Shown: piece by piece, positions 1-63,560 of the stretch
Position numbering within the stretch: position 1 is the first letter of the stretch
Layout of the letters: each line of letters starts with the position of its first letter
Translations under genes and position numbers: made by a program
The notes under the pieces: generated by a model
What the model saw: only the letters and a program-made list of their open reading frames with translations
The model's database searches: none
Told to the model about the DNA's origin: nothing
DNA from: Pelagibacteraceae bacterium AG-410-N23
GTDB lineage: Bacteria; Pseudomonadota; Alphaproteobacteria; Pelagibacterales; Pelagibacteraceae
Direction of reading: 5' to 3'
Length of the DNA stretch: 63,560 nt
Assembly: GCA_003215055.1 (NCBI GenBank)
Contig: QCKW01000005.1
Coordinates: forward strand, 1 to 63,560

Positions 1-258
1 AATGGATTCACAAATCTTGTTCCAACAATTTTTTGTATAACCACAATTGTTTTGTGTATTTTTTGTTTATCTAAAGCAATGAATATAATTCCTGTTGGTT
101 TTACTTATGCAACATATGGTGGATTAACAATTACTGCAGTAACGATCTTTGGTATTTTAAAATATAATCAATTACCTAATATTTATGGAACTATAGGTAT
201 AATTCTAATAATTATAGGTGTTATTCTGGTAAATTATTTAGGAAAAGTAAGTTCTTAA
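1..258 (+). CDS. SMR-family small multidrug exporter, 3' fragment
   Basis: The frame is open from base 1 and ends at TAA 256-258, so the start lies outside the window; a TTG at 52 is only an internal codon. The visible 85 residues hold three hydrophobic helices and match the second half of EmrE/SugE-type proteins, with an IPVGFTYATYGG stretch at the third helix (EmrE has IPTGIAYAIW) and a final hydrophobic helix ending NYLGK. SMR proteins are inner-membrane proton-coupled exporters of cationic compounds and normally have about 105-110 residues, so roughly 20-25 residues, including the glutamate of helix 1, are missing from view. The substrate cannot be told. Family assignment is fairly sure. 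Confidence 0.8.
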   Translation, partial: NGFTNLVPTIFCITTIVLCIFCLSKAMNIIPVGFTYATYGGLTITAVTIFGILKYNQLPNIYGTIGIILIIIGVILVNYLGKVSS

Positions 259-261
259 ATA

Positions 262-279
262 TTTTAACAAATCTGTAAC
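262..279 (+). promoter_or_regulatory. Pho box upstream of phoR
   Basis: Two 7-base half sites, TTTTAAC (262-268) and CTGTAAC (273-279), separated by 4 bases, 22 bases before the phoR ATG. This is the 7-4-7 layout of PhoB operators (consensus half site CTGTCAT). The same CTGTAAC half site recurs before pstC. It suggests that PhoB controls its own sensor gene. Confidence 0.65.
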
Positions 280-300
280 ATTTGAATGAGATAATTTTAT

Positions 301-1458
301 ATGGAACTTTTAACATTTGTTTTGCTAATCATAATAGCTATTTTGTTATTTTTTCTTTTAAAAAAAGAAAGAGTCTTAGGTATTAATACTGAAGTTAAAG
401 TTGAAGATAAAAAGTTAGATGAAGATGAAAGTAAGAAATATAGAGAAACTATTTATAATCTTTTAAATTACATTCCAGAAGGAATTATAATTCTAAACAA
501 ATCCAAGGAAATAATATTTAGTAATAGTTCAGCTAGTAAAAGATTTCAAACAAAGTTAAATGAAAATATAAGTGGATTTTTAAGAAATCCCGACTTGTTA
601 AGTTCAATTGAGAAAGCTTTTAATGGAGAAAATTCTAATGACCTTGAAATAGAGCTACGAAACCCTTCAGTTCTTAGAATGAATGTAACAATTTACCAAG
701 ATAATCATAATTTATTTTTTGACGAGCCATCTTGCTTGCTTTTTATGAGAGATTTAACTGAATTTCATAAATTTCAACAATTAAAATCAGACTTTGTTGC
801 AAATGTATCCCACGAACTTAGAACCCCACTACAATCTATTAAGATGGGACTGGAGACATTTGAAAATAATGCTGATTTAAAAAAAAACTCTGAAGTTACT
901 AATTTATTACCAGTAATGACTTCTCAATCTGAAAGAATGGAAAATTTAATAAGAGATTTGTTATCTCTTTCGAAAATTGAGCTGCAAGAACACATAAGAC
1001 CTACACACGAAATAAATTTAATAGAAGTACTTAGTTACGTGATTAAAACTTATGAAAACATTGTTAAAAAAAATAACATCAATTTAAATCTACAAAAAAC
1101 TGAGAATTTCAAAATTATTGGTGATCGGGATAAATTAATAGAAATTTTTACTAATCTTATTGATAATTCAATTAAATATAGTGAGAAGGGTAAAGAAATT
1201 AAAATTGCCACGAAAAAAGAGGGTGATTTAAATATTGTCTCTATATCAGATCAAGGCATAGGAATTCCCAAGGAATTTATTCATAGAATCACCGAAAGAT
1301 TTTTCACTGTTGATCCTAGTAAAAGTCGGAGTGTTGGTGGGACAGGCTTAGGACTTGCTATTGTTAAACATCTTGTTTCTCAACATAGAGGTGAAATGAT
1401 TATTAATAGTGAGGAAAATCAAGGAACTACTATAGATTTGAAATTTAATTCAATTTAA
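301..1458 (+). CDS. phoR: Phosphate-regulon sensor histidine kinase PhoR
   Basis: This 385-residue inner-membrane kinase senses the state of the Pst transporter and phosphorylates or dephosphorylates PhoB. One membrane helix (about residues 4-22) is followed directly by a cytoplasmic PAS-like domain (about 50-155), so there is no periplasmic sensor loop, as is usual for PhoR. The HisKA segment contains the HELRTP motif with phospho-acceptor His171. The ATPase domain shows an N box (NLIDNSIKYS), a G1 box (DQGIGIP) and a G2 box (GGTGLGLAIVKHL). It opens the cluster phoR-pstS-pstC-pstA-pstB-phoU-phoB, so sensor and regulator lie at opposite ends of one locus. A Pho box precedes it. Identity is secure from domains plus context. 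Confidence 0.93.
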   Translation: MELLTFVLLIIIAILLFFLLKKERVLGINTEVKVEDKKLDEDESKKYRETIYNLLNYIPEGIIILNKSKEIIFSNSSASKRFQTKLNENISGFLRNPDLLSSIEKAFNGENSNDLEIELRNPSVLRMNVTIYQDNHNLFFDEPSCLLFMRDLTEFHKFQQLKSDFVANVSHELRTPLQSIKMGLETFENNADLKKNSEVTNLLPVMTSQSERMENLIRDLLSLSKIELQEHIRPTHEINLIEVLSYVIKTYENIVKKNNINLNLQKTENFKIIGDRDKLIEIFTNLIDNSIKYSEKGKEIKIATKKEGDLNIVSISDQGIGIPKEFIHRITERFFTVDPSKSRSVGGTGLGLAIVKHLVSQHRGEMIINSEENQGTTIDLKFNSI

Positions 1459-1478
1459 TTCAACTAAAAAGTTAGCCT

Positions 1479-1518
1479 TTGTAATAAAACTTTAACTTTC
1501 CTTTAATAAAATATTTAA
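1479..1518 (+). promoter_or_regulatory. Tandem Pho boxes upstream of pstS
   Basis: Four half sites are phased every 11 bases: TTGTAAT (1479-1485), CTTTAAC (1490-1496), CTTTAAT (1501-1507) and a weak TATTTAA (1512-1518), each separated by 4 bases. This reads as two overlapping or tandem PhoB operators in front of pstS, on one face of the helix. The AAAAGGAG ribosome binding site lies at about 1555-1562. Confidence 0.7.
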
Positions 1519-1566
1519 GATTCAGATTTAATTATTGATGCATAACGAATCTAAAAAAGGAGAAAT

Positions 1567-2595
1567 ATGAATAGATTAGTAAAAATTTTATTAGGGTTTC
1601 TTTTAGTACTTAGTTTTACAACAACTAGTCACGCGAGAGATCAAATAAAAATTGTAGGTTCTTCTACTGTTTACCCATATGCTACAGTTGTAGCTGAAAA
1701 GTTTGGTAAGGGTGGAAAATTCAAGACACCAGTAATCGAAAGCACAGGAACTGGTGGAGGAATGAAATTGTTCTGCGCAGGTGTAGGAGCAAATCATCCT
1801 GATATAACAAATGCATCAAGAGCAATTAAAACAAAAGAAAAAGCTTTATGTGAGAAAAATGGAGTTGCTGAAATTATTGAAATAGTAATAGGTAATGATG
1901 GTATTTCATTTGCACACTCAGTGAATGCTCCAGATGCAGATTTTACAAAAGAACAATTATGGAGAGCTTTAGCATCTAAAGTAGACATTGATGGAAAACT
2001 TGTTGAAAATCCATATAAAAATTGGAGTGATATAGACGCTAGTCTTCCAAATAAAAAGATTGAAATATTAGTTGCACCTCCAACATCAGGTACTAGAGAT
2101 GCATGGAATTCATTAGTTATGGTTAAAGGATGCACTAAAACAGCCAAATCTCTTTACGATGCTGAAGGTAAAAAAGCTAAAAAAGAATGTGCTAAAATTA
2201 GAGAGGATGGATACGCTGTTGAAGCTGGCGAAAATGATACTTTAATTGTACAAAAACTCTCATCTAATCCTGATGCATTTGGTTTTTTTGGTTATAGTTA
2301 CTTAGTTGCTAACAAAGATAAAATCAAAGCATCTTCAATTAATGGTGTACAACCATCTTTAGAAGGTATTCAAGATTATTCTTATCCAATTGCAAGACCA
2401 TTGTTCTTTTATGTAAAAAAAGCTCACATTGGAGTAATTCCAGGCATTAAAGAGTTTCTTAAAGAATTTACTTCAAAAAAAGCAATGAGTAATAGAGGTT
2501 ATTTAGCTGAAATAGGACTTGTTCCTTTAGCTTCAGATAAATATAAAGTTACTAGAACTGCTGCAGTAGATCTGAATACAATCAAGTTAAAATAA
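1567..2595 (+). CDS. pstS: Periplasmic phosphate-binding protein PstS
   Basis: The high-affinity phosphate receptor of the PstSCAB ABC importer, acting in the periplasm. The 342 residues start with a signal peptide (basic start, hydrophobic core, cut after about residue 23 at SHA-RD). Family hallmarks are the VGSSTVYPYA phosphate-binding segment near the mature start, TGTGGGMK, and SGTRDAW in the second lobe. It has a strong ribosome binding site and its own Pho-box array. A terminator follows directly, so pstS should be made in excess over the membrane subunits. Length and motifs are normal for alphaproteobacterial PstS. Confidence 0.97.
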   Translation: MNRLVKILLGFLLVLSFTTTSHARDQIKIVGSSTVYPYATVVAEKFGKGGKFKTPVIESTGTGGGMKLFCAGVGANHPDITNASRAIKTKEKALCEKNGVAEIIEIVIGNDGISFAHSVNAPDADFTKEQLWRALASKVDIDGKLVENPYKNWSDIDASLPNKKIEILVAPPTSGTRDAWNSLVMVKGCTKTAKSLYDAEGKKAKKECAKIREDGYAVEAGENDTLIVQKLSSNPDAFGFFGYSYLVANKDKIKASSINGVQPSLEGIQDYSYPIARPLFFYVKKAHIGVIPGIKEFLKEFTSKKAMSNRGYLAEIGLVPLASDKYKVTRTAAVDLNTIKLK

Positions 2596-2617
2596 TTTTC
2601 ATTTATCCCCAAAAAAA

Positions 2618-2641
2618 GGCCAGTAATAACTGGCCTTTTTT
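2618..2641 (+). terminator. Intrinsic terminator between pstS and pstC
   Basis: Perfect 7-bp stem GGCCAGT (2618-2624) / ACTGGCC (2629-2635), loop AATA, followed by six T. A run of seven A precedes the stem, so it could also work on the other strand. It uncouples pstS from pstCAB-phoU-phoB. Confidence 0.88.
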
Positions 2642-2664
2642 ATTAATTCAATCTTAGATTTAAT

Positions 2665-2682
2665 TTGTAATATTTCTGTAAC
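2665..2682 (+). promoter_or_regulatory. Pho box upstream of pstC
   Basis: TTGTAAT (2665-2671), 4-base spacer, CTGTAAC (2676-2682): the 7-4-7 layout of a PhoB operator, 25 bases before the pstC ATG. With the terminator just upstream, it gives pstCAB-phoU-phoB a PhoB-dependent promoter of its own. Confidence 0.72.
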
Positions 2683-2707
2683 ATTAAGAATATATCACTC
2701 AGGGCGA

Positions 2708-4111
2708 ATGAACATCGTTCTAATATTTTTAATTACTATATTTTCTGTCTCTTTGTTCTTCTATGGAAAATCAAAAACTAAAACCATTTCTATAAAAGAT
2801 AATATTAAATTAAATGCTCTACCAAAATTTTATGGATACTATCTTGTTTTATGGTGTTCAATACCAGCATTAGTATTTTTATTAGTCTGGTCATTATTTG
2901 AACCTGTAATTATTAAATCTATAATTATTGAAACAGCTGCAAATCAAGGTGCAATTTTTAGTGATAAAAATGAAGCAAATTTAATATATGAAAAAATTAA
3001 AGCTATTCATTTAGGTACTTATTTTGGAGATATAGACAGTATATTGAGAGAAAGTGCTCTTGCGTATGCAAAATTTATAAATCTTTTTACTAATTCAAAA
3101 GTAGTTTTAATTTTTGGTATAATTATAGCCTCAATTATTTACTCTTTAAAAAAAATAAAGAATAACAATAAAGCTAGAGACGATGTGGAAGTTATATTAA
3201 AAGGTTTATTGTTTGTATCTTCATTAATAGCAATTTTAACTACTCTCGGAATAATATTTTCATTACTTTTTGAAAGTATAAAGTTTTTTTCAGTCATTAA
3301 TGTTTTTGATTATTTATTTGGTACAAATTGGAGTCCTCAAAGAGCCTTTGTTAGAGATGCCTCCTCAATAACTGCAGCTGAATTTGAAGAATTAAAAGAT
3401 GCTTTTGGCTTTATTCCATTAATTGCAGGGACATCTTTCATAGCTTTTATTGCAATGTTGGTAGCTGTTCCTATTGGTCTATTTTCAGGAATTTACATGG
3501 CTGAATATGCTTCAATTAAAGTAAGAAGAATTTCAAAACCAATTATTGAAATTTTAGCAGGAATACCAACTGTAGTTTATGGTTTCTTTGCTGCATTAAC
3601 TGTTGGACCTTTTTTTAGACAAGTAGGTGAAAATTTAGGATTAACTGTTTCATCTGAAAGTGCTTTAGCTGCAGGATTAATTATGGGAATAATGATTATT
3701 CCTTATGTTTCATCTTTATCTGATGACGTAATTAATTCTGTACCACAATCATTAAGAGACGGTTCATATGCTGTAGGAGCCACTAAATCAGAAACAATTA
3801 AACAAGTCGTGATACCTGCGGCTCTTCCAGGGATAATAGGATCAGTTCTATTAGCTGTATCAAGAGCGATAGGTGAAACAATGATAGTTGTCATGGCAGC
3901 TGGCCTTGCTGCAAATCTTACAATTAATCCTTTAGAGTCTACTACAACAATCACAACTCAAATTGTAATGATACTTGTTGGTGACCAAGAATTTGATAGT
4001 CCGAAAACTCAATCTGCTTTTGCTTTAGGGCTTACATTATTTATAGCAACATTAATATTGAATTATATCGCTCAAAGAGCAGTCAAAAAATATAGAGAGA
4101 AGTATGACTAA
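2708..4111 (+). CDS. pstC: Phosphate ABC transporter permease PstC
   Basis: One of the two membrane subunits of the phosphate importer. The 467 residues are longer than the roughly 320 of E. coli PstC because of an N-terminal extension with about three extra membrane helices and a periplasmic loop (about residues 1-180), a form common in alphaproteobacteria. The permease domain follows, with GIPTVVYGFFAA and the ABC-contacting EAA loop around SLRDGSYAVGATKSET, then AVSRAIGETMIVVMAAG. The stop overlaps the pstA start by 8 nt (ATGACTAA), which implies coupled translation. The ATG at 2708 is the only good start after the Pho box. Confidence 0.95.
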   Translation: MNIVLIFLITIFSVSLFFYGKSKTKTISIKDNIKLNALPKFYGYYLVLWCSIPALVFLLVWSLFEPVIIKSIIIETAANQGAIFSDKNEANLIYEKIKAIHLGTYFGDIDSILRESALAYAKFINLFTNSKVVLIFGIIIASIIYSLKKIKNNNKARDDVEVILKGLLFVSSLIAILTTLGIIFSLLFESIKFFSVINVFDYLFGTNWSPQRAFVRDASSITAAEFEELKDAFGFIPLIAGTSFIAFIAMLVAVPIGLFSGIYMAEYASIKVRRISKPIIEILAGIPTVVYGFFAALTVGPFFRQVGENLGLTVSSESALAAGLIMGIMIIPYVSSLSDDVINSVPQSLRDGSYAVGATKSETIKQVVIPAALPGIIGSVLLAVSRAIGETMIVVMAAGLAANLTINPLESTTTITTQIVMILVGDQEFDSPKTQSAFALGLTLFIATLILNYIAQRAVKKYREKYD

Positions 4112-5366
4112 AGAAGAAAGATTAAAAAAAAGACACCGAGCAGAAAAAAGATTTAGATTTTACGGATTAACATCTATCTTTGTTGCTTTGTTGTTTGTTG
4201 TTATTCTAGTTCAAAATATTTTCTCAAAAGGAAGTTCAGCTTTTAAAAAAACAGTAATTACCACTGAAGTTTTCTTTGATCAGGAATTACTAGAAATTCA
4301 AAATGGTGCATCCGAAGAAGAAATAATGGAAGCCGATTTTTACGATATAATGATTGAAAATTTAATAAAGGCTTATCCAGCAAAAGATAGAGATGAGGAA
4401 GATGAATTATTAAAACTATTTAGTGGTGATGCTGAAATTGAGATTAAAAAAGCTTTTTTAAATGATAATAACTTAATAGGTAAAACAATTACATTAGATT
4501 TAACAGCCTCTGATGACATTGATCAATTACATAAAGGTAATTATCCAAGAGATTTACCCGAAGAAAGAAGAAGAATTTCTGACTTTCAATTAGTTATTTA
4601 CGATTATTTTGTTGAAAATAAAAAGATAAGTAAAAATTTTAACAATTATTTCTTTAACAATGGTGACTCTAGAGATCCAGAACTAGCAGGTATAGGTGGA
4701 GCTTTAGTTGGATCATTTTATAGTATTTTAATTTGTTTATTATTAGCTTTTCCAGTGGCTGTTCTAGCGTCGATTTACTTGGAAGAGTTTGCTCCAAAAA
4801 ATAAAATTACAGATTTTATTGAAATTAATATAAATAATTTAGCAGCAGTGCCATCTATTGTTTACGGTTTGCTTGCTTTACAAATTTTGCTTGCAACTAT
4901 CCAATTACCGAGATCAACACCATTAGTTGCTGGTATAACTTTAGCGTTAATGACTTTACCAAGAATTATTATTCCATGTAGAGCTTCATTAAAAGCTGTT
5001 CCACCTTCAATAAGAGAGGGCGCTCTAGCAGTTGGTGCATCTAAATTTCAATCTGTTTTTCATCATGTAGTACCGTTAGCACTACCTGGCACTTTATCAG
5101 GAACTATAATTGGATTAGCTCAAGCATTAGGTGAAACTGCACCACTTATATTAATTGGAATGGTGGCATTTGTTGTTGATATACCGTCAAGCCCAGTTGA
5201 TCCATCATCTTCTTTACCTGTTCAAGTATATTTATGGTCTGAGTCTGCAGAAAGAGGTTTTGTTGAAAAAACTTCAGCAACTATTATGATGCTCTTAAGC
5301 TTTTTAATTGTAATGAATTTTATTGCAGTTTACTTAAGACAAAAATTTGAAAAACGATGGAACTAA
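4104..5366 (+). CDS. pstA: Phosphate ABC transporter permease PstA
   Basis: Second membrane subunit of the phosphate importer. A first helix (about residues 21-40) is followed by a large acidic insert (about 45-185) that probably faces the periplasm and makes the protein 420 residues long against about 296 in E. coli. The permease core contains AAVPSIVYGLLALQ and the EAA loop SIREGALAVGASKFQSVFHH, then AQALGETAPLILIGM. It overlaps pstC by 8 nt and abuts pstB with no gap. The extended form is again typical of alphaproteobacteria. Confidence 0.95.
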   Translation: MTKEERLKKRHRAEKRFRFYGLTSIFVALLFVVILVQNIFSKGSSAFKKTVITTEVFFDQELLEIQNGASEEEIMEADFYDIMIENLIKAYPAKDRDEEDELLKLFSGDAEIEIKKAFLNDNNLIGKTITLDLTASDDIDQLHKGNYPRDLPEERRRISDFQLVIYDYFVENKKISKNFNNYFFNNGDSRDPELAGIGGALVGSFYSILICLLLAFPVAVLASIYLEEFAPKNKITDFIEININNLAAVPSIVYGLLALQILLATIQLPRSTPLVAGITLALMTLPRIIIPCRASLKAVPPSIREGALAVGASKFQSVFHHVVPLALPGTLSGTIIGLAQALGETAPLILIGMVAFVVDIPSSPVDPSSSLPVQVYLWSESAERGFVEKTSATIMMLLSFLIVMNFIAVYLRQKFEKRWN

Positions 5367-6128
5367 ATGAGCAACATTAAAATAAAATCAAAAAACTTGA
5401 ATGTTTATTATGGTGATAAACAAGCATTGTTTGATGTTAATTTAGATTTGAATGAAAAAGAGGTAACTGCATTAATTGGTCCATCAGGATGTGGTAAATC
5501 AACTTTCATAAGATGCATTAATAGAATGAATGATGTTATTGATATTTGTAAAGTTACTGGAAATATCGAAATGGATGGTATGAATATTAATGATAAAGAT
5601 TTAGACGTTGTCTCATTGAGAGAAAGAGTTGGAATGGTTTTTCAAAAGCCAAACCCTTTTCCAAAAAGTATATATGATAATATTTCGTATGGTCCTAAAA
5701 TTCATGGAAAAGGTGAAACTAAAAGCGAATTAGATCAAATTGTTGAAAATAGTTTAAAAAAATCTGCTTTATGGGAAGAAGTTAAAGATAGACTTGATGA
5801 ACCAGGTACAAGTTTATCAGGTGGACAACAACAAAGACTTTGCATAGCAAGAGCTATATCTGTTAACCCTGAAGTGATCTTAATGGATGAACCATGCTCA
5901 GCATTAGACCCAATTGCTACTGCAAAAATTGAGGAATTAATTGATGAATTAAAAAAAACTTATACGATTGTAATAGTGACACACTCAATGGCTCAGGCTG
6001 TACGTGTTTCACAAAAAACAGGGTTTTTTCACCTAGGAAAGTTAATTGAAGTTGGAAAAACTGAGAAAATTTTTAAAAATCCTGACAATAAAATGACACA
6101 AGACTATATTACAGGTAGATTTGGATAA
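5367..6128 (+). CDS. pstB: Phosphate ABC transporter ATPase PstB
   Basis: Cytoplasmic ATPase that drives PstCA. It shows Walker [10 protein letters not shown] (38-46), Q loop in [11 protein letters not shown], signature LSGGQQQRL (150-158), Walker B VILMDEP (170-176) and the switch His in [13 protein letters not shown] after the Q loop is characteristic of PstB. 253 residues, full length. The ATG follows the pstA stop directly. Confidence 0.98.
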
Positions 6129-6131
6129 ATT

Positions 6132-6824
6132 ATGAGCAATGAACATACAGTAAAGTCTTACGAAGAAGAACTTCAGTTCCTTAAAGACTCGTTAATTAAA
6201 ATGGGTAGCTTAACCGAGTCACAATTAAGTGATGCAATGGATGCGGTGATTAAAGTTGATAAGGACTCAATTGATAAAATTATTAAAAGTGATGAAGAAA
6301 TAAACAAATTTAGATCTAAAATAGATACTCAAATAATGAATTTACTAGTTAAAAGAGCACCTATGGCAATTGATTTAAGAGAAACTATAAGTTCATTAAA
6401 AATCTCGCAAGATTTAGAAAGAATAGGAGATCTTTCAAAGAGTAATGCAAAAAAAGTTAAACCTTTACCACTAGATTTACCAGATGAATTATTAGGAAAT
6501 TTGAAAAGACTTGGAGAACTTGTTATGAAACAATTAAATGATGTTCTTGATAGTTATGTGAACAAAAACTTTGATAAAGCTAAAGAAGTTTGGGAAAAAG
6601 ATGAACAAGTTGATGACTTAACTTATATCGCAATGGAAAGTGTAATAGATTTTTTATCTAAAGATAAAAAAAACTTAGATTTTTCAACACATTTAATTTT
6701 TGCTACAAAAAATTTGGAAAGAGCAGGCGATCATATAACGAATATCGCTGAAACAGTATGTTATTTAGTAAAGGGCGAATATCTAAAAGGTAGTAGACCA
6801 AAGGGCAAAGTAATCCAAGAATAA
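6132..6824 (+). CDS. phoU: Phosphate transport accessory protein PhoU
   Basis: All-helical cytoplasmic regulator that links PstB to PhoR and dampens phosphate uptake. The 230 residues show two PhoU repeats, each with an acidic metal-binding signature: RETISSLKISQDLERIGDLS at about 92-111 and the matching NLERAGDHITNIAE near residue 200. It lies 3 nt after pstB and 1 nt before phoB. Full length. Confidence 0.96.
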   Translation: MSNEHTVKSYEEELQFLKDSLIKMGSLTESQLSDAMDAVIKVDKDSIDKIIKSDEEINKFRSKIDTQIMNLLVKRAPMAIDLRETISSLKISQDLERIGDLSKSNAKKVKPLPLDLPDELLGNLKRLGELVMKQLNDVLDSYVNKNFDKAKEVWEKDEQVDDLTYIAMESVIDFLSKDKKNLDFSTHLIFATKNLERAGDHITNIAETVCYLVKGEYLKGSRPKGKVIQE

Positions 6825-6825
6825 T

Positions 6826-7509
6826 TTGATGAAAGGAAAAATTTTTATTATTGAAGATGAAGCTTCAATAGTTCAATTAGTCCAACATAATTTAGAAAAA
6901 GAAGGTTTTGTTGTCTCTTCATCATTAAATGGAAATGAAGGTTTAAAAGAATTAAAAAAATTTGAGCCTAATCTACTCTTATTAGATTGGATGCTACCAG
7001 ATTTATCAGGGATAGATATCTGTAAAAATATTAGAAGAGACAGTAATTTTAAGAGCCTTCCTATCATTATGCTTACAGCTAAAGGTGAGGAGGAAGACAA
7101 GGTAAAAGGTCTTGAAAGTGGTGTAGATGATTATGTCACAAAACCATTTAGTTTTAACGAGCTATCTGCTCGAATAAAAGCTGTTCTAAGAAGATCTGAT
7201 CCTAAAGTTGTTGCAAATGAGTTAATATTTGATGATTTAAAATTAGATAGAATAGAAAAAAGAGTTTTTAGATCAGATAAAGAAATCCAACTTGGTCCTA
7301 CAGAATTTAGATTATTAGAATTTTTCTTAACAAATCCCAAAAGAGTTTATTCACGAGATCAAATTTTAGAAACTGTTTGGCCTAATAATGTCAATGTAGA
7401 AAGTAGAACTATTGACGTTCATATTAGAAGACTAAGACAATCAATCAATATTGAAGGTAAAAAAGAGTTAATTCGAACAGTTAGAGCCTCGGGTTATTCT
7501 TTAGTTTAA
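6826..7509 (+). CDS. phoB: Phosphate response regulator PhoB
   Basis: OmpR-family response regulator; when phosphorylated by PhoR it binds the Pho boxes seen at 262, 1479 and 2665. Receiver domain at 1-120 with acidic pair EDE near the start, phospho-acceptor Asp54 in LLDWMLPD and the conserved KPF; winged-helix DNA-binding domain at about 130-227 with RTIDVHIRRLRQ as recognition helix. 227 residues, normal length. The start has two successive Met codons; the first fits the spacing after phoU. Its stop codon shares TTAA with the convergent gene. Confidence 0.97.
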   Translation: MMKGKIFIIEDEASIVQLVQHNLEKEGFVVSSSLNGNEGLKELKKFEPNLLLLDWMLPDLSGIDICKNIRRDSNFKSLPIIMLTAKGEEEDKVKGLESGVDDYVTKPFSFNELSARIKAVLRRSDPKVVANELIFDDLKLDRIEKRVFRSDKEIQLGPTEFRLLEFFLTNPKRVYSRDQILETVWPNNVNVESRTIDVHIRRLRQSINIEGKKELIRTVRASGYSLV

Positions 7510-7727
7510 ATAATTATTTTATAAATCCCTACTAAGAACAATGGTATTTGTAGTCCAAAGTTAGTAAGTATCGCTCTGTCTTTGCTAATAAATCCAGCGA
7601 TAGTCCATCCAACAACTCCTAATCCATGAAAATAAATATTTAAAGGATATATATTTAGGTTTGTTAATAGAATACCAACTAAGACTAGAAATGTACTTAT
7701 CCATTTAAGGTACTTCTTGATAAACAT
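7506..7727 (-). CDS. Small membrane protein, function unknown
   Basis: 73 residues, two hydrophobic helices (about 8-27 and 34-50) and a further hydrophobic stretch near the C-terminus, short basic N-terminus (MFIKKYLKW). I recognise no functional family; similar small proteins occur in marine alphaproteobacteria without assigned function. The ribosome binding site AAAGGAAAA sits just before the ATG. It lies 44 nt after zur on the same strand and may be co-transcribed with the zinc genes, but nothing in the protein points to zinc. Its stop overlaps that of phoB in the shared TTAA. Confidence 0.7.
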   Translation of the reverse strand: MFIKKYLKWISTFLVLVGILLTNLNIYPLNIYFHGLGVVGWTIAGFISKDRAILTNFGLQIPLFLVGIYKIII

Positions 7728-7771
7728 TCGTTTTCCTTTCAGCTTGTTTTATTTTGATTTTAGATAATAAC

Positions 7772-8164
7772 TTATCTACACTTTTTACATAATCCAAAAA
7801 ACTCAAGATTGTATTTACTATATTTCATACCATCTTTGTCTTTGAAATTAGTTAAGTATTTAGAAAGACTTGCACTGCTAATTTCTGTTACTTTTTCACA
7901 GATCTCACATATTGAAAATGCAGTAGCTTTTGATACCTGACAGCTTGAATTTTGACAGGCTATAAAGGCATTTCTGCTTTCAATTTTATGAATTTTTCCT
8001 ATTTCAACTAACTTATCTAATGCTCGATATACTTGTAATGGAGCTTTAATCCCTTTTTTTTGAACATTAAAAAGTATTGCATAAGCTTTCATTGGTTCAG
8101 GTGATTTATCAATTAAATCAAAAATAATTTGCTGATTTTTTGAAAGAGTATGCATTTTATTCAT
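7772..8164 (-). CDS. zur: Zinc uptake regulator Zur (Fur family)
   Basis: 130-residue Fur-family repressor: N-terminal winged helix (about 1-80) followed by a metal-binding dimerisation domain. Two CxxC pairs, CEIC in the middle and CKKC near the end, form the structural zinc site of Zur/Fur proteins. The position directly after znuBC and the Zur-like palindromes at the znuC-znuA junction make zinc rather than iron the likely signal. It should repress znuBC-zur and znuA when zinc is sufficient. A second Met at residue 4 is an alternative start. Confidence 0.9.
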   Translation of the reverse strand: MNKMHTLSKNQQIIFDLIDKSPEPMKAYAILFNVQKKGIKAPLQVYRALDKLVEIGKIHKIESRNAFIACQNSSCQVSKATAFSICEICEKVTEISSASLSKYLTNFKDKDGMKYSKYNLEFFGLCKKCR

Positions 8165-8179
8165 TCTACTGATTCCTCA

Positions 8180-8983
8180 TCAATTTTTCAATTTAATCGA
8201 TTGTTTTATATTTAATAAAGACAAAATAAATAAGAATAAAGAAGCTGCTATAATTGATGGTCCAGAAGCAGTGTTAAATTCTAATGAAGAAAATAATCCT
8301 AAAATCACAGATAATAATCCACCAATGATTGAATAAATTACCATCTTCTGAGGACTTGATGAAATATTTCTAGCCATTGCAGCAGGTATAATTAACATTC
8401 CTGTAATTAATAATAAGCCAACCATCTTAATTGATATTGCAATAATTGCTGCCATTAAGATTGTAAATATAGCTTTTGCACGGTCTGGATTTAAACCTTC
8501 TGCTTCAGCTAGTTCATAATTAACAGTTGATGCAAATAAAGGTTTCCAAATTAATTTTAAAATTAAGAGGATTAATGCTCCTCCAATCCATATTATTAAA
8601 AGATCATCAACAGTAACAGCCAATATATCTCCAAATAATAACCCCATAATATCAAATCTAATAAATGATAAAAATCCTATAACAACAAGTCCTACAGCTA
8701 GCGATGAGTGAGCTAAAAGACCGAGTAAAGCATCACCTGGTAGATTGGTTCTCTTTTGTAATTGTATTAAAGTTAAAGCTATTAAAGATGAGATGATAAA
8801 TACTGAGAAGGCTATGTTGAATTCCATTGAATAAGCTAATGTTACTCCAAGTAAAGCAGAGTGGGCTAGAGTATCTCCAAAATAAGACAATCTTCTCCAA
8901 ACAACAAAACATCCAAGAGGTCCAGTGACTATGGCAACTCCAATACCTGCTATTAAAGCTCTTATAAAAAAGTCATCTAACAT
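8180..8983 (-). CDS. znuB: Zinc ABC transporter permease ZnuB
   Basis: Inner-membrane subunit of the high-affinity zinc importer. 267 residues, seven or eight hydrophobic helices, with the ABC-3 family pattern: GPLGCFVVWRRLSYFGDTLAHSALLG near the N-terminus, where the His and Asp are conserved, and a later GLLLITGMLIIPAA. Its ATG follows the znuC stop directly; the gene is 15 nt before zur, so znuC-znuB-zur reads as one operon. Confidence 0.95.
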   Translation of the reverse strand: MLDDFFIRALIAGIGVAIVTGPLGCFVVWRRLSYFGDTLAHSALLGVTLAYSMEFNIAFSVFIISSLIALTLIQLQKRTNLPGDALLGLLAHSSLAVGLVVIGFLSFIRFDIMGLLFGDILAVTVDDLLIIWIGGALILLILKLIWKPLFASTVNYELAEAEGLNPDRAKAIFTILMAAIIAISIKMVGLLLITGMLIIPAAMARNISSSPQKMVIYSIIGGLLSVILGLFSSLEFNTASGPSIIAASLFLFILSLLNIKQSIKLKN

Positions 8984-9730
8984 TTAGTTTTTCTTTATTT
9001 CACCTTCACTTGTATGGATATGATCGTGTCTATGCTCATATCTTGATAGTATTTGAGAGGCTTGTTCACCAAATAAAGCTTTATATTCATTATTTTTTGC
9101 AACATCCATTGGAGATCCTGAACAACAAACATGGCCGTTTAAACAAACCACATGATCAGTTGCACTCATGACCGTGTGTAAGTCGTGAGAAATTAACAAG
9201 ATACCACAGTTTAATTCATCTGAAATTTTCTTAATTAATTCATATAGTGCAATCTCTCCGGTGAAATCTACTCCTTGGACAGGTTCATCTAGTACCAATA
9301 ATTCTGGTTTTTTTGAGATAGCTCTTGCAAGTAATACTCTTTGAAATTCTCCGCCAGATAAATCACCTAAATTTTTATCTTTAAGATGGATGACACCAGT
9401 TAAAGATAGAGCTTCATTTATTGTTTCTTTATCAAGACTCTCAGTTAATACCATGAAATCATTTACTCTTAGCGGCAGTGTCCAATCAATTGAAATTTTC
9501 TGTGGAACATATCCAACTTTGTTTGTGTATTTTTCAACTGAACCATCAATCTTTTTGTAAATACCTAAAGCAATTTTAGCTGTTGTACTTTTTCCTGATC
9601 CATTTGGACCAATAAGAGTAACTATTTTACCTTTTTCAACTTGAAGTGATACTCCTCTAACAAGCCACTTATTATTTAAACTAAAACCAGCCTTATTTAA
9701 TTTCACAAGTATATTTTGGTCTGAGCTCAT
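8984..9730 (-). CDS. znuC: Zinc ABC transporter ATPase ZnuC
   Basis: Cytoplasmic ATPase of the zinc importer. Walker A GPNGSGKST (41-49), signature LSGGE (124-128), Walker B LLVLDEP (144-150), then LISHDLHTVMSATDHVVCLNGHVCCSG, very like E. coli ZnuC in this region. The C-terminal tail carries a small His cluster (EHRHDHIH), possibly metal-binding. First gene of znuCB-zur; the promoter region holds two Zur-type palindromes shared with divergent znuA. Confidence 0.96.
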   Translation of the reverse strand: MSSDQNILVKLNKAGFSLNNKWLVRGVSLQVEKGKIVTLIGPNGSGKSTTAKIALGIYKKIDGSVEKYTNKVGYVPQKISIDWTLPLRVNDFMVLTESLDKETINEALSLTGVIHLKDKNLGDLSGGEFQRVLLARAISKKPELLVLDEPVQGVDFTGEIALYELIKKISDELNCGILLISHDLHTVMSATDHVVCLNGHVCCSGSPMDVAKNNEYKALFGEQASQILSRYEHRHDHIHTSEGEIKKN

Positions 9731-9750
9731 TTTATTCCTTGACTAATAAA

Positions 9751-9765
9751 TGTTATATTATTACA
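9751..9765. promoter_or_regulatory. Zur-type operator, distal copy
   Basis: 15-base near-palindrome TGTTATATTATTACA, matching the perfect copy at 9769 except for one base. It lies 21 bases before the znuC ATG and 36 bases before the znuA ATG. Confidence 0.7.
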
Positions 9766-9768
9766 TAG

Positions 9769-9783
9769 TGTTATATTATAACA
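9769..9783. promoter_or_regulatory. Zur-type operator, perfect palindrome
   Basis: 15-base perfect palindrome TGTTATA-T-TATAACA, the arrangement known for alphaproteobacterial Zur sites (GTTATA-n-TATAAC core). Centre-to-centre distance to the distal copy is 18 bases. It covers the space between divergent znuC and znuA and would let one repressor control both. Confidence 0.82.
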
Positions 9784-9800
9784 ATTTAAATATACAACAT

Positions 9801-10811
9801 ATGAAAAACATTAAAAAATTACCATTTATCTTATCAATACTATCATTCTTAACTATTTTTGTACCAGCAAATGCTGAAATTAAAGTAGTTACTTCAATTA
9901 AACCTATTCATTCATTAGCAAGTTATTTAATGGATGGAATAGCAAAACCAGATTTAATAGTAGATGGCTACGCTTCTCCTCATGGTTTTGCATTAAAACC
10001 ATCACATGCAAAAATGATTCAAAATGCTGATATCATATTTTGGGTTGGTGAAGACATAGAAAGTTTTTTAGAAAAGCCACTAAAATCTATAGCAAAAAAA
10101 GCAGAGAAAATTGAATTAATGGAAATTAAAGGTCTAACTAAACTTAAATTTAGAGAAAGAAATATTTTTGAAGAACATGATCATGGTCATAAAGAAGATG
10201 ATCATGATGATCATGCTAAAAAAGAAGATGACCACGATGACCACGGACATGACGATGAACATAAAGAAGATGGTCATGATGAGCATGGTCATGAAGGACA
10301 CGCACACGGCGAATATGATCCACATATCTGGTTGGATCCAATGAATGCAAAAGTGATTTTAAGTGAAATGGCAGAACATTTAATCGAGAATGATCAAAAA
10401 AATGAAGCCAAATATAAAGCAAATCTAAAAAAAGCACATAAAGATTTAGATAAACTTACTAAGAAAGTAAAATCTGAATTAAACAAAGATTTCAAATCAA
10501 TTGTTTTTCATGATGCATATCAATATTTTGAAAAAAGATTTGGCATTAATATTCTTGGTGCATTTACTGTAAATACAGATGTAATGCCTGGTGCTGAACA
10601 GTTAGCTGAAATCAGAGAAATAATTGAACACGATAAAGTAAGTTGTATATTTTCGGAGCCACAGTTTAACCCTGATATTATTAAGGCTGTAGCAAAAGAT
10701 ACTAATGTTGCAACAGGGGTTATAGATCCATTAGGAGCAACTCTTAATCCAGGCAAGGATCTTTATTTTGATTTAATTGGCAACATGTCAAAATCTTTTA
10801 AAGGTTGTTAA
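9801..10811 (+). CDS. znuA: Periplasmic zinc-binding protein ZnuA
   Basis: Zinc receptor of ZnuABC. I start it at the ATG at 9801, not the in-frame ATG at 9750, because the shorter form (336 residues) begins with a proper signal peptide (MKNIKKLPFILSILSFLTIFV, cut near ANA-EI) and the longer one would cover the Zur operators. Cluster A-I features are a His in ASPHGF, a His- and Asp-rich loop (about residues 126-170) with 14 His, the conserved DPHIWLDP, FHDAYQYF, and a late acidic ligand region. The acidic His loop is typical of zinc- rather than manganese-specific receptors. Expressed divergently from znuCB-zur. Confidence 0.95.
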   Translation: MKNIKKLPFILSILSFLTIFVPANAEIKVVTSIKPIHSLASYLMDGIAKPDLIVDGYASPHGFALKPSHAKMIQNADIIFWVGEDIESFLEKPLKSIAKKAEKIELMEIKGLTKLKFRERNIFEEHDHGHKEDDHDDHAKKEDDHDDHGHDDEHKEDGHDEHGHEGHAHGEYDPHIWLDPMNAKVILSEMAEHLIENDQKNEAKYKANLKKAHKDLDKLTKKVKSELNKDFKSIVFHDAYQYFEKRFGINILGAFTVNTDVMPGAEQLAEIREIIEHDKVSCIFSEPQFNPDIIKAVAKDTNVATGVIDPLGATLNPGKDLYFDLIGNMSKSFKGC

Positions 10812-10853
10812 ATAAAAATTGATCTTTAGTCATAAATAATATCTAATAATGGG

Positions 10854-11852
10854 ATGAGTACAGTTTCCCTTACATTAGATGATATATTTGATTTAGCTAA
10901 AAGAACCTTATTAGCTAATGGATGTGATGATGAAACAGCTTCTATTCTGTCAGATTTAATTAGAAATGCTGAAAGAGATGGATCTTTATCTCATGGTTTA
11001 TTTAGATTACCAGCGTATGTAAGTGGTTTAAAAAGTGGAAAGATTAATGGTAAAGGAAAACCAGAAGTTAAAAAGATTTCACCAACAGTCATAAAAGTTC
11101 AAGGTAATAATTGTTTAGCCCCAGTTGTTTTAGATAAAGGTTTACCTGAATTAGCAAAAGCAGCAAAAGAAAACGGTGTGGCAGTTCTTGCAATAAACAA
11201 TTCTCATCACATGGCAGCGATGTGGCCTGAGACGGAAAAATTAGCGGAAGAAGGATTAGTTGCTTTTGCTTGTACATCATACAAGCCTGCAGTAGCACCT
11301 GCTGGAGCAATTAAACCATTGTTTGGAACAAATCCAATTTCATTTGCATGGCCTCGACCTGGAAAAACTCCAGTTGTTTATGACATGGCAACTGCATCAA
11401 TGGCAATGGGTGAAGTACAAGTTGCAAAAAGAGAAGGGCACAAAGTTCCACTTGGAACTGGTTTAACCAAAGATGGTAAAGAGACAACTGATCCAGGAGC
11501 AATAGCAGATGGTGGTGTACTCCTTCCTTTTGGTGGCTACAAAGGTTCAGCAATCGCAATGATGGTTGAGTTAATGGCAGGCGCTTTAGTTGGTGATAAT
11601 TTTAGTTTTGAAACAGCAGCCAAAGATAATAATGATGGTGGACCACCAAGCGGTGGTGAATTTATTATTGCAATTTCACCAGATAAAACTTCTGGAACTA
11701 ATTGGCAAAAACATGCTGACGAATTTTTCGATAAGATGAAATCTTTTGATGGAGTTAGACTTCCGGGTGAGAGAAGACATAAAAATAGATTAGACAAAGG
11801 TCCTCGAAATATTAACGAGGAGTTAGTAAATAAAATAAAATCTTTAAGTTAA
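10854..11852 (+). CDS. Ldh2/malate-lactate dehydrogenase family oxidoreductase (COG2055)
   Basis: 332-residue NAD(P)-dependent oxidoreductase of the L-sulfolactate/malate/delta1-piperideine-2-carboxylate family, which does not have a Rossmann fold. Supporting motifs are an N-terminal RDGSLSHGLFRLP, NNSHHMAAMWP (family His), FGTNPISFAWP, YDMATASMAMGEV for the dinucleotide and the C-terminal GVRLPGERR. Members oxidise 2-hydroxyacids or reduce cyclic imines of proline and lysine breakdown; the sequence alone does not settle which. It stands alone between znuA and the convergent xth. Its last 9 nt overlap the end of xth. Confidence 0.85.
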   Translation: MSTVSLTLDDIFDLAKRTLLANGCDDETASILSDLIRNAERDGSLSHGLFRLPAYVSGLKSGKINGKGKPEVKKISPTVIKVQGNNCLAPVVLDKGLPELAKAAKENGVAVLAINNSHHMAAMWPETEKLAEEGLVAFACTSYKPAVAPAGAIKPLFGTNPISFAWPRPGKTPVVYDMATASMAMGEVQVAKREGHKVPLGTGLTKDGKETTDPGAIADGGVLLPFGGYKGSAIAMMVELMAGALVGDNFSFETAAKDNNDGGPPSGGEFIIAISPDKTSGTNWQKHADEFFDKMKSFDGVRLPGERRHKNRLDKGPRNINEELVNKIKSLS

Positions 11853-12620
11853 AGTTATTTCAATAGGGGTGTGGTCTGATGGTTTTTCACGACCTCTTGG
11901 ATCTTTATTGATATTTATTCCTTTAACTTGATCAATTAAAGAATTTGAAACTAGAAAGTGATCAATTCTCATTCCATTGTTTTTTTGCCAAGCACCTCTC
12001 ATATAATCCCAAAAAGTATAGCCCTCTTTTGTTTCATTAAAATGTCTATAAACATCATTAAATCCTAAATTCAGCATTTCTCTAAATTTTTTTCTAATTT
12101 CTAATCTGTATAGAGCATCATCTTCAAAACTTTTAACATTGTAAACATCTTCTGCTGCCGGAATTACATTAAAATCACCTGCAAGAATTATATTTGAGTT
12201 TTTTTTAGATAATGTTTTTAATTGTTTGATCAATTGATCCATCCAGTTTTTTTTGTAATCATATTTTTCTGTATCAACAGGATTGCCATTTGGTGTGTAA
12301 ATATTGATTAATTGAACTGTCTTTTTCTTATATTCAACTTCTGCAGAAATAATTCTAGATTGTTTTAGCTTATCTTTAATTAGGTCAGTTCTGATATTAT
12401 TTAATTTCCCTTTTGAAATAATAGCAACACCATTATAGCTTTTTTGACCAAATACATGACTTTCATAATCCATTGCTGAAAAATCGTCATAAGGAAAGTT
12501 TATATCCTCAGTCTTAATTTCCTGCATCATTACAATGTCAGGCTTGTATTTTAAAAGATAACTTTTAATATTTTCAATACGAGCTCGAACAGAATTTACA
12601 TTCCACGAGGAAATAATCAT
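11844..12620 (-). CDS. xth: Exodeoxyribonuclease III
   Basis: AP endonuclease and 3'-5' exonuclease of base excision repair. I use the internal ATG at 12620, giving 258 residues: then the protein begins MIISSWNVNSVRAR with Asn7 and Glu34 at the same numbers as E. coli XthA, and the ATG overlaps the erpA stop by 1 nt (TAATG). Further catalytic motifs are AGDFNV and the C-terminal SDHTPI. A longer open frame upstream lies inside erpA and looks spurious. Full length. Confidence 0.95.
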   Translation of the reverse strand: MIISSWNVNSVRARIENIKSYLLKYKPDIVMMQEIKTEDINFPYDDFSAMDYESHVFGQKSYNGVAIISKGKLNNIRTDLIKDKLKQSRIISAEVEYKKKTVQLINIYTPNGNPVDTEKYDYKKNWMDQLIKQLKTLSKKNSNIILAGDFNVIPAAEDVYNVKSFEDDALYRLEIRKKFREMLNLGFNDVYRHFNETKEGYTFWDYMRGAWQKNNGMRIDHFLVSNSLIDQVKGININKDPRGREKPSDHTPIEITLT

Positions 12621-12937
12621 TAAAGAGAGAAAGAAACACCACAACCACAAGATGATTTTGTTTGTGGGTTTGTTATTTTGAATTGTTCACCAATTAATTC
12701 AGAAACATAATCAACTTCTGATCCTTTTAAAAGATCTGCAGATGTTTTATCGATTAGTATATTTTCATAGTTTAAATCGTCTGCTGCTTTTTCTTTATCG
12801 AAAGTAAATTCATATTGAAAGCCTGAGCAACCACCACCCTTGATAGCGATTCTAAAAAAGGACCCTTTATCCTTTTTAGACAATAAAACATTGATCTGTT
12901 TTAGTGCTTTATCAGTAAATTTAATTTCTTTAATCAT
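12620..12937 (-). CDS. erpA: Iron-sulfur cluster insertion protein ErpA/IscA family
   Basis: 105-residue A-type carrier that passes Fe-S clusters to target enzymes. The three invariant cysteines are present: Cys37 in KGGGCSGF and Cys97 and Cys99 in SSCGCG near the C-terminus. ErpA rather than IscA is suggested by its solitary position next to xth and dgt, away from any isc/suf genes, as is common in alphaproteobacteria; the subfamily is an inference. Translationally coupled to xth. Confidence 0.9.
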   Translation of the reverse strand: MIKEIKFTDKALKQINVLLSKKDKGSFFRIAIKGGGCSGFQYEFTFDKEKAADDLNYENILIDKTSADLLKGSEVDYVSELIGEQFKITNPQTKSSCGCGVSFSL

Positions 12938-12987
12938 AATTGATCACTGTTATTACTAATATAATACTTAAATTTTTATTTTAAAGG

Positions 12988-14106
12988 ATGAAAAAATACT
13001 CAAAGATAGGTCTGTTTAAAAGCAAAGGAAGAATATTTAAGGAATCTTTATCAAAATATAGAACTCCATTTCAAAGAGATAGAGACCGTATAATTCATAG
13101 TGCTTCATTTAGAAGACTGAAACATAAAACGCAGGTATTTGTTAATACAGAAGGAGACCATTATCGAACAAGAATAACTCATTCAATGGAAGTTGCTCAA
13201 ATTGCAAGATCAATAGCTCGATATCTTAATTTAAATGAGGATCTAGCAGAAACTTTAAGTTTAGCTCATGACTTAGGTCATACACCTTTTGGACACGCAG
13301 GTGAAGATGCACTAAATGAATGCATGGATGAATATGGTGGATTTGACCATAATTTACAAACTTTAAGAGTTGTCATGTTTTTAGAAAATAAATATTTAAA
13401 ATTTGATGGACTTAATCTCTCAATTGAAACATTAGAAGGATTATTAAAACACAATGGACCTGTAGATGATTTAAACTTAGTAAACAATTTAATTGGAATA
13501 AAAAAATTTAAAGATATGATTAATTTTAACACTTATCCATCAATAGAGGCTCAGATTTCAGCGATTTCTGATGATATAGCTTATAATAATCACGACATTC
13601 AAGATGGAATTAATGCAAATTTATTTAGAATAGAAGAGCTAGTTGAAATTAATTTTTTCAAAAATATCTATAAAAAATATAAAAAAAAGATTAATAAAAA
13701 TAATTATAAAATCGCAACATATCAAATTATAAGAGATTCAATTGATTTAATGATAAAAGATTTAATAAATAATACAAAAATAAATCTTAAATATAACAAG
13801 GTTAAAAATGTTAAAGATATAAATAAAACAAATTTTTTAATGGTAGATTTTTCTGATAATGTAAAAAATTCTGAGAGTGAAATAAGATTTTTTCTAAAAA
13901 CTAAAATGTATAATAATAAAGATGTACTAGCAAAAAATAATAAAGGTAAGTTAATTATAAAAAGACTATTTAATAAAATTAGATTAAATCCAAAAAAATT
14001 TATTGATAAAAATCAATTAAATATAAATAAATATAGAGCTATTTCAGACTTTATATCTGGAATGACTGATAGATATGCAATTAACTTAGATAAGAACTTC
14101 AGATGA
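12988..14106 (+). CDS. dgt: dGTP triphosphohydrolase-like protein (HD domain)
   Basis: Hydrolyses deoxynucleoside triphosphates to nucleoside and triphosphate (dGTPase family, COG0232). The metal-binding HD motif is visible: His65 in RITHSMEVAQ and His94-Asp95 in AHDLGHTPFGHAGE, with a further Asp in ISDDIAYNNHD. N-terminal FQRDRDRIIHSASFRRL is the family signature. 372 residues, close to alphaproteobacterial homologues. Placed before argS as in many alphaproteobacteria, overlapping it by 4 nt. Exact nucleotide preference is unknown. Confidence 0.94.
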   Translation: MKKYSKIGLFKSKGRIFKESLSKYRTPFQRDRDRIIHSASFRRLKHKTQVFVNTEGDHYRTRITHSMEVAQIARSIARYLNLNEDLAETLSLAHDLGHTPFGHAGEDALNECMDEYGGFDHNLQTLRVVMFLENKYLKFDGLNLSIETLEGLLKHNGPVDDLNLVNNLIGIKKFKDMINFNTYPSIEAQISAISDDIAYNNHDIQDGINANLFRIEELVEINFFKNIYKKYKKKINKNNYKIATYQIIRDSIDLMIKDLINNTKINLKYNKVKNVKDINKTNFLMVDFSDNVKNSESEIRFFLKTKMYNNKDVLAKNNKGKLIIKRLFNKIRLNPKKFIDKNQLNINKYRAISDFISGMTDRYAINLDKNFR

Positions 14107-15836
14107 ATATTTTTGATAAATATTTGGATAATATAAAAAAAATTTTGTTAGATCTTTCCAAAAAGGGAGATTTGATTTTACCTAGTTCACTTGATGGAAT
14201 TACAGCAGAGATACCACCAGCTAAGTTTGACAGTGATATTTCAACTAATGTTGCGATGGTTTTATCTAAATTAAACAAAAAATCTCCGATTGATCTTGCC
14301 GATATTTTATCAGATAAAATTAAGGGACAGGATAAATTGATTGATGAAATATCTGTTGTAAAACCAGGATTTATCAATATTAAATTTAAACCAATTTTTT
14401 GGACAAATTTTATTAAAGAAATAATTCAAAATTCTAAATCTTATGGAATAAATAACAATGAAGCTAAGAAAAACTATTTAATAGAATTTGTTTCAGCAAA
14501 TCCAACAGGACCTTTACATGTTGGTCATTGTAGGGGTGCAATTTTAGGTGACGTTATTGCAAATGTCTTATTATTTAACAAACATAAAGTAACTAAAGAA
14601 TACTATGTGAATGATTATGGTAATCAGATAATTAATTTTACAAAATCTGTTTATTTTAGAATAAGAGAAATTTCTTTTAACGAACCATTTCCAATTGACA
14701 ATGAGGAGTTATATCCCGGAGATTATTTAATTGATTTTGCAAAAAATATTTTAAATTCTAATAAAGACATTGATTTTAAGAATTTTAATAATATTTCAGA
14801 GAAATTAACTGAATTAGCTATCGAGGAAGCACTTAAGTTAATTAAAAAGAACTTAAAGAGCCTTGGTATTAATCATGATAATTTCATTAGTGAGAAAAAA
14901 TTAGTTTTAAATCATGAAGTTGAAAAGGTAATTGAATTTCTTCAAAAAAATAAATTTGTATATAAAGGAAAAATTAAAGCACCTGCAGGTGAAGATGATG
15001 ATAATTGGATAGAACGAGAACAATTACTGTTTAAATCAACTGATTTTGGTGACGATAAAGATAGAGCTTTACAAAAATCAGATAATGCATGGACTTATTT
15101 TGCAAGTGATGTTGCTTATCATAAAAATAAGTTAGATAGAAAATTTGATCAATTAATTAATATCTTAGGAGCTGACCATGCGGGTTATATTAAAAGAATT
15201 ACGTCATCAGTTGAAGCTTTATCTAATTCTAAAGGTAAATTAATTTGTAAAGTTAGTCAGTTGGTGAAGTTAATCAAAAATAAAAAACCTTTTAAAATGT
15301 CTAAGAGAAAAGGAGATTATATAACGGTAGATGATTTAATAAATGAGGTTGGTAAAGATGCAACGAGATTTATAATGTTAAACAGAAGCAGTGATGTTGA
15401 GCTTGACTTCGATTTTGATAATGTTGTTGAAAAATCTAAAGATAATCCTCTTTATTATGTTCAATATTGTTATGTAAGGATTGCATCAGTATTTAGACAT
15501 ATCGGTAAAGATCTCAAATCAGATATAAAGATTGATAAATATGATTTTGAATATTCTAAAGATGAAATCAATATCTTAAAAAAAATTTCAGAATGGCCTA
15601 AATGTATTGATACATCAAGTAATAAACTTGAACCTCACAGAATTCCTACTTACTTATTTGAATTATCATCGTTATTTCATTCATATTGGAATTTAGGAAA
15701 AGATAATCCTGATAAAAGATTTATTAATGATCAAAAAAAAGTAACAAATGATAAATTAATTTTTTTAAAAGCTATTTCTAATATAATAAAATCTGGAATG
15801 GATATCGTAGGTGTTTCTGTTCCTGAAAAAATGTAA
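14103..15836 (+). CDS. argS: Arginyl-tRNA synthetase
   Basis: Class I synthetase charging tRNA-Arg. HIGH-type motif as PTGPLHVGH (HVGH at 139-142) and an intact lysine motif KMSKRKG (398-404); many ArgRS lack this lysine. N-terminal add1 domain (about 1-110) binds the tRNA D-loop region; DALR anticodon-binding domain at the C-terminus. 577 residues, full length. Start ATG overlaps the dgt stop by 4 nt. Confidence 0.97.
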   Translation: MNIFDKYLDNIKKILLDLSKKGDLILPSSLDGITAEIPPAKFDSDISTNVAMVLSKLNKKSPIDLADILSDKIKGQDKLIDEISVVKPGFINIKFKPIFWTNFIKEIIQNSKSYGINNNEAKKNYLIEFVSANPTGPLHVGHCRGAILGDVIANVLLFNKHKVTKEYYVNDYGNQIINFTKSVYFRIREISFNEPFPIDNEELYPGDYLIDFAKNILNSNKDIDFKNFNNISEKLTELAIEEALKLIKKNLKSLGINHDNFISEKKLVLNHEVEKVIEFLQKNKFVYKGKIKAPAGEDDDNWIEREQLLFKSTDFGDDKDRALQKSDNAWTYFASDVAYHKNKLDRKFDQLINILGADHAGYIKRITSSVEALSNSKGKLICKVSQLVKLIKNKKPFKMSKRKGDYITVDDLINEVGKDATRFIMLNRSSDVELDFDFDNVVEKSKDNPLYYVQYCYVRIASVFRHIGKDLKSDIKIDKYDFEYSKDEINILKKISEWPKCIDTSSNKLEPHRIPTYLFELSSLFHSYWNLGKDNPDKRFINDQKKVTNDKLIFLKAISNIIKSGMDIVGVSVPEKM

Positions 15837-16099
15837 TGTTAAAAGAGATAAAATACATATTATTTATATTTTTAATATTTTTGTTTTTATTTTTTATTGG
15901 AAGATATTATTTTTCAGAAAATTATAAAAAAAAATCTTATAGATCTTTAAATAATATAAATGAAAAGATAAATATTTATGCTGAAAAATTGCCTATTTTA
16001 GAAAGCGATACCGAAAATATAATAGAATATATTGATCAATCAAAAGAAAAAAAAAAGAAAAAATTTAACTTTTGGAAGTTAATCAGTTCAGATGAATAA
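15836..16099 (+). CDS. Single-pass membrane protein between argS and nagZ, function unknown
   Basis: 87 residues: a membrane helix at about 6-24 (very Phe/Leu/Ile-rich), then a Lys/Asn-rich, probably extracytoplasmic tail ending in a run of lysines and KFNFWKLISSDE. No SPOR or other known domain can be seen. In many alphaproteobacteria the gene between argS and nagZ encodes an SPOR-domain protein with an N-terminal membrane helix; this one keeps place and helix but not the SPOR domain. It overlaps argS by 1 nt and nagZ by 8 nt, which supports it being translated. Confidence 0.7.
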   Translation: MLKEIKYILFIFLIFLFLFFIGRYYFSENYKKKSYRSLNNINEKINIYAEKLPILESDTENIIEYIDQSKEKKKKKFNFWKLISSDE

Positions 16100-17039
16100 G
16101 CGAAGATCTTTTATTGTAGGAATAAGTTCAACAAAACTTTTACCAAGCGAGAGATCATTTATAAAGAAATATAAACCTTGGGGAGTAATTTTGTTTACAA
16201 GAAACATTAAAAGCATTAATCAAACAAAAATCTTAACAACATCAATTAGAAAAATCTTTAATGATGATAAATACCCTATTTTAATTGATCAAGAGGGAGG
16301 AAGAGTTAATAGATTAAAGAATTTTATTTCATTTGATAATTTAACTTCTGAATTTTTTGGAAAAAAATTTATTAATAATAAAAGAGAATTTACTATTTAT
16401 TACAAGTTATTTATAGATAAAACGTCTTTTTTACTTAAAACCATGGGCATTAATATTAATACTTCTCCAGTTTTAGATTTAAGAATCAAAGGAACTTCAA
16501 ACATTATAGGAGATAGATCATTTTCTAATAACCCAAAAGTAGTTTCAAAAATTGGTGATTATTGTATTAAATATTTTCATCAAAATGGAATTGGAACAGT
16601 AATCAAGCACATTCCTGGTCATGGATTGGCTAAAGTTGATAGTCATAATTATACACCTACTGTAATAAAAAATATTGATTACTTATCTAAAATGGATTTT
16701 CTAGCATTTAAAAATAAAAAAACTTTTTTTGCAATGACAGCCCACATTATCTTTAATAAAATTGATGAATTAAACACAGTTACTCAATCACACAAAATGA
16801 TTAAGTTAATTAGAAATAAAATTGGTTTTAAAAATATTTTAATATCTGATGATCTGTCTATGAAAAGTTTAAAAGGAAATTTAAAAAAAAATGTAATAAA
16901 GACATTCAATGCAGGTTGTAATTTAGTATTACATTGTAATGGAAATTTAAAAGAAATGAAAATAATTGCAGAAAATTCACCTCTGTTAAATAAATTTTTA
17001 ATTAAAAAAACCTCACAATTTTACAAAATTTTAAGTTAA
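16092..17039 (+). CDS. nagZ: Beta-N-acetylhexosaminidase NagZ (GH3)
   Basis: Cytoplasmic glycosidase that removes N-acetylglucosamine from recycled muropeptides. GH3 signature with KHIPGHG (172-178) followed by DSH (183-185), the His-Asp pair of NagZ, and nucleophile Asp in ISDDLSMKS (about 253-254). IDQEGGRVNRL binds the sugar. 315 residues, slightly short but complete. Followed by scpA, the usual alphaproteobacterial order. Confidence 0.94.
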   Translation: MNKRRSFIVGISSTKLLPSERSFIKKYKPWGVILFTRNIKSINQTKILTTSIRKIFNDDKYPILIDQEGGRVNRLKNFISFDNLTSEFFGKKFINNKREFTIYYKLFIDKTSFLLKTMGININTSPVLDLRIKGTSNIIGDRSFSNNPKVVSKIGDYCIKYFHQNGIGTVIKHIPGHGLAKVDSHNYTPTVIKNIDYLSKMDFLAFKNKKTFFAMTAHIIFNKIDELNTVTQSHKMIKLIRNKIGFKNILISDDLSMKSLKGNLKKNVIKTFNAGCNLVLHCNGNLKEMKIIAENSPLLNKFLIKKTSQFYKILS

Positions 17040-17048
17040 TATTGCCAT

Positions 17049-17789
17049 ATGTTAAAAAGTGATTCTGTCTTATTCAAAGTAGATATTGAAAATTATAATG
17101 GACCTTTAGATGTTTTATTAGATTTAGCAAAAACTCAAAAAGTAAATTTAGAGAACATCTCCATAACTAAACTTGCAGATCAATTTCATGATTTTATTAC
17201 TAAAGAAAAAAAAATTAATTTAGAAATTGCTTCAGAATATCTATTAATGGCTGCTTGGCTAGCTTATCTTAAATCAAAATTACTGTTGCCTGGTACGCCT
17301 GAAGAAGAATTTAAAGTTCAAGAAGTAGCAGAAAAACTAAAGTTGCAACTAAAAAAATTAGAACTCATTAGACTATTATCTGAACAAATGCTCAAAAGGA
17401 AAAGATTAGGAAGAGAAATTAGAACAAGAGGTATGAGAGCTGGAATTAAATCCATTTATAACAGTGAATATAGAATTAACTTATTTGAATTATTAAAATC
17501 ATATTCAAATATAATTATGAAAAAAGATTTTCAAAAAATTAGTATTCCTAAGCTACCCGTCTTCACAACAGAAGAGGGAATAAAAACAATCAAAGAATTT
17601 TTTGGAAAATTAATTGATTGGAAAAAATTAGATGATTTAATACCTAGAAATTTTAAAAGTACATCAAAATATAAAAGAACTGGGAAAGCTGGTATTTTTG
17701 CTGGTTCTTTAGAATTAGCTAAAGAAGGTAACATTAAAATTAAGCAAGATAATTTGTTTGATGATATTTATATAAAAGAAAATAAATGA
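17049..17789 (+). CDS. scpA: Segregation and condensation protein ScpA
   Basis: Kleisin subunit of the SMC-ScpAB chromosome-condensing complex. 246 residues; the N-terminal kleisin signature YNGPLDVLLDLAKTQKVNL and ASEYLLMAAWLAYLKSKLLLP are typical. It runs with scpB, overlapping it by 4 nt. No SMC gene lies in this window. Confidence 0.95.
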   Translation: MLKSDSVLFKVDIENYNGPLDVLLDLAKTQKVNLENISITKLADQFHDFITKEKKINLEIASEYLLMAAWLAYLKSKLLLPGTPEEEFKVQEVAEKLKLQLKKLELIRLLSEQMLKRKRLGREIRTRGMRAGIKSIYNSEYRINLFELLKSYSNIIMKKDFQKISIPKLPVFTTEEGIKTIKEFFGKLIDWKKLDDLIPRNFKSTSKYKRTGKAGIFAGSLELAKEGNIKIKQDNLFDDIYIKENK

Positions 17790-18487
17790 TTAAAAAAAAA
17801 GTAAATAAAAAAGATAATATAATAAATTTTCCAACCAAACTATCTTCTATTGAAAAAGAAATAGAAGGAGTTGTGTTTGCTGCAGCTGAACCACTTGATA
17901 TACAAACTATAGAAAACAAAATTTCAAAAAAAATTGATGTAAAAAAGATTTTATTAAAACTTCAGAAAGAATATGCGGAACGTGGTATTAATTTAGTTTG
18001 CATTTCCAATAAATGGTCATTTAGAACTTCTCCTTATTTGTCAAAATTAATGACTCAAGAAAAAACTGTTGAAAAAAAATTATCTAGAGCTGCGATAGAA
18101 ACACTAGCAATAATTGTTTATCATCAACCTGTAACAAGAGCTGAAATTGAAGAAATTAGAGGTGTTGCATTTGGAAATAACACTTTAGAGATTTTGATGG
18201 AATTAAATTGGGTTAAAACCGGAGGACGAAAAAACACTCCTGGCAAACCTATTCAATACGTAACTACTGATGATTTTTTAAGTCATTTCAATTTACAAAA
18301 ATTGTCTGATTTACCTACAGTTGATGAGTTAGGTGCTGCAGGCTTAATTGATAATACCAACATTGATAATTCAATATTTGGAACAGGTAAATTCTATAAA
18401 GAAAAACAAGAGGACAAAAAAGAGGACATTTACTCAAATATTGATGAAATGCTCAGTAGCACTCTTGATAGTGAGGAAGATAAGTAA
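17786..18487 (+). CDS. scpB: Segregation and condensation protein ScpB
   Basis: Winged-helix (KITE) partner of ScpA. 233 residues; characteristic core ALETLAII-type segment (AIETLAIIVYHQPVTRAEIEEIRG) and GNNTLEILMELNWVKTGGRKNTPGKP. The acidic C-terminal tail (about 195-233) is poorly conserved and probably disordered. Overlaps scpA by 4 nt. Confidence 0.95.
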   Translation: MIKKKVNKKDNIINFPTKLSSIEKEIEGVVFAAAEPLDIQTIENKISKKIDVKKILLKLQKEYAERGINLVCISNKWSFRTSPYLSKLMTQEKTVEKKLSRAAIETLAIIVYHQPVTRAEIEEIRGVAFGNNTLEILMELNWVKTGGRKNTPGKPIQYVTTDDFLSHFNLQKLSDLPTVDELGAAGLIDNTNIDNSIFGTGKFYKEKQEDKKEDIYSNIDEMLSSTLDSEEDK

Positions 18488-18533
18488 AAACTCACTTTTA
18501 TTTTTTAAATAAAAAGGGTATAAAGTTAATATT

Positions 18534-18743
18534 ATGATGCCAAGCCTAACACAAATTGCAGTAGTAGTTATTTTAGTTGTCTTATTATTTGGTAGAGGCA
18601 AAATATCAAGTTTGATGGGTGATTTAGCCAAGGGTATCAAAAGTTTTAAAAAAGGAATGGCTTCTGACTCTACTGAAGACTCAGAACCTAAAAATATTTC
18701 CGAAGATAATAAAGACTCCAATAATCCTAACAACAAAGAGTAA
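18534..18743 (+). CDS. tatA: Twin-arginine translocase subunit TatA
   Basis: Pore-forming Tat subunit: one N-terminal helix (about 6-20), FGRGKI hinge, amphipathic helix [17 protein letters not shown], then an acidic Ser/Asn-rich tail. 69 residues. [17 protein letters not shown] matches alphaproteobacterial TatA. First gene of tatABC, 46 nt after scpB. Confidence 0.95.
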
Positions 18744-18748
18744 ACCAC

Positions 18749-18958
18749 ATGCCTACTATTGGTTGGTTTGAGATTTTAATTGTAGTAACAATTGCTATCA
18801 TTGTTCTTGGGCCAAAAGACTTCCCAATTATGTTAAAAAAAGTAGGTTCATGGATAGGAACAGCAAAGAAACACATCAATAATATTCAAAATGAAGTTTC
18901 AAATATAGATATTGAAGACAATCATATAGAAAAAAAAGAAGACAAAAAAGATGAGTAA
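18749..18958 (+). CDS. tatB: Twin-arginine translocase subunit TatB
   Basis: Receptor subunit of the Tat complex with TatC. N-terminal helix with WFEILIVVTIAIIVLGPKDFPIMLKKVG, the GPKxFP hinge being typical of TatB rather than TatA, and an amphipathic helix. Only 69 residues against 120 or more in many bacteria, so the long cytoplasmic tail is trimmed. Overlaps tatC by 8 nt. Confidence 0.92.
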   Translation: MPTIGWFEILIVVTIAIIVLGPKDFPIMLKKVGSWIGTAKKHINNIQNEVSNIDIEDNHIEKKEDKKDE

Positions 18959-19721
18959 TGATGAAAAAGAGGGTGGCTTCATAAGTCATTTAGCAGAATT
19001 AAGAACAAGATTAATTCATAGCTTTATTTTTTTAATAGTCTTTTTCGTAATATGTTATTTTTTTGCAGAAAATTTATATGGTTTTTTAGTAGAACCTTAT
19101 GCAAAGGCAGTTAAAGATGATGGATCTGACAGGAGATTAATTTTTACTGCTCTCCAAGAAACATTCTTAACTTATTTGAAAGTATCTTTTTTCGCAGCTT
19201 TTTTCGTAACTTGTCCATATATTTTGATGCAAATATGGAAATTTATTGCTCCAGGACTTTATAAACATGAAAAAATTGCAATAATGCCATATCTTGTTTT
19301 AACACCGGTCTTATTTCTTTTAGGTGGAATGTTGGTTTATTATTTAATAATGCCATTAGCTATAAAGTTTTTTTTATCATTTGAAACCTCAGGTTTATCA
19401 ACTAATTTACCAATTCAACTTGAGGCTAAAGTTAATGAATATTTATCTTTAGTAATGAAACTTATCTTTGCTTTTGGTATAAGTTTTCAATTACCAGTAG
19501 TTCTAAGTTTATTAGCAAGAGTAGGTGTGGTTGATTCAGAATTTCTAAAGAAAAGACGAAAATATGTTGTTGTAATAATATTTGCTGCGGCTGCACTTTT
19601 AACACCACCCGATCCAATTACACAAATTGGTTTAGGTATACCTTTATTAATTTTATATGAATTATCAATATTTTCAGTAAAAATTATAGAAAAAAAAAAT
19701 TTAAAAGATTCAGATGCATAA
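18951..19721 (+). CDS. tatC: Twin-arginine translocase subunit TatC
   Basis: Core Tat receptor for folded proteins with twin-arginine signal peptides. 256 residues and six helices. Signature segments are FISHLAELRTRLIHS at the N-terminus, LMQIWKFIAPGLYKHEK in the first cytoplasmic loop, and LTPPDPITQIGLGIPLLILYE. Overlaps tatB and serS by 8 nt each. Confidence 0.97.
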   Translation: MSNDEKEGGFISHLAELRTRLIHSFIFLIVFFVICYFFAENLYGFLVEPYAKAVKDDGSDRRLIFTALQETFLTYLKVSFFAAFFVTCPYILMQIWKFIAPGLYKHEKIAIMPYLVLTPVLFLLGGMLVYYLIMPLAIKFFLSFETSGLSTNLPIQLEAKVNEYLSLVMKLIFAFGISFQLPVVLSLLARVGVVDSEFLKKRRKYVVVIIFAAAALLTPPDPITQIGLGIPLLILYELSIFSVKIIEKKNLKDSDA

Positions 19722-20973
19722 TTTAAAAGAAATTAGAAAAGATTTTGATGCATTTAGGAAGGCACTTGAAAATAGATTTGTTAAAATTGACTTTAAAAAA
19801 TTAGAAAATTTAGACAAACAAAATAGGGAACTCATACAAAAAAAAGAAACATTAGAAAAAGAAAAAAAAGATATTTCTAAATCTAAGGATAAATCTTTAT
19901 TTGAAAAATCAAAAAAAATTTCTATAGCTATTGAAAAAATTACTAAGGAACAGAATGTAGTAAAAAAAAATTTAGAAGAAATTTTATCAACTATTCCAAA
20001 TATACCACATGCTGATGTTCCAAAAGGTCAAAGTGAAAATGACAATGTAGAAGTCAAAAAATTTGGTGAGATACGTCAATTTGATTTTAAACCTAAGTCA
20101 CATTATGATTTAGGAGAAAAACTTGGAATGCTAGATTTTGATTTGGCAACAAAAACTACTGGGTCAAGATTTGTATTTGTAAAAGATAAATTTGCTTTAT
20201 TGGAAAGAGCAATTTCAAATTTTATGCTTGATACTCATATATTAAAAAATGGTTATAAAGAAATTTCACCACCCTTATTAGCCTCTGAGAACTCTATGTA
20301 TGGTACCGGTCAACTTCCTAAATTTGAGAACGACCAATTTGAAATAAAACTTGATGATGGTGCTGAGCGGAAATTTTTGATACCCACAGCTGAAGTCATT
20401 TTAACAAATATTGTTAAAAACAAAATTATTGATCTTTCATCTTTTCCTATGAGGTTTGTTGCTTCAACACCTTGTTTTAGAAAAGAAGCTGGAAGTTATG
20501 GAAAAGATACAAAAGGAATGATTAGACAACATCAATTTTATAAAGTTGAAATGGTTAGTATAGTTGAAGAAAATAAATGCTTAGAAGAATTAGAAAGAAT
20601 GACTGACTGCGCCACTGGAATTTTAGATCTTCTAGAATTACCATATAGAAAAATGATACTTTGCAGTGGAGACATGGGTTTTAGTGCTGAAAAAACTTAT
20701 GATATAGAAGTTTGGCTGCCATCTGAGAATAAATATAGAGAGATTTCATCTTGCTCTTCATGCTCAACATTTCAATCAGTAAGAATGAAAAGTCGTTATA
20801 AGGATAAAAACAACGAGATGAAGTATGCTGGAACTTTAAATGGAAGTGGTTTAGCAGTAGGCAGAACTTTGATAGCAATTTTAGAAAATTATCAGCAAAA
20901 AGATGGTTCAATAACTATTCCAAAAGTTTTAAGACCTTATATGAACAATTTGGAAAAAATTTCACTCAATTAA
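19714..20973 (+). CDS. serS: Seryl-tRNA synthetase
   Basis: Class II synthetase charging tRNA-Ser and the precursor of tRNA-Sec. Long coiled-coil arm (about residues 25-100) for the tRNA-Ser variable arm, then the catalytic core with LIPTAEVILTNIV, motif 2 FRKEAGSYGKDTKGMIRQHQF and motif 3 NGSGLAVGRTLIAILENYQ. 419 residues, full length. Follows tatC as in many alphaproteobacteria; its substrate tRNA-Ser(UGA) is encoded at 36609-36698. Confidence 0.97.
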   Translation: MHNLKEIRKDFDAFRKALENRFVKIDFKKLENLDKQNRELIQKKETLEKEKKDISKSKDKSLFEKSKKISIAIEKITKEQNVVKKNLEEILSTIPNIPHADVPKGQSENDNVEVKKFGEIRQFDFKPKSHYDLGEKLGMLDFDLATKTTGSRFVFVKDKFALLERAISNFMLDTHILKNGYKEISPPLLASENSMYGTGQLPKFENDQFEIKLDDGAERKFLIPTAEVILTNIVKNKIIDLSSFPMRFVASTPCFRKEAGSYGKDTKGMIRQHQFYKVEMVSIVEENKCLEELERMTDCATGILDLLELPYRKMILCSGDMGFSAEKTYDIEVWLPSENKYREISSCSSCSTFQSVRMKSRYKDKNNEMKYAGTLNGSGLAVGRTLIAILENYQQKDGSITIPKVLRPYMNNLEKISLN

Positions 20974-21027
20974 AGTTGTTTTAATTCAACAGATAGTATA
21001 AATATTCTTTTTTAATTAAGGAGTTTT

Positions 21028-21315
21028 ATGGAAAGTGCAGGAATAGGTCAATTTATACCGTTAATTTTAATATTTGTAATTTTTTATTTTTTTCTAATTA
21101 GACCACAACAAAAAAAAGTTAAAGAACACAAAGCTATGGTCGAAGGATTAAAAAAAGGAGATAAAATAGTTACTTCGGGTGGAATAACTGGTGTAATCAC
21201 TAGAGTTATAGATAATGACAAAATTGAAGTAGAGATCGCTGAAAATGTATCAGTAGAAGTAATTAAAGGGACTGGTGTTCAAAGCTTAATGAATCATCAA
21301 GAAGTAAAAAAATAA
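21028..21315 (+). CDS. yajC: Preprotein translocase accessory subunit YajC
   Basis: Small partner of SecDF. One N-terminal helix (about 6-25) ending FLIRPQQKK, followed by the conserved KKGDKIVTSGGITGVITRV-like domain. 95 residues. A clear AAGGAG ribosome binding site precedes the ATG. Begins the yajC-secD-secF operon. Confidence 0.96.
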   Translation: MESAGIGQFIPLILIFVIFYFFLIRPQQKKVKEHKAMVEGLKKGDKIVTSGGITGVITRVIDNDKIEVEIAENVSVEVIKGTGVQSLMNHQEVKK

Positions 21316-21327
21316 TTTTTTAATAAA

Positions 21328-22881
21328 GTGTTACACTTTTCGAAATTAAGAATAATTTTTATTACTTTAATTTCATTATTTTTTGTTTTAATTGCTTCAT
21401 CTAATCTTTTTAAATTTGAAAATAGTTTTTTTAATAAAAAGATTAATCTAGGTTTAGATTTGCAAGGAGGATCGTATCTTTTATTAGAAATTGATAATTC
21501 TCCAGTTATCGAGCAAAAACTTCAAAATTTAACTTTAACTTTAAAGAATTATTTTAAAGAAAAGAATATTCGTCTAAATAATATTAAATTAGTTGAGGAT
21601 AAATTATTTTTTTCAGTACAAGATCAATTCAAACAAGTAGTTTTGGACGAATTTAATGACGAAGCCAGTATCATTAATCCTTACTATCAAAGATTTAAAT
21701 CACATCAATTAGATATAGTTGAAGAAAATAATATTTTTAAGATTAATTTTTCTAGACAAGGGATTATAGAGTTAAAAACATCATCTCAAGATCAGGCTTT
21801 AGAAATTGTAAGAAGAAGAATAGATGAGATTGGTACAAATGAACCCAATATACTTAAACGTGGAAATGATAGAATCTTAGTAGAATTGCCTGGATTGGAT
21901 GACCCTATGAGGATTAAGTCATTATTAGGAAAGACTGCAAATTTAACTTTTAGATTTGTAACAAATTTAAGTGATGACTCATTTGGCTCTGAAAAATTAA
22001 AATATGAAGAAAATGATCAAGAGGAAAATGTAAGTAAAAGAATTATTTTAAGTGGAGACAACCTTTTAGATGCTCAACCAAGAATGAATAGTGAGACAAA
22101 TGAAACAGTTGTTACTTTTACTCTTGATAGAGTAGGAGCAAAAAGATTTGGGAAAGCTACATCAACTGGTATTGGTAAAAAATTAGCTATAGTTTTAGAT
22201 GGTAAAATAATAAGTGCTCCAGTTATAAGAGATACAATAGCTAGTGGATCTGGACAAATTAGTGGTGGTTTCACTTTTCAATCAGCAACTGATTTAGCTT
22301 TATTATTAAGATCAGGTGCTTTGCCAGCTCCGTTAAATATTATTGAGGAAAGAACTGTTGGTCCTGATTTGGGAAAAGATTCTATTGAAGCAGGTATTAT
22401 TGCATTAATAATTGGATTTATTTTAGTAATAGTATTTATATTTACTAAATATAAAATATTCGGTTTGATAACAAATGTTACTTTAATCATAAATCTCTTT
22501 TTCTTAATTGGAATTCTTACAATTTTTGAAGCTACCTTAACATTGCCAGGCATTGCAGGAATAATTTTAACTGTTGGTATGGCTGTTGATGCAAACGTAT
22601 TGATTTTCGAAAGAATAAAAGAAGAATTGAAAAATGAAAAAAATAATTTAATTGCTTTTGACAGTGGTTATATAAAATCTAGAACAGCAATTTTAGATGC
22701 AAATATAACAACATTATTAGCTGCAATTATCTTATTTTTTATGGGATCGGGCCCTATAAAAGGTTTTTCTTTAACTTTAGGTATAGGAATTTTTACTACC
22801 TTATTTTCTGTATATTTTGTCGCCAGATTATTAACTGCTTTATATGTTTCTCGAAATAAAGAGAAAGAAGGTTTGATTTAA
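21328..22881 (+). CDS. secD: Protein translocase subunit SecD
   Basis: Proton-driven subunit that pulls proteins out of SecYEG on the periplasmic side. Starts at GTG 21328; no better ATG fits. N-terminal helix, then GLDLQGGSYLLLEID, a large periplasmic domain (about 60-345) with LVELPGLDD, and six C-terminal helices with GMAVDANVLIFERIKEEL. 517 residues, near the short end of the family. Gap to yajC is 12 nt; secF starts right at the stop. Confidence 0.96.
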   Translation: MLHFSKLRIIFITLISLFFVLIASSNLFKFENSFFNKKINLGLDLQGGSYLLLEIDNSPVIEQKLQNLTLTLKNYFKEKNIRLNNIKLVEDKLFFSVQDQFKQVVLDEFNDEASIINPYYQRFKSHQLDIVEENNIFKINFSRQGIIELKTSSQDQALEIVRRRIDEIGTNEPNILKRGNDRILVELPGLDDPMRIKSLLGKTANLTFRFVTNLSDDSFGSEKLKYEENDQEENVSKRIILSGDNLLDAQPRMNSETNETVVTFTLDRVGAKRFGKATSTGIGKKLAIVLDGKIISAPVIRDTIASGSGQISGGFTFQSATDLALLLRSGALPAPLNIIEERTVGPDLGKDSIEAGIIALIIGFILVIVFIFTKYKIFGLITNVTLIINLFFLIGILTIFEATLTLPGIAGIILTVGMAVDANVLIFERIKEELKNEKNNLIAFDSGYIKSRTAILDANITTLLAAIILFFMGSGPIKGFSLTLGIGIFTTLFSVYFVARLLTALYVSRNKEKEGLI

Positions 22882-23766
22882 ATGATAGCTTTCAATAAAT
22901 ATTATAACCAATTTAATATTCTATCAATTTCATTAGTAATAATTTCTTTAATTTTTTTAACATTTAAAGGATTAAACTTTGGAATAGATTTTAAAGGTGG
23001 GACTCTTATTGAACTAAGAGCCACAGATTCAAAAATTAATGTTTCATCATTAAGAGACAATTTAAATCAAATGAACCTAGGTGATGTTTCTGTTAAAAAC
23101 TTTGGAAATCAAACTGATTTTTTGATTAAATTTGAAAATAATAAAATGAAAAATGTCATTGAAGAAATACGAATTAAGTTAGAACAATCTTTTGGAAATA
23201 ATTTTGATTTCCGTAGAGTTGAAAATGTTGGTCCGAAAGTCAGTGCTGAACTTTTAAGATCAGGTGTTATAGCAATTTCAGTGGCTTTGGCATTAATGTT
23301 AATTTATATCTGGATTAGATTTGAATGGCAATTTAGTCTAGGAGCAATAACTGCTTTATTTCACGACGTTATTGTTACATTAGGATTGTTTTCAATATTA
23401 GGACTTGAAATAAATTTATCTATAATTGCAGCAGTGCTTACTATTGTTGGCTATTCGATGAATGATACAGTTGTAATTTTCGACAGAGTCAGAGAAAATC
23501 TAAGAAAATATGCTGATATAAAGATTTATGAATTAACAAATATTTCCATTAATGAAACATTATCTAGAACTTTAATAACTTCAATCACCACTCTATTAGC
23601 ATTATTATCTATATTCTTTTTTGGAGGTGAAATTTTAAAGGGTTTTTCTTTAGCAATGATTTTTGGAATAATTTTTGGAACATACTCATCAATTTACATT
23701 GCTAATACTGTTCTGGTTAGACTCAAAGTTACACAAAAGACTGTTTTAAGAGATGATAAAAATTAA
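22882..23766 (+). CDS. secF: Protein translocase subunit SecF
   Basis: Partner of SecD in the translocon. 294 residues with NFGIDFKGGTLIELR at the start, a short periplasmic domain, and the helix block with GYSMNDTVVIFDRVREN, which mirrors SecD. Its TAA shares TTAA with the stop of the convergent gene. Confidence 0.97.
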   Translation: MIAFNKYYNQFNILSISLVIISLIFLTFKGLNFGIDFKGGTLIELRATDSKINVSSLRDNLNQMNLGDVSVKNFGNQTDFLIKFENNKMKNVIEEIRIKLEQSFGNNFDFRRVENVGPKVSAELLRSGVIAISVALALMLIYIWIRFEWQFSLGAITALFHDVIVTLGLFSILGLEINLSIIAAVLTIVGYSMNDTVVIFDRVRENLRKYADIKIYELTNISINETLSRTLITSITTLLALLSIFFFGGEILKGFSLAMIFGIIFGTYSSIYIANTVLVRLKVTQKTVLRDDKN

Positions 23767-24365
23767 TAAAGATTTTGAGCAGCTACCATTGATAGCAACA
23801 TTGGTAAAGATAATAATGTATTAGTTCGCGAAAACAACATAGCAGTTTTAGCAGATTTCGCTTTTAATTCTGGATCACACTCAACAATGCCTAATGCTCT
23901 TTTTTGGTTAGGCCATATAACAAACCAAACATTAAATGCCATAACAACTCCTAACCACATTCCAATACCTATAGCAGTATGTTTTGGTATACCAGATCCT
24001 ATACTAAGAGTCATAGCATCGTGAAGATATCCATTTAAACCAGCCAATATTAAACCGGATAAAATCGTAAATGCTGCAGCCCATCTAAAATAAAATAAAG
24101 CAGCTGGAGCTATAACTTTACCTATAGCAGGTTTTTGCTCGTCAGGAATTTTACCCATGTTAGGAATTTGAACAAAATTAAAATACCAAAGTAATCCTAT
24201 CCACATTATTGCTACCACGACATGCACAAATCTAGTTATCCAGCTCCAAAAAGATCTGTCGAAGCTGAATCCATCATTTTGATAAAATAATCCAAGAAAT
24301 ACTATTATTGCAAGTGCTAATGAAGCATGAATTGTCTTGGATAATGATGAAAGTAAATTAGCCAT
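23763..24365 (-). CDS. PuuD-like membrane protein without cytochrome c domain
   Basis: 200 residues with about five membrane helices. The pattern FVHVVVAIMWIGLLWYFNFVQIPNM, with conserved His and a W-W core, plus FYFRWAAAFTILSGLILAG and a GIGMWLGVVMAFNVWFVIWPNQ helix match the N-terminal membrane half of urate hydroxylase PuuD, an antenna-like protein of purine breakdown. The cytochrome c domain that follows in classical PuuD is absent, and no purine genes are nearby. Urate oxidation therefore cannot be assumed; a haem-linked membrane role is possible. Convergent with secF and upstream (same strand) of nothing obvious. Confidence 0.7.
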   Translation of the reverse strand: MANLLSSLSKTIHASLALAIIVFLGLFYQNDGFSFDRSFWSWITRFVHVVVAIMWIGLLWYFNFVQIPNMGKIPDEQKPAIGKVIAPAALFYFRWAAAFTILSGLILAGLNGYLHDAMTLSIGSGIPKHTAIGIGMWLGVVMAFNVWFVIWPNQKRALGIVECDPELKAKSAKTAMLFSRTNTLLSLPMLLSMVAAQNLY

Positions 24366-24406
24366 GGGATTATTATATACTATAAAATATTTTATATAAC
24401 AATTTT

Positions 24407-27262
24407 TTAGTTTAATAGAGATTTTAAAAATTTTCCGGTATAACTCTTATCTATCCTACAAATTTCCTCAGGTTTACCCTCTGCGATGATTTTTCCACCT
24501 TTTACACCACCTTCTGGGCCCATATCCACTATGTAATCTGCTGTTTTTATTACATCTAAGTTATGTTCTATGACTACTACCGTATTACCTAGCGCAACAA
24601 ATGTATGGAGAATTTCTAATAATTTTTTAATGTCATGTTGATGTAAACCTGTCGTTGGTTCATCCAATATATACATCGTCCTACCAGTTGATCTTTTTGA
24701 TAATTCCTTAGCCAGTTTTATTCTTTGTGCCTCACCTCCAGATAGAGTAGTTGCCTGTTGTCCAATTTTTATATACCCAAGGCCAACCTTTTTTAATGTG
24801 AGTAATTTAGTCTTTATATTAGAAATGTTTTCAAAATATTCACATCCCTCATCAACAGTCATATTCAAAACATCTGCAATACTTTTGTCCTTAAATTTTA
24901 TTTCAAGTGTTTCTCTATTATATCTTGTTCCTTTGCACTCATCACATTGAATGTATACGTCTGGAAGAAAATGCATTTCATAAGTTATAACTCCATCACC
25001 CTCACAAGCTTCACATCTTCCACCTTTAACATTAAAAGAAAATCTTCCAGGTTTATATCCTCTAGTCTTAGACTCTGGTAGGTTCGTGAACCAGTCTCTA
25101 ATTGGTCCGAAAGCACCAGTATAAGTAGCTGGATTTGATCTTGGTGTTCTTCCTATTGGTGATTGGTCAATGTCAATTATCTTATCAATCAACTCAGTAC
25201 CTTTAAAATTTTTGAAAGGTTTTGGAATTTTTCTAGATTTATTATTATTTAATGTGAGATTTAAAGCATTGTAAAGTGTTTGTAAAATCAGAGTTGATTT
25301 ACCACTCCCAGATACTCCTGTTACACACGTTAAACTACCAAGAGGAATTTTTAAATTTACATTATCCAAATTATTACCACTAGCTCCAATAATTTCTAAG
25401 AATCTTCCATTCTTTGCAAGTCTTCTTTTAATGGGTACGTTTATTTTAAATTTATTTGATAAATATTTACCAGTGATACTATCTTTATTTTGAGTAATTT
25501 CTTTAATAGGTCCTTGTGCAACTATTTGACCACCATTATTACCTGCTTCAGGGCCAAGATCTATAATATGATCTGCATTTTCCATTGTTTCTGTATCATG
25601 CTCAACCACTATAACTGTGTTACCCAAATCTCTAAGTCTTTTTAATGCATTTATAAGTTTTACGTTATCCTTTTGGTGAAGACCTATTGATGGTTCATCA
25701 AGCACATACAAAACACCGGTTAGACCCGATCCGATTTGTGATGCCAATCTTATACGTTGTGCCTCACCACCAGAAAGAGTTCCAGACTCTCTTGATAAAG
25801 TCAAATAATCTAAACCAACATTAAGTAAAAAATTTAATCTTTCATTTATTTCTTTTAAAATATGTTCTGCAATTTTTATCTGTCTTTTATCAAGACTATT
25901 TTTTAAATTTTCAAACCAAGATGCTGCATCAAGAATTGATTTTTCTGTTACTTCACTGATATGTAATCCATCAATTTTAACGCACAAAGCCTCATCTTTT
26001 AGACGAAATCCATTACATCTTTCACATTTTGTATCTGATTGGTATTGGGCTATTTCTTCTCTTTTCCAGTCACTATCAGTTTCTAAATAACGCCTTTCTA
26101 AATTATTTATAACACCTTCAAAAGTTTTTTTATGAGAGTATTTTTCATAACCATCATCATAAGTAAATTTTATTTCATCTTCATCAGAACCATAAAGAAT
26201 AATATCTTTTATTTTTTTTGGAAGTTTTGACCATTTATCATTAATTGAAAAATTATAATGTTTTGCCAAAGAAGCTAATGTTTGAGCATAATATAATGTT
26301 GTAGTTTTTGCCCAAGGCTCAATTGCACCATCGGCTATACTTTTTTTTTCATTAGGAATAACTAAACTTGGATCGACGTTAAGTTTTACACCAATTCCTT
26401 CACATTCTTCGCAAGCACCAAAAGGACTATTAAAAGAAAATAATCTTGGTTCAATTTCTTCAATTGTAAAACCACTTTCAGGGCACGCAAATTTTGTAGA
26501 AAATATCAATTTCTCTAATTTTCTAAATTTTTTTGGTAACGTTTCATCTTCATATTCAACAAATAATAGCCCATTAGCTAGATTTACTGATGTTTCGATA
26601 CTTTCTGCAAGTCTATTTCCTAGAGAGGAATTTAAAACAATCCTATCAACAAGAATAGAAATATCATGTTTAATTTTTTTGTTTAACTCTGGAACCTTTT
26701 CAATATCATATAAGGTATTGTCAATTTTAATTTTTCTAAAACCTCTCTTTTTATAATTTAAAATTTCTTTTCTATATTCACCTTTACGACCTCTTACAAC
26801 TGGTGCATAAAGGTAAATAGTCGATTTTTTTGGAAGATGTTTTATTTTATCAACTATTTGAGATATAGTTTGAGACTCAATTGGTTTACCTGTAAAAGGA
26901 GAGTAGGGAACACCAGCTCTTGCATAAAGAACCCTCATATAATCATATATTTCAGTTACAGTTGCTACAGTTGATCTTGGGTTTTTTGATGTATTTTTTT
27001 GTTCAATTGATATTGCTGGACTAAGACCTTCAATCAAATCCACATTAGGTTTTTTCATCTTATCTAAAAATTGTCTTGCATAAGCAGACAAACTTTCAAC
27101 ATATCTTCTTTGCCCTTCTGCATAGATGGTGTCAAAAGCTAAAGATGATTTTCCAGAACCTGAAAGACCAGTAATGACTATAAATTTATCTTTTGGTATT
27201 TCACATGAAATATTCTTTAAATTATGCTCTTTAGCTCCCTTAATAACTATCTTTTTAATCAT
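24407..27262 (-). CDS. uvrA: Excinuclease ABC subunit A
   Basis: Damage-recognition ATPase of nucleotide excision repair. 951 residues with two ABC modules: Walker [10 protein letters not shown] near residue 33 and GVSGSGKST in the second half, each with LSGGEAQRI signatures, and the C-terminal zinc module (CEAC ... CDEC) intact. In the first zinc module the second Cys is replaced: Cys260-Pro-Glu-Ser263, with Cys284 and Cys287 present. I recall CPxSGFT variants from other alphaproteobacteria, so this may be a lineage trait. Divergent from ssb, a common alphaproteobacterial pairing. Confidence 0.98.
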
Positions 27263-27352
27263 AATTTTAGTTGCTTTGACTTAATAAAATTAATATTCAG
27301 AGTATATTGTGATATAATTCTAAAAAACAAATTTAACAAATATTAAAATATT

Positions 27353-27805
27353 ATGGCTGGAAGTTTAAATAAAGTACTTTTAATTGGTCGTTTAGGCGCA
27401 GACCCAGAAATTAAACAAATGGTAAATGGAAAAAGTGTTGCTAGATTAAGTCTTGCTACAAGTCAATCTTGGAAAGATAAAAATACAGGAGAAAAAAAAG
27501 AGAAAACCGAGTGGCACCGTATAGTTGTATTCAACGAGGGTCTTGTAAATGTAGTTCAACAGTATCTTAAAAAAGGTGCCCAAATTTATGTTGAGGGACA
27601 ATTAACAACAAGAAAATGGAAAGACGAGCAATCTGGTCAAGACAAGTATTCTACTGAAATTGTAATTCAGGGCTACAATTCCTCCCTTACTATGCTAGGT
27701 GGTGGTAATTCTGGTGGTGGTATTGCTAATGATACCAATCAATCTTCTAAAAATGATGATATGTCGCAAATATCAAATGACATGGATGATGAAATTCCAT
27801 TTTAA
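27353..27805 (+). CDS. ssb: Single-stranded DNA-binding protein
   Basis: Binds and protects single-stranded DNA. OB-fold at about 1-110 with [15 protein letters not shown] and EWHRIVVF, a short Gly/Asn/Ser linker, and the acidic C-terminal tip DDEIPF that recruits partner proteins. 150 residues, full length. The 90-nt gap to uvrA must hold both promoters; I see no clear SOS box in it. Confidence 0.97.
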
Positions 27806-27810
27806 TTTTT

Positions 27811-30390
27811 ATGCAAAAAACAGAGGTTACAGAGGATAAAAATATAAAATTGATATCGATGCATGATGAGATGAGTTCATCTTATCTTTCTTATGCAATG
27901 AGCGTTATAGTCAGTAGAGCGCTTCCAGATATTAGAGATGGGTTAAAACCTGTGCATAGAAGAATTTTATATGCAATGTACAAAGGAGGTTACGATTGGT
28001 CAAAACAATTTAGAAAATCAGCTAGAATAGTCGGAGATGTTATTGGTAAATACCATCCTCATGGCGATCAATCAGTTTATGATGCCTTGGTTAGAATGGT
28101 TCAAGATTTTTCCATGAGTTTACCTTTGGTAGAAGGACAAGGAAATTTTGGCTCCATTGATGGTGATCCAGCTGCTGCAATGAGATATACTGAAACAAGA
28201 TTATCAAAAGTTTCACAGTTTTTAATTGACGATATAGAAAAAAATACAATCGAATATAAAAGTAATTATGATGAAACTGAAAAAGAACCATCAGTTCTTC
28301 CAGCACAATATCCAAATCTTTTAGTTAATGGCGCTGGTGGTATTGCAGTTGGAATGGCAACAAGCATACCACCTCACAATTTAGGTGAAATTATTGATGG
28401 AACCTTAGCTTTGATTGAAAATAAAGATATTACAATAAGACAATTAATGAAATATATACCTGGACCAGATTTTCCAACGGGCGGCGTTATAATTGGAAAA
28501 AACATGATTAAAGATGGTTACACAAAAGGTCGTAGCTCTTTTAAAGTTAGAGGTCAAATATCCATTGAGCAACTAAAAAATGGAAGAGAGAGATTAGTAA
28601 TAACATCTATTCCCTATCAGGTTAATAAATCAATTTTAAATGAAAGAATTGTTCAACTAGTTAGAGAGAAAAAGATTGAGGGAATTAGAGATATAAGAGA
28701 TGAGTCAAATAGAGAAGGCATTAGAGTATCTATTGATTTAAGAAATGGTGTAGAGCCTGAAACAATTAAAAGACAGTTATATAAAAATACTCAAATTGAA
28801 AGTTCTTTTGGTTTTAATACTTTAGCTATAGTAGATGGTAAACCTCAGACCTGTAATTTAAAAGATTTTTTATCTCAATTTTTAAAATTTAGAGAAGATG
28901 TTGTAATTAAAAAAACAAAATATGATTTAAAAAGAGCTGAGGAGAGAGCTCATATATTAATAGGTTTATCCGTATCAGTTGAAAATCTAGATAAGATTAT
29001 TAAGATTATTAGATCTTCTAAGACACCGGATGATGCAAAAAATTCAATTTTAAAAATTAAATGGAAAATTAACAAATCTCAAAAGATGATTTCCTTAATT
29101 GAAAGTAAAAAATCAAAAGGAATGTATACTCTTTCTGAACTACAAGTTAATGCAATTTTAGAATTAAGATTACAAAAACTTACCGCTCTTGGTATAAATG
29201 AAATAGAAATTGAAATTAAAAAATTATCAGAACTTATAATTGGATATAAAAAGATTATTTCCTCAAAAAAAGAATTATTAAAAGTTATAAGTAAAGAATT
29301 AACTGATATAAAAGAAAAATTTTCTGTAAAAAGGAGAACTGATATCATTGATGCAGTTTTGAACTATGATATTGAAGAAACTATTCAAAAAGAGTCTGTC
29401 ATTATAACAGTTACACTACAGGGTTATATTAAAAGAGGTGCCTTAGATAGCGTTAAACAACAGAAAAGAGGTGGAAAAGGTAAAACAGGTATCACTACAA
29501 GAAATGAGGACTCGGTGGTTCAAACTCTTTCTGTAAATACACATACTTCAGTATTGTTTTTTTCCACTGAGGGTTTGGTTTATCGTATTAAAGCCTGGAA
29601 AATACCTGTAGGATCAGCCTCGTCAAAAGGAAAGTCTTTATTCAATATCCTTCCTTTAAAAGGACATCAGTCTATCAGCTCGATAATGCCTTTTCCTGAC
29701 TCACAGTCAGAACTTAAAGATTACCAGATTGTTTTTGCTACAGCGAATGGAAAAATAAGAAAGAATAGTTTAGAGGACTTTTCTTCTATCAACACTGCTG
29801 GTAAAATTGCAATGAAATTAGATGCTAATGATAAAATTGTAGGTGTAAAAATCTGCAAAGAAGACCAAGATATAATTTTAAGCACAAAATATGGGAAATG
29901 TATAAGATTTGAGTCAAAAAAATTAAGAGTTTTTAAAGGAAGATCATCAAAAGGAATAAAGGGTATAGTTTTAGCTTCTAATGATGAAATTGTATCATTA
30001 TCAATAATTGATAATGATAAAAATCTAAAAAAATATTCTAATAATAAAGATCAAAAAGCAGAGATTAAAGCTAGAGAAAAATTTATTCTTTCTATCACTG
30101 AAAATGGTTTTGGAAAAAAGACGCCTCATATTGATTACAGAGTTACAAACAGAGGTGGAAAGGGCATAATTGGTATCATTAATTCAGCCAGAAATGGTAA
30201 TATTTCATCCTCTTTTCCTGTTTTTGATGGAGATGAAATACTAATCTCAACAAATAAAGGAAGAGTAATAAGGGTAGCGGTTAAAGAAATACGAACAGCT
30301 GGCAGAAATACTCAAGGTGTAAGAATAATTAAATTATCTGGTGAAGAAAAAGTTGTATCTGCAAATAAAATCGATGATAATTTAATTTAA
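27811..30390 (+). CDS. gyrA: DNA gyrase subunit A
   Basis: Breaks and rejoins DNA during negative supercoiling. Catalytic Tyr126 in AAAMRYTE; C-terminal beta-pinwheel starting near residue 545 with GyrA-box [11 protein letters not shown], which separates it from ParC. 859 residues, full length. In the quinolone pocket the position equal to E. coli Ser83 is Gln ([10 protein letters not shown]) while the later Asp is kept. Starts 5 nt after ssb and shares its last base with the coaD start. Confidence 0.97.
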
Positions 30391-30884
30391 TGAAAAAAGT
30401 TGCAATTTATCCAGGTACATTTGATCCAATAACGTATGGACATATCGATGTCATTAAAAAAGGATTAAAATTATTTGATAAGATTGTTGTTGCAGTTTCA
30501 AATGTTGATAATAAAAATTATTTATTCAATTCAGATGAAAGAATTGAAATTGTCAAAAAAGCTCTATTCTCAGATTTAAAACTTAACAAGAAAAAAATTA
30601 TGATTATAAGTTTCAGTACTTTAACAACAGAGTTATGTAAAAAATATAAATCGAATATTATATTAAGAGGATTAAGAGCTGTTTCTGATTTTGAATATGA
30701 ATTTCAATTAGCTGGTATGAATAGAAAATTAAACAATAATATTGAAACATTATTTTTAATGTCTGATGTTGAAAATCAAATTATTTCGTCAAAATTTGTA
30801 AAAGAAATAATTAAACTTAAAGGTGATATCAAAAAATTTACTACAAAAAGTACAATAAAATTATTAAAAGAAAAATATGAATAA
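30390..30884 (+). CDS. coaD: Pantetheine-phosphate adenylyltransferase
   Basis: Converts 4'-phosphopantetheine and ATP to dephospho-CoA, the penultimate step to coenzyme A. YPGTFDPITYGHIDVI carries the nucleotidyltransferase TxxH motif; ILRGLRAVSDFEYEFQLAGMNR and the SSKFVKEI segment are typical. 164 residues, full length. Overlaps gyrA by 1 nt and the next gene by 8 nt. Confidence 0.97.
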   Translation: MKKVAIYPGTFDPITYGHIDVIKKGLKLFDKIVVAVSNVDNKNYLFNSDERIEIVKKALFSDLKLNKKKIMIISFSTLTTELCKKYKSNIILRGLRAVSDFEYEFQLAGMNRKLNNNIETLFLMSDVENQIISSKFVKEIIKLKGDIKKFTTKSTIKLLKEKYE

Positions 30885-31437
30885 GATTACTTTAAAAGTT
30901 CTAATTTTCCTTTTATTAATTACAAATCAAACTATGTCAGAGGAGAATATAATGATTTTAAAATTAAAAGATGGAGATGTAAAAATTGAACTTTTTACAG
31001 ATGTTGCGCCTAATCATGTAAAAAGAATAAAAGAATTAGCTGATGCTGGTAAATATGACAATGTTGTATTTCATCGAGTAATTGATGGATTTATGGCGCA
31101 AACTGGTGATGTAAAATTTGGAAAGTCAGATTCTAATGATTTTAATTTAAAAATGGCAGGTATGGGTGGTTCTGACTTACCAGACCTGAAACAAGAGTTT
31201 AATAGTTTGCCTCATGATAGAGGAACTCTTTCTATGGCAAGATCATCAGACCCTAACAGTGCAAATAGTCAATTTTTTATTTGTTTTAAACCAGCACCTT
31301 TTTTAGATAGACAGTACACTGTATTTGGAAAAGTTTTATCTGGAATGGAGTTTGTTGATAAAATAAAAAGAGGTGATGAAAACAACAATGGAGCTGTTTC
31401 TGATCCAGATAAAATAATTAGTTTTAAATCTCTATAA
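30877..31437 (+). CDS. Peptidyl-prolyl cis-trans isomerase, cyclophilin type, exported
   Basis: Protein-folding isomerase. A short hydrophobic N-terminus (about 4-20) looks like a signal peptide, followed by the cyclophilin fold with VVFHRVIDGFMAQTGD, GTLSMARSSDPNSANSQFFI and FLDRQYTVFGKV. Catalytic Arg in FHRVIDGF is present. 186 residues. Located between coaD and tgt as in other alphaproteobacteria; overlaps coaD by 8 nt. Periplasmic location is inferred. Confidence 0.94.
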   Translation: MNKITLKVLIFLLLITNQTMSEENIMILKLKDGDVKIELFTDVAPNHVKRIKELADAGKYDNVVFHRVIDGFMAQTGDVKFGKSDSNDFNLKMAGMGGSDLPDLKQEFNSLPHDRGTLSMARSSDPNSANSQFFICFKPAPFLDRQYTVFGKVLSGMEFVDKIKRGDENNNGAVSDPDKIISFKSL

Positions 31438-31444
31438 CATTTTA

Positions 31445-32557
31445 ATGGCATTAAAAAAATTTGCCTTTAAAGTTTTAAACAAAGATCATCACGCCAGAAG
31501 AGGCATAATTCAAACCCATCGCGGAAATATTAATACACCAGCGTTTATGCCAGTTGGAACCCAAGCTACAGTAAAAGCTTGTACTATTGATGATGTTAAA
31601 AAAGCTGGTTCTGAAATAATTCTATCCAATACATATCATTTAATGATACGTCCAGGTGTTGATAGAATAAAAAGTGCTGGCGGGTTGCACAATTTTATGA
31701 ATTGTGATCTACCAATATTAACTGACTCAGGAGGCTTTCAGGTTATGTCTCTTTCTAAATTAAATAAAATTGATATTGAAAAAGGTGCCATTTTTAATTC
31801 TCATGTTGATGGAAAAAAATATTACTTAAGTCCAGAGGAAAGTATAAGAATTCAATTAGGATTGAATTCCGATATCGTTATGATTATGGATGAGTGTCCA
31901 AAAAAAACAGATGATTATGAATTAATCAAAAAATCTATGAACCTGTCTCTAAATTGGGCTAAACGTTCAAAAAAAGCATTTGGTAATAATCCTCATAAAG
32001 CTCTATTTGGAATTATCCAAGGAGGTCTTTTTAAAGACCTTAGGCTAGAGTCTTTAAAAAATTTACAAGAAATAGATTTTGATGGTTATGCAATAGGTGG
32101 TTTGGCAGTTGGAGAGTCACAAAAAGAAATGTTTGCAGTTTTAGATTATTTAACAGAGTATCTTCCACAAGAAAAACCTCATTATCTAATGGGTGTGGGA
32201 ACTCCTTCAGATATACTTGGAGCTGTTAGTAGAGGCATAGATATGTTTGATTGTGTAATGCCAACAAGATCTGGAAGAACAGGTCTTGCTTTTACATGGA
32301 ATGGAAGAATCAATATTAAAAACAAAAAATATCAAAATGATAATTCTCCACTTGATGAAAATTGTAAAAATCTTGATTTAAATAAATATTCAAAAAACTA
32401 TATAAATCATCTTTTTAATACTAATGAAATTTTAGGATCAATGATTTTAACATTAAATAATATAAATTTTTATCAAGAATTAATGTCAGAAATTAGAAGT
32501 AACATAGAAAAAGGTACTTTTAATGATTTTCATGATAAATACATAAATAAGTTGTAA
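31445..32557 (+). CDS. tgt: tRNA-guanine transglycosylase with degenerate zinc site
   Basis: Inserts queuine precursor (preQ1) at the wobble base of GUN-anticodon tRNAs. Catalytic parts are intact: general-acid Asp94 in TDSGGFQVMSL and nucleophile Asp269 in MFDCVMPTRSGRTG, plus the GGLAVGE loop. The C-terminal zinc site is not: where E. coli has CDCYTC and a later TIHNL, this protein has CKNLDL (307-312) and TLNNI, so only Cys307 of the four ligands (three Cys, one His) remains. The flanking NEILG and FYQ positions align without gaps. 370 residues. queA, often next to tgt, is not in this window. Confidence 0.95.
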   Translation: MALKKFAFKVLNKDHHARRGIIQTHRGNINTPAFMPVGTQATVKACTIDDVKKAGSEIILSNTYHLMIRPGVDRIKSAGGLHNFMNCDLPILTDSGGFQVMSLSKLNKIDIEKGAIFNSHVDGKKYYLSPEESIRIQLGLNSDIVMIMDECPKKTDDYELIKKSMNLSLNWAKRSKKAFGNNPHKALFGIIQGGLFKDLRLESLKNLQEIDFDGYAIGGLAVGESQKEMFAVLDYLTEYLPQEKPHYLMGVGTPSDILGAVSRGIDMFDCVMPTRSGRTGLAFTWNGRINIKNKKYQNDNSPLDENCKNLDLNKYSKNYINHLFNTNEILGSMILTLNNINFYQELMSEIRSNIEKGTFNDFHDKYINKL

Positions 32558-32628
32558 AGGAAAAATAAATTAGGTCAGAATTTCCCATTTGAATTATTGA
32601 AATAATTCTATATATACGTATTGATTTT

Positions 32629-32704
32629 GGGCCGTTAGCTCAGTTGGTAGAGCAAATCCCTTTTAAGGATTGGGTCGATGGTTCGAGTCCATCACGGCTC
32701 ACCA
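32629..32704 (+). tRNA. tRNA-Lys (UUU)
   Basis: Full cloverleaf: acceptor GGGCCGT/ACGGCTC (one G-U), D arm GCTC/GAGC, anticodon arm AATCC-CTTTTAA-GGATT with anticodon TTT, T arm GATGG-TTCGAGT-CCATC, discriminator A and encoded CCA at 32702-32704. Confidence 0.97.
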
Positions 32705-32713
32705 TTAAACTTT

Positions 32714-33538
32714 CTAAGAAATTTTAATTGGTGGAAATTTTAATATTATTTCATTAGTCCATCCATTTATCTTTTTAATCCTGTTTTCTGCAGATGGATG
32801 TGTGCTCATAAATTCTGGGGGGGTTTTTCCCTTATTATATTCTTTCATTCTTTCCCAAATTTTAGCTGTTTCTCTTATATCATAACCTGATAAAGATGAA
32901 AAAATCATTCCTAGATAATCAGCTTCACTCTCTTGTTTTCTATTAAATGGATTCATAATACCTAATTGCGATATCATACCAACAGTGTTCATGCCTGTTG
33001 TTCTATTTATTTGAGATAATTTTCCACCTGATAAAATATCTATAACTTGTGTACCGACATTCAAAACCGTTCCTCTACTTGCTCTTTCAACAGAGTGTTT
33101 TGCTACAGCATGGGCTATTTCATGTCCCATAACAGCTGCTAATCCATTCGTATTTTTAGTAACATCAAACATACCAGAATAAACTGCAATTTTTCCACCA
33201 GGCATACACCATGCATTCCTTATTTTCTTGTTATCTATCAATATGTATTCCCAATCAAAGTGAACTGTTGGATCATTCAATTTGGCTTGATAAAAATATT
33301 CACCAATAGAATCCTCCATTTTTTTTCCAATTTCTTTAATTTCATCTAATTTAGAGCCAGTGATTAACTTTTCTTTTTGTTTAACTTTTTCATATATTTG
33401 TGCAGCTTGTGCATTAAGTTTGGCTTCAGATACTATCTTGAATTGTTTTCTTTCAGTTATAGGCGCATTGGTACATGAATTAAGAACGAATCCACAACAT
33501 CCACATCCCAAATAAGATAAAAATTTTCTTCTATTCAT
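32714..33538 (-). CDS. M48-family zinc metalloprotease, lipoprotein
   Basis: 274-residue envelope protease of the Oma1/LoiP/BepA group. The N-terminus has basic residues, a short Cys-rich hydrophobic segment and a lipobox-like LNSC with Cys22, so it is probably a lipoprotein. Catalytic zinc motif HEIAH (139-143) and third ligand Glu in the later ESEADYLG. No TPR domain follows, so it resembles the short LoiP/YcaL type. Likely role is quality control of outer-membrane proteins (inference). It lies just after tRNA-Lys on the opposite strand. Confidence 0.9.
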   Translation of the reverse strand: MNRRKFLSYLGCGCCGFVLNSCTNAPITERKQFKIVSEAKLNAQAAQIYEKVKQKEKLITGSKLDEIKEIGKKMEDSIGEYFYQAKLNDPTVHFDWEYILIDNKKIRNAWCMPGGKIAVYSGMFDVTKNTNGLAAVMGHEIAHAVAKHSVERASRGTVLNVGTQVIDILSGGKLSQINRTTGMNTVGMISQLGIMNPFNRKQESEADYLGMIFSSLSGYDIRETAKIWERMKEYNKGKTPPEFMSTHPSAENRIKKINGWTNEIILKFPPIKIS

Positions 33539-33568
33539 TTTAACTTAACATTGATATTATATTTATTA

Positions 33569-33646
33569 ATGAATCTAAATAATAAGATATTATTATTCCT
33601 TTTCATAGTGGCAATTTTTTTCGTTATATACTCAAGTTTTAACTAG
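33569..33646 (+). CDS. Possible 25-residue membrane peptide
   Basis: Open frame MNLNNK followed by about 17 hydrophobic residues and TAG at 33644-33646, ending 4 nt before the next gene on the same strand. A start with charged and polar residues followed by a single helix is the form of known small membrane proteins, but in AT-rich DNA such a frame can arise by chance. No ribosome binding site is obvious. Confidence 0.3.
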   Translation: MNLNNKILLFLFIVAIFFVIYSSFN

Positions 33647-33650
33647 TTTT

Positions 33651-34271
33651 ATGTCTAAAAATAAAAAAAAAAAATCTTTAACTTTAATATTGAGGAACTA
33701 CTTCATAACAGGTGTAGTAGTTTTAATTCCAATAGGTTTTACTTTATATCTGACTAAATTCATAATAGGAATTTCTTCAAATATTATTCCTCAAAATATA
33801 AATCCTAATAATTACCTACCATACGCGATACCAGGAATTGAAATTTTAATATCAGTTCTATTTATTACAATAGTAGGTGGTTTATCATTATCATTTTTAG
33901 GTAAAAGAATTCTAAAACTGATTGATGATCTATTTAAAAGAATACCAGTATTGAGAACTATTTATTCTGCAATAGTTCAAATGACTGAAACATTTTCTAA
34001 TAAAGATGAAAACGATAAAAAAAGTGTTGTCTTAGTTGAATACCCAAGAAAAGGAGTTTGGGCTGTAGGTTTTGCTACAAAAGAAAATAAGGGCGAAATG
34101 GCAGAAAAAACAAATAAAAAACTTATAAATGTCTTTGTTCCAACAACTCCGAATCCTACAAGTGGTTTTTTACTTATGTTTCCATTAGATGAAGTTATAC
34201 ATTTGAATATGACATTTGAAGAAGCATCTAAATTTATTGTTTCGGCAGGGACATCCACAGGGAAGAATTAG
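33651..34271 (+). CDS. DUF502 membrane protein
   Basis: 206 residues with a basic start, two membrane helices (about 14-35 and 58-78) and a soluble C-terminal half containing FKRIPVLRTIYSAIVQM and FVPTTPNPTSGFLLMFPLDEV, the marks of DUF502. The family is widespread in bacteria and plants (LCV-like) and its molecular function is not established. It sits next to recG, as often in alphaproteobacteria, with which it converges; the stops overlap in TTAG. Confidence 0.9.
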   Translation: MSKNKKKKSLTLILRNYFITGVVVLIPIGFTLYLTKFIIGISSNIIPQNINPNNYLPYAIPGIEILISVLFITIVGGLSLSFLGKRILKLIDDLFKRIPVLRTIYSAIVQMTETFSNKDENDKKSVVLVEYPRKGVWAVGFATKENKGEMAEKTNKKLINVFVPTTPNPTSGFLLMFPLDEVIHLNMTFEEASKFIVSAGTSTGKN

Positions 34272-36319
34272 GCAATATCATTAATTATATCTGCTCGGTC
34301 GTATAATTTAATTAGTGGTTTAAATTTACTTATATCTTCTTTATCATTTTCAATTCTTTTGATTTCTTTTTCAGCTAAAATAAAAAGATTATGATTATGT
34401 ATTGGATCTGCTAATTTGAAATTTTTAATTCCACTTTGTTTAAAACCAAGAATATCTCCAAAACCTCTTAATTTCATATCCTCTTCAGATATTTTAAATC
34501 CATCACTAGAATCTTTTAGTATATTTATTCTTTTTTTAGCATTTTCGCTTAAATTCGACTTAAACATTAATATACATGATGACTCTTTGTTACCTCTTCC
34601 AACTCTGCCTCTGAGTTGATGTAATTGAGACAATCCGAATTTATTCGCATTTTCTATTATTATTACATTTGCATTGGGAAAATCGATACCAACCTCGATG
34701 ATAGTTGTTGAAACTAAAATCTTAAATTCATTTCGTAAAAATTTGTTTAAAATTTTCTCTTTTTCCTCAACAGTTGTTTTTCCATGGAGTAAGTAAACCT
34801 GATTAGGAAATATTTTTTTTAGGTATTCAGATTTTTTAACTGCTGAGGTATGGTCAATTTTTTTAGATTCTTCTATTAAAGGGCACACCCAAAAAATTTG
34901 ATTTCCAAGTTGAGTTTCTTTTTTAATGAATTTTATTACATCATCAATCTTACTTTCAAGTTTACTATAAGTTTTTACAGGTTTACGATGATTTGGTTTT
35001 TCTCGTATAATTGACAGATCCATATCACCGTAAATAGTCATTGTTAAAGTACGTGGAATTGGTGTTGCAGTCATTAAGAGAACGTCGCAATCTTTCCCAG
35101 CTTTATCAGATAATTTTTTTCTTTGATTAACTCCAAATTTATGTTGTTCATCAATAATTATTAATCCTAATTTTTTAAATTCAACTTTTTTTTGAAATAG
35201 AGCATGTGTTCCAAAAATAATATCAATCTCTTTTTTAAATAATTTATCTAAAATACTTTTTTTATCTTTATAAGTTGATTTTCCAGAAATTAATTCAATT
35301 CTAATATTTTTAGGGAATATTTTCTTGGTTAATAAAAAATGCTGTCTAGCTAATATTTCAGTAGGTGCCATTACTGCTACTTGAAAACCTGAATTGATAG
35401 TATTGAATGCAGATAGTAAAGATACTATTGTTTTACCACTGCCAACATCGCCCTGAAGTAATCTAAACATTTTATTATCTGAACATAAATCTTTGTTAAT
35501 CTCATTTAATGTTTTAATTTGGTCGTTGGTTAATGAAAAATCTAATTTGGATATTATTTCATTTTGTTTTTTTGTATTAAATTTTTTCTTTGTTTTTTTA
35601 ACCTTTTTGATTTTTTTTCTAATTTCTGAATTTACTAAAAAGGTTGAAAAAATTTCATCAAAAGCGAGTCTTTGATAAAAATTTTCTTTAAATTTACCAA
35701 TATTCTCAGGCTTATGTAACTTTTTGATTGAGTCATTCCAACCTATGTTATTAAATTTTTTTAATATATCTTTTGAGTGCCACTCATCAATTTTTGGTAA
35801 ATTTTCAATAATTTGTAATATTATTTTATTATAAACTTTTTCACTTATCCCTTCAGTCAAAGAATAGTTATTATGTTTTTGTTTTATAATAGAGGAGTCT
35901 TCTGAAATATATTTAGGATTTGTTAATTGATACTTATTTCGAAAATATTTTATTTTACCACTAATAGTAATTTCTTTTCCAATAGGTAATATCTTCTTAA
36001 TATATCCTTCATAACTATTAAAAAAAATACAATCTATTTCACCTGTTTCATCTTTACACAAAACTCTATTTGGCAAGTTCCTCACTCTGGGGAATGAATA
36101 TTTTTGGGGGATTATAGTTATTGTTTGTACTTCATCTATTTTTAAATTTTTAATTTTTGATGATAAGGTGCGATCAGTATAGGATTTTGGTAATTTCCAT
36201 AATAAATCAAAAATACTATTTATTTTTTTCTTTTTTAGTAAATTTGTTGTTTTTAATCCTACACCCTTAAGAGCACTGAGATCAGATAATAAATATTTAT
36301 AATTTCTTTTAATATCCAT
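34268..36319 (-). CDS. recG: ATP-dependent DNA helicase RecG
   Basis: Branch-migrating helicase acting on stalled forks and Holliday junctions. N-terminal wedge domain (about 1-150, OB-fold in FPRVRNLPNRVLCKDETGEIDC), Walker A GDVGSGKT (290-297), DEQH box in IIIDEQHKFGV, MTATPIPRT, and QLRGRVGRG in the C-terminal motor. 683 residues, full length. Divergent from sdhE with a 22-nt gap. Confidence 0.97.
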   Translation of the reverse strand: MDIKRNYKYLLSDLSALKGVGLKTTNLLKKKKINSIFDLLWKLPKSYTDRTLSSKIKNLKIDEVQTITIIPQKYSFPRVRNLPNRVLCKDETGEIDCIFFNSYEGYIKKILPIGKEITISGKIKYFRNKYQLTNPKYISEDSSIIKQKHNNYSLTEGISEKVYNKIILQIIENLPKIDEWHSKDILKKFNNIGWNDSIKKLHKPENIGKFKENFYQRLAFDEIFSTFLVNSEIRKKIKKVKKTKKKFNTKKQNEIISKLDFSLTNDQIKTLNEINKDLCSDNKMFRLLQGDVGSGKTIVSLLSAFNTINSGFQVAVMAPTEILARQHFLLTKKIFPKNIRIELISGKSTYKDKKSILDKLFKKEIDIIFGTHALFQKKVEFKKLGLIIIDEQHKFGVNQRKKLSDKAGKDCDVLLMTATPIPRTLTMTIYGDMDLSIIREKPNHRKPVKTYSKLESKIDDVIKFIKKETQLGNQIFWVCPLIEESKKIDHTSAVKKSEYLKKIFPNQVYLLHGKTTVEEKEKILNKFLRNEFKILVSTTIIEVGIDFPNANVIIIENANKFGLSQLHQLRGRVGRGNKESSCILMFKSNLSENAKKRINILKDSSDGFKISEEDMKLRGFGDILGFKQSGIKNFKLADPIHNHNLFILAEKEIKRIENDKEDISKFKPLIKLYDRADIINDIA

Positions 36320-36341
36320 AAACTAATATTATATTCCTATT

Positions 36342-36599
36342 ATGACCGCTGATATAGAACAAATAAAAAAAAAGATTATTTATCGATCAAATTACCGCGG
36401 CACTAAAGAAATGGATAAACTTTTAGGAGCTTTCACTAATAAATACATAGAACAATTAGACTATGAAGATTTAAATGAATTAATAAAGCTTTTAGAAATA
36501 GATGATAACAATCTTTACAGTTTTTATAATGGTTTAAAAACCAGTATAAAATTTGAAGATAATAAAATTAATAATTTATTTAAAAATTTTAAATATTAA
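36342..36599 (+). CDS. sdhE: Succinate dehydrogenase assembly factor SdhE (FAD assembly)
   Basis: 85-residue helical protein that aids covalent flavinylation of SdhA. The defining RGxxE motif is present as YRGTKEMD, and YEDLNELIKLLEIDDNNLYSF corresponds to the C-terminal part. sdhE next to recG is a recurrent alphaproteobacterial order. Confidence 0.92.
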   Translation: MTADIEQIKKKIIYRSNYRGTKEMDKLLGAFTNKYIEQLDYEDLNELIKLLEIDDNNLYSFYNGLKTSIKFEDNKINNLFKNFKY

Positions 36600-36608
36600 C
36601 AACTTTGA

Positions 36609-36698
36609 TGGCGGAGAGACTGGGATTCGAACCCAGGAAAGAGTTGCCCCTTTGCCGGTTTTCAAGACCGGTGCTTTCAACCGCTCAGCCATCTCTCC
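36609..36698 (-). tRNA. tRNA-Ser (UGA)
   Basis: Class II tRNA with a long variable arm. Reading the minus strand: acceptor GGAGAGA.../...TCTCTCC, anticodon arm CCGGT-CTTGAAA-ACCGG with anticodon TGA, T arm CTGGG-TTCGAAT-CCCAG, discriminator G and encoded CCA (36609-36611). Confidence 0.97.
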
Positions 36699-36785
36699 GT
36701 GAACATGTTTTTATAAGTAAAATATAAAAATTCAACTATAAATGCTTTATTAGATCTATATATTGATTAAATCAATTATTTATTT

Positions 36786-37664
36786 ATGAACTCTAATTTC
36801 AAAAAAGGATTAACACTCACATCTTTAGGTTCTTTTTGGTGGGGATTCATTGGAGTAATTTACTTTGAACTTGTTTCATTTATAGGCCATGCTGAACTTG
36901 TTGTTCACAGATGTCTTTGGACAGCAGTGATGCTTATCATAACTACATCTTTTTTATCAAAGTGGAAAATATTTTTTAAAGAGTTGAATAACAAAACAAA
37001 ATTAATTGGTTTATTTATTTCAGGCTCTTTAATTTTTATAAATTGGTCAATTTGGATTTATGCTGTTGCAACAGAAAGAATTATCGATGCTAGTTTTGGT
37101 TACTTTATAATGCCAATTATTAGTGTTTTATTAGGATATATATTTTTTAAAGAAGATTTAAATAAGAAAAGGACTTTTTCTATAATTTTAGTTTTAATAT
37201 CTATAGTAATTTTAATTATTTATAATCTAAAATCTTTACCATGGGTTGGCTTAATTGTTGCTTTTAGTTGGGCATTTTATAATTTAGTTAGAAAGAAAAT
37301 TGAAATTGATACGGATATAGGATTATTAATTGAGAGTTTATTTATATTTCCATTTGCACTTTTTGCTTTTTATATAATATCAAAAAATGGATTTAATGAT
37401 TTTTCATTTGAGAAACCTGCATTAAGTTTACTTTTACTTTTAGCCGGACCCATGACTGTGATTCCCTTATTCCTATATGTGCGTGGTGTTGAACTTATTG
37501 GCTTAGGTCCTACAGGGATGATTTTTTATATTACACCAACATTACAGTTCATTTTAGGTTATTTTTATTATGATGAAGATTTTTCATTAGTAAAATTTGT
37601 TAGTTTTATTATTATTTGGATTGCTGTAATTATATATATGAATGATTTATATGAAAAAAATTAG
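36786..37664 (+). CDS. rarD: RarD-type EamA transporter
   Basis: 292-residue inner-membrane protein with ten helices in two EamA halves. N-terminal GSFWWGFIGVIYFELVSFIGHAELVVHRCLWTAV and NWSIWIYAVATERIIDASFGYFIMP are distinctive for RarD (chloramphenicol-sensitive protein) within the superfamily. The substrate is not known. The end of the gene overlaps the next start by 14 nt. Confidence 0.93.
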   Translation: MNSNFKKGLTLTSLGSFWWGFIGVIYFELVSFIGHAELVVHRCLWTAVMLIITTSFLSKWKIFFKELNNKTKLIGLFISGSLIFINWSIWIYAVATERIIDASFGYFIMPIISVLLGYIFFKEDLNKKRTFSIILVLISIVILIIYNLKSLPWVGLIVAFSWAFYNLVRKKIEIDTDIGLLIESLFIFPFALFAFYIISKNGFNDFSFEKPALSLLLLLAGPMTVIPLFLYVRGVELIGLGPTGMIFYITPTLQFILGYFYYDEDFSLVKFVSFIIIWIAVIIYMNDLYEKN

Positions 37665-38652
37665 TATTTTTTTTTTAGCTATTTTTTTTTCTATTTGTCA
37701 AGTAAATGCTGATGATGATAAAAATTTTGAAATATGGAAACAAAATTTTAAAATAAGAGCATTAACAAATAATATTTCCGAAGAAACATTTAATTTAGTT
37801 ATGTCTAATACTAAATTTCTTCCAAATGTTATAAAATATGACAGATATCAACCAGAATTTTATGAAGATACAAAAACATATGTATCAAAGAGATCGTCAA
37901 AAAAGAAAGTTGATAAAGGTCTAAACTTTTATTCTCAAAATAAAGAGTTGATTAATATAGTTGAAAATCAGTTCAATGTTGAAAAAGAACTTTTGTTATC
38001 TTTGATGGGTATTGAAACAAATTTTGGCACATATGTAGGAAAGATGGATATTTTATCCTCTTTAGCAACTTTAAGTTATGATAAAAGAAGATCAGAGTTT
38101 TTTACAAAAGAACTATTAATTCTTCTAAAATTAATTGAAAAAAAACAAATTGATTATAAAACTTTATATGGTTCATGGGCTGGTGCTTTTGGTTATTTTC
38201 AATTTATGCCCTCAACTATTAATAATCATGCAATTGATTTTAATAATGACAACTCTATAGATCTAAAAAATTCAGAAGATGCTTACGCTTCAGCGGCAAA
38301 CTATTTAAAAACTATTGGTTGGAAAAAAAATACGCCGTGTTTTTATAGAGTTGATTTAGAAGAAAATGTACCAAGAAAATATTTAAATGTCTCAGCGAGA
38401 CAAATAAAAAATAAAAAAAAACTCAGTTATTTTAAAAGATATATAAAAAATGATGAAAAATTAGATTTCCTAAAAACTAACTACAAGGTAGCTATTATCA
38501 CACCAGATAAAGATATAATTCCTGGTTCTGATACAATTAATCCAGCATTTATTGTTTTTCATAATTATGAAATAATTTTACAATGGAATAGATCTTTAAG
38601 ATTTGCTTTAGCTGTATGTACATTAAAAGAAAAATTTAAAAATGAATTATAG
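37651..38652 (+). CDS. mltB: Lytic murein transglycosylase, MltB family
   Basis: Cleaves glycan strands of peptidoglycan in the periplasm. I start at ATG 37651, where a signal peptide begins (MKKISIFFLAIFFSICQVNA), rather than the in-frame ATG at 37642. Catalytic Glu122 lies in MGIETNFGTYVG; the SLT2 hallmark GSWAGAFGYFQFMPST follows. 333 residues, no C-terminal peptidoglycan-binding domain. Opens the alphaproteobacterial run mltB-rlpA-dacA-tmk-holB-metG-tatD. Overlaps the next gene by 11 nt. Confidence 0.94.
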   Translation: MKKISIFFLAIFFSICQVNADDDKNFEIWKQNFKIRALTNNISEETFNLVMSNTKFLPNVIKYDRYQPEFYEDTKTYVSKRSSKKKVDKGLNFYSQNKELINIVENQFNVEKELLLSLMGIETNFGTYVGKMDILSSLATLSYDKRRSEFFTKELLILLKLIEKKQIDYKTLYGSWAGAFGYFQFMPSTINNHAIDFNNDNSIDLKNSEDAYASAANYLKTIGWKKNTPCFYRVDLEENVPRKYLNVSARQIKNKKKLSYFKRYIKNDEKLDFLKTNYKVAIITPDKDIIPGSDTINPAFIVFHNYEIILQWNRSLRFALAVCTLKEKFKNEL

Positions 38653-39394
38653 AATTTTATTAATTTTTTTACTCTGTTTTTCAATTTTAGGGTGCGATAA
38701 TCAAAATTTTAATAATTCTAAGAAAATAAAAACAAAAATAGAACCAAAATATAGCAACATAGGTTTTGCGTTGATTTATAACGAAGAATTAGAAAATATA
38801 AAAAAGATAGATAATAGATCCTTATTTATATTTCACAAATCTTTAAAGAAAAAATCATCTGTAAAAATTACTAATCCCAAAAATGGGAAATCAATAATCG
38901 CTGTTGTAAAATCAAATAGAGTAAAATTTTCTGATTTTTATAATTCAATAATATCTAAAAGAATTGCTGAAGATTTGGAATTGGATTTTAATGAACCTTA
39001 TTTAGAAATTTTATTAATTTCAAATAAAAATACTTTCGTTGCCAAAAAAACTAAAACATTTGATGAAGAAAAACAAGTGGCTGAAAAAGCTCCTATAGAT
39101 GGTATTCAAATAAATGATTTAAATAAAAATACAAAAAAAAAGAAGAAAATTAATAAAGATACTTTTTCATATTCAATTAAATTAGCTGATTTTTATTATA
39201 AAAATAGTGCTCAAATGATGATTTCTAAAATTAAAGAGAACACTAAGTTGAAAAATTCTAAAATTAAACAAATATCACAAAATAATTTTAGAGTATTAAT
39301 AGGACCTTTTAATGATATAAAAAGTTTAAAAGAGTCTTTTGAAGAATTAAAAACTCTTAATTTTGAAAATTTAGAAATATTAAAAAATGTTTAA
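38642..39394 (+). CDS. rlpA: RlpA-like SPOR-domain lipoprotein with degenerate barrel domain
   Basis: 250 residues. Signal peptide with lipobox SILGC (Cys18), then a region resembling the RlpA double-psi barrel (SSVKITNPKNGKSIIAVV matches RVRVTNLENGRSV-type sequence), a charged linker with poly-Lys (about 150-175), and a C-terminal SPOR-like repeat (SYSIKLADFYYKNSAQMMISKI, FRVLIGPFNDI). After the barrel segment the RGPF motif with its catalytic Asp, found in active RlpA transglycosylases, is missing. It probably binds denuded septal glycan but may not cut it. Between mltB and dacA, the standard place for rlpA. Overlaps dacA by 8 nt. Confidence 0.75.
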   Translation: MNYRILLIFLLCFSILGCDNQNFNNSKKIKTKIEPKYSNIGFALIYNEELENIKKIDNRSLFIFHKSLKKKSSVKITNPKNGKSIIAVVKSNRVKFSDFYNSIISKRIAEDLELDFNEPYLEILLISNKNTFVAKKTKTFDEEKQVAEKAPIDGIQINDLNKNTKKKKKINKDTFSYSIKLADFYYKNSAQMMISKIKENTKLKNSKIKQISQNNFRVLIGPFNDIKSLKESFEELKTLNFENLEILKNV

Positions 39395-40538
39395 AAATTT
39401 ATTAATTGTTAATTTTATATTTGTTCTATTCGTTAATACAACAAATGCCAATATTGATGTAAAAGCTAGAACTGCAATATTACAAGATTTTTTTTCTGGA
39501 GAAATTTTGTATGAAAAGGAACCTGACAGATCTATTTATCCAGCGTCAATGACTAAAATAATGACAAGCATTATCGCATTCGATTTAATTAAATCCGGTG
39601 ATTTAAGATTAGATGAAAAATTTATAATTTCTGAAAATGCATGGAGATTATCTCAAGCTGGGTACTCATCAATGTTTATTATGGTCGGTGATGAAGTATC
39701 TGTGGAAAATCTTCTCAAAGGAATAATCGTAGCTTCAGGTAATGACGCATGCGTTGCATTAGCTGAAGGTATAGCTGGTACCGAGGAAGAATTTGCAATC
39801 TTGATGACTACAAAAGCACAAGAGCTTGGAATGGAAAACACTAATTTTGCTAATTCTTCAGGTTTGAATGATCCTGATAATTATTCAACTGTTAGAGATA
39901 TTTTAATAATGTCAAATTATCTTATTAAGGAACATCCTGATTACTATGAATGGTTTAAAGAAAAAGAATTTACATGGGATAGAACAGGCGGAGATCCAAT
40001 TACCCAAGGAAATAGAAATCCATTACTGTATAAAAATTTTGGTGCAGATGGAATTAAAACAGGTTATTTGGCTGTAGAAAAATATTCTTTGGCTTCGTCA
40101 ATAGTTAGAAAAGGACGAAGATTAATTGCCGTTGGAAGTGGTTTTGAAACAAAAAATTCAAGATCTAGAGAAAGCTCTAAACTTTTGACTTATGGTCTAA
40201 CTAACTTTGATTTGATTGAAATATCAAAATCAAATGAAGCATTTGATAAAGTAGAGGTTTGGTTGGGTAAGAAAACTCACGTTGAAGTTTACACAAAAGA
40301 AAATATTTATAAAACAATCAAAAAAGCAAAAAAAAAATTATTAAAAGTTAAAATGGAATATAATGGTCCTATTGAAGCGCCAATTAAAAAAGATCAAATT
40401 ATCGCAAAATTAAAAGTTATCTATGATGAGGAATTAGTTGGTGAATACGATATGTTAGCACTTAACAATGTGAAAAAAGTAAATATCTTCTCAAGATTAC
40501 TTAAATCATTAAATTATTTAATATGGGGTGATGTCTAA
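39387..40538 (+). CDS. dacA: D-alanyl-D-alanine carboxypeptidase (PBP5/6 type)
   Basis: Penicillin-binding protein that trims the terminal D-Ala of peptidoglycan stems. Signal peptide to about residue 21, then SMTK (Ser54 nucleophile, Lys57), SGN within VASGNDACVALAEG, and DGIKTGYL carrying the KTG triad. 383 residues, with the C-terminal beta-rich domain. Overlaps rlpA by 8 nt and tmk by 8 nt. Confidence 0.96.
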   Translation: MFKNLLIVNFIFVLFVNTTNANIDVKARTAILQDFFSGEILYEKEPDRSIYPASMTKIMTSIIAFDLIKSGDLRLDEKFIISENAWRLSQAGYSSMFIMVGDEVSVENLLKGIIVASGNDACVALAEGIAGTEEEFAILMTTKAQELGMENTNFANSSGLNDPDNYSTVRDILIMSNYLIKEHPDYYEWFKEKEFTWDRTGGDPITQGNRNPLLYKNFGADGIKTGYLAVEKYSLASSIVRKGRRLIAVGSGFETKNSRSRESSKLLTYGLTNFDLIEISKSNEAFDKVEVWLGKKTHVEVYTKENIYKTIKKAKKKLLKVKMEYNGPIEAPIKKDQIIAKLKVIYDEELVGEYDMLALNNVKKVNIFSRLLKSLNYLIWGDV

Positions 40539-41142
40539 AAAACCTTTAATTATTTTTGAAGGCGTAGAGGGAAGTGGAAAATCACATCATTTAGATAAAG
40601 TTGCTAAATATTTAAAAAGAAAAAAATTTTCATTTATTAAAATAAGAGAACCAGGTGGTAATAAAAATTCTGAAAAAATAAGAAATCTAATACTAAATAG
40701 TAAAGCAAGTTTTAATAGAAAAACAGATTTATTACTTTATCAAGCCGCAAGAAGTGAAAATATTACAAATATTAGAAATAATTATAAGAAAAAGATAATA
40801 TTGATAGATAGATTTACAGATTCTACTATAGCATATCAACATTTTGGATTTGGTTTAAATCTCAAAGTAATAAAAAATTTGAATAATTATTTACTAGGAA
40901 ATATAAAACCTAGTTTTACTTTTTTAAATATAGTTGATCAAAAAAATATGTTGAAAAGACTTAGACTTAGAAAAAAACTAAACAGATATGATAAATTTAA
41001 CACAAACTTTTATAACAAAGTTCAAAAAGGTTTTCTTAAATTGGCTCGAAATAAAAAAAATTATAAAATTATCAATTCAAATTTAGATATAGTTGAAAAT
41101 GAAAAAAAAATAATAGATATTATTAATAAACTAATCAAATGA
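40531..41142 (+). CDS. tmk: Thymidylate kinase
   Basis: Phosphorylates dTMP to dTDP. P-loop EGVEGSGKS (10-18), IREPGGN for dTMP binding, and IDRFTDSTIAYQ corresponding to the DR(Y/F) motif. 203 residues. I prefer ATG 40531 over the GTG three bases earlier. Overlaps holB by 4 nt. Confidence 0.95.
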   Translation: MSKKPLIIFEGVEGSGKSHHLDKVAKYLKRKKFSFIKIREPGGNKNSEKIRNLILNSKASFNRKTDLLLYQAARSENITNIRNNYKKKIILIDRFTDSTIAYQHFGFGLNLKVIKNLNNYLLGNIKPSFTFLNIVDQKNMLKRLRLRKKLNRYDKFNTNFYNKVQKGFLKLARNKKNYKIINSNLDIVENEKKIIDIINKLIK

Positions 41143-42059
41143 ATTTGAAACCTTATAATCAAACAAAAATTTATGGTCTTAATAGTTATTTAGAAGATTT
41201 TATAAAACTTTATAATAAAAAAATCTTACCAAATAAAATTTTATTGTCAGGTTCAAAAGGTATTGGTAAATCAACACTTGCATATCATTTAATTAATTAC
41301 TCTTTATCTATAAATGAAGATTTTTCTTACGATGTAAAAAATTTTCGAATAAATTCGAATAATAAAGATTTCAAACTTATTAATAATCACTCTAATCCAA
41401 ATTTTGATTTAATAGATATAAAAGATGATAAAAAAAATATTGATATTAATCAGATAAGATCACTAATTGAAAAACTAAATAAGTCATCTTTAAATTCAAA
41501 ACCAAGATTTGTTCTAATTAATAATATTGAATTTCTAAATACGAATTCCATTAATGCTTTATTAAAAACACTTGAAGAACCTAATGATAATATTTACTTT
41601 ATTTTAATTAATAATGATAAAAATGTATTACCTACATTAACTTCAAGATGCTTATCATTTAAAATTTCATTATCTCACGATCAATCAAAAAAAATAATTG
41701 CCCATCTAATAGAAGATGATTTAACAAATTTAATAAATGATGACTTATTAGATTATTATTTTACACCCGGTAAAGTCTTAAATCTTATTAATTTTGCAAA
41801 AGATTTCGAAATAAATTTAAAAAATTTAAACCTTAAAAGTTTTTTACATTTTTTAATAGATAATAAATACTATAATAAAGATATTTATATTAAAGAAATA
41901 ATTTATGATTGTATAGAGTTATTTCTATATAAACAATCATTTTCAATTTTTTCAAACATGTGCAATGAATTTTTAAAAAGAATGAATGACATTAAAACTT
42001 ATAACTTAGATGAAGAAAGCTTTTTATTATATTTTAAAACCAAATTATTAAATGGATAA
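41139..42059 (+). CDS. holB: DNA polymerase III delta-prime subunit
   Basis: Clamp-loader subunit. P-loop-like GSKGIGKST (38-46); INNIEFLNTNSINALLKTLEEPNDNIYFILI matches the DEAD-like and SRC regions of delta prime, and TLTSRCLSFKI the SRC motif. The four-Cys zinc module of E. coli HolB is not present. 306 residues. Between tmk and metG, the usual alphaproteobacterial place; overlaps metG by 8 nt. Confidence 0.9.
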   Translation: MNLKPYNQTKIYGLNSYLEDFIKLYNKKILPNKILLSGSKGIGKSTLAYHLINYSLSINEDFSYDVKNFRINSNNKDFKLINNHSNPNFDLIDIKDDKKNIDINQIRSLIEKLNKSSLNSKPRFVLINNIEFLNTNSINALLKTLEEPNDNIYFILINNDKNVLPTLTSRCLSFKISLSHDQSKKIIAHLIEDDLTNLINDDLLDYYFTPGKVLNLINFAKDFEINLKNLNLKSFLHFLIDNKYYNKDIYIKEIIYDCIELFLYKQSFSIFSNMCNEFLKRMNDIKTYNLDEESFLLYFKTKLLNG

Positions 42060-43587
42060 AAATTATTATATTACTACACCAATATATTATCCTTCAGCAG
42101 AACCTCATATGGGTCACGCTTATTCGAGTATAGTGGCTGATTTTTTTGCACGTTTTAAAAGAATTGATGGTCATAATGTTTTTTTTCTTACAGGCACAGA
42201 TGAACACGGTCTTAAGATTCAAAGAGCAGCTGAGAAAAATGGTGTAAACACTTTGGATTTTTGTGATGAAATAAGTAAAACATTTAGAGATTTATCTAAA
42301 ACTTTGAATCTTACTAATACAGATTTTATAAGAACAACCGAAAAAAGACACAAATTATCTGTTCAACATCTTTGGAATGAATTAAAAAAAAATGATGAAA
42401 TATATTTATCTAAATACTCTGGTTGGTACTCCGTTTCAGATGAGGCCTTCTATTCAGAGGATGAAATTGAAGAAATTGATAAAAAAAAAATAGCAAAAAT
42501 ATCCAAATCTAATGTTGAATGGGTTGATGAAGAATCATTTTTTTTTAGACTTTCAAAATGGCAAAAGCCACTATTGGATTTTTATAAAAAAAATCCTGGT
42601 TTTATTTCTCCTTTATCAAGAAAAAATGAGGTCATCAGCTTCGTAGAAAGTGGTTTAAAAGATTTATCTGTGAGCAGAAAAAGTTTTTCATGGGGAATCA
42701 AAGTACCAAATGAAAATAATCACATTATTTATGTTTGGTTAGATGCTTTGACTAATTATTTAAGTGCATTAAATTATCCAAATACAAATGATGAATTATT
42801 TAAAAATTTTTGGCCTGCATCCGTTCACATGATTGGAAAAGATATATTAAGATTTCATGCAGTATATTGGCCGGCATTTTTAATGGCAGCAAAAATTGAA
42901 TTACCCAAAAAAGTTTTTGGGCATGGTTGGATACTCTCAGGTGAAGAAAAAATGTCAAAATCTAAAGGTAATATATTAAAACCTTTAGAGATAATAAATG
43001 AATACGGGCTAGACCCTTTACGATATTATTTGATTAAAGAGGTTTCTTTTGGCAATGATGGAAATATTTCCCAAGAAAGATTAGAGGATTGTATAAATAG
43101 TGATTTAGCTAATAATTTTGGTAATCTGTGCCAAAGAGTTTCGGCTTTTGTAATTAAAAACTGTAAAAGTGAGATACCAGATGAAGTAAATTTCTTAGAT
43201 AAAGACTTAAATTTGTTAGATAATTACAAAAATAATTTAAATAATATTCGTGAAAAAATTGATAATCAAGATATAAATTTTTATATAAACTATATAGTTA
43301 ACTCTTTATTTGCTGCTAATAAATATTTCAATGATGAAGAACCATGGAGTAAAAAAGATGATCCGATTAGATTAAATACAATAATATATGTATCACTTGA
43401 GATTATTAGGAAGATTTGCTTCTTATTATATCCAATAATTCCCTCATCCTCACTTAGAGCATTGAAAATTTTTGGTCTTAATGAGAAAGATATTGTTCTT
43501 TCAACTTTAGAAAATCACAATTATTTGATTGCGGGTAATAAAATAAATAAAATAGATATTCTATTTAAAAAGATAGAGGCAAAATGA
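42052..43587 (+). CDS. metG: Methionyl-tRNA synthetase
   Basis: Class I synthetase charging initiator and elongator tRNA-Met. HIGH motif as HMGH (19-22), TGTDEHGLKIQ, and KMSKS (300-304). 511 residues: no C-terminal tRNA-binding domain, and no CxxC zinc knuckles in the connective insert, the compact form common in alphaproteobacteria. Overlaps holB by 8 nt and tatD by 4 nt. Confidence 0.97.
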   Translation: MDKNYYITTPIYYPSAEPHMGHAYSSIVADFFARFKRIDGHNVFFLTGTDEHGLKIQRAAEKNGVNTLDFCDEISKTFRDLSKTLNLTNTDFIRTTEKRHKLSVQHLWNELKKNDEIYLSKYSGWYSVSDEAFYSEDEIEEIDKKKIAKISKSNVEWVDEESFFFRLSKWQKPLLDFYKKNPGFISPLSRKNEVISFVESGLKDLSVSRKSFSWGIKVPNENNHIIYVWLDALTNYLSALNYPNTNDELFKNFWPASVHMIGKDILRFHAVYWPAFLMAAKIELPKKVFGHGWILSGEEKMSKSKGNILKPLEIINEYGLDPLRYYLIKEVSFGNDGNISQERLEDCINSDLANNFGNLCQRVSAFVIKNCKSEIPDEVNFLDKDLNLLDNYKNNLNNIREKIDNQDINFYINYIVNSLFAANKYFNDEEPWSKKDDPIRLNTIIYVSLEIIRKICFLLYPIIPSSSLRALKIFGLNEKDIVLSTLENHNYLIAGNKINKIDILFKKIEAK

Positions 43588-44345
43588 TTGATTCACATTG
43601 TCATTTAGATCATGAACCTTTAAAAAGTAATTTAGATAACATAATCAAAAGAGCTAAAGAAATTGGTGTAACAAAACTTTTAACAATATGTACCACTATA
43701 CAGAGTTTTGGAAATATTCTTGATATTATTAAAAAAGATAAGATTATATACGGCACGTTTGGAATACACCCTCACGAAACTAAAAATGATGTTGTTTCAA
43801 AGAATATGATAATAGAAAATGTTAATTCCAACGAAAAAATAATCGGTATAGGAGAAACTGGATTAGATCTTTATTATAATAATAGTGATATTGAGAAACA
43901 AATTAGAAGTTTTGAAGAACATATAAAAGCTGCTATTGATTTAGAGCTACCTTTGATCGTTCACTCAAGAAACGCTGAAAATGAAACTTATAATATATTA
44001 AAAAAATACAATTCATCAAAATTAAAAATATTGATGCATTGTTTTACTGGATCAAAAAAATTTAAAGATGATTTATTGGCTTTTAATACTTATTTTTCAG
44101 CAAGTGGGATTATAACATTTAATAACTCATTAGAACTTCAGAAAACTTTTAAAACAATTCCTAATGAAAGATTATTGATTGAAACAGACAGTCCTTTTTT
44201 GGCACCAGCTCCAAATAGAGGTAAAAAAAATGAGCCTGCTTTCATAAAACATACTGCACAAAAGTTGGCAGAATTAAAAAATATTGATACAAATGATATG
44301 ATTTTTCATACGACAAATAATTTCAACAATCTGTTTTTAAATTAG
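43584..44345 (+). CDS. TatD-family metal-dependent hydrolase
   Basis: TIM-barrel hydrolase related to TatD/YcfH DNases. Ligands are visible in IDSHCHLDH at the start, GETGLDLYY (Glu), PLIVHSRNAE, LMHCFTGS and ETDSPFLAP. 253 residues, full length. Always next to metG in alphaproteobacteria. Role in DNA repair or processing is likely but not proven for this subgroup. Confidence 0.94.
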   Translation: MIDSHCHLDHEPLKSNLDNIIKRAKEIGVTKLLTICTTIQSFGNILDIIKKDKIIYGTFGIHPHETKNDVVSKNMIIENVNSNEKIIGIGETGLDLYYNNSDIEKQIRSFEEHIKAAIDLELPLIVHSRNAENETYNILKKYNSSKLKILMHCFTGSKKFKDDLLAFNTYFSASGIITFNNSLELQKTFKTIPNERLLIETDSPFLAPAPNRGKKNEPAFIKHTAQKLAELKNIDTNDMIFHTTNNFNNLFLN

Positions 44346-44348
44346 CAC

Positions 44349-45107
44349 ATGAAATTTATAATTTTAGGATGTGGCAGTTCGATGGGTGTGCCTAGGCCTG
44401 ATGGTTTTTTTGGAAACTGTGATCCTAAAAATATAAAAAATCATAGAACACGTTGTTCAGCTTTAATAAAAACTAAAAATGAAAATATTTTAATTGACAC
44501 ATCGCCAGATTTGAGAAATCAAATGATTAAAAACAAAATTAAAAAGATAGATAAAGTTCTTTATACACACAATCATGCCGATCAAACTCATGGTATTAAC
44601 GATCTTAGGGTTTTTTATTTAAAAAGACAAAAAAAAATACCCGTGTATGTTGATAATTTTACAAAAAAATACCTTTCCAAAAATTTTTCCTATTGTTTTA
44701 AAAAGCATAAAGATTATCCAGCAATATTAAAATTTATGAATTTAAAAAAAAAAATATTTTTAAATGAAAATTTAATAATAAATACTATTCCCGTAAAACA
44801 CGGTCTTATAAATAGTATGTCATTTATAATTAATAATAAAATAGCTTATCTTCCTGATGCTAATAAAATTTATGATAAAGATTTGGAGAAATTTAAAAAA
44901 TTAAAATATCTGGTAATTGACTGTTTAAGATATACTAAACATCCATCACATTTTAATGTTAGTGATATATTGATATTATATAAAATGCTCAAACCAAGAA
45001 AAATGCTTTTAACAAACCTACACAGTGACCTTGATTATAAAGTACTTTTAGATATGTTACCTAATAATATTCAACCTGCTTATGATGGGCTTACATTAAA
45101 AATTTAA
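44349..45107 (+). CDS. Metallo-beta-lactamase-fold hydrolase (PhnP-like)
   Basis: 252 residues. The N-terminal LGCGSSMGVPRPDGFFGNCDP and LLTNLHSDLDY near the end mark the COG1235/PhnP-like group (phosphodiesterase or RNA-processing type). The metal motif normally written HxHxDH reads HNHADQTHG here, so the last His is Gln; other ligands (HG in VKHGLI, His in NLHSDLDY) are present. The activity is unknown. It follows tatD by 3 nt, as usual in this order of genes. Confidence 0.85.
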   Translation: MKFIILGCGSSMGVPRPDGFFGNCDPKNIKNHRTRCSALIKTKNENILIDTSPDLRNQMIKNKIKKIDKVLYTHNHADQTHGINDLRVFYLKRQKKIPVYVDNFTKKYLSKNFSYCFKKHKDYPAILKFMNLKKKIFLNENLIINTIPVKHGLINSMSFIINNKIAYLPDANKIYDKDLEKFKKLKYLVIDCLRYTKHPSHFNVSDILILYKMLKPRKMLLTNLHSDLDYKVLLDMLPNNIQPAYDGLTLKI

Positions 45108-45109
45108 TT

Positions 45110-45991
45110 ATGAAAAAAAATATCATTATTGTGACTGGCGGAGCGGGTTTTGTTGGATCCAATTTGATAGAAAATTTTATTAAAAAGACTAGATATAAAA
45201 TTATCAGTATCGATAATTACTCATCAGGTTTTAGAAAAAATCATATTAAAAACTCAAGAGTAAAATACATAAAGGGTCATACTAAGGATATTCAAAAATT
45301 GATTAAAACACCAAAAAAAGTCAGATCAATATTTCATTTTGGCGAGTTTTCTAGAATCTATCAAAGTTTTAATATGATGGATGAGTGTATAAATTCAAAT
45401 TCAATTGGCACAAATTCAGTTTTTAATTTTTGTTTTAAGAATAATATAAAATTAATTTATTCTGCTACCTCAGCTTCATTGGGGAACAAAGGAAATGATA
45501 AAAATTTATCTCCGTACGCTTTTACAAAAGCAAAAAATTTGGAGTTATTAGAAAATCTGAAAAAATGGTTTAATTTTAAGTATGAAGTTGTGTATTTCTA
45601 TAATGTTTATGGTCCAAGACAGATTTCAAAAGGTAAGATGTCAACAGTAATTGGAATTTTTGAAAATGCATACAAAGAAAGAAAACCATTGCCAGTTGTT
45701 AGACCTGGTTCCCAATCAAGAAGATTCACTCATATAGACGATACAATAGATGTTTGTTTCATTGCTTGGAAAAAAAACTTATGTAGACACTATAGTATAG
45801 CTAGTAAAAAAAGTTATACTATTTTACAAGTAGCTAGATTATTTAAATCAAAAATTAAATTACTACCTAAAAGACAAGGTGAAAGATATGCATCTGCATT
45901 AACAAATATGAATTTATCGAATAAAGTATATAGATATTTCGGTAAAAAAGAACTTATAGACTATATAAAATTATTTCTTAGAAATAATTAA
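45110..45991 (+). CDS. NAD-dependent sugar epimerase/dehydratase
   Basis: Extended short-chain dehydrogenase acting on a nucleotide sugar. GGAGFVGSN (8-16) binds NAD; the catalytic Tyr-Lys pair is SPYAFTKAK; VYFYNVYGPRQ and SRRFTHIDDTI follow the UDP-glucose 4-epimerase pattern. 293 residues, slightly short (typical 310-340), with a compact C-terminal substrate domain. It lies 2 nt after the metallo-beta-lactamase-fold gene. The likely use is surface-sugar supply; the substrate cannot be told. Confidence 0.85.
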   Translation: MKKNIIIVTGGAGFVGSNLIENFIKKTRYKIISIDNYSSGFRKNHIKNSRVKYIKGHTKDIQKLIKTPKKVRSIFHFGEFSRIYQSFNMMDECINSNSIGTNSVFNFCFKNNIKLIYSATSASLGNKGNDKNLSPYAFTKAKNLELLENLKKWFNFKYEVVYFYNVYGPRQISKGKMSTVIGIFENAYKERKPLPVVRPGSQSRRFTHIDDTIDVCFIAWKKNLCRHYSIASKKSYTILQVARLFKSKIKLLPKRQGERYASALTNMNLSNKVYRYFGKKELIDYIKLFLRNN

Positions 45992-46536
45992 TTAATCAAT
46001 CTATCAATCTTAGAAATTATTTTTTGTGACATGGGTTTAGTCAAAGAAGAGAATGTATCTTCAACCTTACCGTCTTTGTTAATCAGAATTTTGTGAAAAT
46101 TCCATTTAGGTACAGCTGATTTTCCATAATTTTCTTCAGCCCATTTAAAAATTTCATGTGCATTTTCACCTTTTACATTCGTAATAGCTGTCATCGGAAA
46201 ACTTATATCAAAATTTATTTCACAAAATTTTTTTACATCTTCATTTGATTTTTTCTCTTGATTAAATGAGTCTGATGGAATTCCTAACACTATAAGTCCC
46301 TTAGACTCGTATTTTTCCCATAATTTTTGCAAACCTTCGTATTGTTTAGTAAAGCCACAATAACTTGCAGTATTAACTACTAGAACAGCTTTATTTTCAT
46401 ATTCTCTTAAATCTATAAGTTCTCCTGAAATACTATTAATTTTAAAATCATAAAAAACTTTATCATAGTTAGCTGATGTATAATTTTTAAAAAAAAACAT
46501 AATTAAAACTAAACCTGCAAATATAAATTTTTTCAT
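45988..46536 (-). CDS. Glutathione peroxidase family protein, exported
   Basis: 182-residue thiol peroxidase. N-terminal hydrophobic segment (about 3-16, MKKFIFAGLVLIMFFFKN) suggests export or anchoring. Catalytic Cys60 in NTASYCGFTKQYEGL takes the place of selenocysteine; the WNF motif of the tetrad is present (KWNFHKILI). The usual Gln motif reads NQEKKSNEDV. It probably reduces peroxides with thioredoxin rather than glutathione (inference from non-selenium family members). Convergent with the epimerase, stops sharing TTAA. Confidence 0.9.
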   Translation of the reverse strand: MKKFIFAGLVLIMFFFKNYTSANYDKVFYDFKINSISGELIDLREYENKAVLVVNTASYCGFTKQYEGLQKLWEKYESKGLIVLGIPSDSFNQEKKSNEDVKKFCEINFDISFPMTAITNVKGENAHEIFKWAEENYGKSAVPKWNFHKILINKDGKVEDTFSSLTKPMSQKIISKIDRLIN

Positions 46537-46544
46537 TAATTTAA

Positions 46545-47717
46545 TTACTTGTTGGGAGTAAGTAATATCAAAAAATAGCCAAATAGGGTGGATAATAGTG
46601 ACCCGGTCAATACACCTATCTTTACTCCATCCATGTATTGCATATTATCCACGAAAGCTAAATTTCCAACGAAAAGACTCATTGTGAAACCAATACCGGT
46701 TAATACACCCACACCATAAAAATTAAACCAATTTGAGTTATTTGGCATTTGTGCAATTTTCGTTTTTATTGAGATATATGAAAAAACAAACACACCTAAT
46801 TGCTTTCCTAAAAATAATCCTAAAACAATTCCTAATGGTACTTTATCCAATAAAGAGCTTAAAGATAATCCTTCTAAAGAGACACCAGCATTTGCAAAAG
46901 CAAATAAAGGCATTATTCCAAAAGCAACATATGGACTTATCGCATGTTCAATTTTGATTAAAAGAGAAAAATCTTTTTCTTTTTTACGATGAGGTATTGT
47001 CATTGCTAATAGAACACCTGCAATTGTTGCATGTATTCCAGAATTATGAGTGAAATCCCAAAGAAAAATACCAATAACTAAATAAGGTAAAAATTTTTTA
47101 ATATTGAATTTATTAATAACTAATAATATTAGAAATGATAACAACATTAAACTTAGATATTTAACACTCAAATCTCCCGAATAAAATACAGCTATAATTA
47201 CGATAGCACCCAAATCATCAATTATTGCAAGAGCTGTTAAAAAAACTTTTAATGATAAAGGCACTCTTTTTCCTAATAGTGATAATACACCAAGTGAAAA
47301 AGCAATATCTGTGGCAGATGGTATAGCCCACCCATTCATTGTTTCACTATCACCAAGATTTATAAAAACGTAAAATAATGCAGGAACTAACATTCCTCCG
47401 ACAGCTGCAATTATCGGAAGTAAAGCCTGTTTAATGTTAGAAAGTTCGCCTTGTAAAAATTCTCTTTTTATCTCTAAAGTTACAAAAAAAAAGAATATTG
47501 CCATTAAAGCATCATTAATCCAATGAAGCACGGATAACTTTAGTCCAAAATTATTTATACCAATAAATAAATATTGATTTAAAGTCGAAAAATATAACTC
47601 TGATAAGCCTGAATTACTTATAATTAATGCAATAATTGCTGCAAACAATAGTACTAATCCACTTGCTGCTTCAAGTTTGAAAAACCATTTAAAAGGTTGA
47701 GATAAGTAATTAATCAT
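46545..47717 (-). CDS. nhaA: Na+/H+ antiporter NhaA
   Basis: Exports sodium in exchange for protons. 390 residues with about 12 helices. Signature pieces are FFFVTLEIKREFLQGELS, PSATDIAFSLGVLSLLGKRVP (the TDIAF unwound helix with sensor Asp) and ALAIIDDLGAIVII with the paired Asp of the ion site. Eight nt before the peroxidase gene on the same strand. Confidence 0.97.
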   Translation of the reverse strand: MINYLSQPFKWFFKLEAASGLVLLFAAIIALIISNSGLSELYFSTLNQYLFIGINNFGLKLSVLHWINDALMAIFFFFVTLEIKREFLQGELSNIKQALLPIIAAVGGMLVPALFYVFINLGDSETMNGWAIPSATDIAFSLGVLSLLGKRVPLSLKVFLTALAIIDDLGAIVIIAVFYSGDLSVKYLSLMLLSFLILLVINKFNIKKFLPYLVIGIFLWDFTHNSGIHATIAGVLLAMTIPHRKKEKDFSLLIKIEHAISPYVAFGIMPLFAFANAGVSLEGLSLSSLLDKVPLGIVLGLFLGKQLGVFVFSYISIKTKIAQMPNNSNWFNFYGVGVLTGIGFTMSLFVGNLAFVDNMQYMDGVKIGVLTGSLLSTLFGYFLILLTPNK

Positions 47718-47720
47718 AAA

Positions 47721-48167
47721 TTAAGTAAGATCTATTATAAAAGACTTAATGTCCCTTAAAACTTCATAAAGATTATACAGCATTAATTCTAAATTTGGAA
47801 AAAAATTACTTAACGGATACTTAAGTGTATCTAAAAAAATAATGAGGGCTGTTAAAGTTATAATAAAAACTAAAATATATGATAAAAACTTGCCAAATGA
47901 AAAAATGCTTTTATTTTGATATTTAACAAGTGCTTTTTGATTATAAACTTTGGGTTTGTCTTTTTTATTATTCTCATATAATTTTTCTTCAATAAGTTTT
48001 TCTTCTTTAATTTTTTTTTCTGGTGTATCTTCTAAGAAAGCTTTATCTTTACCATCAAAAAACCATACAAAATTACACGATCCACATTGAATATTTCGAC
48101 CTTTTGATGGTATCAAAGATGAATCTACTTTAAATTTTTTAGAACAATTTGGACATTGAATAATCAT
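47721..48167 (-). CDS. Zinc-ribbon membrane protein (MJ0042-type)
   Basis: 148 residues: N-terminal zinc ribbon CPNCSKKF ... CGSCNFVWF (about 4-38), a charged Lys/Glu linker, and one membrane helix (about 93-113). The FKVDSSLIPSKGRNIQCGSCNFVWF pattern is the MJ0042/zinc-ribbon-5 family. Alphaproteobacterial homologues sit near cell-division or transporter genes; function is unknown. Confidence 0.85.
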   Translation of the reverse strand: MIIQCPNCSKKFKVDSSLIPSKGRNIQCGSCNFVWFFDGKDKAFLEDTPEKKIKEEKLIEEKLYENNKKDKPKVYNQKALVKYQNKSIFSFGKFLSYILVFIITLTALIIFLDTLKYPLSNFFPNLELMLYNLYEVLRDIKSFIIDLT

Positions 48168-48261
48168 AATAATTTTATATCAGATTCTAATAAAATTACC
48201 TTTATTTTGATGATCTTTATACTTTTAAAAAATTAATAAGTACTGTATTAGTACATTCATT

Positions 48262-48338
<77 letters not shown>

Positions 48339-48345
48339 TTATTAA

Positions 48346-48627
48346 ATGAAAAAAGCGAAAATATATATTCCGCACAAAAGTGCAATGCAATCAGGACTAG
48401 GTAAAAGTAATAAATGGGTTTTAGAATTTGAAACAAATAATCCTACCACAAACCCATTAATGGGATGGGAAAGCTCAAATGATACTTACAGTGAACTCAA
48501 ATTAGAATTTTCCACAAAAGAATTAGCAATAAATTATGCAAAAAAGAAAAAAATTGATTATGAAATTATTGAGCCCAAAAAAAGAAAAACCGTAAAAAAA
48601 TCATATTCAGATAACTTTTTGGGATAA
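48346..48627 (+). CDS. NDUFS4-like NADH dehydrogenase accessory subunit
   Basis: 93 residues matching the ETC complex I NDUFS4/18-kDa family: AKIYIPHKSAMQSG at the start, KWVLEFE, NPLMGWESSNDTYSELKLEFSTKELAINYA, and IDYEI near the end. In alphaproteobacteria this is a supernumerary subunit of respiratory complex I; no nuo genes are here. Eight nt after tRNA-Pro and 4 nt before the next gene. Confidence 0.92.
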   Translation: MKKAKIYIPHKSAMQSGLGKSNKWVLEFETNNPTTNPLMGWESSNDTYSELKLEFSTKELAINYAKKKKIDYEIIEPKKRKTVKKSYSDNFLG

Positions 48628-48631
48628 ATAG

Positions 48632-49630
48632 ATGTTTAAATTTTTTACTGATAAAAGATGGCATTTGTGGAGCATTGGAGGAACTATACTTATTCTTGCA
48701 GCTACTTGGTATCAAGTTCAACTAGATGTAAAGATTAATGAATGGTTTGGTGAATTTTATGATACTTTACAAAAAGCTTTAGCTGAACCTGGGGCAGTAA
48801 CAGAAAAAGAATTTATTACATATCTTTTTACTTTTGCAAAAATTGCGGCTGTTTATATATTGGTTGTTATATTCAGTGATTATTTTACAAGTCACTGGAC
48901 TTTTAGGTGGAGAACAGCAATGGCTAATTTCTATCATGATAAATGGAATTTTGCTTCATCAATCGAAGGAGCGTCACAAAGAGTTCAAGAAGATACACTA
49001 AAGTTCGCTAGAATTATGGAAGGTTTAGGTGCTGAACTTTTAAGAAGTATAATGACGCTGATTGCATTTACTCCAATTTTGTGGGGATTATCTAAAAGTA
49101 TAACTGTGCTTCCTTGGATAGGCGAGGTGAACCATGCCCTAGTATGGGTTGCAATAATTTCAGCTTTGGGAGGTACATTTATTCTTGCAGCAGTAGGAAT
49201 AAAATTACCTGGTATTGAATACGACATACAGAAAGAAGAGGCGGCATACAGAAAAGAGTTAGTTCTGGGTGAAAATTTTAAGGAAAATGCTCAACCTGTA
49301 AGAATTGACCAATTATATGGTGGGGTAAGAACAATCCATTACAAAATGTATTTTCATTATTTATATTTTAATGCAGTAAAATGGAGTTATTTGCAAGGGA
49401 TGGTTATAATCCCTTATCTGGCTTTAGCTCCAACAATTGTAACTGGAGCTATCACTTTAGGATTTGTGCAACAAATTATAAGAGCATTTGGTAGAGTAGA
49501 AACTTCATTACAGTATCTTGTTAGAAGTTGGCCAATAATAGTTGAATTAATTTCAGTATGGAAAAGATTGAGTGAATTTGAAAATAAACTAAAAATTAAC
49601 AAAGAAAAAATATCTAAAGAAAAAATTTAG
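48632..49630 (+). CDS. SbmA/BacA-like peptide transporter
   Basis: 332-residue membrane protein of the SbmA/BacA-like family: W-rich first helix (WHLWSIGGTILILAATWYQV), NEWFGEFYDTLQKAL, WRTAMANFYHDKWNF and REPLY-type central part (GIKLPGIEYDIQKEEAAYRKELV) and LGFVQQIIRAFGRVETSLQYLVRSWP. It has the ABC-type transmembrane fold but no ATPase domain; E. coli SbmA takes up peptides using the proton gradient. The E. coli protein has about 406 residues, so this one is shorter. Directly before glpX, which it may drive by coupling. Confidence 0.88.
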   Translation: MFKFFTDKRWHLWSIGGTILILAATWYQVQLDVKINEWFGEFYDTLQKALAEPGAVTEKEFITYLFTFAKIAAVYILVVIFSDYFTSHWTFRWRTAMANFYHDKWNFASSIEGASQRVQEDTLKFARIMEGLGAELLRSIMTLIAFTPILWGLSKSITVLPWIGEVNHALVWVAIISALGGTFILAAVGIKLPGIEYDIQKEEAAYRKELVLGENFKENAQPVRIDQLYGGVRTIHYKMYFHYLYFNAVKWSYLQGMVIIPYLALAPTIVTGAITLGFVQQIIRAFGRVETSLQYLVRSWPIIVELISVWKRLSEFENKLKINKEKISKEKI

Positions 49631-50580
49631 TGGCTTTAAATAAAGAATTAATAGATAAAATAATAACAATAACTTCAAGAGCAGCAATATCTTGTCATAA
49701 ATTTTTAGGTAAAAATGATAAAATTAATGCTGATAAAGCTGCAACAGATACAATGAGAAATGAAATCAATAAACTTGAAATCAATGGTAAAGTTGTAATA
49801 GGAGAGGGGGAACTAGATGAAGCTCCGATGTTATATATTGGTGAAAAACTAGGTACTGGTGGAAATTTAGATATTGATATTGCTGTAGATCCTGTAGAAG
49901 GCACAAATTTTGTTGCTAAAAATTTACCAGGAGCATTATCTGTAATAGCATTTGCTGAAAAAGGAAATCTTTTTAATGCACCTGAAACTTATATGGATAA
50001 ACTTGCAGTTTCTAATAAAGTACCTAATGACGCAACTGATTTAGATTTCCCATTAGAAAAAAATATTAAAAACTTAGCTGACTCATTAAATAAAGATATA
50101 AGTGATATAACTGCTTGTTTATTAAATAGACCTAGACATAATGCAATAATCAAAACACTTAAAGAAATGAATGTAAAAATGAAATTAATTTCTGATGGTG
50201 ATGTTTCTGGTGCTTTAATGGTAACAAACGATAAATATAATGTAGATATATTTCTAGGAATTGGAGGTGGTCCCGAAGGTGTTCTTGCAGCTTCAGCAAT
50301 TGATGCTTATGGATGTAAATTTCAAGGCCGGTTTCTTTTTAATAATGATAAAGATATTCTTAGAGCCAAACAGATGGGTATTAAAGATTTAAAAAAAAAA
50401 TATGAATTAAAAGAAATCATTAAAGGTGACTCAATATTCTGTGCAACTGGTATTACTAGTGGAGATTTAGTTAAAGGTATAAATATTAAAGATAAAACAT
50501 ATATGACTCAAAGTTTAGTCACACATAAAAGCTCTAATATGTGTAAAATTGTTATAAGAGAAGACACTATAAAAACTTGA
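49630..50580 (+). CDS. glpX: Fructose-1,6-bisphosphatase, class II
   Basis: Gluconeogenic phosphatase. GTG start overlapping the preceding TAG (TAGTG). ADKAATDTMRNEIN, the metal site EGELDEAPML and AVDPVEGTNFVAKNLPGALSV are the GlpX signature, and GIGGGPEGVLAASA follows. 316 residues, full length. In many alphaproteobacteria it stands between hom and recJ; here hom lies 12 kb away in opposite orientation. Confidence 0.96.
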   Translation: MALNKELIDKIITITSRAAISCHKFLGKNDKINADKAATDTMRNEINKLEINGKVVIGEGELDEAPMLYIGEKLGTGGNLDIDIAVDPVEGTNFVAKNLPGALSVIAFAEKGNLFNAPETYMDKLAVSNKVPNDATDLDFPLEKNIKNLADSLNKDISDITACLLNRPRHNAIIKTLKEMNVKMKLISDGDVSGALMVTNDKYNVDIFLGIGGGPEGVLAASAIDAYGCKFQGRFLFNNDKDILRAKQMGIKDLKKKYELKEIIKGDSIFCATGITSGDLVKGINIKDKTYMTQSLVTHKSSNMCKIVIREDTIKT

Positions 50581-50615
50581 TAAATATTATTTTTTGCAAT
50601 AAAAGATCCAAATTT

Positions 50616-50690
50616 GGTCCCTTCGTCTATCGGTTAGGACACGTGGTTTTCATCCTCGAAAGAGGGGTTCGATTCCCCTAGGGACCGCCA
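50616..50690 (+). tRNA. tRNA-Glu (UUC)
   Basis: Acceptor GGTCCCT/AGGGACC, anticodon loop TTTTCAT with anticodon TTC, T arm GGGG-TTCGATT-CCCC, discriminator G and encoded CCA (50688-50690). The anticodon stem CGTGG/CCTCG has a T-T mismatch in the middle. It borders the variable glycan region. Confidence 0.94.
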
Positions 50691-50692
50691 AA

Positions 50693-50944
50693 ATGAGTTA
50701 TTATGTCTATTTAATTAAAACTATAAATTCCAAAATTAGCAAAAGTTACGTTGGCTATACCAATAATATAAGCAAAAGATTAGAGAAACATAATACAAAC
50801 AAAGGTGCTAAATCAACAAAAGGTTTTCAATGGAAATTAATCTATAAAAAAAAATTTATTTCAAAATCTAAAGCAATGTCATATGAATATAAGTTAAAAA
50901 AAGATAGAAAAACACGTAATGAAATCATTAAAAAAAAAAGATAA
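50693..50944 (+). CDS. GIY-YIG domain protein
   Basis: 83 residues, single GIY-YIG domain: YYVYLIKT (GIY position), SYVGYTNNISKRLEKHN (YIG position with Arg), and a later Glu in SYEYKLKK. This is the UPF0213/YhbQ-like form of a nuclease fold; a nucleic-acid role is likely but unproven. It starts 2 nt after tRNA-Glu and its end overlaps the next gene by 26 nt. It may be the first gene of the accessory region or its conserved border. Confidence 0.85.
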   Translation: MSYYVYLIKTINSKISKSYVGYTNNISKRLEKHNTNKGAKSTKGFQWKLIYKKKFISKSKAMSYEYKLKKDRKTRNEIIKKKR

Positions 50945-53030
50945 GATTGCAATTATTTTACCTTATAAAGAAATTTACTCAAACAATCACTCTGGTGCGG
51001 CATCAATATGGGTCAAAGATTATTTTTCAAAATCAATTTTATCAAAAGTTACTTATATTTATGGTTCATTAGAAAAAAAATTAAAACCAATAACAAAAAA
51101 CTTTATTAATTTAAATATTAGTGATTTGTCATTTTCTAAAACTAAGAATTACATATCAAAATTTTACAAAGATTATTTAAAAAAAAGATTTGATATTATT
51201 GAAATTCATAACCGACCTGAATATCTAAATTTTCTAATCAAAAATAATATAAAAAGTAAATTAATTTTTTTTTTTCATAACAACCCCCAAGATATAAGAG
51301 GTTCAAAAACTATTAAAGAAAGACTTAATATCTTAGAAAAAACTGATAAAATTTTTTTTGTCAGTGCATGGACAAAAAAAAAGTTTTTTGAACATCTGCC
51401 TATAAAAACAAAGTCAAATTGCGAAATATTATATCCATCTATGAATAAGATCAGATATTTTAATAAATATAAAAAAAAACAAATAGTATTTACTGGTAAA
51501 CTTAATTCTTCAAAAGGATATGATTTATTCGGAAAAGCTATTATAAAGATTTTAGATAAATATGATGATTGGTCAGCTATAGTAGCAGGTAATGAACCAA
51601 GAGAAAAATATGATTTTAATCATAAAAGATTAAAAATTTTTCCATGGTTGCCACACAAAAAAATTTTAAAAATCTATCAAAATTCCTCAATTTCAGTAGT
51701 TCCATCAAGATGGGAAGAACCATTTGGAAGAACAGCTATGGAGTCATCTGCGCATGGTTGTGCAACAATAACTTCAAATAGAGGAGGTCTGACAGAAACT
51801 TTTAATAATGATTTAATTCTAAATGAATTAACAGTAAATAATATTTATAAAAAAATTGAATACCTTATTAAAAATCCAAAAAAACTTAAAAAAGTACAAC
51901 TAGATAATTTCAAAAATCCATTACATCTATTAACTGATACAACTAGTTATTTAGATTCTGTTAAATTAAATCTTTTAGAAAAAACCATTAATGTTTTAAA
52001 ATCAAAAGGGCCTAGAATATTGCATATTTCAAATTTTAACGAAAAAAATAACCATAGATTATTTAATATTTCGATTGCATCCAAACTATCAAATGGATTT
52101 ATTAGAAATAATTGTGATGTAATTAATTTTAGTTACCGAAATTATCTTTCAAATAATCTTTTTCCTAAACTAGATAAAGATATAATAGAAATTTCTAAAA
52201 ATTATAAACCCGATTTAATATTATTAGGCCATAATAATATTCTAAATAAAAATACACTTGAAACAATAAAAGATAAAAAAACAAAAATTGGCTTATGGTA
52301 TGAAGATCATGTAGTAAATTATGGTCCTAATTGGCAGAATAATCTCAATTTAGTTGAAAAAAATCATAAATTAATCGATAAATATTTTATTACAACTCAT
52401 CCCTCAGTTATTAAAACTAAAATTAATAGAAATAAGCTAAATTATTTACCCATACCAGTTGATCCAAATATAGAAAATTTAAAAATTTACAATAACAAAC
52501 ATCGTTATAAAGATTTATTTTTTGCATTAAGTCATGGTGTTAATTATGGTAAATTAAGAAATAAAAGTAATGATGAGCGTGAAATTTTTTTGAACAATAT
52601 CTTAAATAAGAATAATCAAATTAAATTTCATATTTTAGGAATTAATAAAGATACACCTAAATGGAATTTTGATTTTTATAAAGAAATTTCCTATTGTAAA
52701 ATGGCTTTAAATTTAAGTAGAGGCAAGCCACTTAAATTTGCAACAAGTAACAGAATAGCCTCTTATATTGGCAATGGTATACTTACTTTTATCGATGAAA
52801 AGGTACAATTTCAGAAATTGTTTAATAGTGATGAATTAATAACGTATAAAAATGAAAATGATTTAATAGAGAAAATTTTAGACTTAAAAGATGATCTAAA
52901 AAAGATTAATAAAATATCAAAAAAAGGAAAAGATAAATATTTTAAAATTTTTAATAATTCAATTGTAGCAGACTCCATTACATCTGTAGCTCTCGAAACA
53001 TCACCGAAATATAATTATGTATGGAAATAA
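50919..53030 (+). CDS. Two-domain glycosyltransferase (GT4-like N-terminal half)
   Basis: 703 residues in two GT-B-like halves. The first (about 1-345) is GT4-like: FVSAWTKKKF, IVFTGKLNSSKGYDLF and SVVPSRWEEPFGRTAMESSAHG with the E-x7-E donor-binding pattern. The second (about 360-703) restarts with RILHISNFNEKNNHRLFNIS and has a GT1/DUF3880-like layout (PIPVDPNI, RGKPLKFATSNRIASYIGNG). Such double enzymes usually build capsule or O-antigen chains. Very A/T-rich with many Lys and Asn codons. Overlaps the GIY-YIG gene by 26 nt and the formyltransferase by 14 nt. Confidence 0.85.
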   Translation: MKSLKKKDKIAIILPYKEIYSNNHSGAASIWVKDYFSKSILSKVTYIYGSLEKKLKPITKNFINLNISDLSFSKTKNYISKFYKDYLKKRFDIIEIHNRPEYLNFLIKNNIKSKLIFFFHNNPQDIRGSKTIKERLNILEKTDKIFFVSAWTKKKFFEHLPIKTKSNCEILYPSMNKIRYFNKYKKKQIVFTGKLNSSKGYDLFGKAIIKILDKYDDWSAIVAGNEPREKYDFNHKRLKIFPWLPHKKILKIYQNSSISVVPSRWEEPFGRTAMESSAHGCATITSNRGGLTETFNNDLILNELTVNNIYKKIEYLIKNPKKLKKVQLDNFKNPLHLLTDTTSYLDSVKLNLLEKTINVLKSKGPRILHISNFNEKNNHRLFNISIASKLSNGFIRNNCDVINFSYRNYLSNNLFPKLDKDIIEISKNYKPDLILLGHNNILNKNTLETIKDKKTKIGLWYEDHVVNYGPNWQNNLNLVEKNHKLIDKYFITTHPSVIKTKINRNKLNYLPIPVDPNIENLKIYNNKHRYKDLFFALSHGVNYGKLRNKSNDEREIFLNNILNKNNQIKFHILGINKDTPKWNFDFYKEISYCKMALNLSRGKPLKFATSNRIASYIGNGILTFIDEKVQFQKLFNSDELITYKNENDLIEKILDLKDDLKKINKISKKGKDKYFKIFNNSIVADSITSVALETSPKYNYVWK

Positions 53031-53778
53031 TAAAACTATTTGTATTGCCGGTAAAAACTCTTGTGCCATAGAAGCCTTAAAATTTGTTGTTAGAAACTGC
53101 AAGAATTATAAAATTATTGCTTTACCAAACAAAAGTGACAAGGGTAATGATACATGGCAAAAATCTTTTAGGAAATTTGCAAAAAGAAAAAGTATTAAAA
53201 TAGTAAAACTTAATTATTTATATAAATTAAAAAATCTTTACTTATTTTCTTTGGAATATGAAAATATTCTTAATATTAAAAAATTTAGTAGTAAAAATCT
53301 TTACAATTTACATTTCAGCCTTCTTCCTAATTATAGAGGATGCCACACAAATTTCTATCAAATTAGAGATGGTGTGAATAATTCAGGAGTAACACTACAC
53401 CATATTGATAAAGGCATAGATACAGGGGATATTATAGATAATATCAAATATAAAGTAGCTATAAACGATACAGCATATGATAATTATATCAAATTGTTAA
53501 AATACTCGACGATTCTATTCAAAAAAAATTTGAATAAGATATTACAAAATAAACATAAAAGGATTAAACAAAATACCAAAAAAGGAAGTTATTTTAGTAG
53601 AAAAAGTATAGATTATAAAAAATTAATAAATATAAAAAAAATAGAAAATAATTTAAAAACTCATAATATGATTAGATCATTAATTTTTGAACCATTTCAA
53701 TTACCAAAATATAACGGATTACTTATTAAAAAATCAATTTTTAAAAATAAAAAAATTAAGATTATATATAAAAGATGA
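53017..53778 (+). CDS. Formyltransferase, probably sugar N-formyltransferase
   Basis: 253 residues of the methionyl-tRNA formyltransferase fold. The catalytic trio is intact: Asn97 and His99 in NLHFSLLPNYRG and Asp135 in GIDTGDII, 38 residues apart as in E. coli Fmt. The C-terminal part is too short and different to bind initiator tRNA, and the neighbours are an oxidoreductase, an aminotransferase and glycosyltransferases. This points to transfer of formyl from N10-formyl-tetrahydrofolate to an amino sugar, as in VioF or WbkC. Overlaps the next gene by 4 nt. Confidence 0.82.
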   Translation: MYGNNKTICIAGKNSCAIEALKFVVRNCKNYKIIALPNKSDKGNDTWQKSFRKFAKRKSIKIVKLNYLYKLKNLYLFSLEYENILNIKKFSSKNLYNLHFSLLPNYRGCHTNFYQIRDGVNNSGVTLHHIDKGIDTGDIIDNIKYKVAINDTAYDNYIKLLKYSTILFKKNLNKILQNKHKRIKQNTKKGSYFSRKSIDYKKLINIKKIENNLKTHNMIRSLIFEPFQLPKYNGLLIKKSIFKNKKIKIIYKR

Positions 53779-54698
53779 TTAATAATATTGCACTGATCGG
53801 TTATGGATATTGGGGTCCAAAATTAGCAAGAAATTTTCATAATTCTCCAAAATTTAATATTAAATATATAGTTGATAAATCTAAAAATAATATAAACAAA
53901 GCTAAACTAGATTTCCCTTTGTCAATTTTACTTAATGATTTTAAGAAAATTAAAAAAGATACTATTAATTTAGTTGTGATATCAACGCCTACTAAAACTC
54001 ATTTTTCAATAGCTAAATATTTTCTGAAATTTACTAATGTCTTGGTTGAAAAACCTTTATCATTAAACTCTAAAGATGTTTTTGCCCTAGAAAAAATAGC
54101 AAAAAAAAATAAGAATTTATTATTTGTTGATTATCCATTTATTTTTTCAGGCTCAATTAACTACATCAAAAAAATTATCAATTCTAAAGAATATGGGCCA
54201 CTTAAAGAAATTGAAAGTTTCCGTGAACAAGCACCAATAAGATCAGACGCTGATGTTGTATGGGATTTAGGTGTACATGACATTTCTATTTTAAAATATC
54301 TTTTAAATTTGAAATTGAATAAAGTAAATGCTCTAAAATACAATACTATCAATACTTCAAAAAAGGATACTGCTTATATAAATCTTCATTATCAAAATAA
54401 TTTAAAAGTTTTTATTAAAAATTCATGGATTTCACCTACAAAAATAAGATTAATTAAATTTAAATTTAGAAATGCTATTATTTTTTGTGATGAAAATGAA
54501 CCAATTTATAAAATAAAAATTTTTACTAGAAGTAAAAATAATAAAAATAATTATAAATTAGAACTCCCTGACATTGATATATCTGAGCCTTTATCAAAAT
54601 TAGTATATTATATTGGTCATTGTATTCAAAAAAAACAAAACCCAATTTTTAAAAATAATTTTAACCTTCAAATAACAAAGATTTTAGAAAAAATTTAA
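53775..54698 (+). CDS. Gfo/Idh/MocA-family sugar oxidoreductase
   Basis: 307 residues. N-terminal Rossmann motif GYGYWGPKLARN (9-20), VISTPTKTH and VEKPLSLN with Glu92-Lys93-Pro94, and DLGVHDISILKYL carrying the family His. Shape resembles the WlbA-type dehydrogenases that oxidise the 3-hydroxyl of nucleotide sugars. The following aminotransferase gene, 2 nt away, supports a 3-keto then 3-amino pathway. Substrate is inferred, not seen. Confidence 0.87.
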   Translation: MINNIALIGYGYWGPKLARNFHNSPKFNIKYIVDKSKNNINKAKLDFPLSILLNDFKKIKKDTINLVVISTPTKTHFSIAKYFLKFTNVLVEKPLSLNSKDVFALEKIAKKNKNLLFVDYPFIFSGSINYIKKIINSKEYGPLKEIESFREQAPIRSDADVVWDLGVHDISILKYLLNLKLNKVNALKYNTINTSKKDTAYINLHYQNNLKVFIKNSWISPTKIRLIKFKFRNAIIFCDENEPIYKIKIFTRSKNNKNNYKLELPDIDISEPLSKLVYYIGHCIQKKQNPIFKNNFNLQITKILEKI

Positions 54699-54700
54699 TT

Positions 54701-55801
54701 ATGATTAAATTTTTAGACCTTTATAAACAAGATAAGCTTTTACATAATGTAATTTTAAAAAAGATAAAAAAACTTATAAAGAAAGGTGATTTTATTTTAG
54801 GCAAAGAAGTAAGTTTATTTGAAAATAATTTTAAAAAATTTTGTGGAAGTAATTATGCAATTAGTTGTGCTAATGGCACTGATGCTTTAACTTTAGCTTT
54901 AAAAGCCTTAGATTTACCAAAAAATTCTGAAGTTTTAATACCTGCGATGACTTATTGTTCGACAGCATTTTCAGTATTTAATGCCGGTCTAAGACCTAAA
55001 TTAGTAGACACTGAGTTTCTTAAACCAACGATATGTTTAAAAGACTTAAAGAAAAAAATATCAAAAAAAACTAAAGTTATATTGCCAGTACATCTATATG
55101 GTTCAACGGCTAATTTGAGTGGTATTAAGAAGTTAATTGGGAAAAAAAAAATTTTTTTAATAGATGATTGTGCGCAAGCACATGGTGCCTATGATGATTC
55201 AATTAAATTAAAATTAAAAAAGAAAATTGGATCCACTACAGATATCTCTTGTTTTAGTCTTTACCCTGGTAAAAATCTAGGAGCATATGGTGACGCAGGA
55301 ATTATAACAACTAACAATAAAAAATTTTATAATAAAATAAGAAAATTAAGAAACCTAGGTTCTGAAAAAAAATTCATACATGATTTAGTTGGAATGAATA
55401 GCAGACTAGACTCAATTCAAGCAATAATACTAAATGAAAAATTAAAAAGATTAAATTTATTAAATGCAAAACGTAAAATTATTGCAAAGAGATATAATGA
55501 TGAAATTCAAAATAGCAAAATTAGAAAAATTAATTATTCTGATAGTTGTGTATATCATCAATATGTAATTCTTGCCAAAGATAGAAATAAACTAATTAAG
55601 ATATTATCTAAAAATAATATTCAATATGGATTTCATTATCCATATTCAATTAATCAATTAAATGTATTTAAAAAATATTTTAAAAAAAATAAATATGATA
55701 ATGCAGAAATTTTAGCAAAAGAAGGTTTAAGTTTACCTATAGATCCAAATTTAACTTATAAACAAATATCTTTTATAATAAAAACAATTAACGGAATGTA
55801 A
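54701..55801 (+). CDS. DegT/DnrJ/EryC1/StrS-family sugar aminotransferase
   Basis: 366-residue PLP enzyme that aminates keto nucleotide sugars. Internal aldimine Lys191 in FSLYPGKNLGAYGDAG, Asp-Asp in IDDCAQAHGA (155-156), CANGTDALTLALKAL near the start. Full length. With the Gfo/Idh enzyme before it and the formyltransferase earlier in the operon it completes a possible route to an N-formylated amino sugar. Confidence 0.93.
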   Translation: MIKFLDLYKQDKLLHNVILKKIKKLIKKGDFILGKEVSLFENNFKKFCGSNYAISCANGTDALTLALKALDLPKNSEVLIPAMTYCSTAFSVFNAGLRPKLVDTEFLKPTICLKDLKKKISKKTKVILPVHLYGSTANLSGIKKLIGKKKIFLIDDCAQAHGAYDDSIKLKLKKKIGSTTDISCFSLYPGKNLGAYGDAGIITTNNKKFYNKIRKLRNLGSEKKFIHDLVGMNSRLDSIQAIILNEKLKRLNLLNAKRKIIAKRYNDEIQNSKIRKINYSDSCVYHQYVILAKDRNKLIKILSKNNIQYGFHYPYSINQLNVFKKYFKKNKYDNAEILAKEGLSLPIDPNLTYKQISFIIKTINGM

Positions 55802-55817
55802 ATTTTTTTTTAATAAG

Positions 55818-56858
55818 ATGAAAAAAAATGAAAATATTATTATCTTTAAGAATGATAGAATTGGTGATTTAATACCTAGTGTTGCAGCAATTAATCTTAT
55901 TATAAATAATAATCAGGATAAAAAAATAATAATATATCTTTCAAATATAAACTATAAGATGAAATTTTTATTTGAAAAAAAAAATGTTGAAGTGATTAAA
56001 GTAAAATACAGTCTTTCAATAATGAATAGAATTTCAATTCTTCTTTTTTTTTTGATGAACAAAATATCAAAAGTTTATATTATGAGACCAAAAAATTTTT
56101 TTTTTTTATTACCTTTCTTTTTCTTTTATAAGAAAATACAATTTTTTGCTTTATGTGTTAATTCAAATAATAATTATAGAAGACCAAAAAATTTTTTTCG
56201 AAAATATTTATCAAATTATGTAATTAATGATAGAGAAACTAAAAAGATAAGACCGTCAAGAAAAGAATTGCAATTAAATTTAGTTGATAGTGATTGGAAA
56301 AATAAATTAGTAGAAAAAGAATATGATTTAGAAATATCTGATCAATTAAAAAAAATTTTACCCATTGAATATTGTTTAATACATTATAAAAAAAATGTTT
56401 TTGAAAAATTATCTTGGGGTAGGGATGGTTTACTACAGATTATAACTCATCTTAATAAATACTACTCAAAAATAATTCTAATAAATGATATCGAGGGTGG
56501 TTCTGATAACGAATTTTTTAAGGGTATATATGATTGGTTTGACTTTAAATCAAGAAACTCATCAATTAAGAACAGCAATGTAATATATTTAGAGAATATT
56601 GATGGCCTGGATTTATTTAATGTTATTAAAAAAGCCAAAAAAACTATAGCTTGTCATGGTACAATAACATTGTTAGGAAATTTGGTTAATACTCCTATTT
56701 TAGATCTTTTTAATTGTGAAATAAATTCTTATGAGGATTTTTATCAATATAAAAATTCTTTTCATGAACATGTGCCAAAAAACAATTATGATTTTATTAT
56801 TCCAAATAAAGATATTGATAAAACATTGAGAAAGATGAAATTTTCACTAATAAAATGA
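55818..56858 (+). CDS. GT9-like (heptosyltransferase-type) glycosyltransferase
   Basis: 346 residues. The start IIIFKNDRIGDLIPSVAAINLI matches the RxDRIGD-type opening of GT9 enzymes, and TIACHGTITLLGNLVNTPILDLF near residue 285 matches their donor-side GxxTLLGN region. The middle is basic and hydrophobic (RPKNFFFLLPFFFFY), possibly membrane-associated. The sugar moved need not be heptose. Overlaps the next gene by 4 nt. Confidence 0.8.
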   Translation: MKKNENIIIFKNDRIGDLIPSVAAINLIINNNQDKKIIIYLSNINYKMKFLFEKKNVEVIKVKYSLSIMNRISILLFFLMNKISKVYIMRPKNFFFLLPFFFFYKKIQFFALCVNSNNNYRRPKNFFRKYLSNYVINDRETKKIRPSRKELQLNLVDSDWKNKLVEKEYDLEISDQLKKILPIEYCLIHYKKNVFEKLSWGRDGLLQIITHLNKYYSKIILINDIEGGSDNEFFKGIYDWFDFKSRNSSIKNSNVIYLENIDGLDLFNVIKKAKKTIACHGTITLLGNLVNTPILDLFNCEINSYEDFYQYKNSFHEHVPKNNYDFIIPNKDIDKTLRKMKFSLIK

Positions 56859-57796
56859 GAAAAAAATTAATTATTAGATTGTCTAATGAAATTGGTAATC
56901 AAATGTTTATGTATGCATCAGCTTATTCAATTTCAAAAAAATTAAACAGAGAACTTCTCATTGATAATGAGACTGCTTTCCTATCAAAAAAAAATATAAG
57001 TAAATTTGGATTAAATAATTTCAATTTAAGTTCAAATATTTGCTCAAATGAATATAAATTTAAAAATTTAAAAGGATATCTAAAAAGAAAAATATCAAAA
57101 AAAATTGATTTTCTAAGACATAAAAAGAAATTTTATATCGAAAAAAAAGATAAAATGAAAATTACATATTATAGTGATGAATTTTTAAATAAACACTTAT
57201 CTAATATAGCGTTTATAGAAGGTCATTTTGAGAGTTATAAGTATTTTGATGATTTAAGATCACAAATTCTTAATGAATTTAGTTTTAAAAATTTGAATAT
57301 TTTAAAAAAAAACGATTTTTATAATGAATTAAACTCATGTAATTCTGTTAGTATATGTTTAAGACAAAATCGATTTTCCGAAGGTAAGACAAAAGATACT
57401 GATAAAAATAATAAAAAATCAATAGATTTTACATTGGAACAAGTAAGATATATTAATAAATCTGCTTCTTTCATTAAAACTAAAATTAATAATCCTATTT
57501 TTTACCTTTGGTCTAATGATTTTTCATCAGTTCCTGAAAATTTATTTGAATTCAATTTTAAAAAAATTGACTTATCTTCACAAAAACTTGATTATGATCA
57601 AAGAATTTGTAGTCTTTTTTTATTAACACAATGTAAGCATTTTATTGTCACCACATCAACCTTCAATTGGTGGGGTGCATGGCTATCTAATTCTAAAGAT
57701 AAAATTATTATTAGACCAAATGATACTTTTTTTTCTAATTTCCGAGTAAATAATAGAGATTTTTGGCCTAAAGAATGGATTAAGCTAGATTTCTAA
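56855..57796 (+). CDS. GT11-family glycosyltransferase (alpha-1,2-fucosyltransferase type)
   Basis: 313 residues. Motif I GNQMFMYASAYSISKKLNR and motif III TTSTFNWWGAWLS are diagnostic for GT11. GHFESYKYF is also typical. The donor-binding HxRRxDY motif is altered to CLRQNRF (after SVSI), keeping only one Arg, so donor use may differ from GDP-fucose. No GDP-fucose genes are in view. Last 17 nt overlap the convergent sulfotransferase. Confidence 0.85.
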   Translation: MRKKLIIRLSNEIGNQMFMYASAYSISKKLNRELLIDNETAFLSKKNISKFGLNNFNLSSNICSNEYKFKNLKGYLKRKISKKIDFLRHKKKFYIEKKDKMKITYYSDEFLNKHLSNIAFIEGHFESYKYFDDLRSQILNEFSFKNLNILKKNDFYNELNSCNSVSICLRQNRFSEGKTKDTDKNNKKSIDFTLEQVRYINKSASFIKTKINNPIFYLWSNDFSSVPENLFEFNFKKIDLSSQKLDYDQRICSLFLLTQCKHFIVTTSTFNWWGAWLSNSKDKIIIRPNDTFFSNFRVNNRDFWPKEWIKLDF

Positions 57797-58484
57797 TATT
57801 TTTTTGAAAGTAATCCCACAATTTAATATCGTAAGTATTATTAATAACTATATCATTATTTTCATTATCTGAATAATTTTTTCTTTCTTTTTTGTTTTTT
57901 CCAATATGTTTCATCGATTCTTTTATGTTAAGTTTTGATTTCAGTACTTCTACATCTTTTTCCAAATTATCAAAATTAATAATAAAAAAAAAATTTTTAA
58001 GATTATCTTTTGCTTTTTCAAATTTTTCCTCGTCTATATCACAATTCAAATCACCAATTAAAAATTTACAAAAACAATTTTGATTAATTTTAACTTTTGA
58101 AACAAAATAATTTAAACCTTTTTTTGCGTGATTATGAAATGATAATTTTTTATTATTTAATTGCATCTCATAAAAAGATTTTACTCTTTTTATTGGATCT
58201 CGTATTACAGTAATGTATTTAAATTTTTTTGGATCACAATTTATTGAAACCAAATTATGTGCTGAATAATAGATATCTATATTATTTTCATATAGAAATG
58301 TACTTATTGATGTTCCTGCTGATTTTGGAGGGTGTACAAAACTAAATTGATTTTCATTTAAAATATAATTATTTGAATATATTTTTGAATGTTTAATTTG
58401 GTATTTGTGAAAATTTTCAGTTAAAAAAAAATAATCAGTTAATCTACAATAAAATCTTTCTAATTCTTTAATAATTTTTTTCAT
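57780..58484 (-). CDS. Sulfotransferase-family protein
   Basis: 234 residues. 5'-phosphosulfate loop PPKSAGTS (52-59) and 3'-phosphate motif VIRDPIKRVKSFYE (Arg95, Ser103) place it among PAPS-dependent carbohydrate sulfotransferases (sulfotransferase-2 like). A C-terminal Asn/Lys-rich part is not diagnostic. Placed at the end of the glycan cluster but on the other strand, convergent with the GT11 gene, so a role in sulfating a surface glycan is an inference. No PAPS synthesis genes in the window. Confidence 0.82.
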   Translation of the reverse strand: MKKIIKELERFYCRLTDYFFLTENFHKYQIKHSKIYSNNYILNENQFSFVHPPKSAGTSISTFLYENNIDIYYSAHNLVSINCDPKKFKYITVIRDPIKRVKSFYEMQLNNKKLSFHNHAKKGLNYFVSKVKINQNCFCKFLIGDLNCDIDEEKFEKAKDNLKNFFFIINFDNLEKDVEVLKSKLNIKESMKHIGKNKKERKNYSDNENNDIVINNTYDIKLWDYFQKNIRNLA

Positions 58485-58493
58485 TAAAGTCTT

Positions 58494-59447
58494 TTATATC
58501 TTAATTTTATTTAATGCATTATTTTTAAAGATATTTGCTTCTCTTATGTATCTTCTAACCATTTGCGTTGATTTGTGACCAGTCATTGCCATTATACTAC
58601 GTTCATCAGCCCCAGACTCTGCAGCAACTGTTGCAAAACCTGATCTTAAACTATGACCTGCAAAATTTTTATTTTCAATACCTGCTAAATTTAAATATTC
58701 TTTCATTAGTAAAACTACAGATTGGTCAGTTAATCTTTTATCAGTTAAAGTAGATCCCTTAGAAAATCTTCTAAAAATAGGTCCAGATTTAATTTTAGAA
58801 ATTTCTAACCATCTTTTAAGATTTACTACTGGACAATAAATTTCATTAGTGAAGTAGGGCAGTCCTTTAATCATTCCTTCACCAAATTGATCTGTTTTTG
58901 ATTTTTTGATGGTGATTTTAAGCCCTTCAGGTACAAATTCTAAATCTTCAAAATCAATTGTAATAAGCTCAGTTCGTCTAAAGCCACCTCCAAACCCTAC
59001 TAGTATGATAGACTTGTCTCTAGACTTCTTGATATCCTCAATTTTTTGTTTATTAATTACATTAATTATTGATTTTAAATGATTGATTAATATAGGTTTT
59101 TTTCCTTTCTGTATGCTTCCTTTAACTCTTCTTATTCCCATTAAATTTTCAACAATGATTGGATGTTTTGTGTCTAAATAATGCCCTTTTAGTTTATGAA
59201 CCATGCTTATTGAGACCAATCTTCTTCTTAAAGTGCTTATTTTTGAATTTTTAGAAAGGTGGGTTAGATATAATGAAACTATTTTTGGCTCTGTTGGTAA
59301 AGAATTTAAACCATGCTTTGCACAAAAAGCTCCAAAATCTTTAAAATCTGATTTGTATGCTCTTAAAGTATTATTTGCTTTAGAACTTTTGAGGTTACTT
59401 AAAGTTGCCTCATGAAGAGATTTTAGGTCTGTTGTCAGTTCAGTCAT
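58494..59447 (-). CDS. Tyrosine recombinase / integrase
   Basis: 317 residues. Core-binding (SAM-like) domain about 10-105; catalytic domain with Arg157 in GFRRTEL, beta-hairpin Lys in KKSKTDQ (about 182-184), HSLR (His265, Arg268), His291 in TGHKS and Tyr300 in RRYIREAN. All pentad-plus residues are present, so it should be active. Resembles stand-alone chromosomal and phage-type integrases rather than XerC/D in its surroundings. It borders the glycan region on the right. Its promoter side holds TGATAA inverted repeats. Confidence 0.95.
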   Translation of the reverse strand: MTELTTDLKSLHEATLSNLKSSKANNTLRAYKSDFKDFGAFCAKHGLNSLPTEPKIVSLYLTHLSKNSKISTLRRRLVSISMVHKLKGHYLDTKHPIIVENLMGIRRVKGSIQKGKKPILINHLKSIINVINKQKIEDIKKSRDKSIILVGFGGGFRRTELITIDFEDLEFVPEGLKITIKKSKTDQFGEGMIKGLPYFTNEIYCPVVNLKRWLEISKIKSGPIFRRFSKGSTLTDKRLTDQSVVLLMKEYLNLAGIENKNFAGHSLRSGFATVAAESGADERSIMAMTGHKSTQMVRRYIREANIFKNNALNKIKI

Positions 59448-59458
59448 ATAATTACTAT

Positions 59459-59477
59459 TGATAATAATTAATTATCA
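59459..59477. repeat. Inverted repeat upstream of the integrase
   Basis: TGATAAT (59459-59465), five bases, ATTATCA (59471-59477), directly before the integrase start. Possible operator or recombinase site. Confidence 0.45.
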
Positions 59478-59527
59478 TTACTAATATATCAAGTGATTTT
59501 TTAATGTCAATAGTTTAAATTAAAATT

Positions 59528-59701
59528 ATGGGTTCAATTGATGGAGAGATTCCTGCTGTATGGTTTTTAATCAGTTCAATTGGATTTGTGATATTAAGTC
59601 TTATTCAGTACAGAAATACTGGAAAAAGTTTTAATACTATTTTTTTATTTGTAATGGCTGCAATATTCTTTGTTAGTTACTTGATAATTCTTACAAAATA
59701 A
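59528..59701 (+). CDS. 57-residue membrane protein, function unknown
   Basis: ATG 59528 to TAA 59699-59701. The product starts MGSIDGEIPAVWFL and has two hydrophobic helices (about 9-27 and 36-54) joined by a polar QYRNTGKSFN turn. It lies between the divergent integrase and the structured RNA element. No family recognised. Two clean helices and a normal composition favour a real gene, but there is no strong ribosome binding site. Confidence 0.5.
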   Translation: MGSIDGEIPAVWFLISSIGFVILSLIQYRNTGKSFNTIFLFVMAAIFFVSYLIILTK

Positions 59702-59702
59702 A

Positions 59703-59765
59703 AGTTATCACCATAATTCACAATAGATCTAGCTATTTTAAAAAAACAACTATTTAGTGATAACT
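59703..59765. repeat. Perfect 9-bp inverted repeat with 45-base spacer
   Basis: AGTTATCAC (59703-59711) and GTGATAACT (59757-59765) are exact complements. A smaller AATAG/CTATT repeat (59722-59726 and 59733-59737) lies inside. Both arms contain the TGATAA word also found before the integrase. The right arm overlaps a possible -35 element (GTGATA, 59757-59762) for the structured RNA, with TAATAT at 59781-59786 as possible -10. Confidence 0.5.
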
Positions 59766-59795
59766 ATTTAAGTACTTTTCTAATATAGTAAATTT

Positions 59796-59983
59796 AACTT
59801 AAGAGGCAACTCTTAACTGGCCAGCTAGAGAAAGGCCGAGAGGTTTAAGTCTAGAGGGCAGAAAACCCTGTAAAGCAGCGCTAAACATACGGGGTGGTCG
59901 GTTCGGCGGTAGCGCATACAACGACGAACCATAAAATTCTGATCTTTGCACCGTAAAAAAGTGTGAAGTATCAGGGTTTTTTT
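59796..59983 (+). ncRNA. Candidate structured RNA or leader, family unknown
   Basis: About 190 bases, much richer in G+C than the surroundings (69 of 130 bases in 59801-59930). Structures seen by hand: TTAAGAG-GCAA-CTCTTAA (59799-59816), a perfect stem with a GNRA loop; AGGG/CCCT (59855-59869); a stem 59900-59910/59920-59930 (GGTTCG with CGAACC, then G-A mismatches); GCGCT (59878-59882) able to pair with AGCGC in the loop of that stem (59911-59915), a possible pseudoknot; then an intrinsic terminator. It carries no convincing ORF. Either an independent small RNA, or a regulatory leader of the MGMT gene that starts 3 nt later. Ends are estimates. I do not recognise a known family. Confidence 0.6.
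59933..59983 (+). terminator. Intrinsic terminator ending the structured RNA
   Basis: Stem CTGAT (59939-59943) / ATCAG (59970-59974) continued by CTTTGCAC (59944-59951) / GTGTGAAG (59961-59968) with two G-U pairs and one unpaired T, loop CGTAAAAAA, followed by T-rich 59977-59983. Upstream AAAATT can extend the pairing into the T tract. It ends 3 nt before the MGMT start codon. Confidence 0.85.
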
Positions 59984-59986
59984 ATT

Positions 59987-60265
59987 ATGAAATCTCTTTC
60001 AGGCACAATATTTCAATTAAAAGTATGGAAATACCTAAAAACAATACCAAAAGGACGAGTAAAAACTTATAAACAGGTTGCTATTGCAATAAAAAGCCCT
60101 AAATCAGCACGTGCTGTAGCTAATGCTTGTGCTAAAAACCCATATGCTCCAAAAATACCTTGTCATAGAGTGATCAGGTCTGATGGAACCCTTGGAGGCT
60201 ACTCTGGTAGAGGTGGAATTAAGCAAAAGCTTAAATTACTTAGATCTGAAAAAGTAGCTATTTAG
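59987..60265 (+). CDS. MGMT/Ogt-family protein, DNA-binding domain only
   Basis: 92 residues from ATG 59987. An earlier in-frame GTG at 59963 would lie inside the terminator stem, so I reject it. The protein consists only of the C-terminal domain of O6-alkylguanine-DNA alkyltransferases: helix-turn-helix with the Arg finger (SARAVANA, Arg43) and acceptor Cys59 in IPCHRVIR, then GGYSGRGGIKQKLKLL. The N-terminal domain is missing. Unlike alkyltransferase-like (ATL) proteins, which have Trp at this place, the reactive Cys is kept, so alkyl transfer is possible. It is preceded by no Shine-Dalgarno sequence, only the terminator T tract. Confidence 0.9.
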   Translation: MKSLSGTIFQLKVWKYLKTIPKGRVKTYKQVAIAIKSPKSARAVANACAKNPYAPKIPCHRVIRSDGTLGGYSGRGGIKQKLKLLRSEKVAI

Positions 60266-60290
60266 TGCTATTTTAAACCTTTTTTAAGTT

Positions 60291-60319
60291 AAAAAAGTGT
60301 TTTAAATCAACACTTTTTT
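60291..60319. terminator. Intrinsic terminator after the MGMT gene
   Basis: Perfect 11-bp stem AAAAAAGTGTT (60291-60301) / AACACTTTTTT (60309-60319), loop TTAAATC. The A and T runs at the ends allow function in both directions. It begins 25 nt after the MGMT stop. Confidence 0.85.
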
Positions 60320-60727
60320 ACCTTTTTGCGTAGTTTCTCTCAAAAAAACGTAATTCACCCTTCAGTTGTACCATGTATTAGCCTATACCAAAAATAGACC
60401 CCTCTATGGACGTTTAAATGCTATATTCAATTAGTGCATCGCTCTACTATTTAACTATATCAATGCTTTTAGACTACCCCTATTTTTTAGAAATTTTCAT
60501 AACCACAATCGAAAAAAGTCGCTATTTTAATGGTTTATTTGATATTTTTCATAATTTGTTATAAATCTACATTCTTGCAGAGCAATTTAATTTGATTTTG
60601 ATATTAAATAATCAAAAACACTCAAAAAATTATGTAATTTATATTATTAATAAAATACAATAATTACAATATTTTACATTAAATACTTAATGTAATACTT
60701 TAAATAATAGTAAATAAATAATACCTA
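60320..60727. other. Gene-free stretch, AT-rich
   Basis: About 410 bases between the MGMT terminator and the end of the leftward EamA gene. I see no gene, tRNA or clear regulatory site. One perfect inverted repeat, TTACATTAA (60674-60682) / TTAATGTAA (60687-60695), loop ATAC, lies downstream of the EamA gene, but no T tract follows it on that strand. It is the longest empty stretch in an otherwise packed window. Confidence 0.6.
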
Positions 60728-61579
60728 TTATTTTACTTTTTTAACTAAGTTTTCTCTTCTTGAGATGTAGATGCCACTTAATACAATAATAAATAAACCT
60801 AAGAAAGTCCAATTATCAGGAAAATCACTAAAGAAATAATAACCTATAATTATGTTTGTAATGATCTCAAAATAACTGAATGGAGCTAATTTAGATGCAT
60901 CAGCGTATTTGAGAGACAATATTAGAAATAAATGCCCTATACAAGCAAATACACCTATAGCAGCCATCATAGACCACTGACTTAAGGTAGGTTTTACCCA
61001 TACAAATGGCATTACAGTAGATATAATTATGGCCCCTACTACACCAGTTAACAGCAAAGTTAATAAAGGATTGTCTGAGGTACTTAGTTTACGAGTAATA
61101 ATCAAATAAAACCCATACATTACACCTGTTCCTAGAGCAGCTATACTTGCTAAGTTAATTTCTACGAAACCTGGTCTTATAACTACTAAAGAACCAATAA
61201 AACCTATAATTACTGCTGACCATCTTCTAAATCCTACCTTTTCACCTAAAAAAATTGGAGAAAAAGCAGTAACGATTAAAGGTGCAACAAAAGCTAAAGT
61301 TAATGCTTTAGCTAAAGAAATAACCGAAATTGCATAAAAGAAACAAATATTAGCGGTTAAAAGAATTAAACCTCTAACAAATTGCAGTTTTGGTTTATCC
61401 GTCCATACAAGATTTTTTCGAAAAAAGAAAAACATAATTGGGAAAGTGAAAGCCACTGTAAAAAAATATCTTGCCCAAGTAATTTGTAGTACTGGAAGAT
61501 CTGCACTTAAATATTTTGCAAATCCATCCATAATTGGAAGCATTACCCATGCTAGTAGATTAAAAGTTATAGCCTTCAT
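60728..61579 (-). CDS. EamA/DMT-family transporter
   Basis: 283 residues with ten helices in two EamA repeats. WARYFFTVAFTFPIMFFFF, AISVISLAKALTLAFVAPLIVTAFSPIFLGEKVGFRRW in the first repeat and YADASKLAPFSYFEIITNIIIGYYFFSDFP in the second are family patterns. Members export amino acids or other metabolites; substrate unknown. Leftward, 20 nt after the AEC gene. Confidence 0.92.
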   Translation of the reverse strand: MKAITFNLLAWVMLPIMDGFAKYLSADLPVLQITWARYFFTVAFTFPIMFFFFRKNLVWTDKPKLQFVRGLILLTANICFFYAISVISLAKALTLAFVAPLIVTAFSPIFLGEKVGFRRWSAVIIGFIGSLVVIRPGFVEINLASIAALGTGVMYGFYLIITRKLSTSDNPLLTLLLTGVVGAIIISTVMPFVWVKPTLSQWSMMAAIGVFACIGHLFLILSLKYADASKLAPFSYFEIITNIIIGYYFFSDFPDNWTFLGLFIIVLSGIYISRRENLVKKVK

Positions 61580-61599
61580 TTATAGATGAAGGATATAGA

Positions 61600-62502
61600 T
61601 TAATTAAAGTATTTTAAAGCAAAGAATACAACGATTGGAATAGTTATAAATGACATTAATGTTGAAACAACAATAGTGCTAGCGACACTATCAACAATTT
61701 TTTTAGGTGAATATATTGATGCAACAAGATAATTAAGAACAGCACTTGGCATTGAACATTGTATTAATAAAACACCTGCTGCAAATCCTTCTAAATTAAA
61801 ATACAAAATTAATGCATATCCTATTATAGGACCAATAATAACTCTTCCAATAGAGGAAAAAACTGCCTTGTTAAGTGAGAAAACTTTTAATCTTGTTAGC
61901 GCTATACCTAAAGACATAAGAATAAGAAATATTGTTGCATACATCAATAAGAAAGTAGTATTTTCAACAAATCCAGGTAGTTCTAAATCAAAATAAAGCA
62001 AAATTATTGCAACTATTATTGCATAAAATGGTGGGCTTTTAAGGATAACATTTAAACTAAATTTTCTATCAGCTAAAAATACACCCAAAGTGAAGTGACA
62101 TAAAATTATCAATGCGGATATGGCTGCAGAAACTCCGAGGCCTTGTGAACCGTAAGCAAATAAACATATTGGTAAACCCATATTACCAGTGTTAGGCATT
62201 GTTAGTGGTGGTAATTCTCTAATAATATCTTTGGTTTTTAGAAGATATAATATAATTATTCCTGTGAACATAAATCCACAGATTGCTAATGCGTAATACC
62301 AAAAATAATTAAGAAAAATATTAAATGATATATTTACTGGATTTAAAGCATAAATTATCATTGCAGGAGTACCTACATTGGCTGCAAAATTAGTAATAAA
62401 TGTGGTGTCAATTTTCGGGTTTTTTTTACCTAAATAATAACCAATCCCTACTACAAAAAAAACAGGAAATAAAACCTCAAAAAGTTTTAGGTAAATTTCC
62501 AT
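61600..62502 (-). CDS. AEC-family (auxin efflux carrier-like) transporter
   Basis: 300 residues, about ten helices. VLFPVFFVVGIGYYLGKK at the start, TMPNTGNMGLPICLFAYGSQGL (the NxGxxGLP motif in the unwound helix) and QCSMPSAVLNYLVASIY near the end are AEC signatures. Substrates are usually organic acids such as malate; unknown here. Its ATG shares one base with the stop of hom, implying co-transcription. Confidence 0.92.
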   Translation of the reverse strand: MEIYLKLFEVLFPVFFVVGIGYYLGKKNPKIDTTFITNFAANVGTPAMIIYALNPVNISFNIFLNYFWYYALAICGFMFTGIIILYLLKTKDIIRELPPLTMPNTGNMGLPICLFAYGSQGLGVSAAISALIILCHFTLGVFLADRKFSLNVILKSPPFYAIIVAIILLYFDLELPGFVENTTFLLMYATIFLILMSLGIALTRLKVFSLNKAVFSSIGRVIIGPIIGYALILYFNLEGFAAGVLLIQCSMPSAVLNYLVASIYSPKKIVDSVASTIVVSTLMSFITIPIVVFFALKYFN

Positions 62503-63560
62503 TAATTATATAGTCTTATTAATGTTGGAAATTTAAGAATATTCTTATTCTTTTTAAATATTGATAAACAATTTTTTGCATTAATTTCTGATGTCTTATG
62601 AGTAATAATAACAATAGTTGCTTTTTTATTCTTTTTATCTGGTGTTTGTATTATTCTTTTGACTGAAATTTTATATTTAGCTAATCTATTTGTTATCAAC
62701 GAGAGAACGCCCTGTTTATCTTTTACTTCAAATCTAAGATATAAAGAATTTTTGTAATTATCAGCATTAAATGCCTTAATAGTCTTTCTTTTTATAGATG
62801 GAATTCCAAATGGATATTTTACTTTTGTTTTTATTACAGATAATAAGTCTGATAATAAAGATGAAGAAGTAGGTCCTGGACCAGCCCCTTCTCCCTGCAA
62901 AACAGTTTCACCTACAGGCTTACCTTCGGTGATAACTGCATTCATCACTCCATTTACATTGCCTATATATGTATTTTTACTAACCAAACATGGGTGAACT
63001 GTTTCAAACAATTTTCCATCTATTATTTCAGAAATCCCAAGTAATTTTACTCTTAGACCTAATTTGCTAGCAATTTTTATATCTTCCAATTTAATATTTT
63101 CAATCCCTTCCATAATACAATTATTTTTTGAAATTTTAGTATTAAATGATAATGCTGATAAAATCTTTATCTTAGCAAATGCATCAAATCCATTTAAATC
63201 TAATTTAGGATTTCCTGGTTCTGCATAACCTAGTTTTTGTGCTTTCTTTAAAACTTTTTCAAAAGTTTGATTACTATTCTCCATTTCAGATAAAATATAA
63301 TTCGTTGTTCCATTTAAAATTCCATAAACTTTCGTTATTTTGTTAGTTGCTAATCCTTCTTTAATTGTTCTAAGTATTGGAATTCCTCCAGCTACAGCTG
63401 CCTCAAACTCTAAATTTACAGCATTTTTTTCTGCTAACTTAGATAATTGATCTCCGTGTTTAGCAATTAAAGCTTTATTTGGTGTTATAACATTTTTTTT
63501 ATTTTTTAATGCTAATTCAACAACTTTCTTTGACATCCCATCTGATAAACCGATTGATTC
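62502..63560 (-). CDS. hom: Homoserine dehydrogenase, 5' end outside window
   Basis: Reduces aspartate semialdehyde to homoserine in threonine and methionine synthesis. The frame stays open to the window edge, so the ATG at 63536 is internal and about 80 N-terminal residues (most of the NAD-binding domain) are missing. Visible: VITPNKALIAKHGDQL (matching VTANKALLA), EAAVAGGIPILRTIKEGL, GILNGTTNYILSEM, LDLNGFDAFAKIKILS with the catalytic Lys/Asp pair, GEGAGPGPTSSSLLSDLL, and a C-terminal ACT domain (LRFEVKDKQGVLSLITNRLAKYKISV). Overlaps the AEC start by 1 nt. Confidence 0.95.
   Translation of the reverse strand, partial: ESIGLSDGMSKKVVELALKNKKNVITPNKALIAKHGDQLSKLAEKNAVNLEFEAAVAGGIPILRTIKEGLATNKITKVYGILNGTTNYILSEMENSNQTFEKVLKKAQKLGYAEPGNPKLDLNGFDAFAKIKILSALSFNTKISKNNCIMEGIENIKLEDIKIASKLGLRVKLLGISEIIDGKLFETVHPCLVSKNTYIGNVNGVMNAVITEGKPVGETVLQGEGAGPGPTSSSLLSDLLSVIKTKVKYPFGIPSIKRKTIKAFNADNYKNSLYLRFEVKDKQGVLSLITNRLAKYKISVKRIIQTPDKKNKKATIVIITHKTSEINAKNCLSIFKKNKNILKFPTLIRLYN

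Follow-up and report, generated by a model that had tools for sequence, protein, structure and literature searches.

We found that positions 59792-59983 of the window, the whole 63,560-nucleotide stretch of Pelagibacteraceae bacterium AG-410-N23 DNA that we analysed, are likely to represent IMES-2 as a free-standing small RNA of SAR11, about 190 nt long. SAR11 is among the ocean's most abundant bacterial groups. IMES-2 is an already known family, whose first description is reportedly that of Weinberg et al. (Nature 2009); what we add to it is its host range, its empty sites, support for a pseudoknot and its upstream signals.

Identity and host range of the RNA

A cmscan search against Rfam returned RF02035 (IMES-2) as the sole family for the region. 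The match, at 59792-59932 on the forward strand, scored 151.2 bits (E 1.6e-39), well over the curated gathering cut-off of 54.7 bits, and was untruncated over model positions 1-141. The likeness covered the whole 141-nt model, with the same stems and conserved loop letters; the four-hairpin consensus was present with few non-standard pairs, and its relatives covaried. An earlier note on this DNA had tentatively assigned the RNA to an unknown family and had staked this on there being no strong match to IMES or similar. The Infernal-type Rfam scan gave such a match, to RF02035 at 151 bits, so "unknown family" is false. The Rfam structure line does not contain the pseudoknot between hairpins P3 and P4, and the Rfam model omits the upstream boxes and the terminator seen here (Table 1).

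Table 1. Features of the IMES-2 locus in the window
Feature	Position	Strand	Evidence or remark
Upstream box A, TTATCACCATAATTCACA, consensus TTATCCMCAnTATTCACA	59705..59722	+	Outside Rfam model
Upstream box B, consensus AATCAACTAnAAAGTGATAC, -35 region	59744..59763	+	Outside Rfam model
Probable extended -10 element, TAATATAGT, family consensus TGnTAnnnT	59781..59789	+	No mismatch in most g1 sequences
IMES-2 RNA core	59792..59932	+	Full Rfam model 1-141
Hairpin P1, 7 bp, GCAA (GNRA) loop	59799..59816	+	100% of cells paired; two-sided changes in 5/7 pairs
Hairpin P2 with inner stem P2b (59834-59845), GAGA loop	59817..59861	+	Two-sided changes in 9/11 and 4/4 pairs
Hairpin P3, loop with GCGCU	59865..59895	+	Two-sided changes in 8/8 pairs
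Pseudoknot 5' side GCGCU, partner AGCGC 59911-59915	59878..59882	+	4/5 pairs kept in 34/34 sequences
Hairpin P4, loop with AGCGC (59911-59915)	59900..59930	+	Two-sided changes in 5/9 pairs
Intrinsic terminator: hairpin 59933-59980, T-run 59977-59983	59933..59983	+	Fold
MGMT-type gene, C-terminal alkyltransferase domain, PCHR motif	59987..60265	+	PF01035, 1.8e-32; neighbour, outside RNA

IMES-2 is present as a single copy in the window's genome. It was found in 54 of 147 Pelagibacterales genomes, one copy each, in four genera of one family (g1, the window's own, g2, g5 and g6), and was absent from the control genomes of the same survey. SAR11 members were the only carriers among the 385 alphaproteobacterial genomes sampled. 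One g2 member, L103, escaped model R1 but scores 80 bits with Rfam. Hosts with and without IMES-2 are now named, providing natural plus/minus pairs for testing.

Two candidate explanations were rejected. IMES-1 (RF02034), likewise a structured RNA whose name derives from marine sequences, had no member over the cut-off in the 147 Pelagibacterales genomes and no cmscan match to this sequence. Phage carriage of IMES-2 was rejected because an exact-pattern search of viral contigs returned no match.

Hairpins, covariation and the P3-P4 pseudoknot

The interval 59801-59930 contains 69 G+C in 130 nt, exactly the hand count of the earlier note, and this was the top 130-nt value in the window when scanned in 5-nt steps (window GC 27.2%). 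The RNA 59792-59985 (194 nt) gave a predicted folding energy of -66 kcal/mol, compared with -46.1 +/- 4.1 kcal/mol in shuffles (z -4.86); 0/200 shuffles were that low. The stems, GNRA-capped hairpin, pseudoknot and terminator proposed from the letters were all located at their given positions, and there are two GNRA loops, GCAA at 59806-59809 and GAGA at 59838-59841. The premise that GC-rich islands signal structured RNA is backed by a 2009 structured-RNA survey of Candidatus Pelagibacter ubique, which describes GC-enriched intergenic regions as marking RNAs and names tmRNA, SRP RNA, RNase P and riboswitches (PMC2704228).

We aligned 29 sequences from three genera and observed two-sided changes in 22 of 44 pairs; with five distant g2 sequences added (34 rows), the number rose to 32 of 44, supplying the covariation in SAR11 homologues that had been suggested as a check. 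In the 34 rows, 226 cells were two-sided (shuffles, 59.4 +/- 7.3), and the paired share of cells was 93.4%, compared with 34-43% when the partner was slid; fitting the rows to the hairpin model biases these hairpin counts its way, and the pseudoknot lay outside that model. The P1 loop in g2 is still GNRA (GCAA or GUAA), the P2b loop is not conserved in g2, and one model pair of P4 is a constant mismatch. These results indicated that covariation across the 34 sequences backs every hairpin from P1 to P4.

The pairing between the P3 and P4 loops, which the earlier note had called a possible pseudoknot, is backed by a double change in the distant genus: 29 rows have G-C as the middle pair, and all five g2 rows have A-U there. 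Seven of the 34 rows lack the outermost pair. The change from G-C to A-U was probably a single compensatory event, and for this reason the evidence is good, not overwhelming. On these alignments we count the predicted loop-loop pseudoknot between P3 and P4 as established. Dimerisation through the palindrome AGCGCU, in place of an intramolecular pseudoknot, is disfavoured, as the g2 counterpart AGCACU is non-palindromic and the P4 pairing is kept.

Gene contexts, empty sites and flanking signals

The earlier note had left two alternatives, a stand-alone small RNA and a termination-controlled leader of the MGMT gene; the first held up and the second did not. In the leader reading, the RNA would be a riboswitch or attenuator in which a signal alters the terminator and hence the expression of MGMT in DNA repair. 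The arrangement in the window's genus suits it: the MGMT ATG, at 59987, lies 3 nt past the T-run with no evident Shine-Dalgarno sequence, as had been noted, and IMES-2 occupies this same place and order in 52 of the 80 named MGMT loci. The gene order in g1 is tyrosine recombinase (-), small membrane ORF (+), IMES-2 (+), terminator, MGMT (+), EamA (-). In g5 and g6, however, mnmA lies upstream of IMES-2 and a convergent membrane-protein gene downstream, and in g2 an SNase-type gene lies upstream and a convergent SRAP gene downstream. In the convergent contexts there is nothing to be led, and IMES-2 is not consistently upstream of, and co-directional with, a regulated gene. Moreover, the remaining 28 of the 80 MGMT loci are without IMES-2, and MGMT there follows the small ORF almost directly: among loci with a recognised small ORF, the distance from its stop to MGMT is about 275-299 nt where IMES-2 is present, against -3 to 7 nt where it is absent. 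The fold also shows no evident alternative antiterminator pairing. On the gene contexts and empty sites we rejected the leader, and we give it the least credence of the alternatives considered here.

The window's closest relative by flank, L120 (92% identity), is without IMES-2, and on the flank tree the plus/minus label requires 9-13 changes, a number that recombination in SAR11 can inflate. The empty sites and the scattered distribution indicate that IMES-2 is accessory and that MGMT is independent of it. One IMES-2-free locus, L166, is an exception in spacing: an inserted ORF that looks acetyltransferase-like by eye only (1080-1500) separates the small ORF from MGMT. The small ORF itself, at 59528-59701 (+), encodes 57 aa of membrane type (MGSIDGEIPAVWFLISS...); it is conserved next to MGMT, abuts MGMT where IMES-2 is lacking, and had no Pfam match.

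IMES-2 carries conserved signals of its own. In each of the four genera, box A lies 74 to 88 nt upstream of the RNA with 0-5 mismatches (shuffles average 6-7), and a search of 61 genomes gave at most one match to its pattern per genome. It resembles two adjacent head-to-tail DnaA-type 9-mers, a resemblance only. Box B keeps to -46 to -49 in both g1 and g2, with few mismatches compared with 7-8 in shuffles. Both boxes travel with IMES-2 and persist in g2 despite the different flanking genes. TAATATAGT, at 59781..59789, is a probable extended -10 element. A generic promoter scan found promoter-like sites no commoner than in shuffles. Downstream of the core, a terminator-type hairpin with a T-run is found in g1, g2 and g6; a few rows of the terminator table give 0, the script having picked the wrong T-run. 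The generic terminator scan accepts loops of <=8 nt, so the 9-nt loop of the IMES-2 terminator escapes it.

Most g5 members speak against a stand-alone gene: box B is degraded there, AAGTGAT excepted, and the T-run after the strong hairpin is poor. The stand-alone reading is supported by the full-length Rfam match, the single copy, the restriction to SAR11 in our samples, and the covariation and pseudoknot. It is further supported by the three gene contexts (two with a convergent gene downstream), the conserved boxes and downstream hairpin, and the empty sites with MGMT intact. Judged from this comparative evidence, we count IMES-2 as a conserved, structured, free-standing RNA gene.

Candidate modes of action and a neighbouring probable terminus region

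We propose that IMES-2 would be transcribed from its own promoter, with a transcript of ~190 nt ending at its own terminator, and would fold into a compact globular RNA with kissing loops and a GNRA tetraloop. It would act in trans via a protein partner, not by Hfq-assisted antisense pairing or control of MGMT. Where MGMT follows, it would probably be reached by terminator read-through, as a positional side effect. A protein partner is the most likely mode on our inference, which draws on the compact pseudoknotted core, the small number of conserved letters left unpaired and the absence of Hfq and CsrA matches in 14 SAR11 genomes.

Hfq (PF17209) was matched in 0/14 SAR11 genomes and in 5/14 controls including E. 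coli, with a first-look filter that can miss short proteins; CsrA (PF02599) was matched in 0/14 SAR11 genomes and in 3/14 controls including E. coli. Neither an Hfq-dependent antisense sRNA, which presupposes an encoded Hfq, nor a CsrA-sequestering RNA of the CsrB type, which presupposes an encoded CsrA, fits these results. A trans-acting antisense sRNA could still pair with mRNAs unaided by Hfq or helped by another chaperone, and a free-standing, single-copy, terminator-ended gene of typical sRNA size would agree with that. We regard this as unlikely: no Hfq match was obtained in those genomes, the conserved letters lie mostly in helices, the pseudoknot or GNRA loops, and, the AUACAACGA side of the P4 loop aside, few conserved positions stay unpaired to serve as a seed.

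6S RNA (RF00013) is also a free-standing small RNA of similar size; its architecture is different. A covariance-model search found no 6S match in the region, in the window's genome or, with strict filters for the order-wide search, in any of the 147 Pelagibacterales genomes, yet it found 6S in the Caulobacter and E. coli controls. IMES-2 is thus not 6S by this test, and the gap could be filled by IMES-2 as a functional stand-in that binds RNA polymerase. IMES RNAs, IMES-2 included, are reported to be abundant marine transcripts, which would fit that role. However, the IMES-2 fold, with its four short hairpins and pseudoknot, differs from the long rod and open central bubble of 6S. IMES-2-free genomes are also without a 6S match, so IMES-2 is no obligatory replacement. 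With the presence pattern not shared and the fold different, we rejected 6S replacement, and a stand-in role seems very improbable. The SAR11 genomes covered by the 6S, Hfq and CsrA negatives include G000, G001, G003 and G015 (loci L001-L108). With all three matches absent from the SAR11 genomes searched, candidate RNA regulators there are few, and IMES-2 is among them.

The protein-partner reading can be extended to an accessory, Hfq-independent regulatory RNA with a dedicated regulated promoter (boxes A and B), whose kissing-loop core would form a new kind of RNA-protein complex and which would pass from one SAR11 strain to another through recombination at the terminus of the chromosome. We hold this fuller picture to be a long shot.

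The gap between MGMT and EamA contains a conserved non-coding DNA block (about 60278-60517), whose core motif was found in 80/80 named MGMT loci. Its 30 aligned copies had a mean identity of 84% and no consensus fold on either strand, and the window's copy had no open frame; our first reading of the block as a second RNA was dropped because no such fold was found. GC skew and gene direction flip at the block both in an IMES-2-bearing genome (G048) and in an IMES-2-free one (G003). In g1, and likewise in g5, where IMES-2 sits elsewhere, MGMT is closely followed by the 27-nt core (60413-60439). We take this core to be like the E. coli dif site, and the block is probably the chromosome terminus/dif region, independent of IMES-2. 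A tyrosine recombinase gene (PF00589; 58494-59447, reverse strand) also lies beside MGMT in those related g1 loci that we examined; it may have a connection with this probable dif site.
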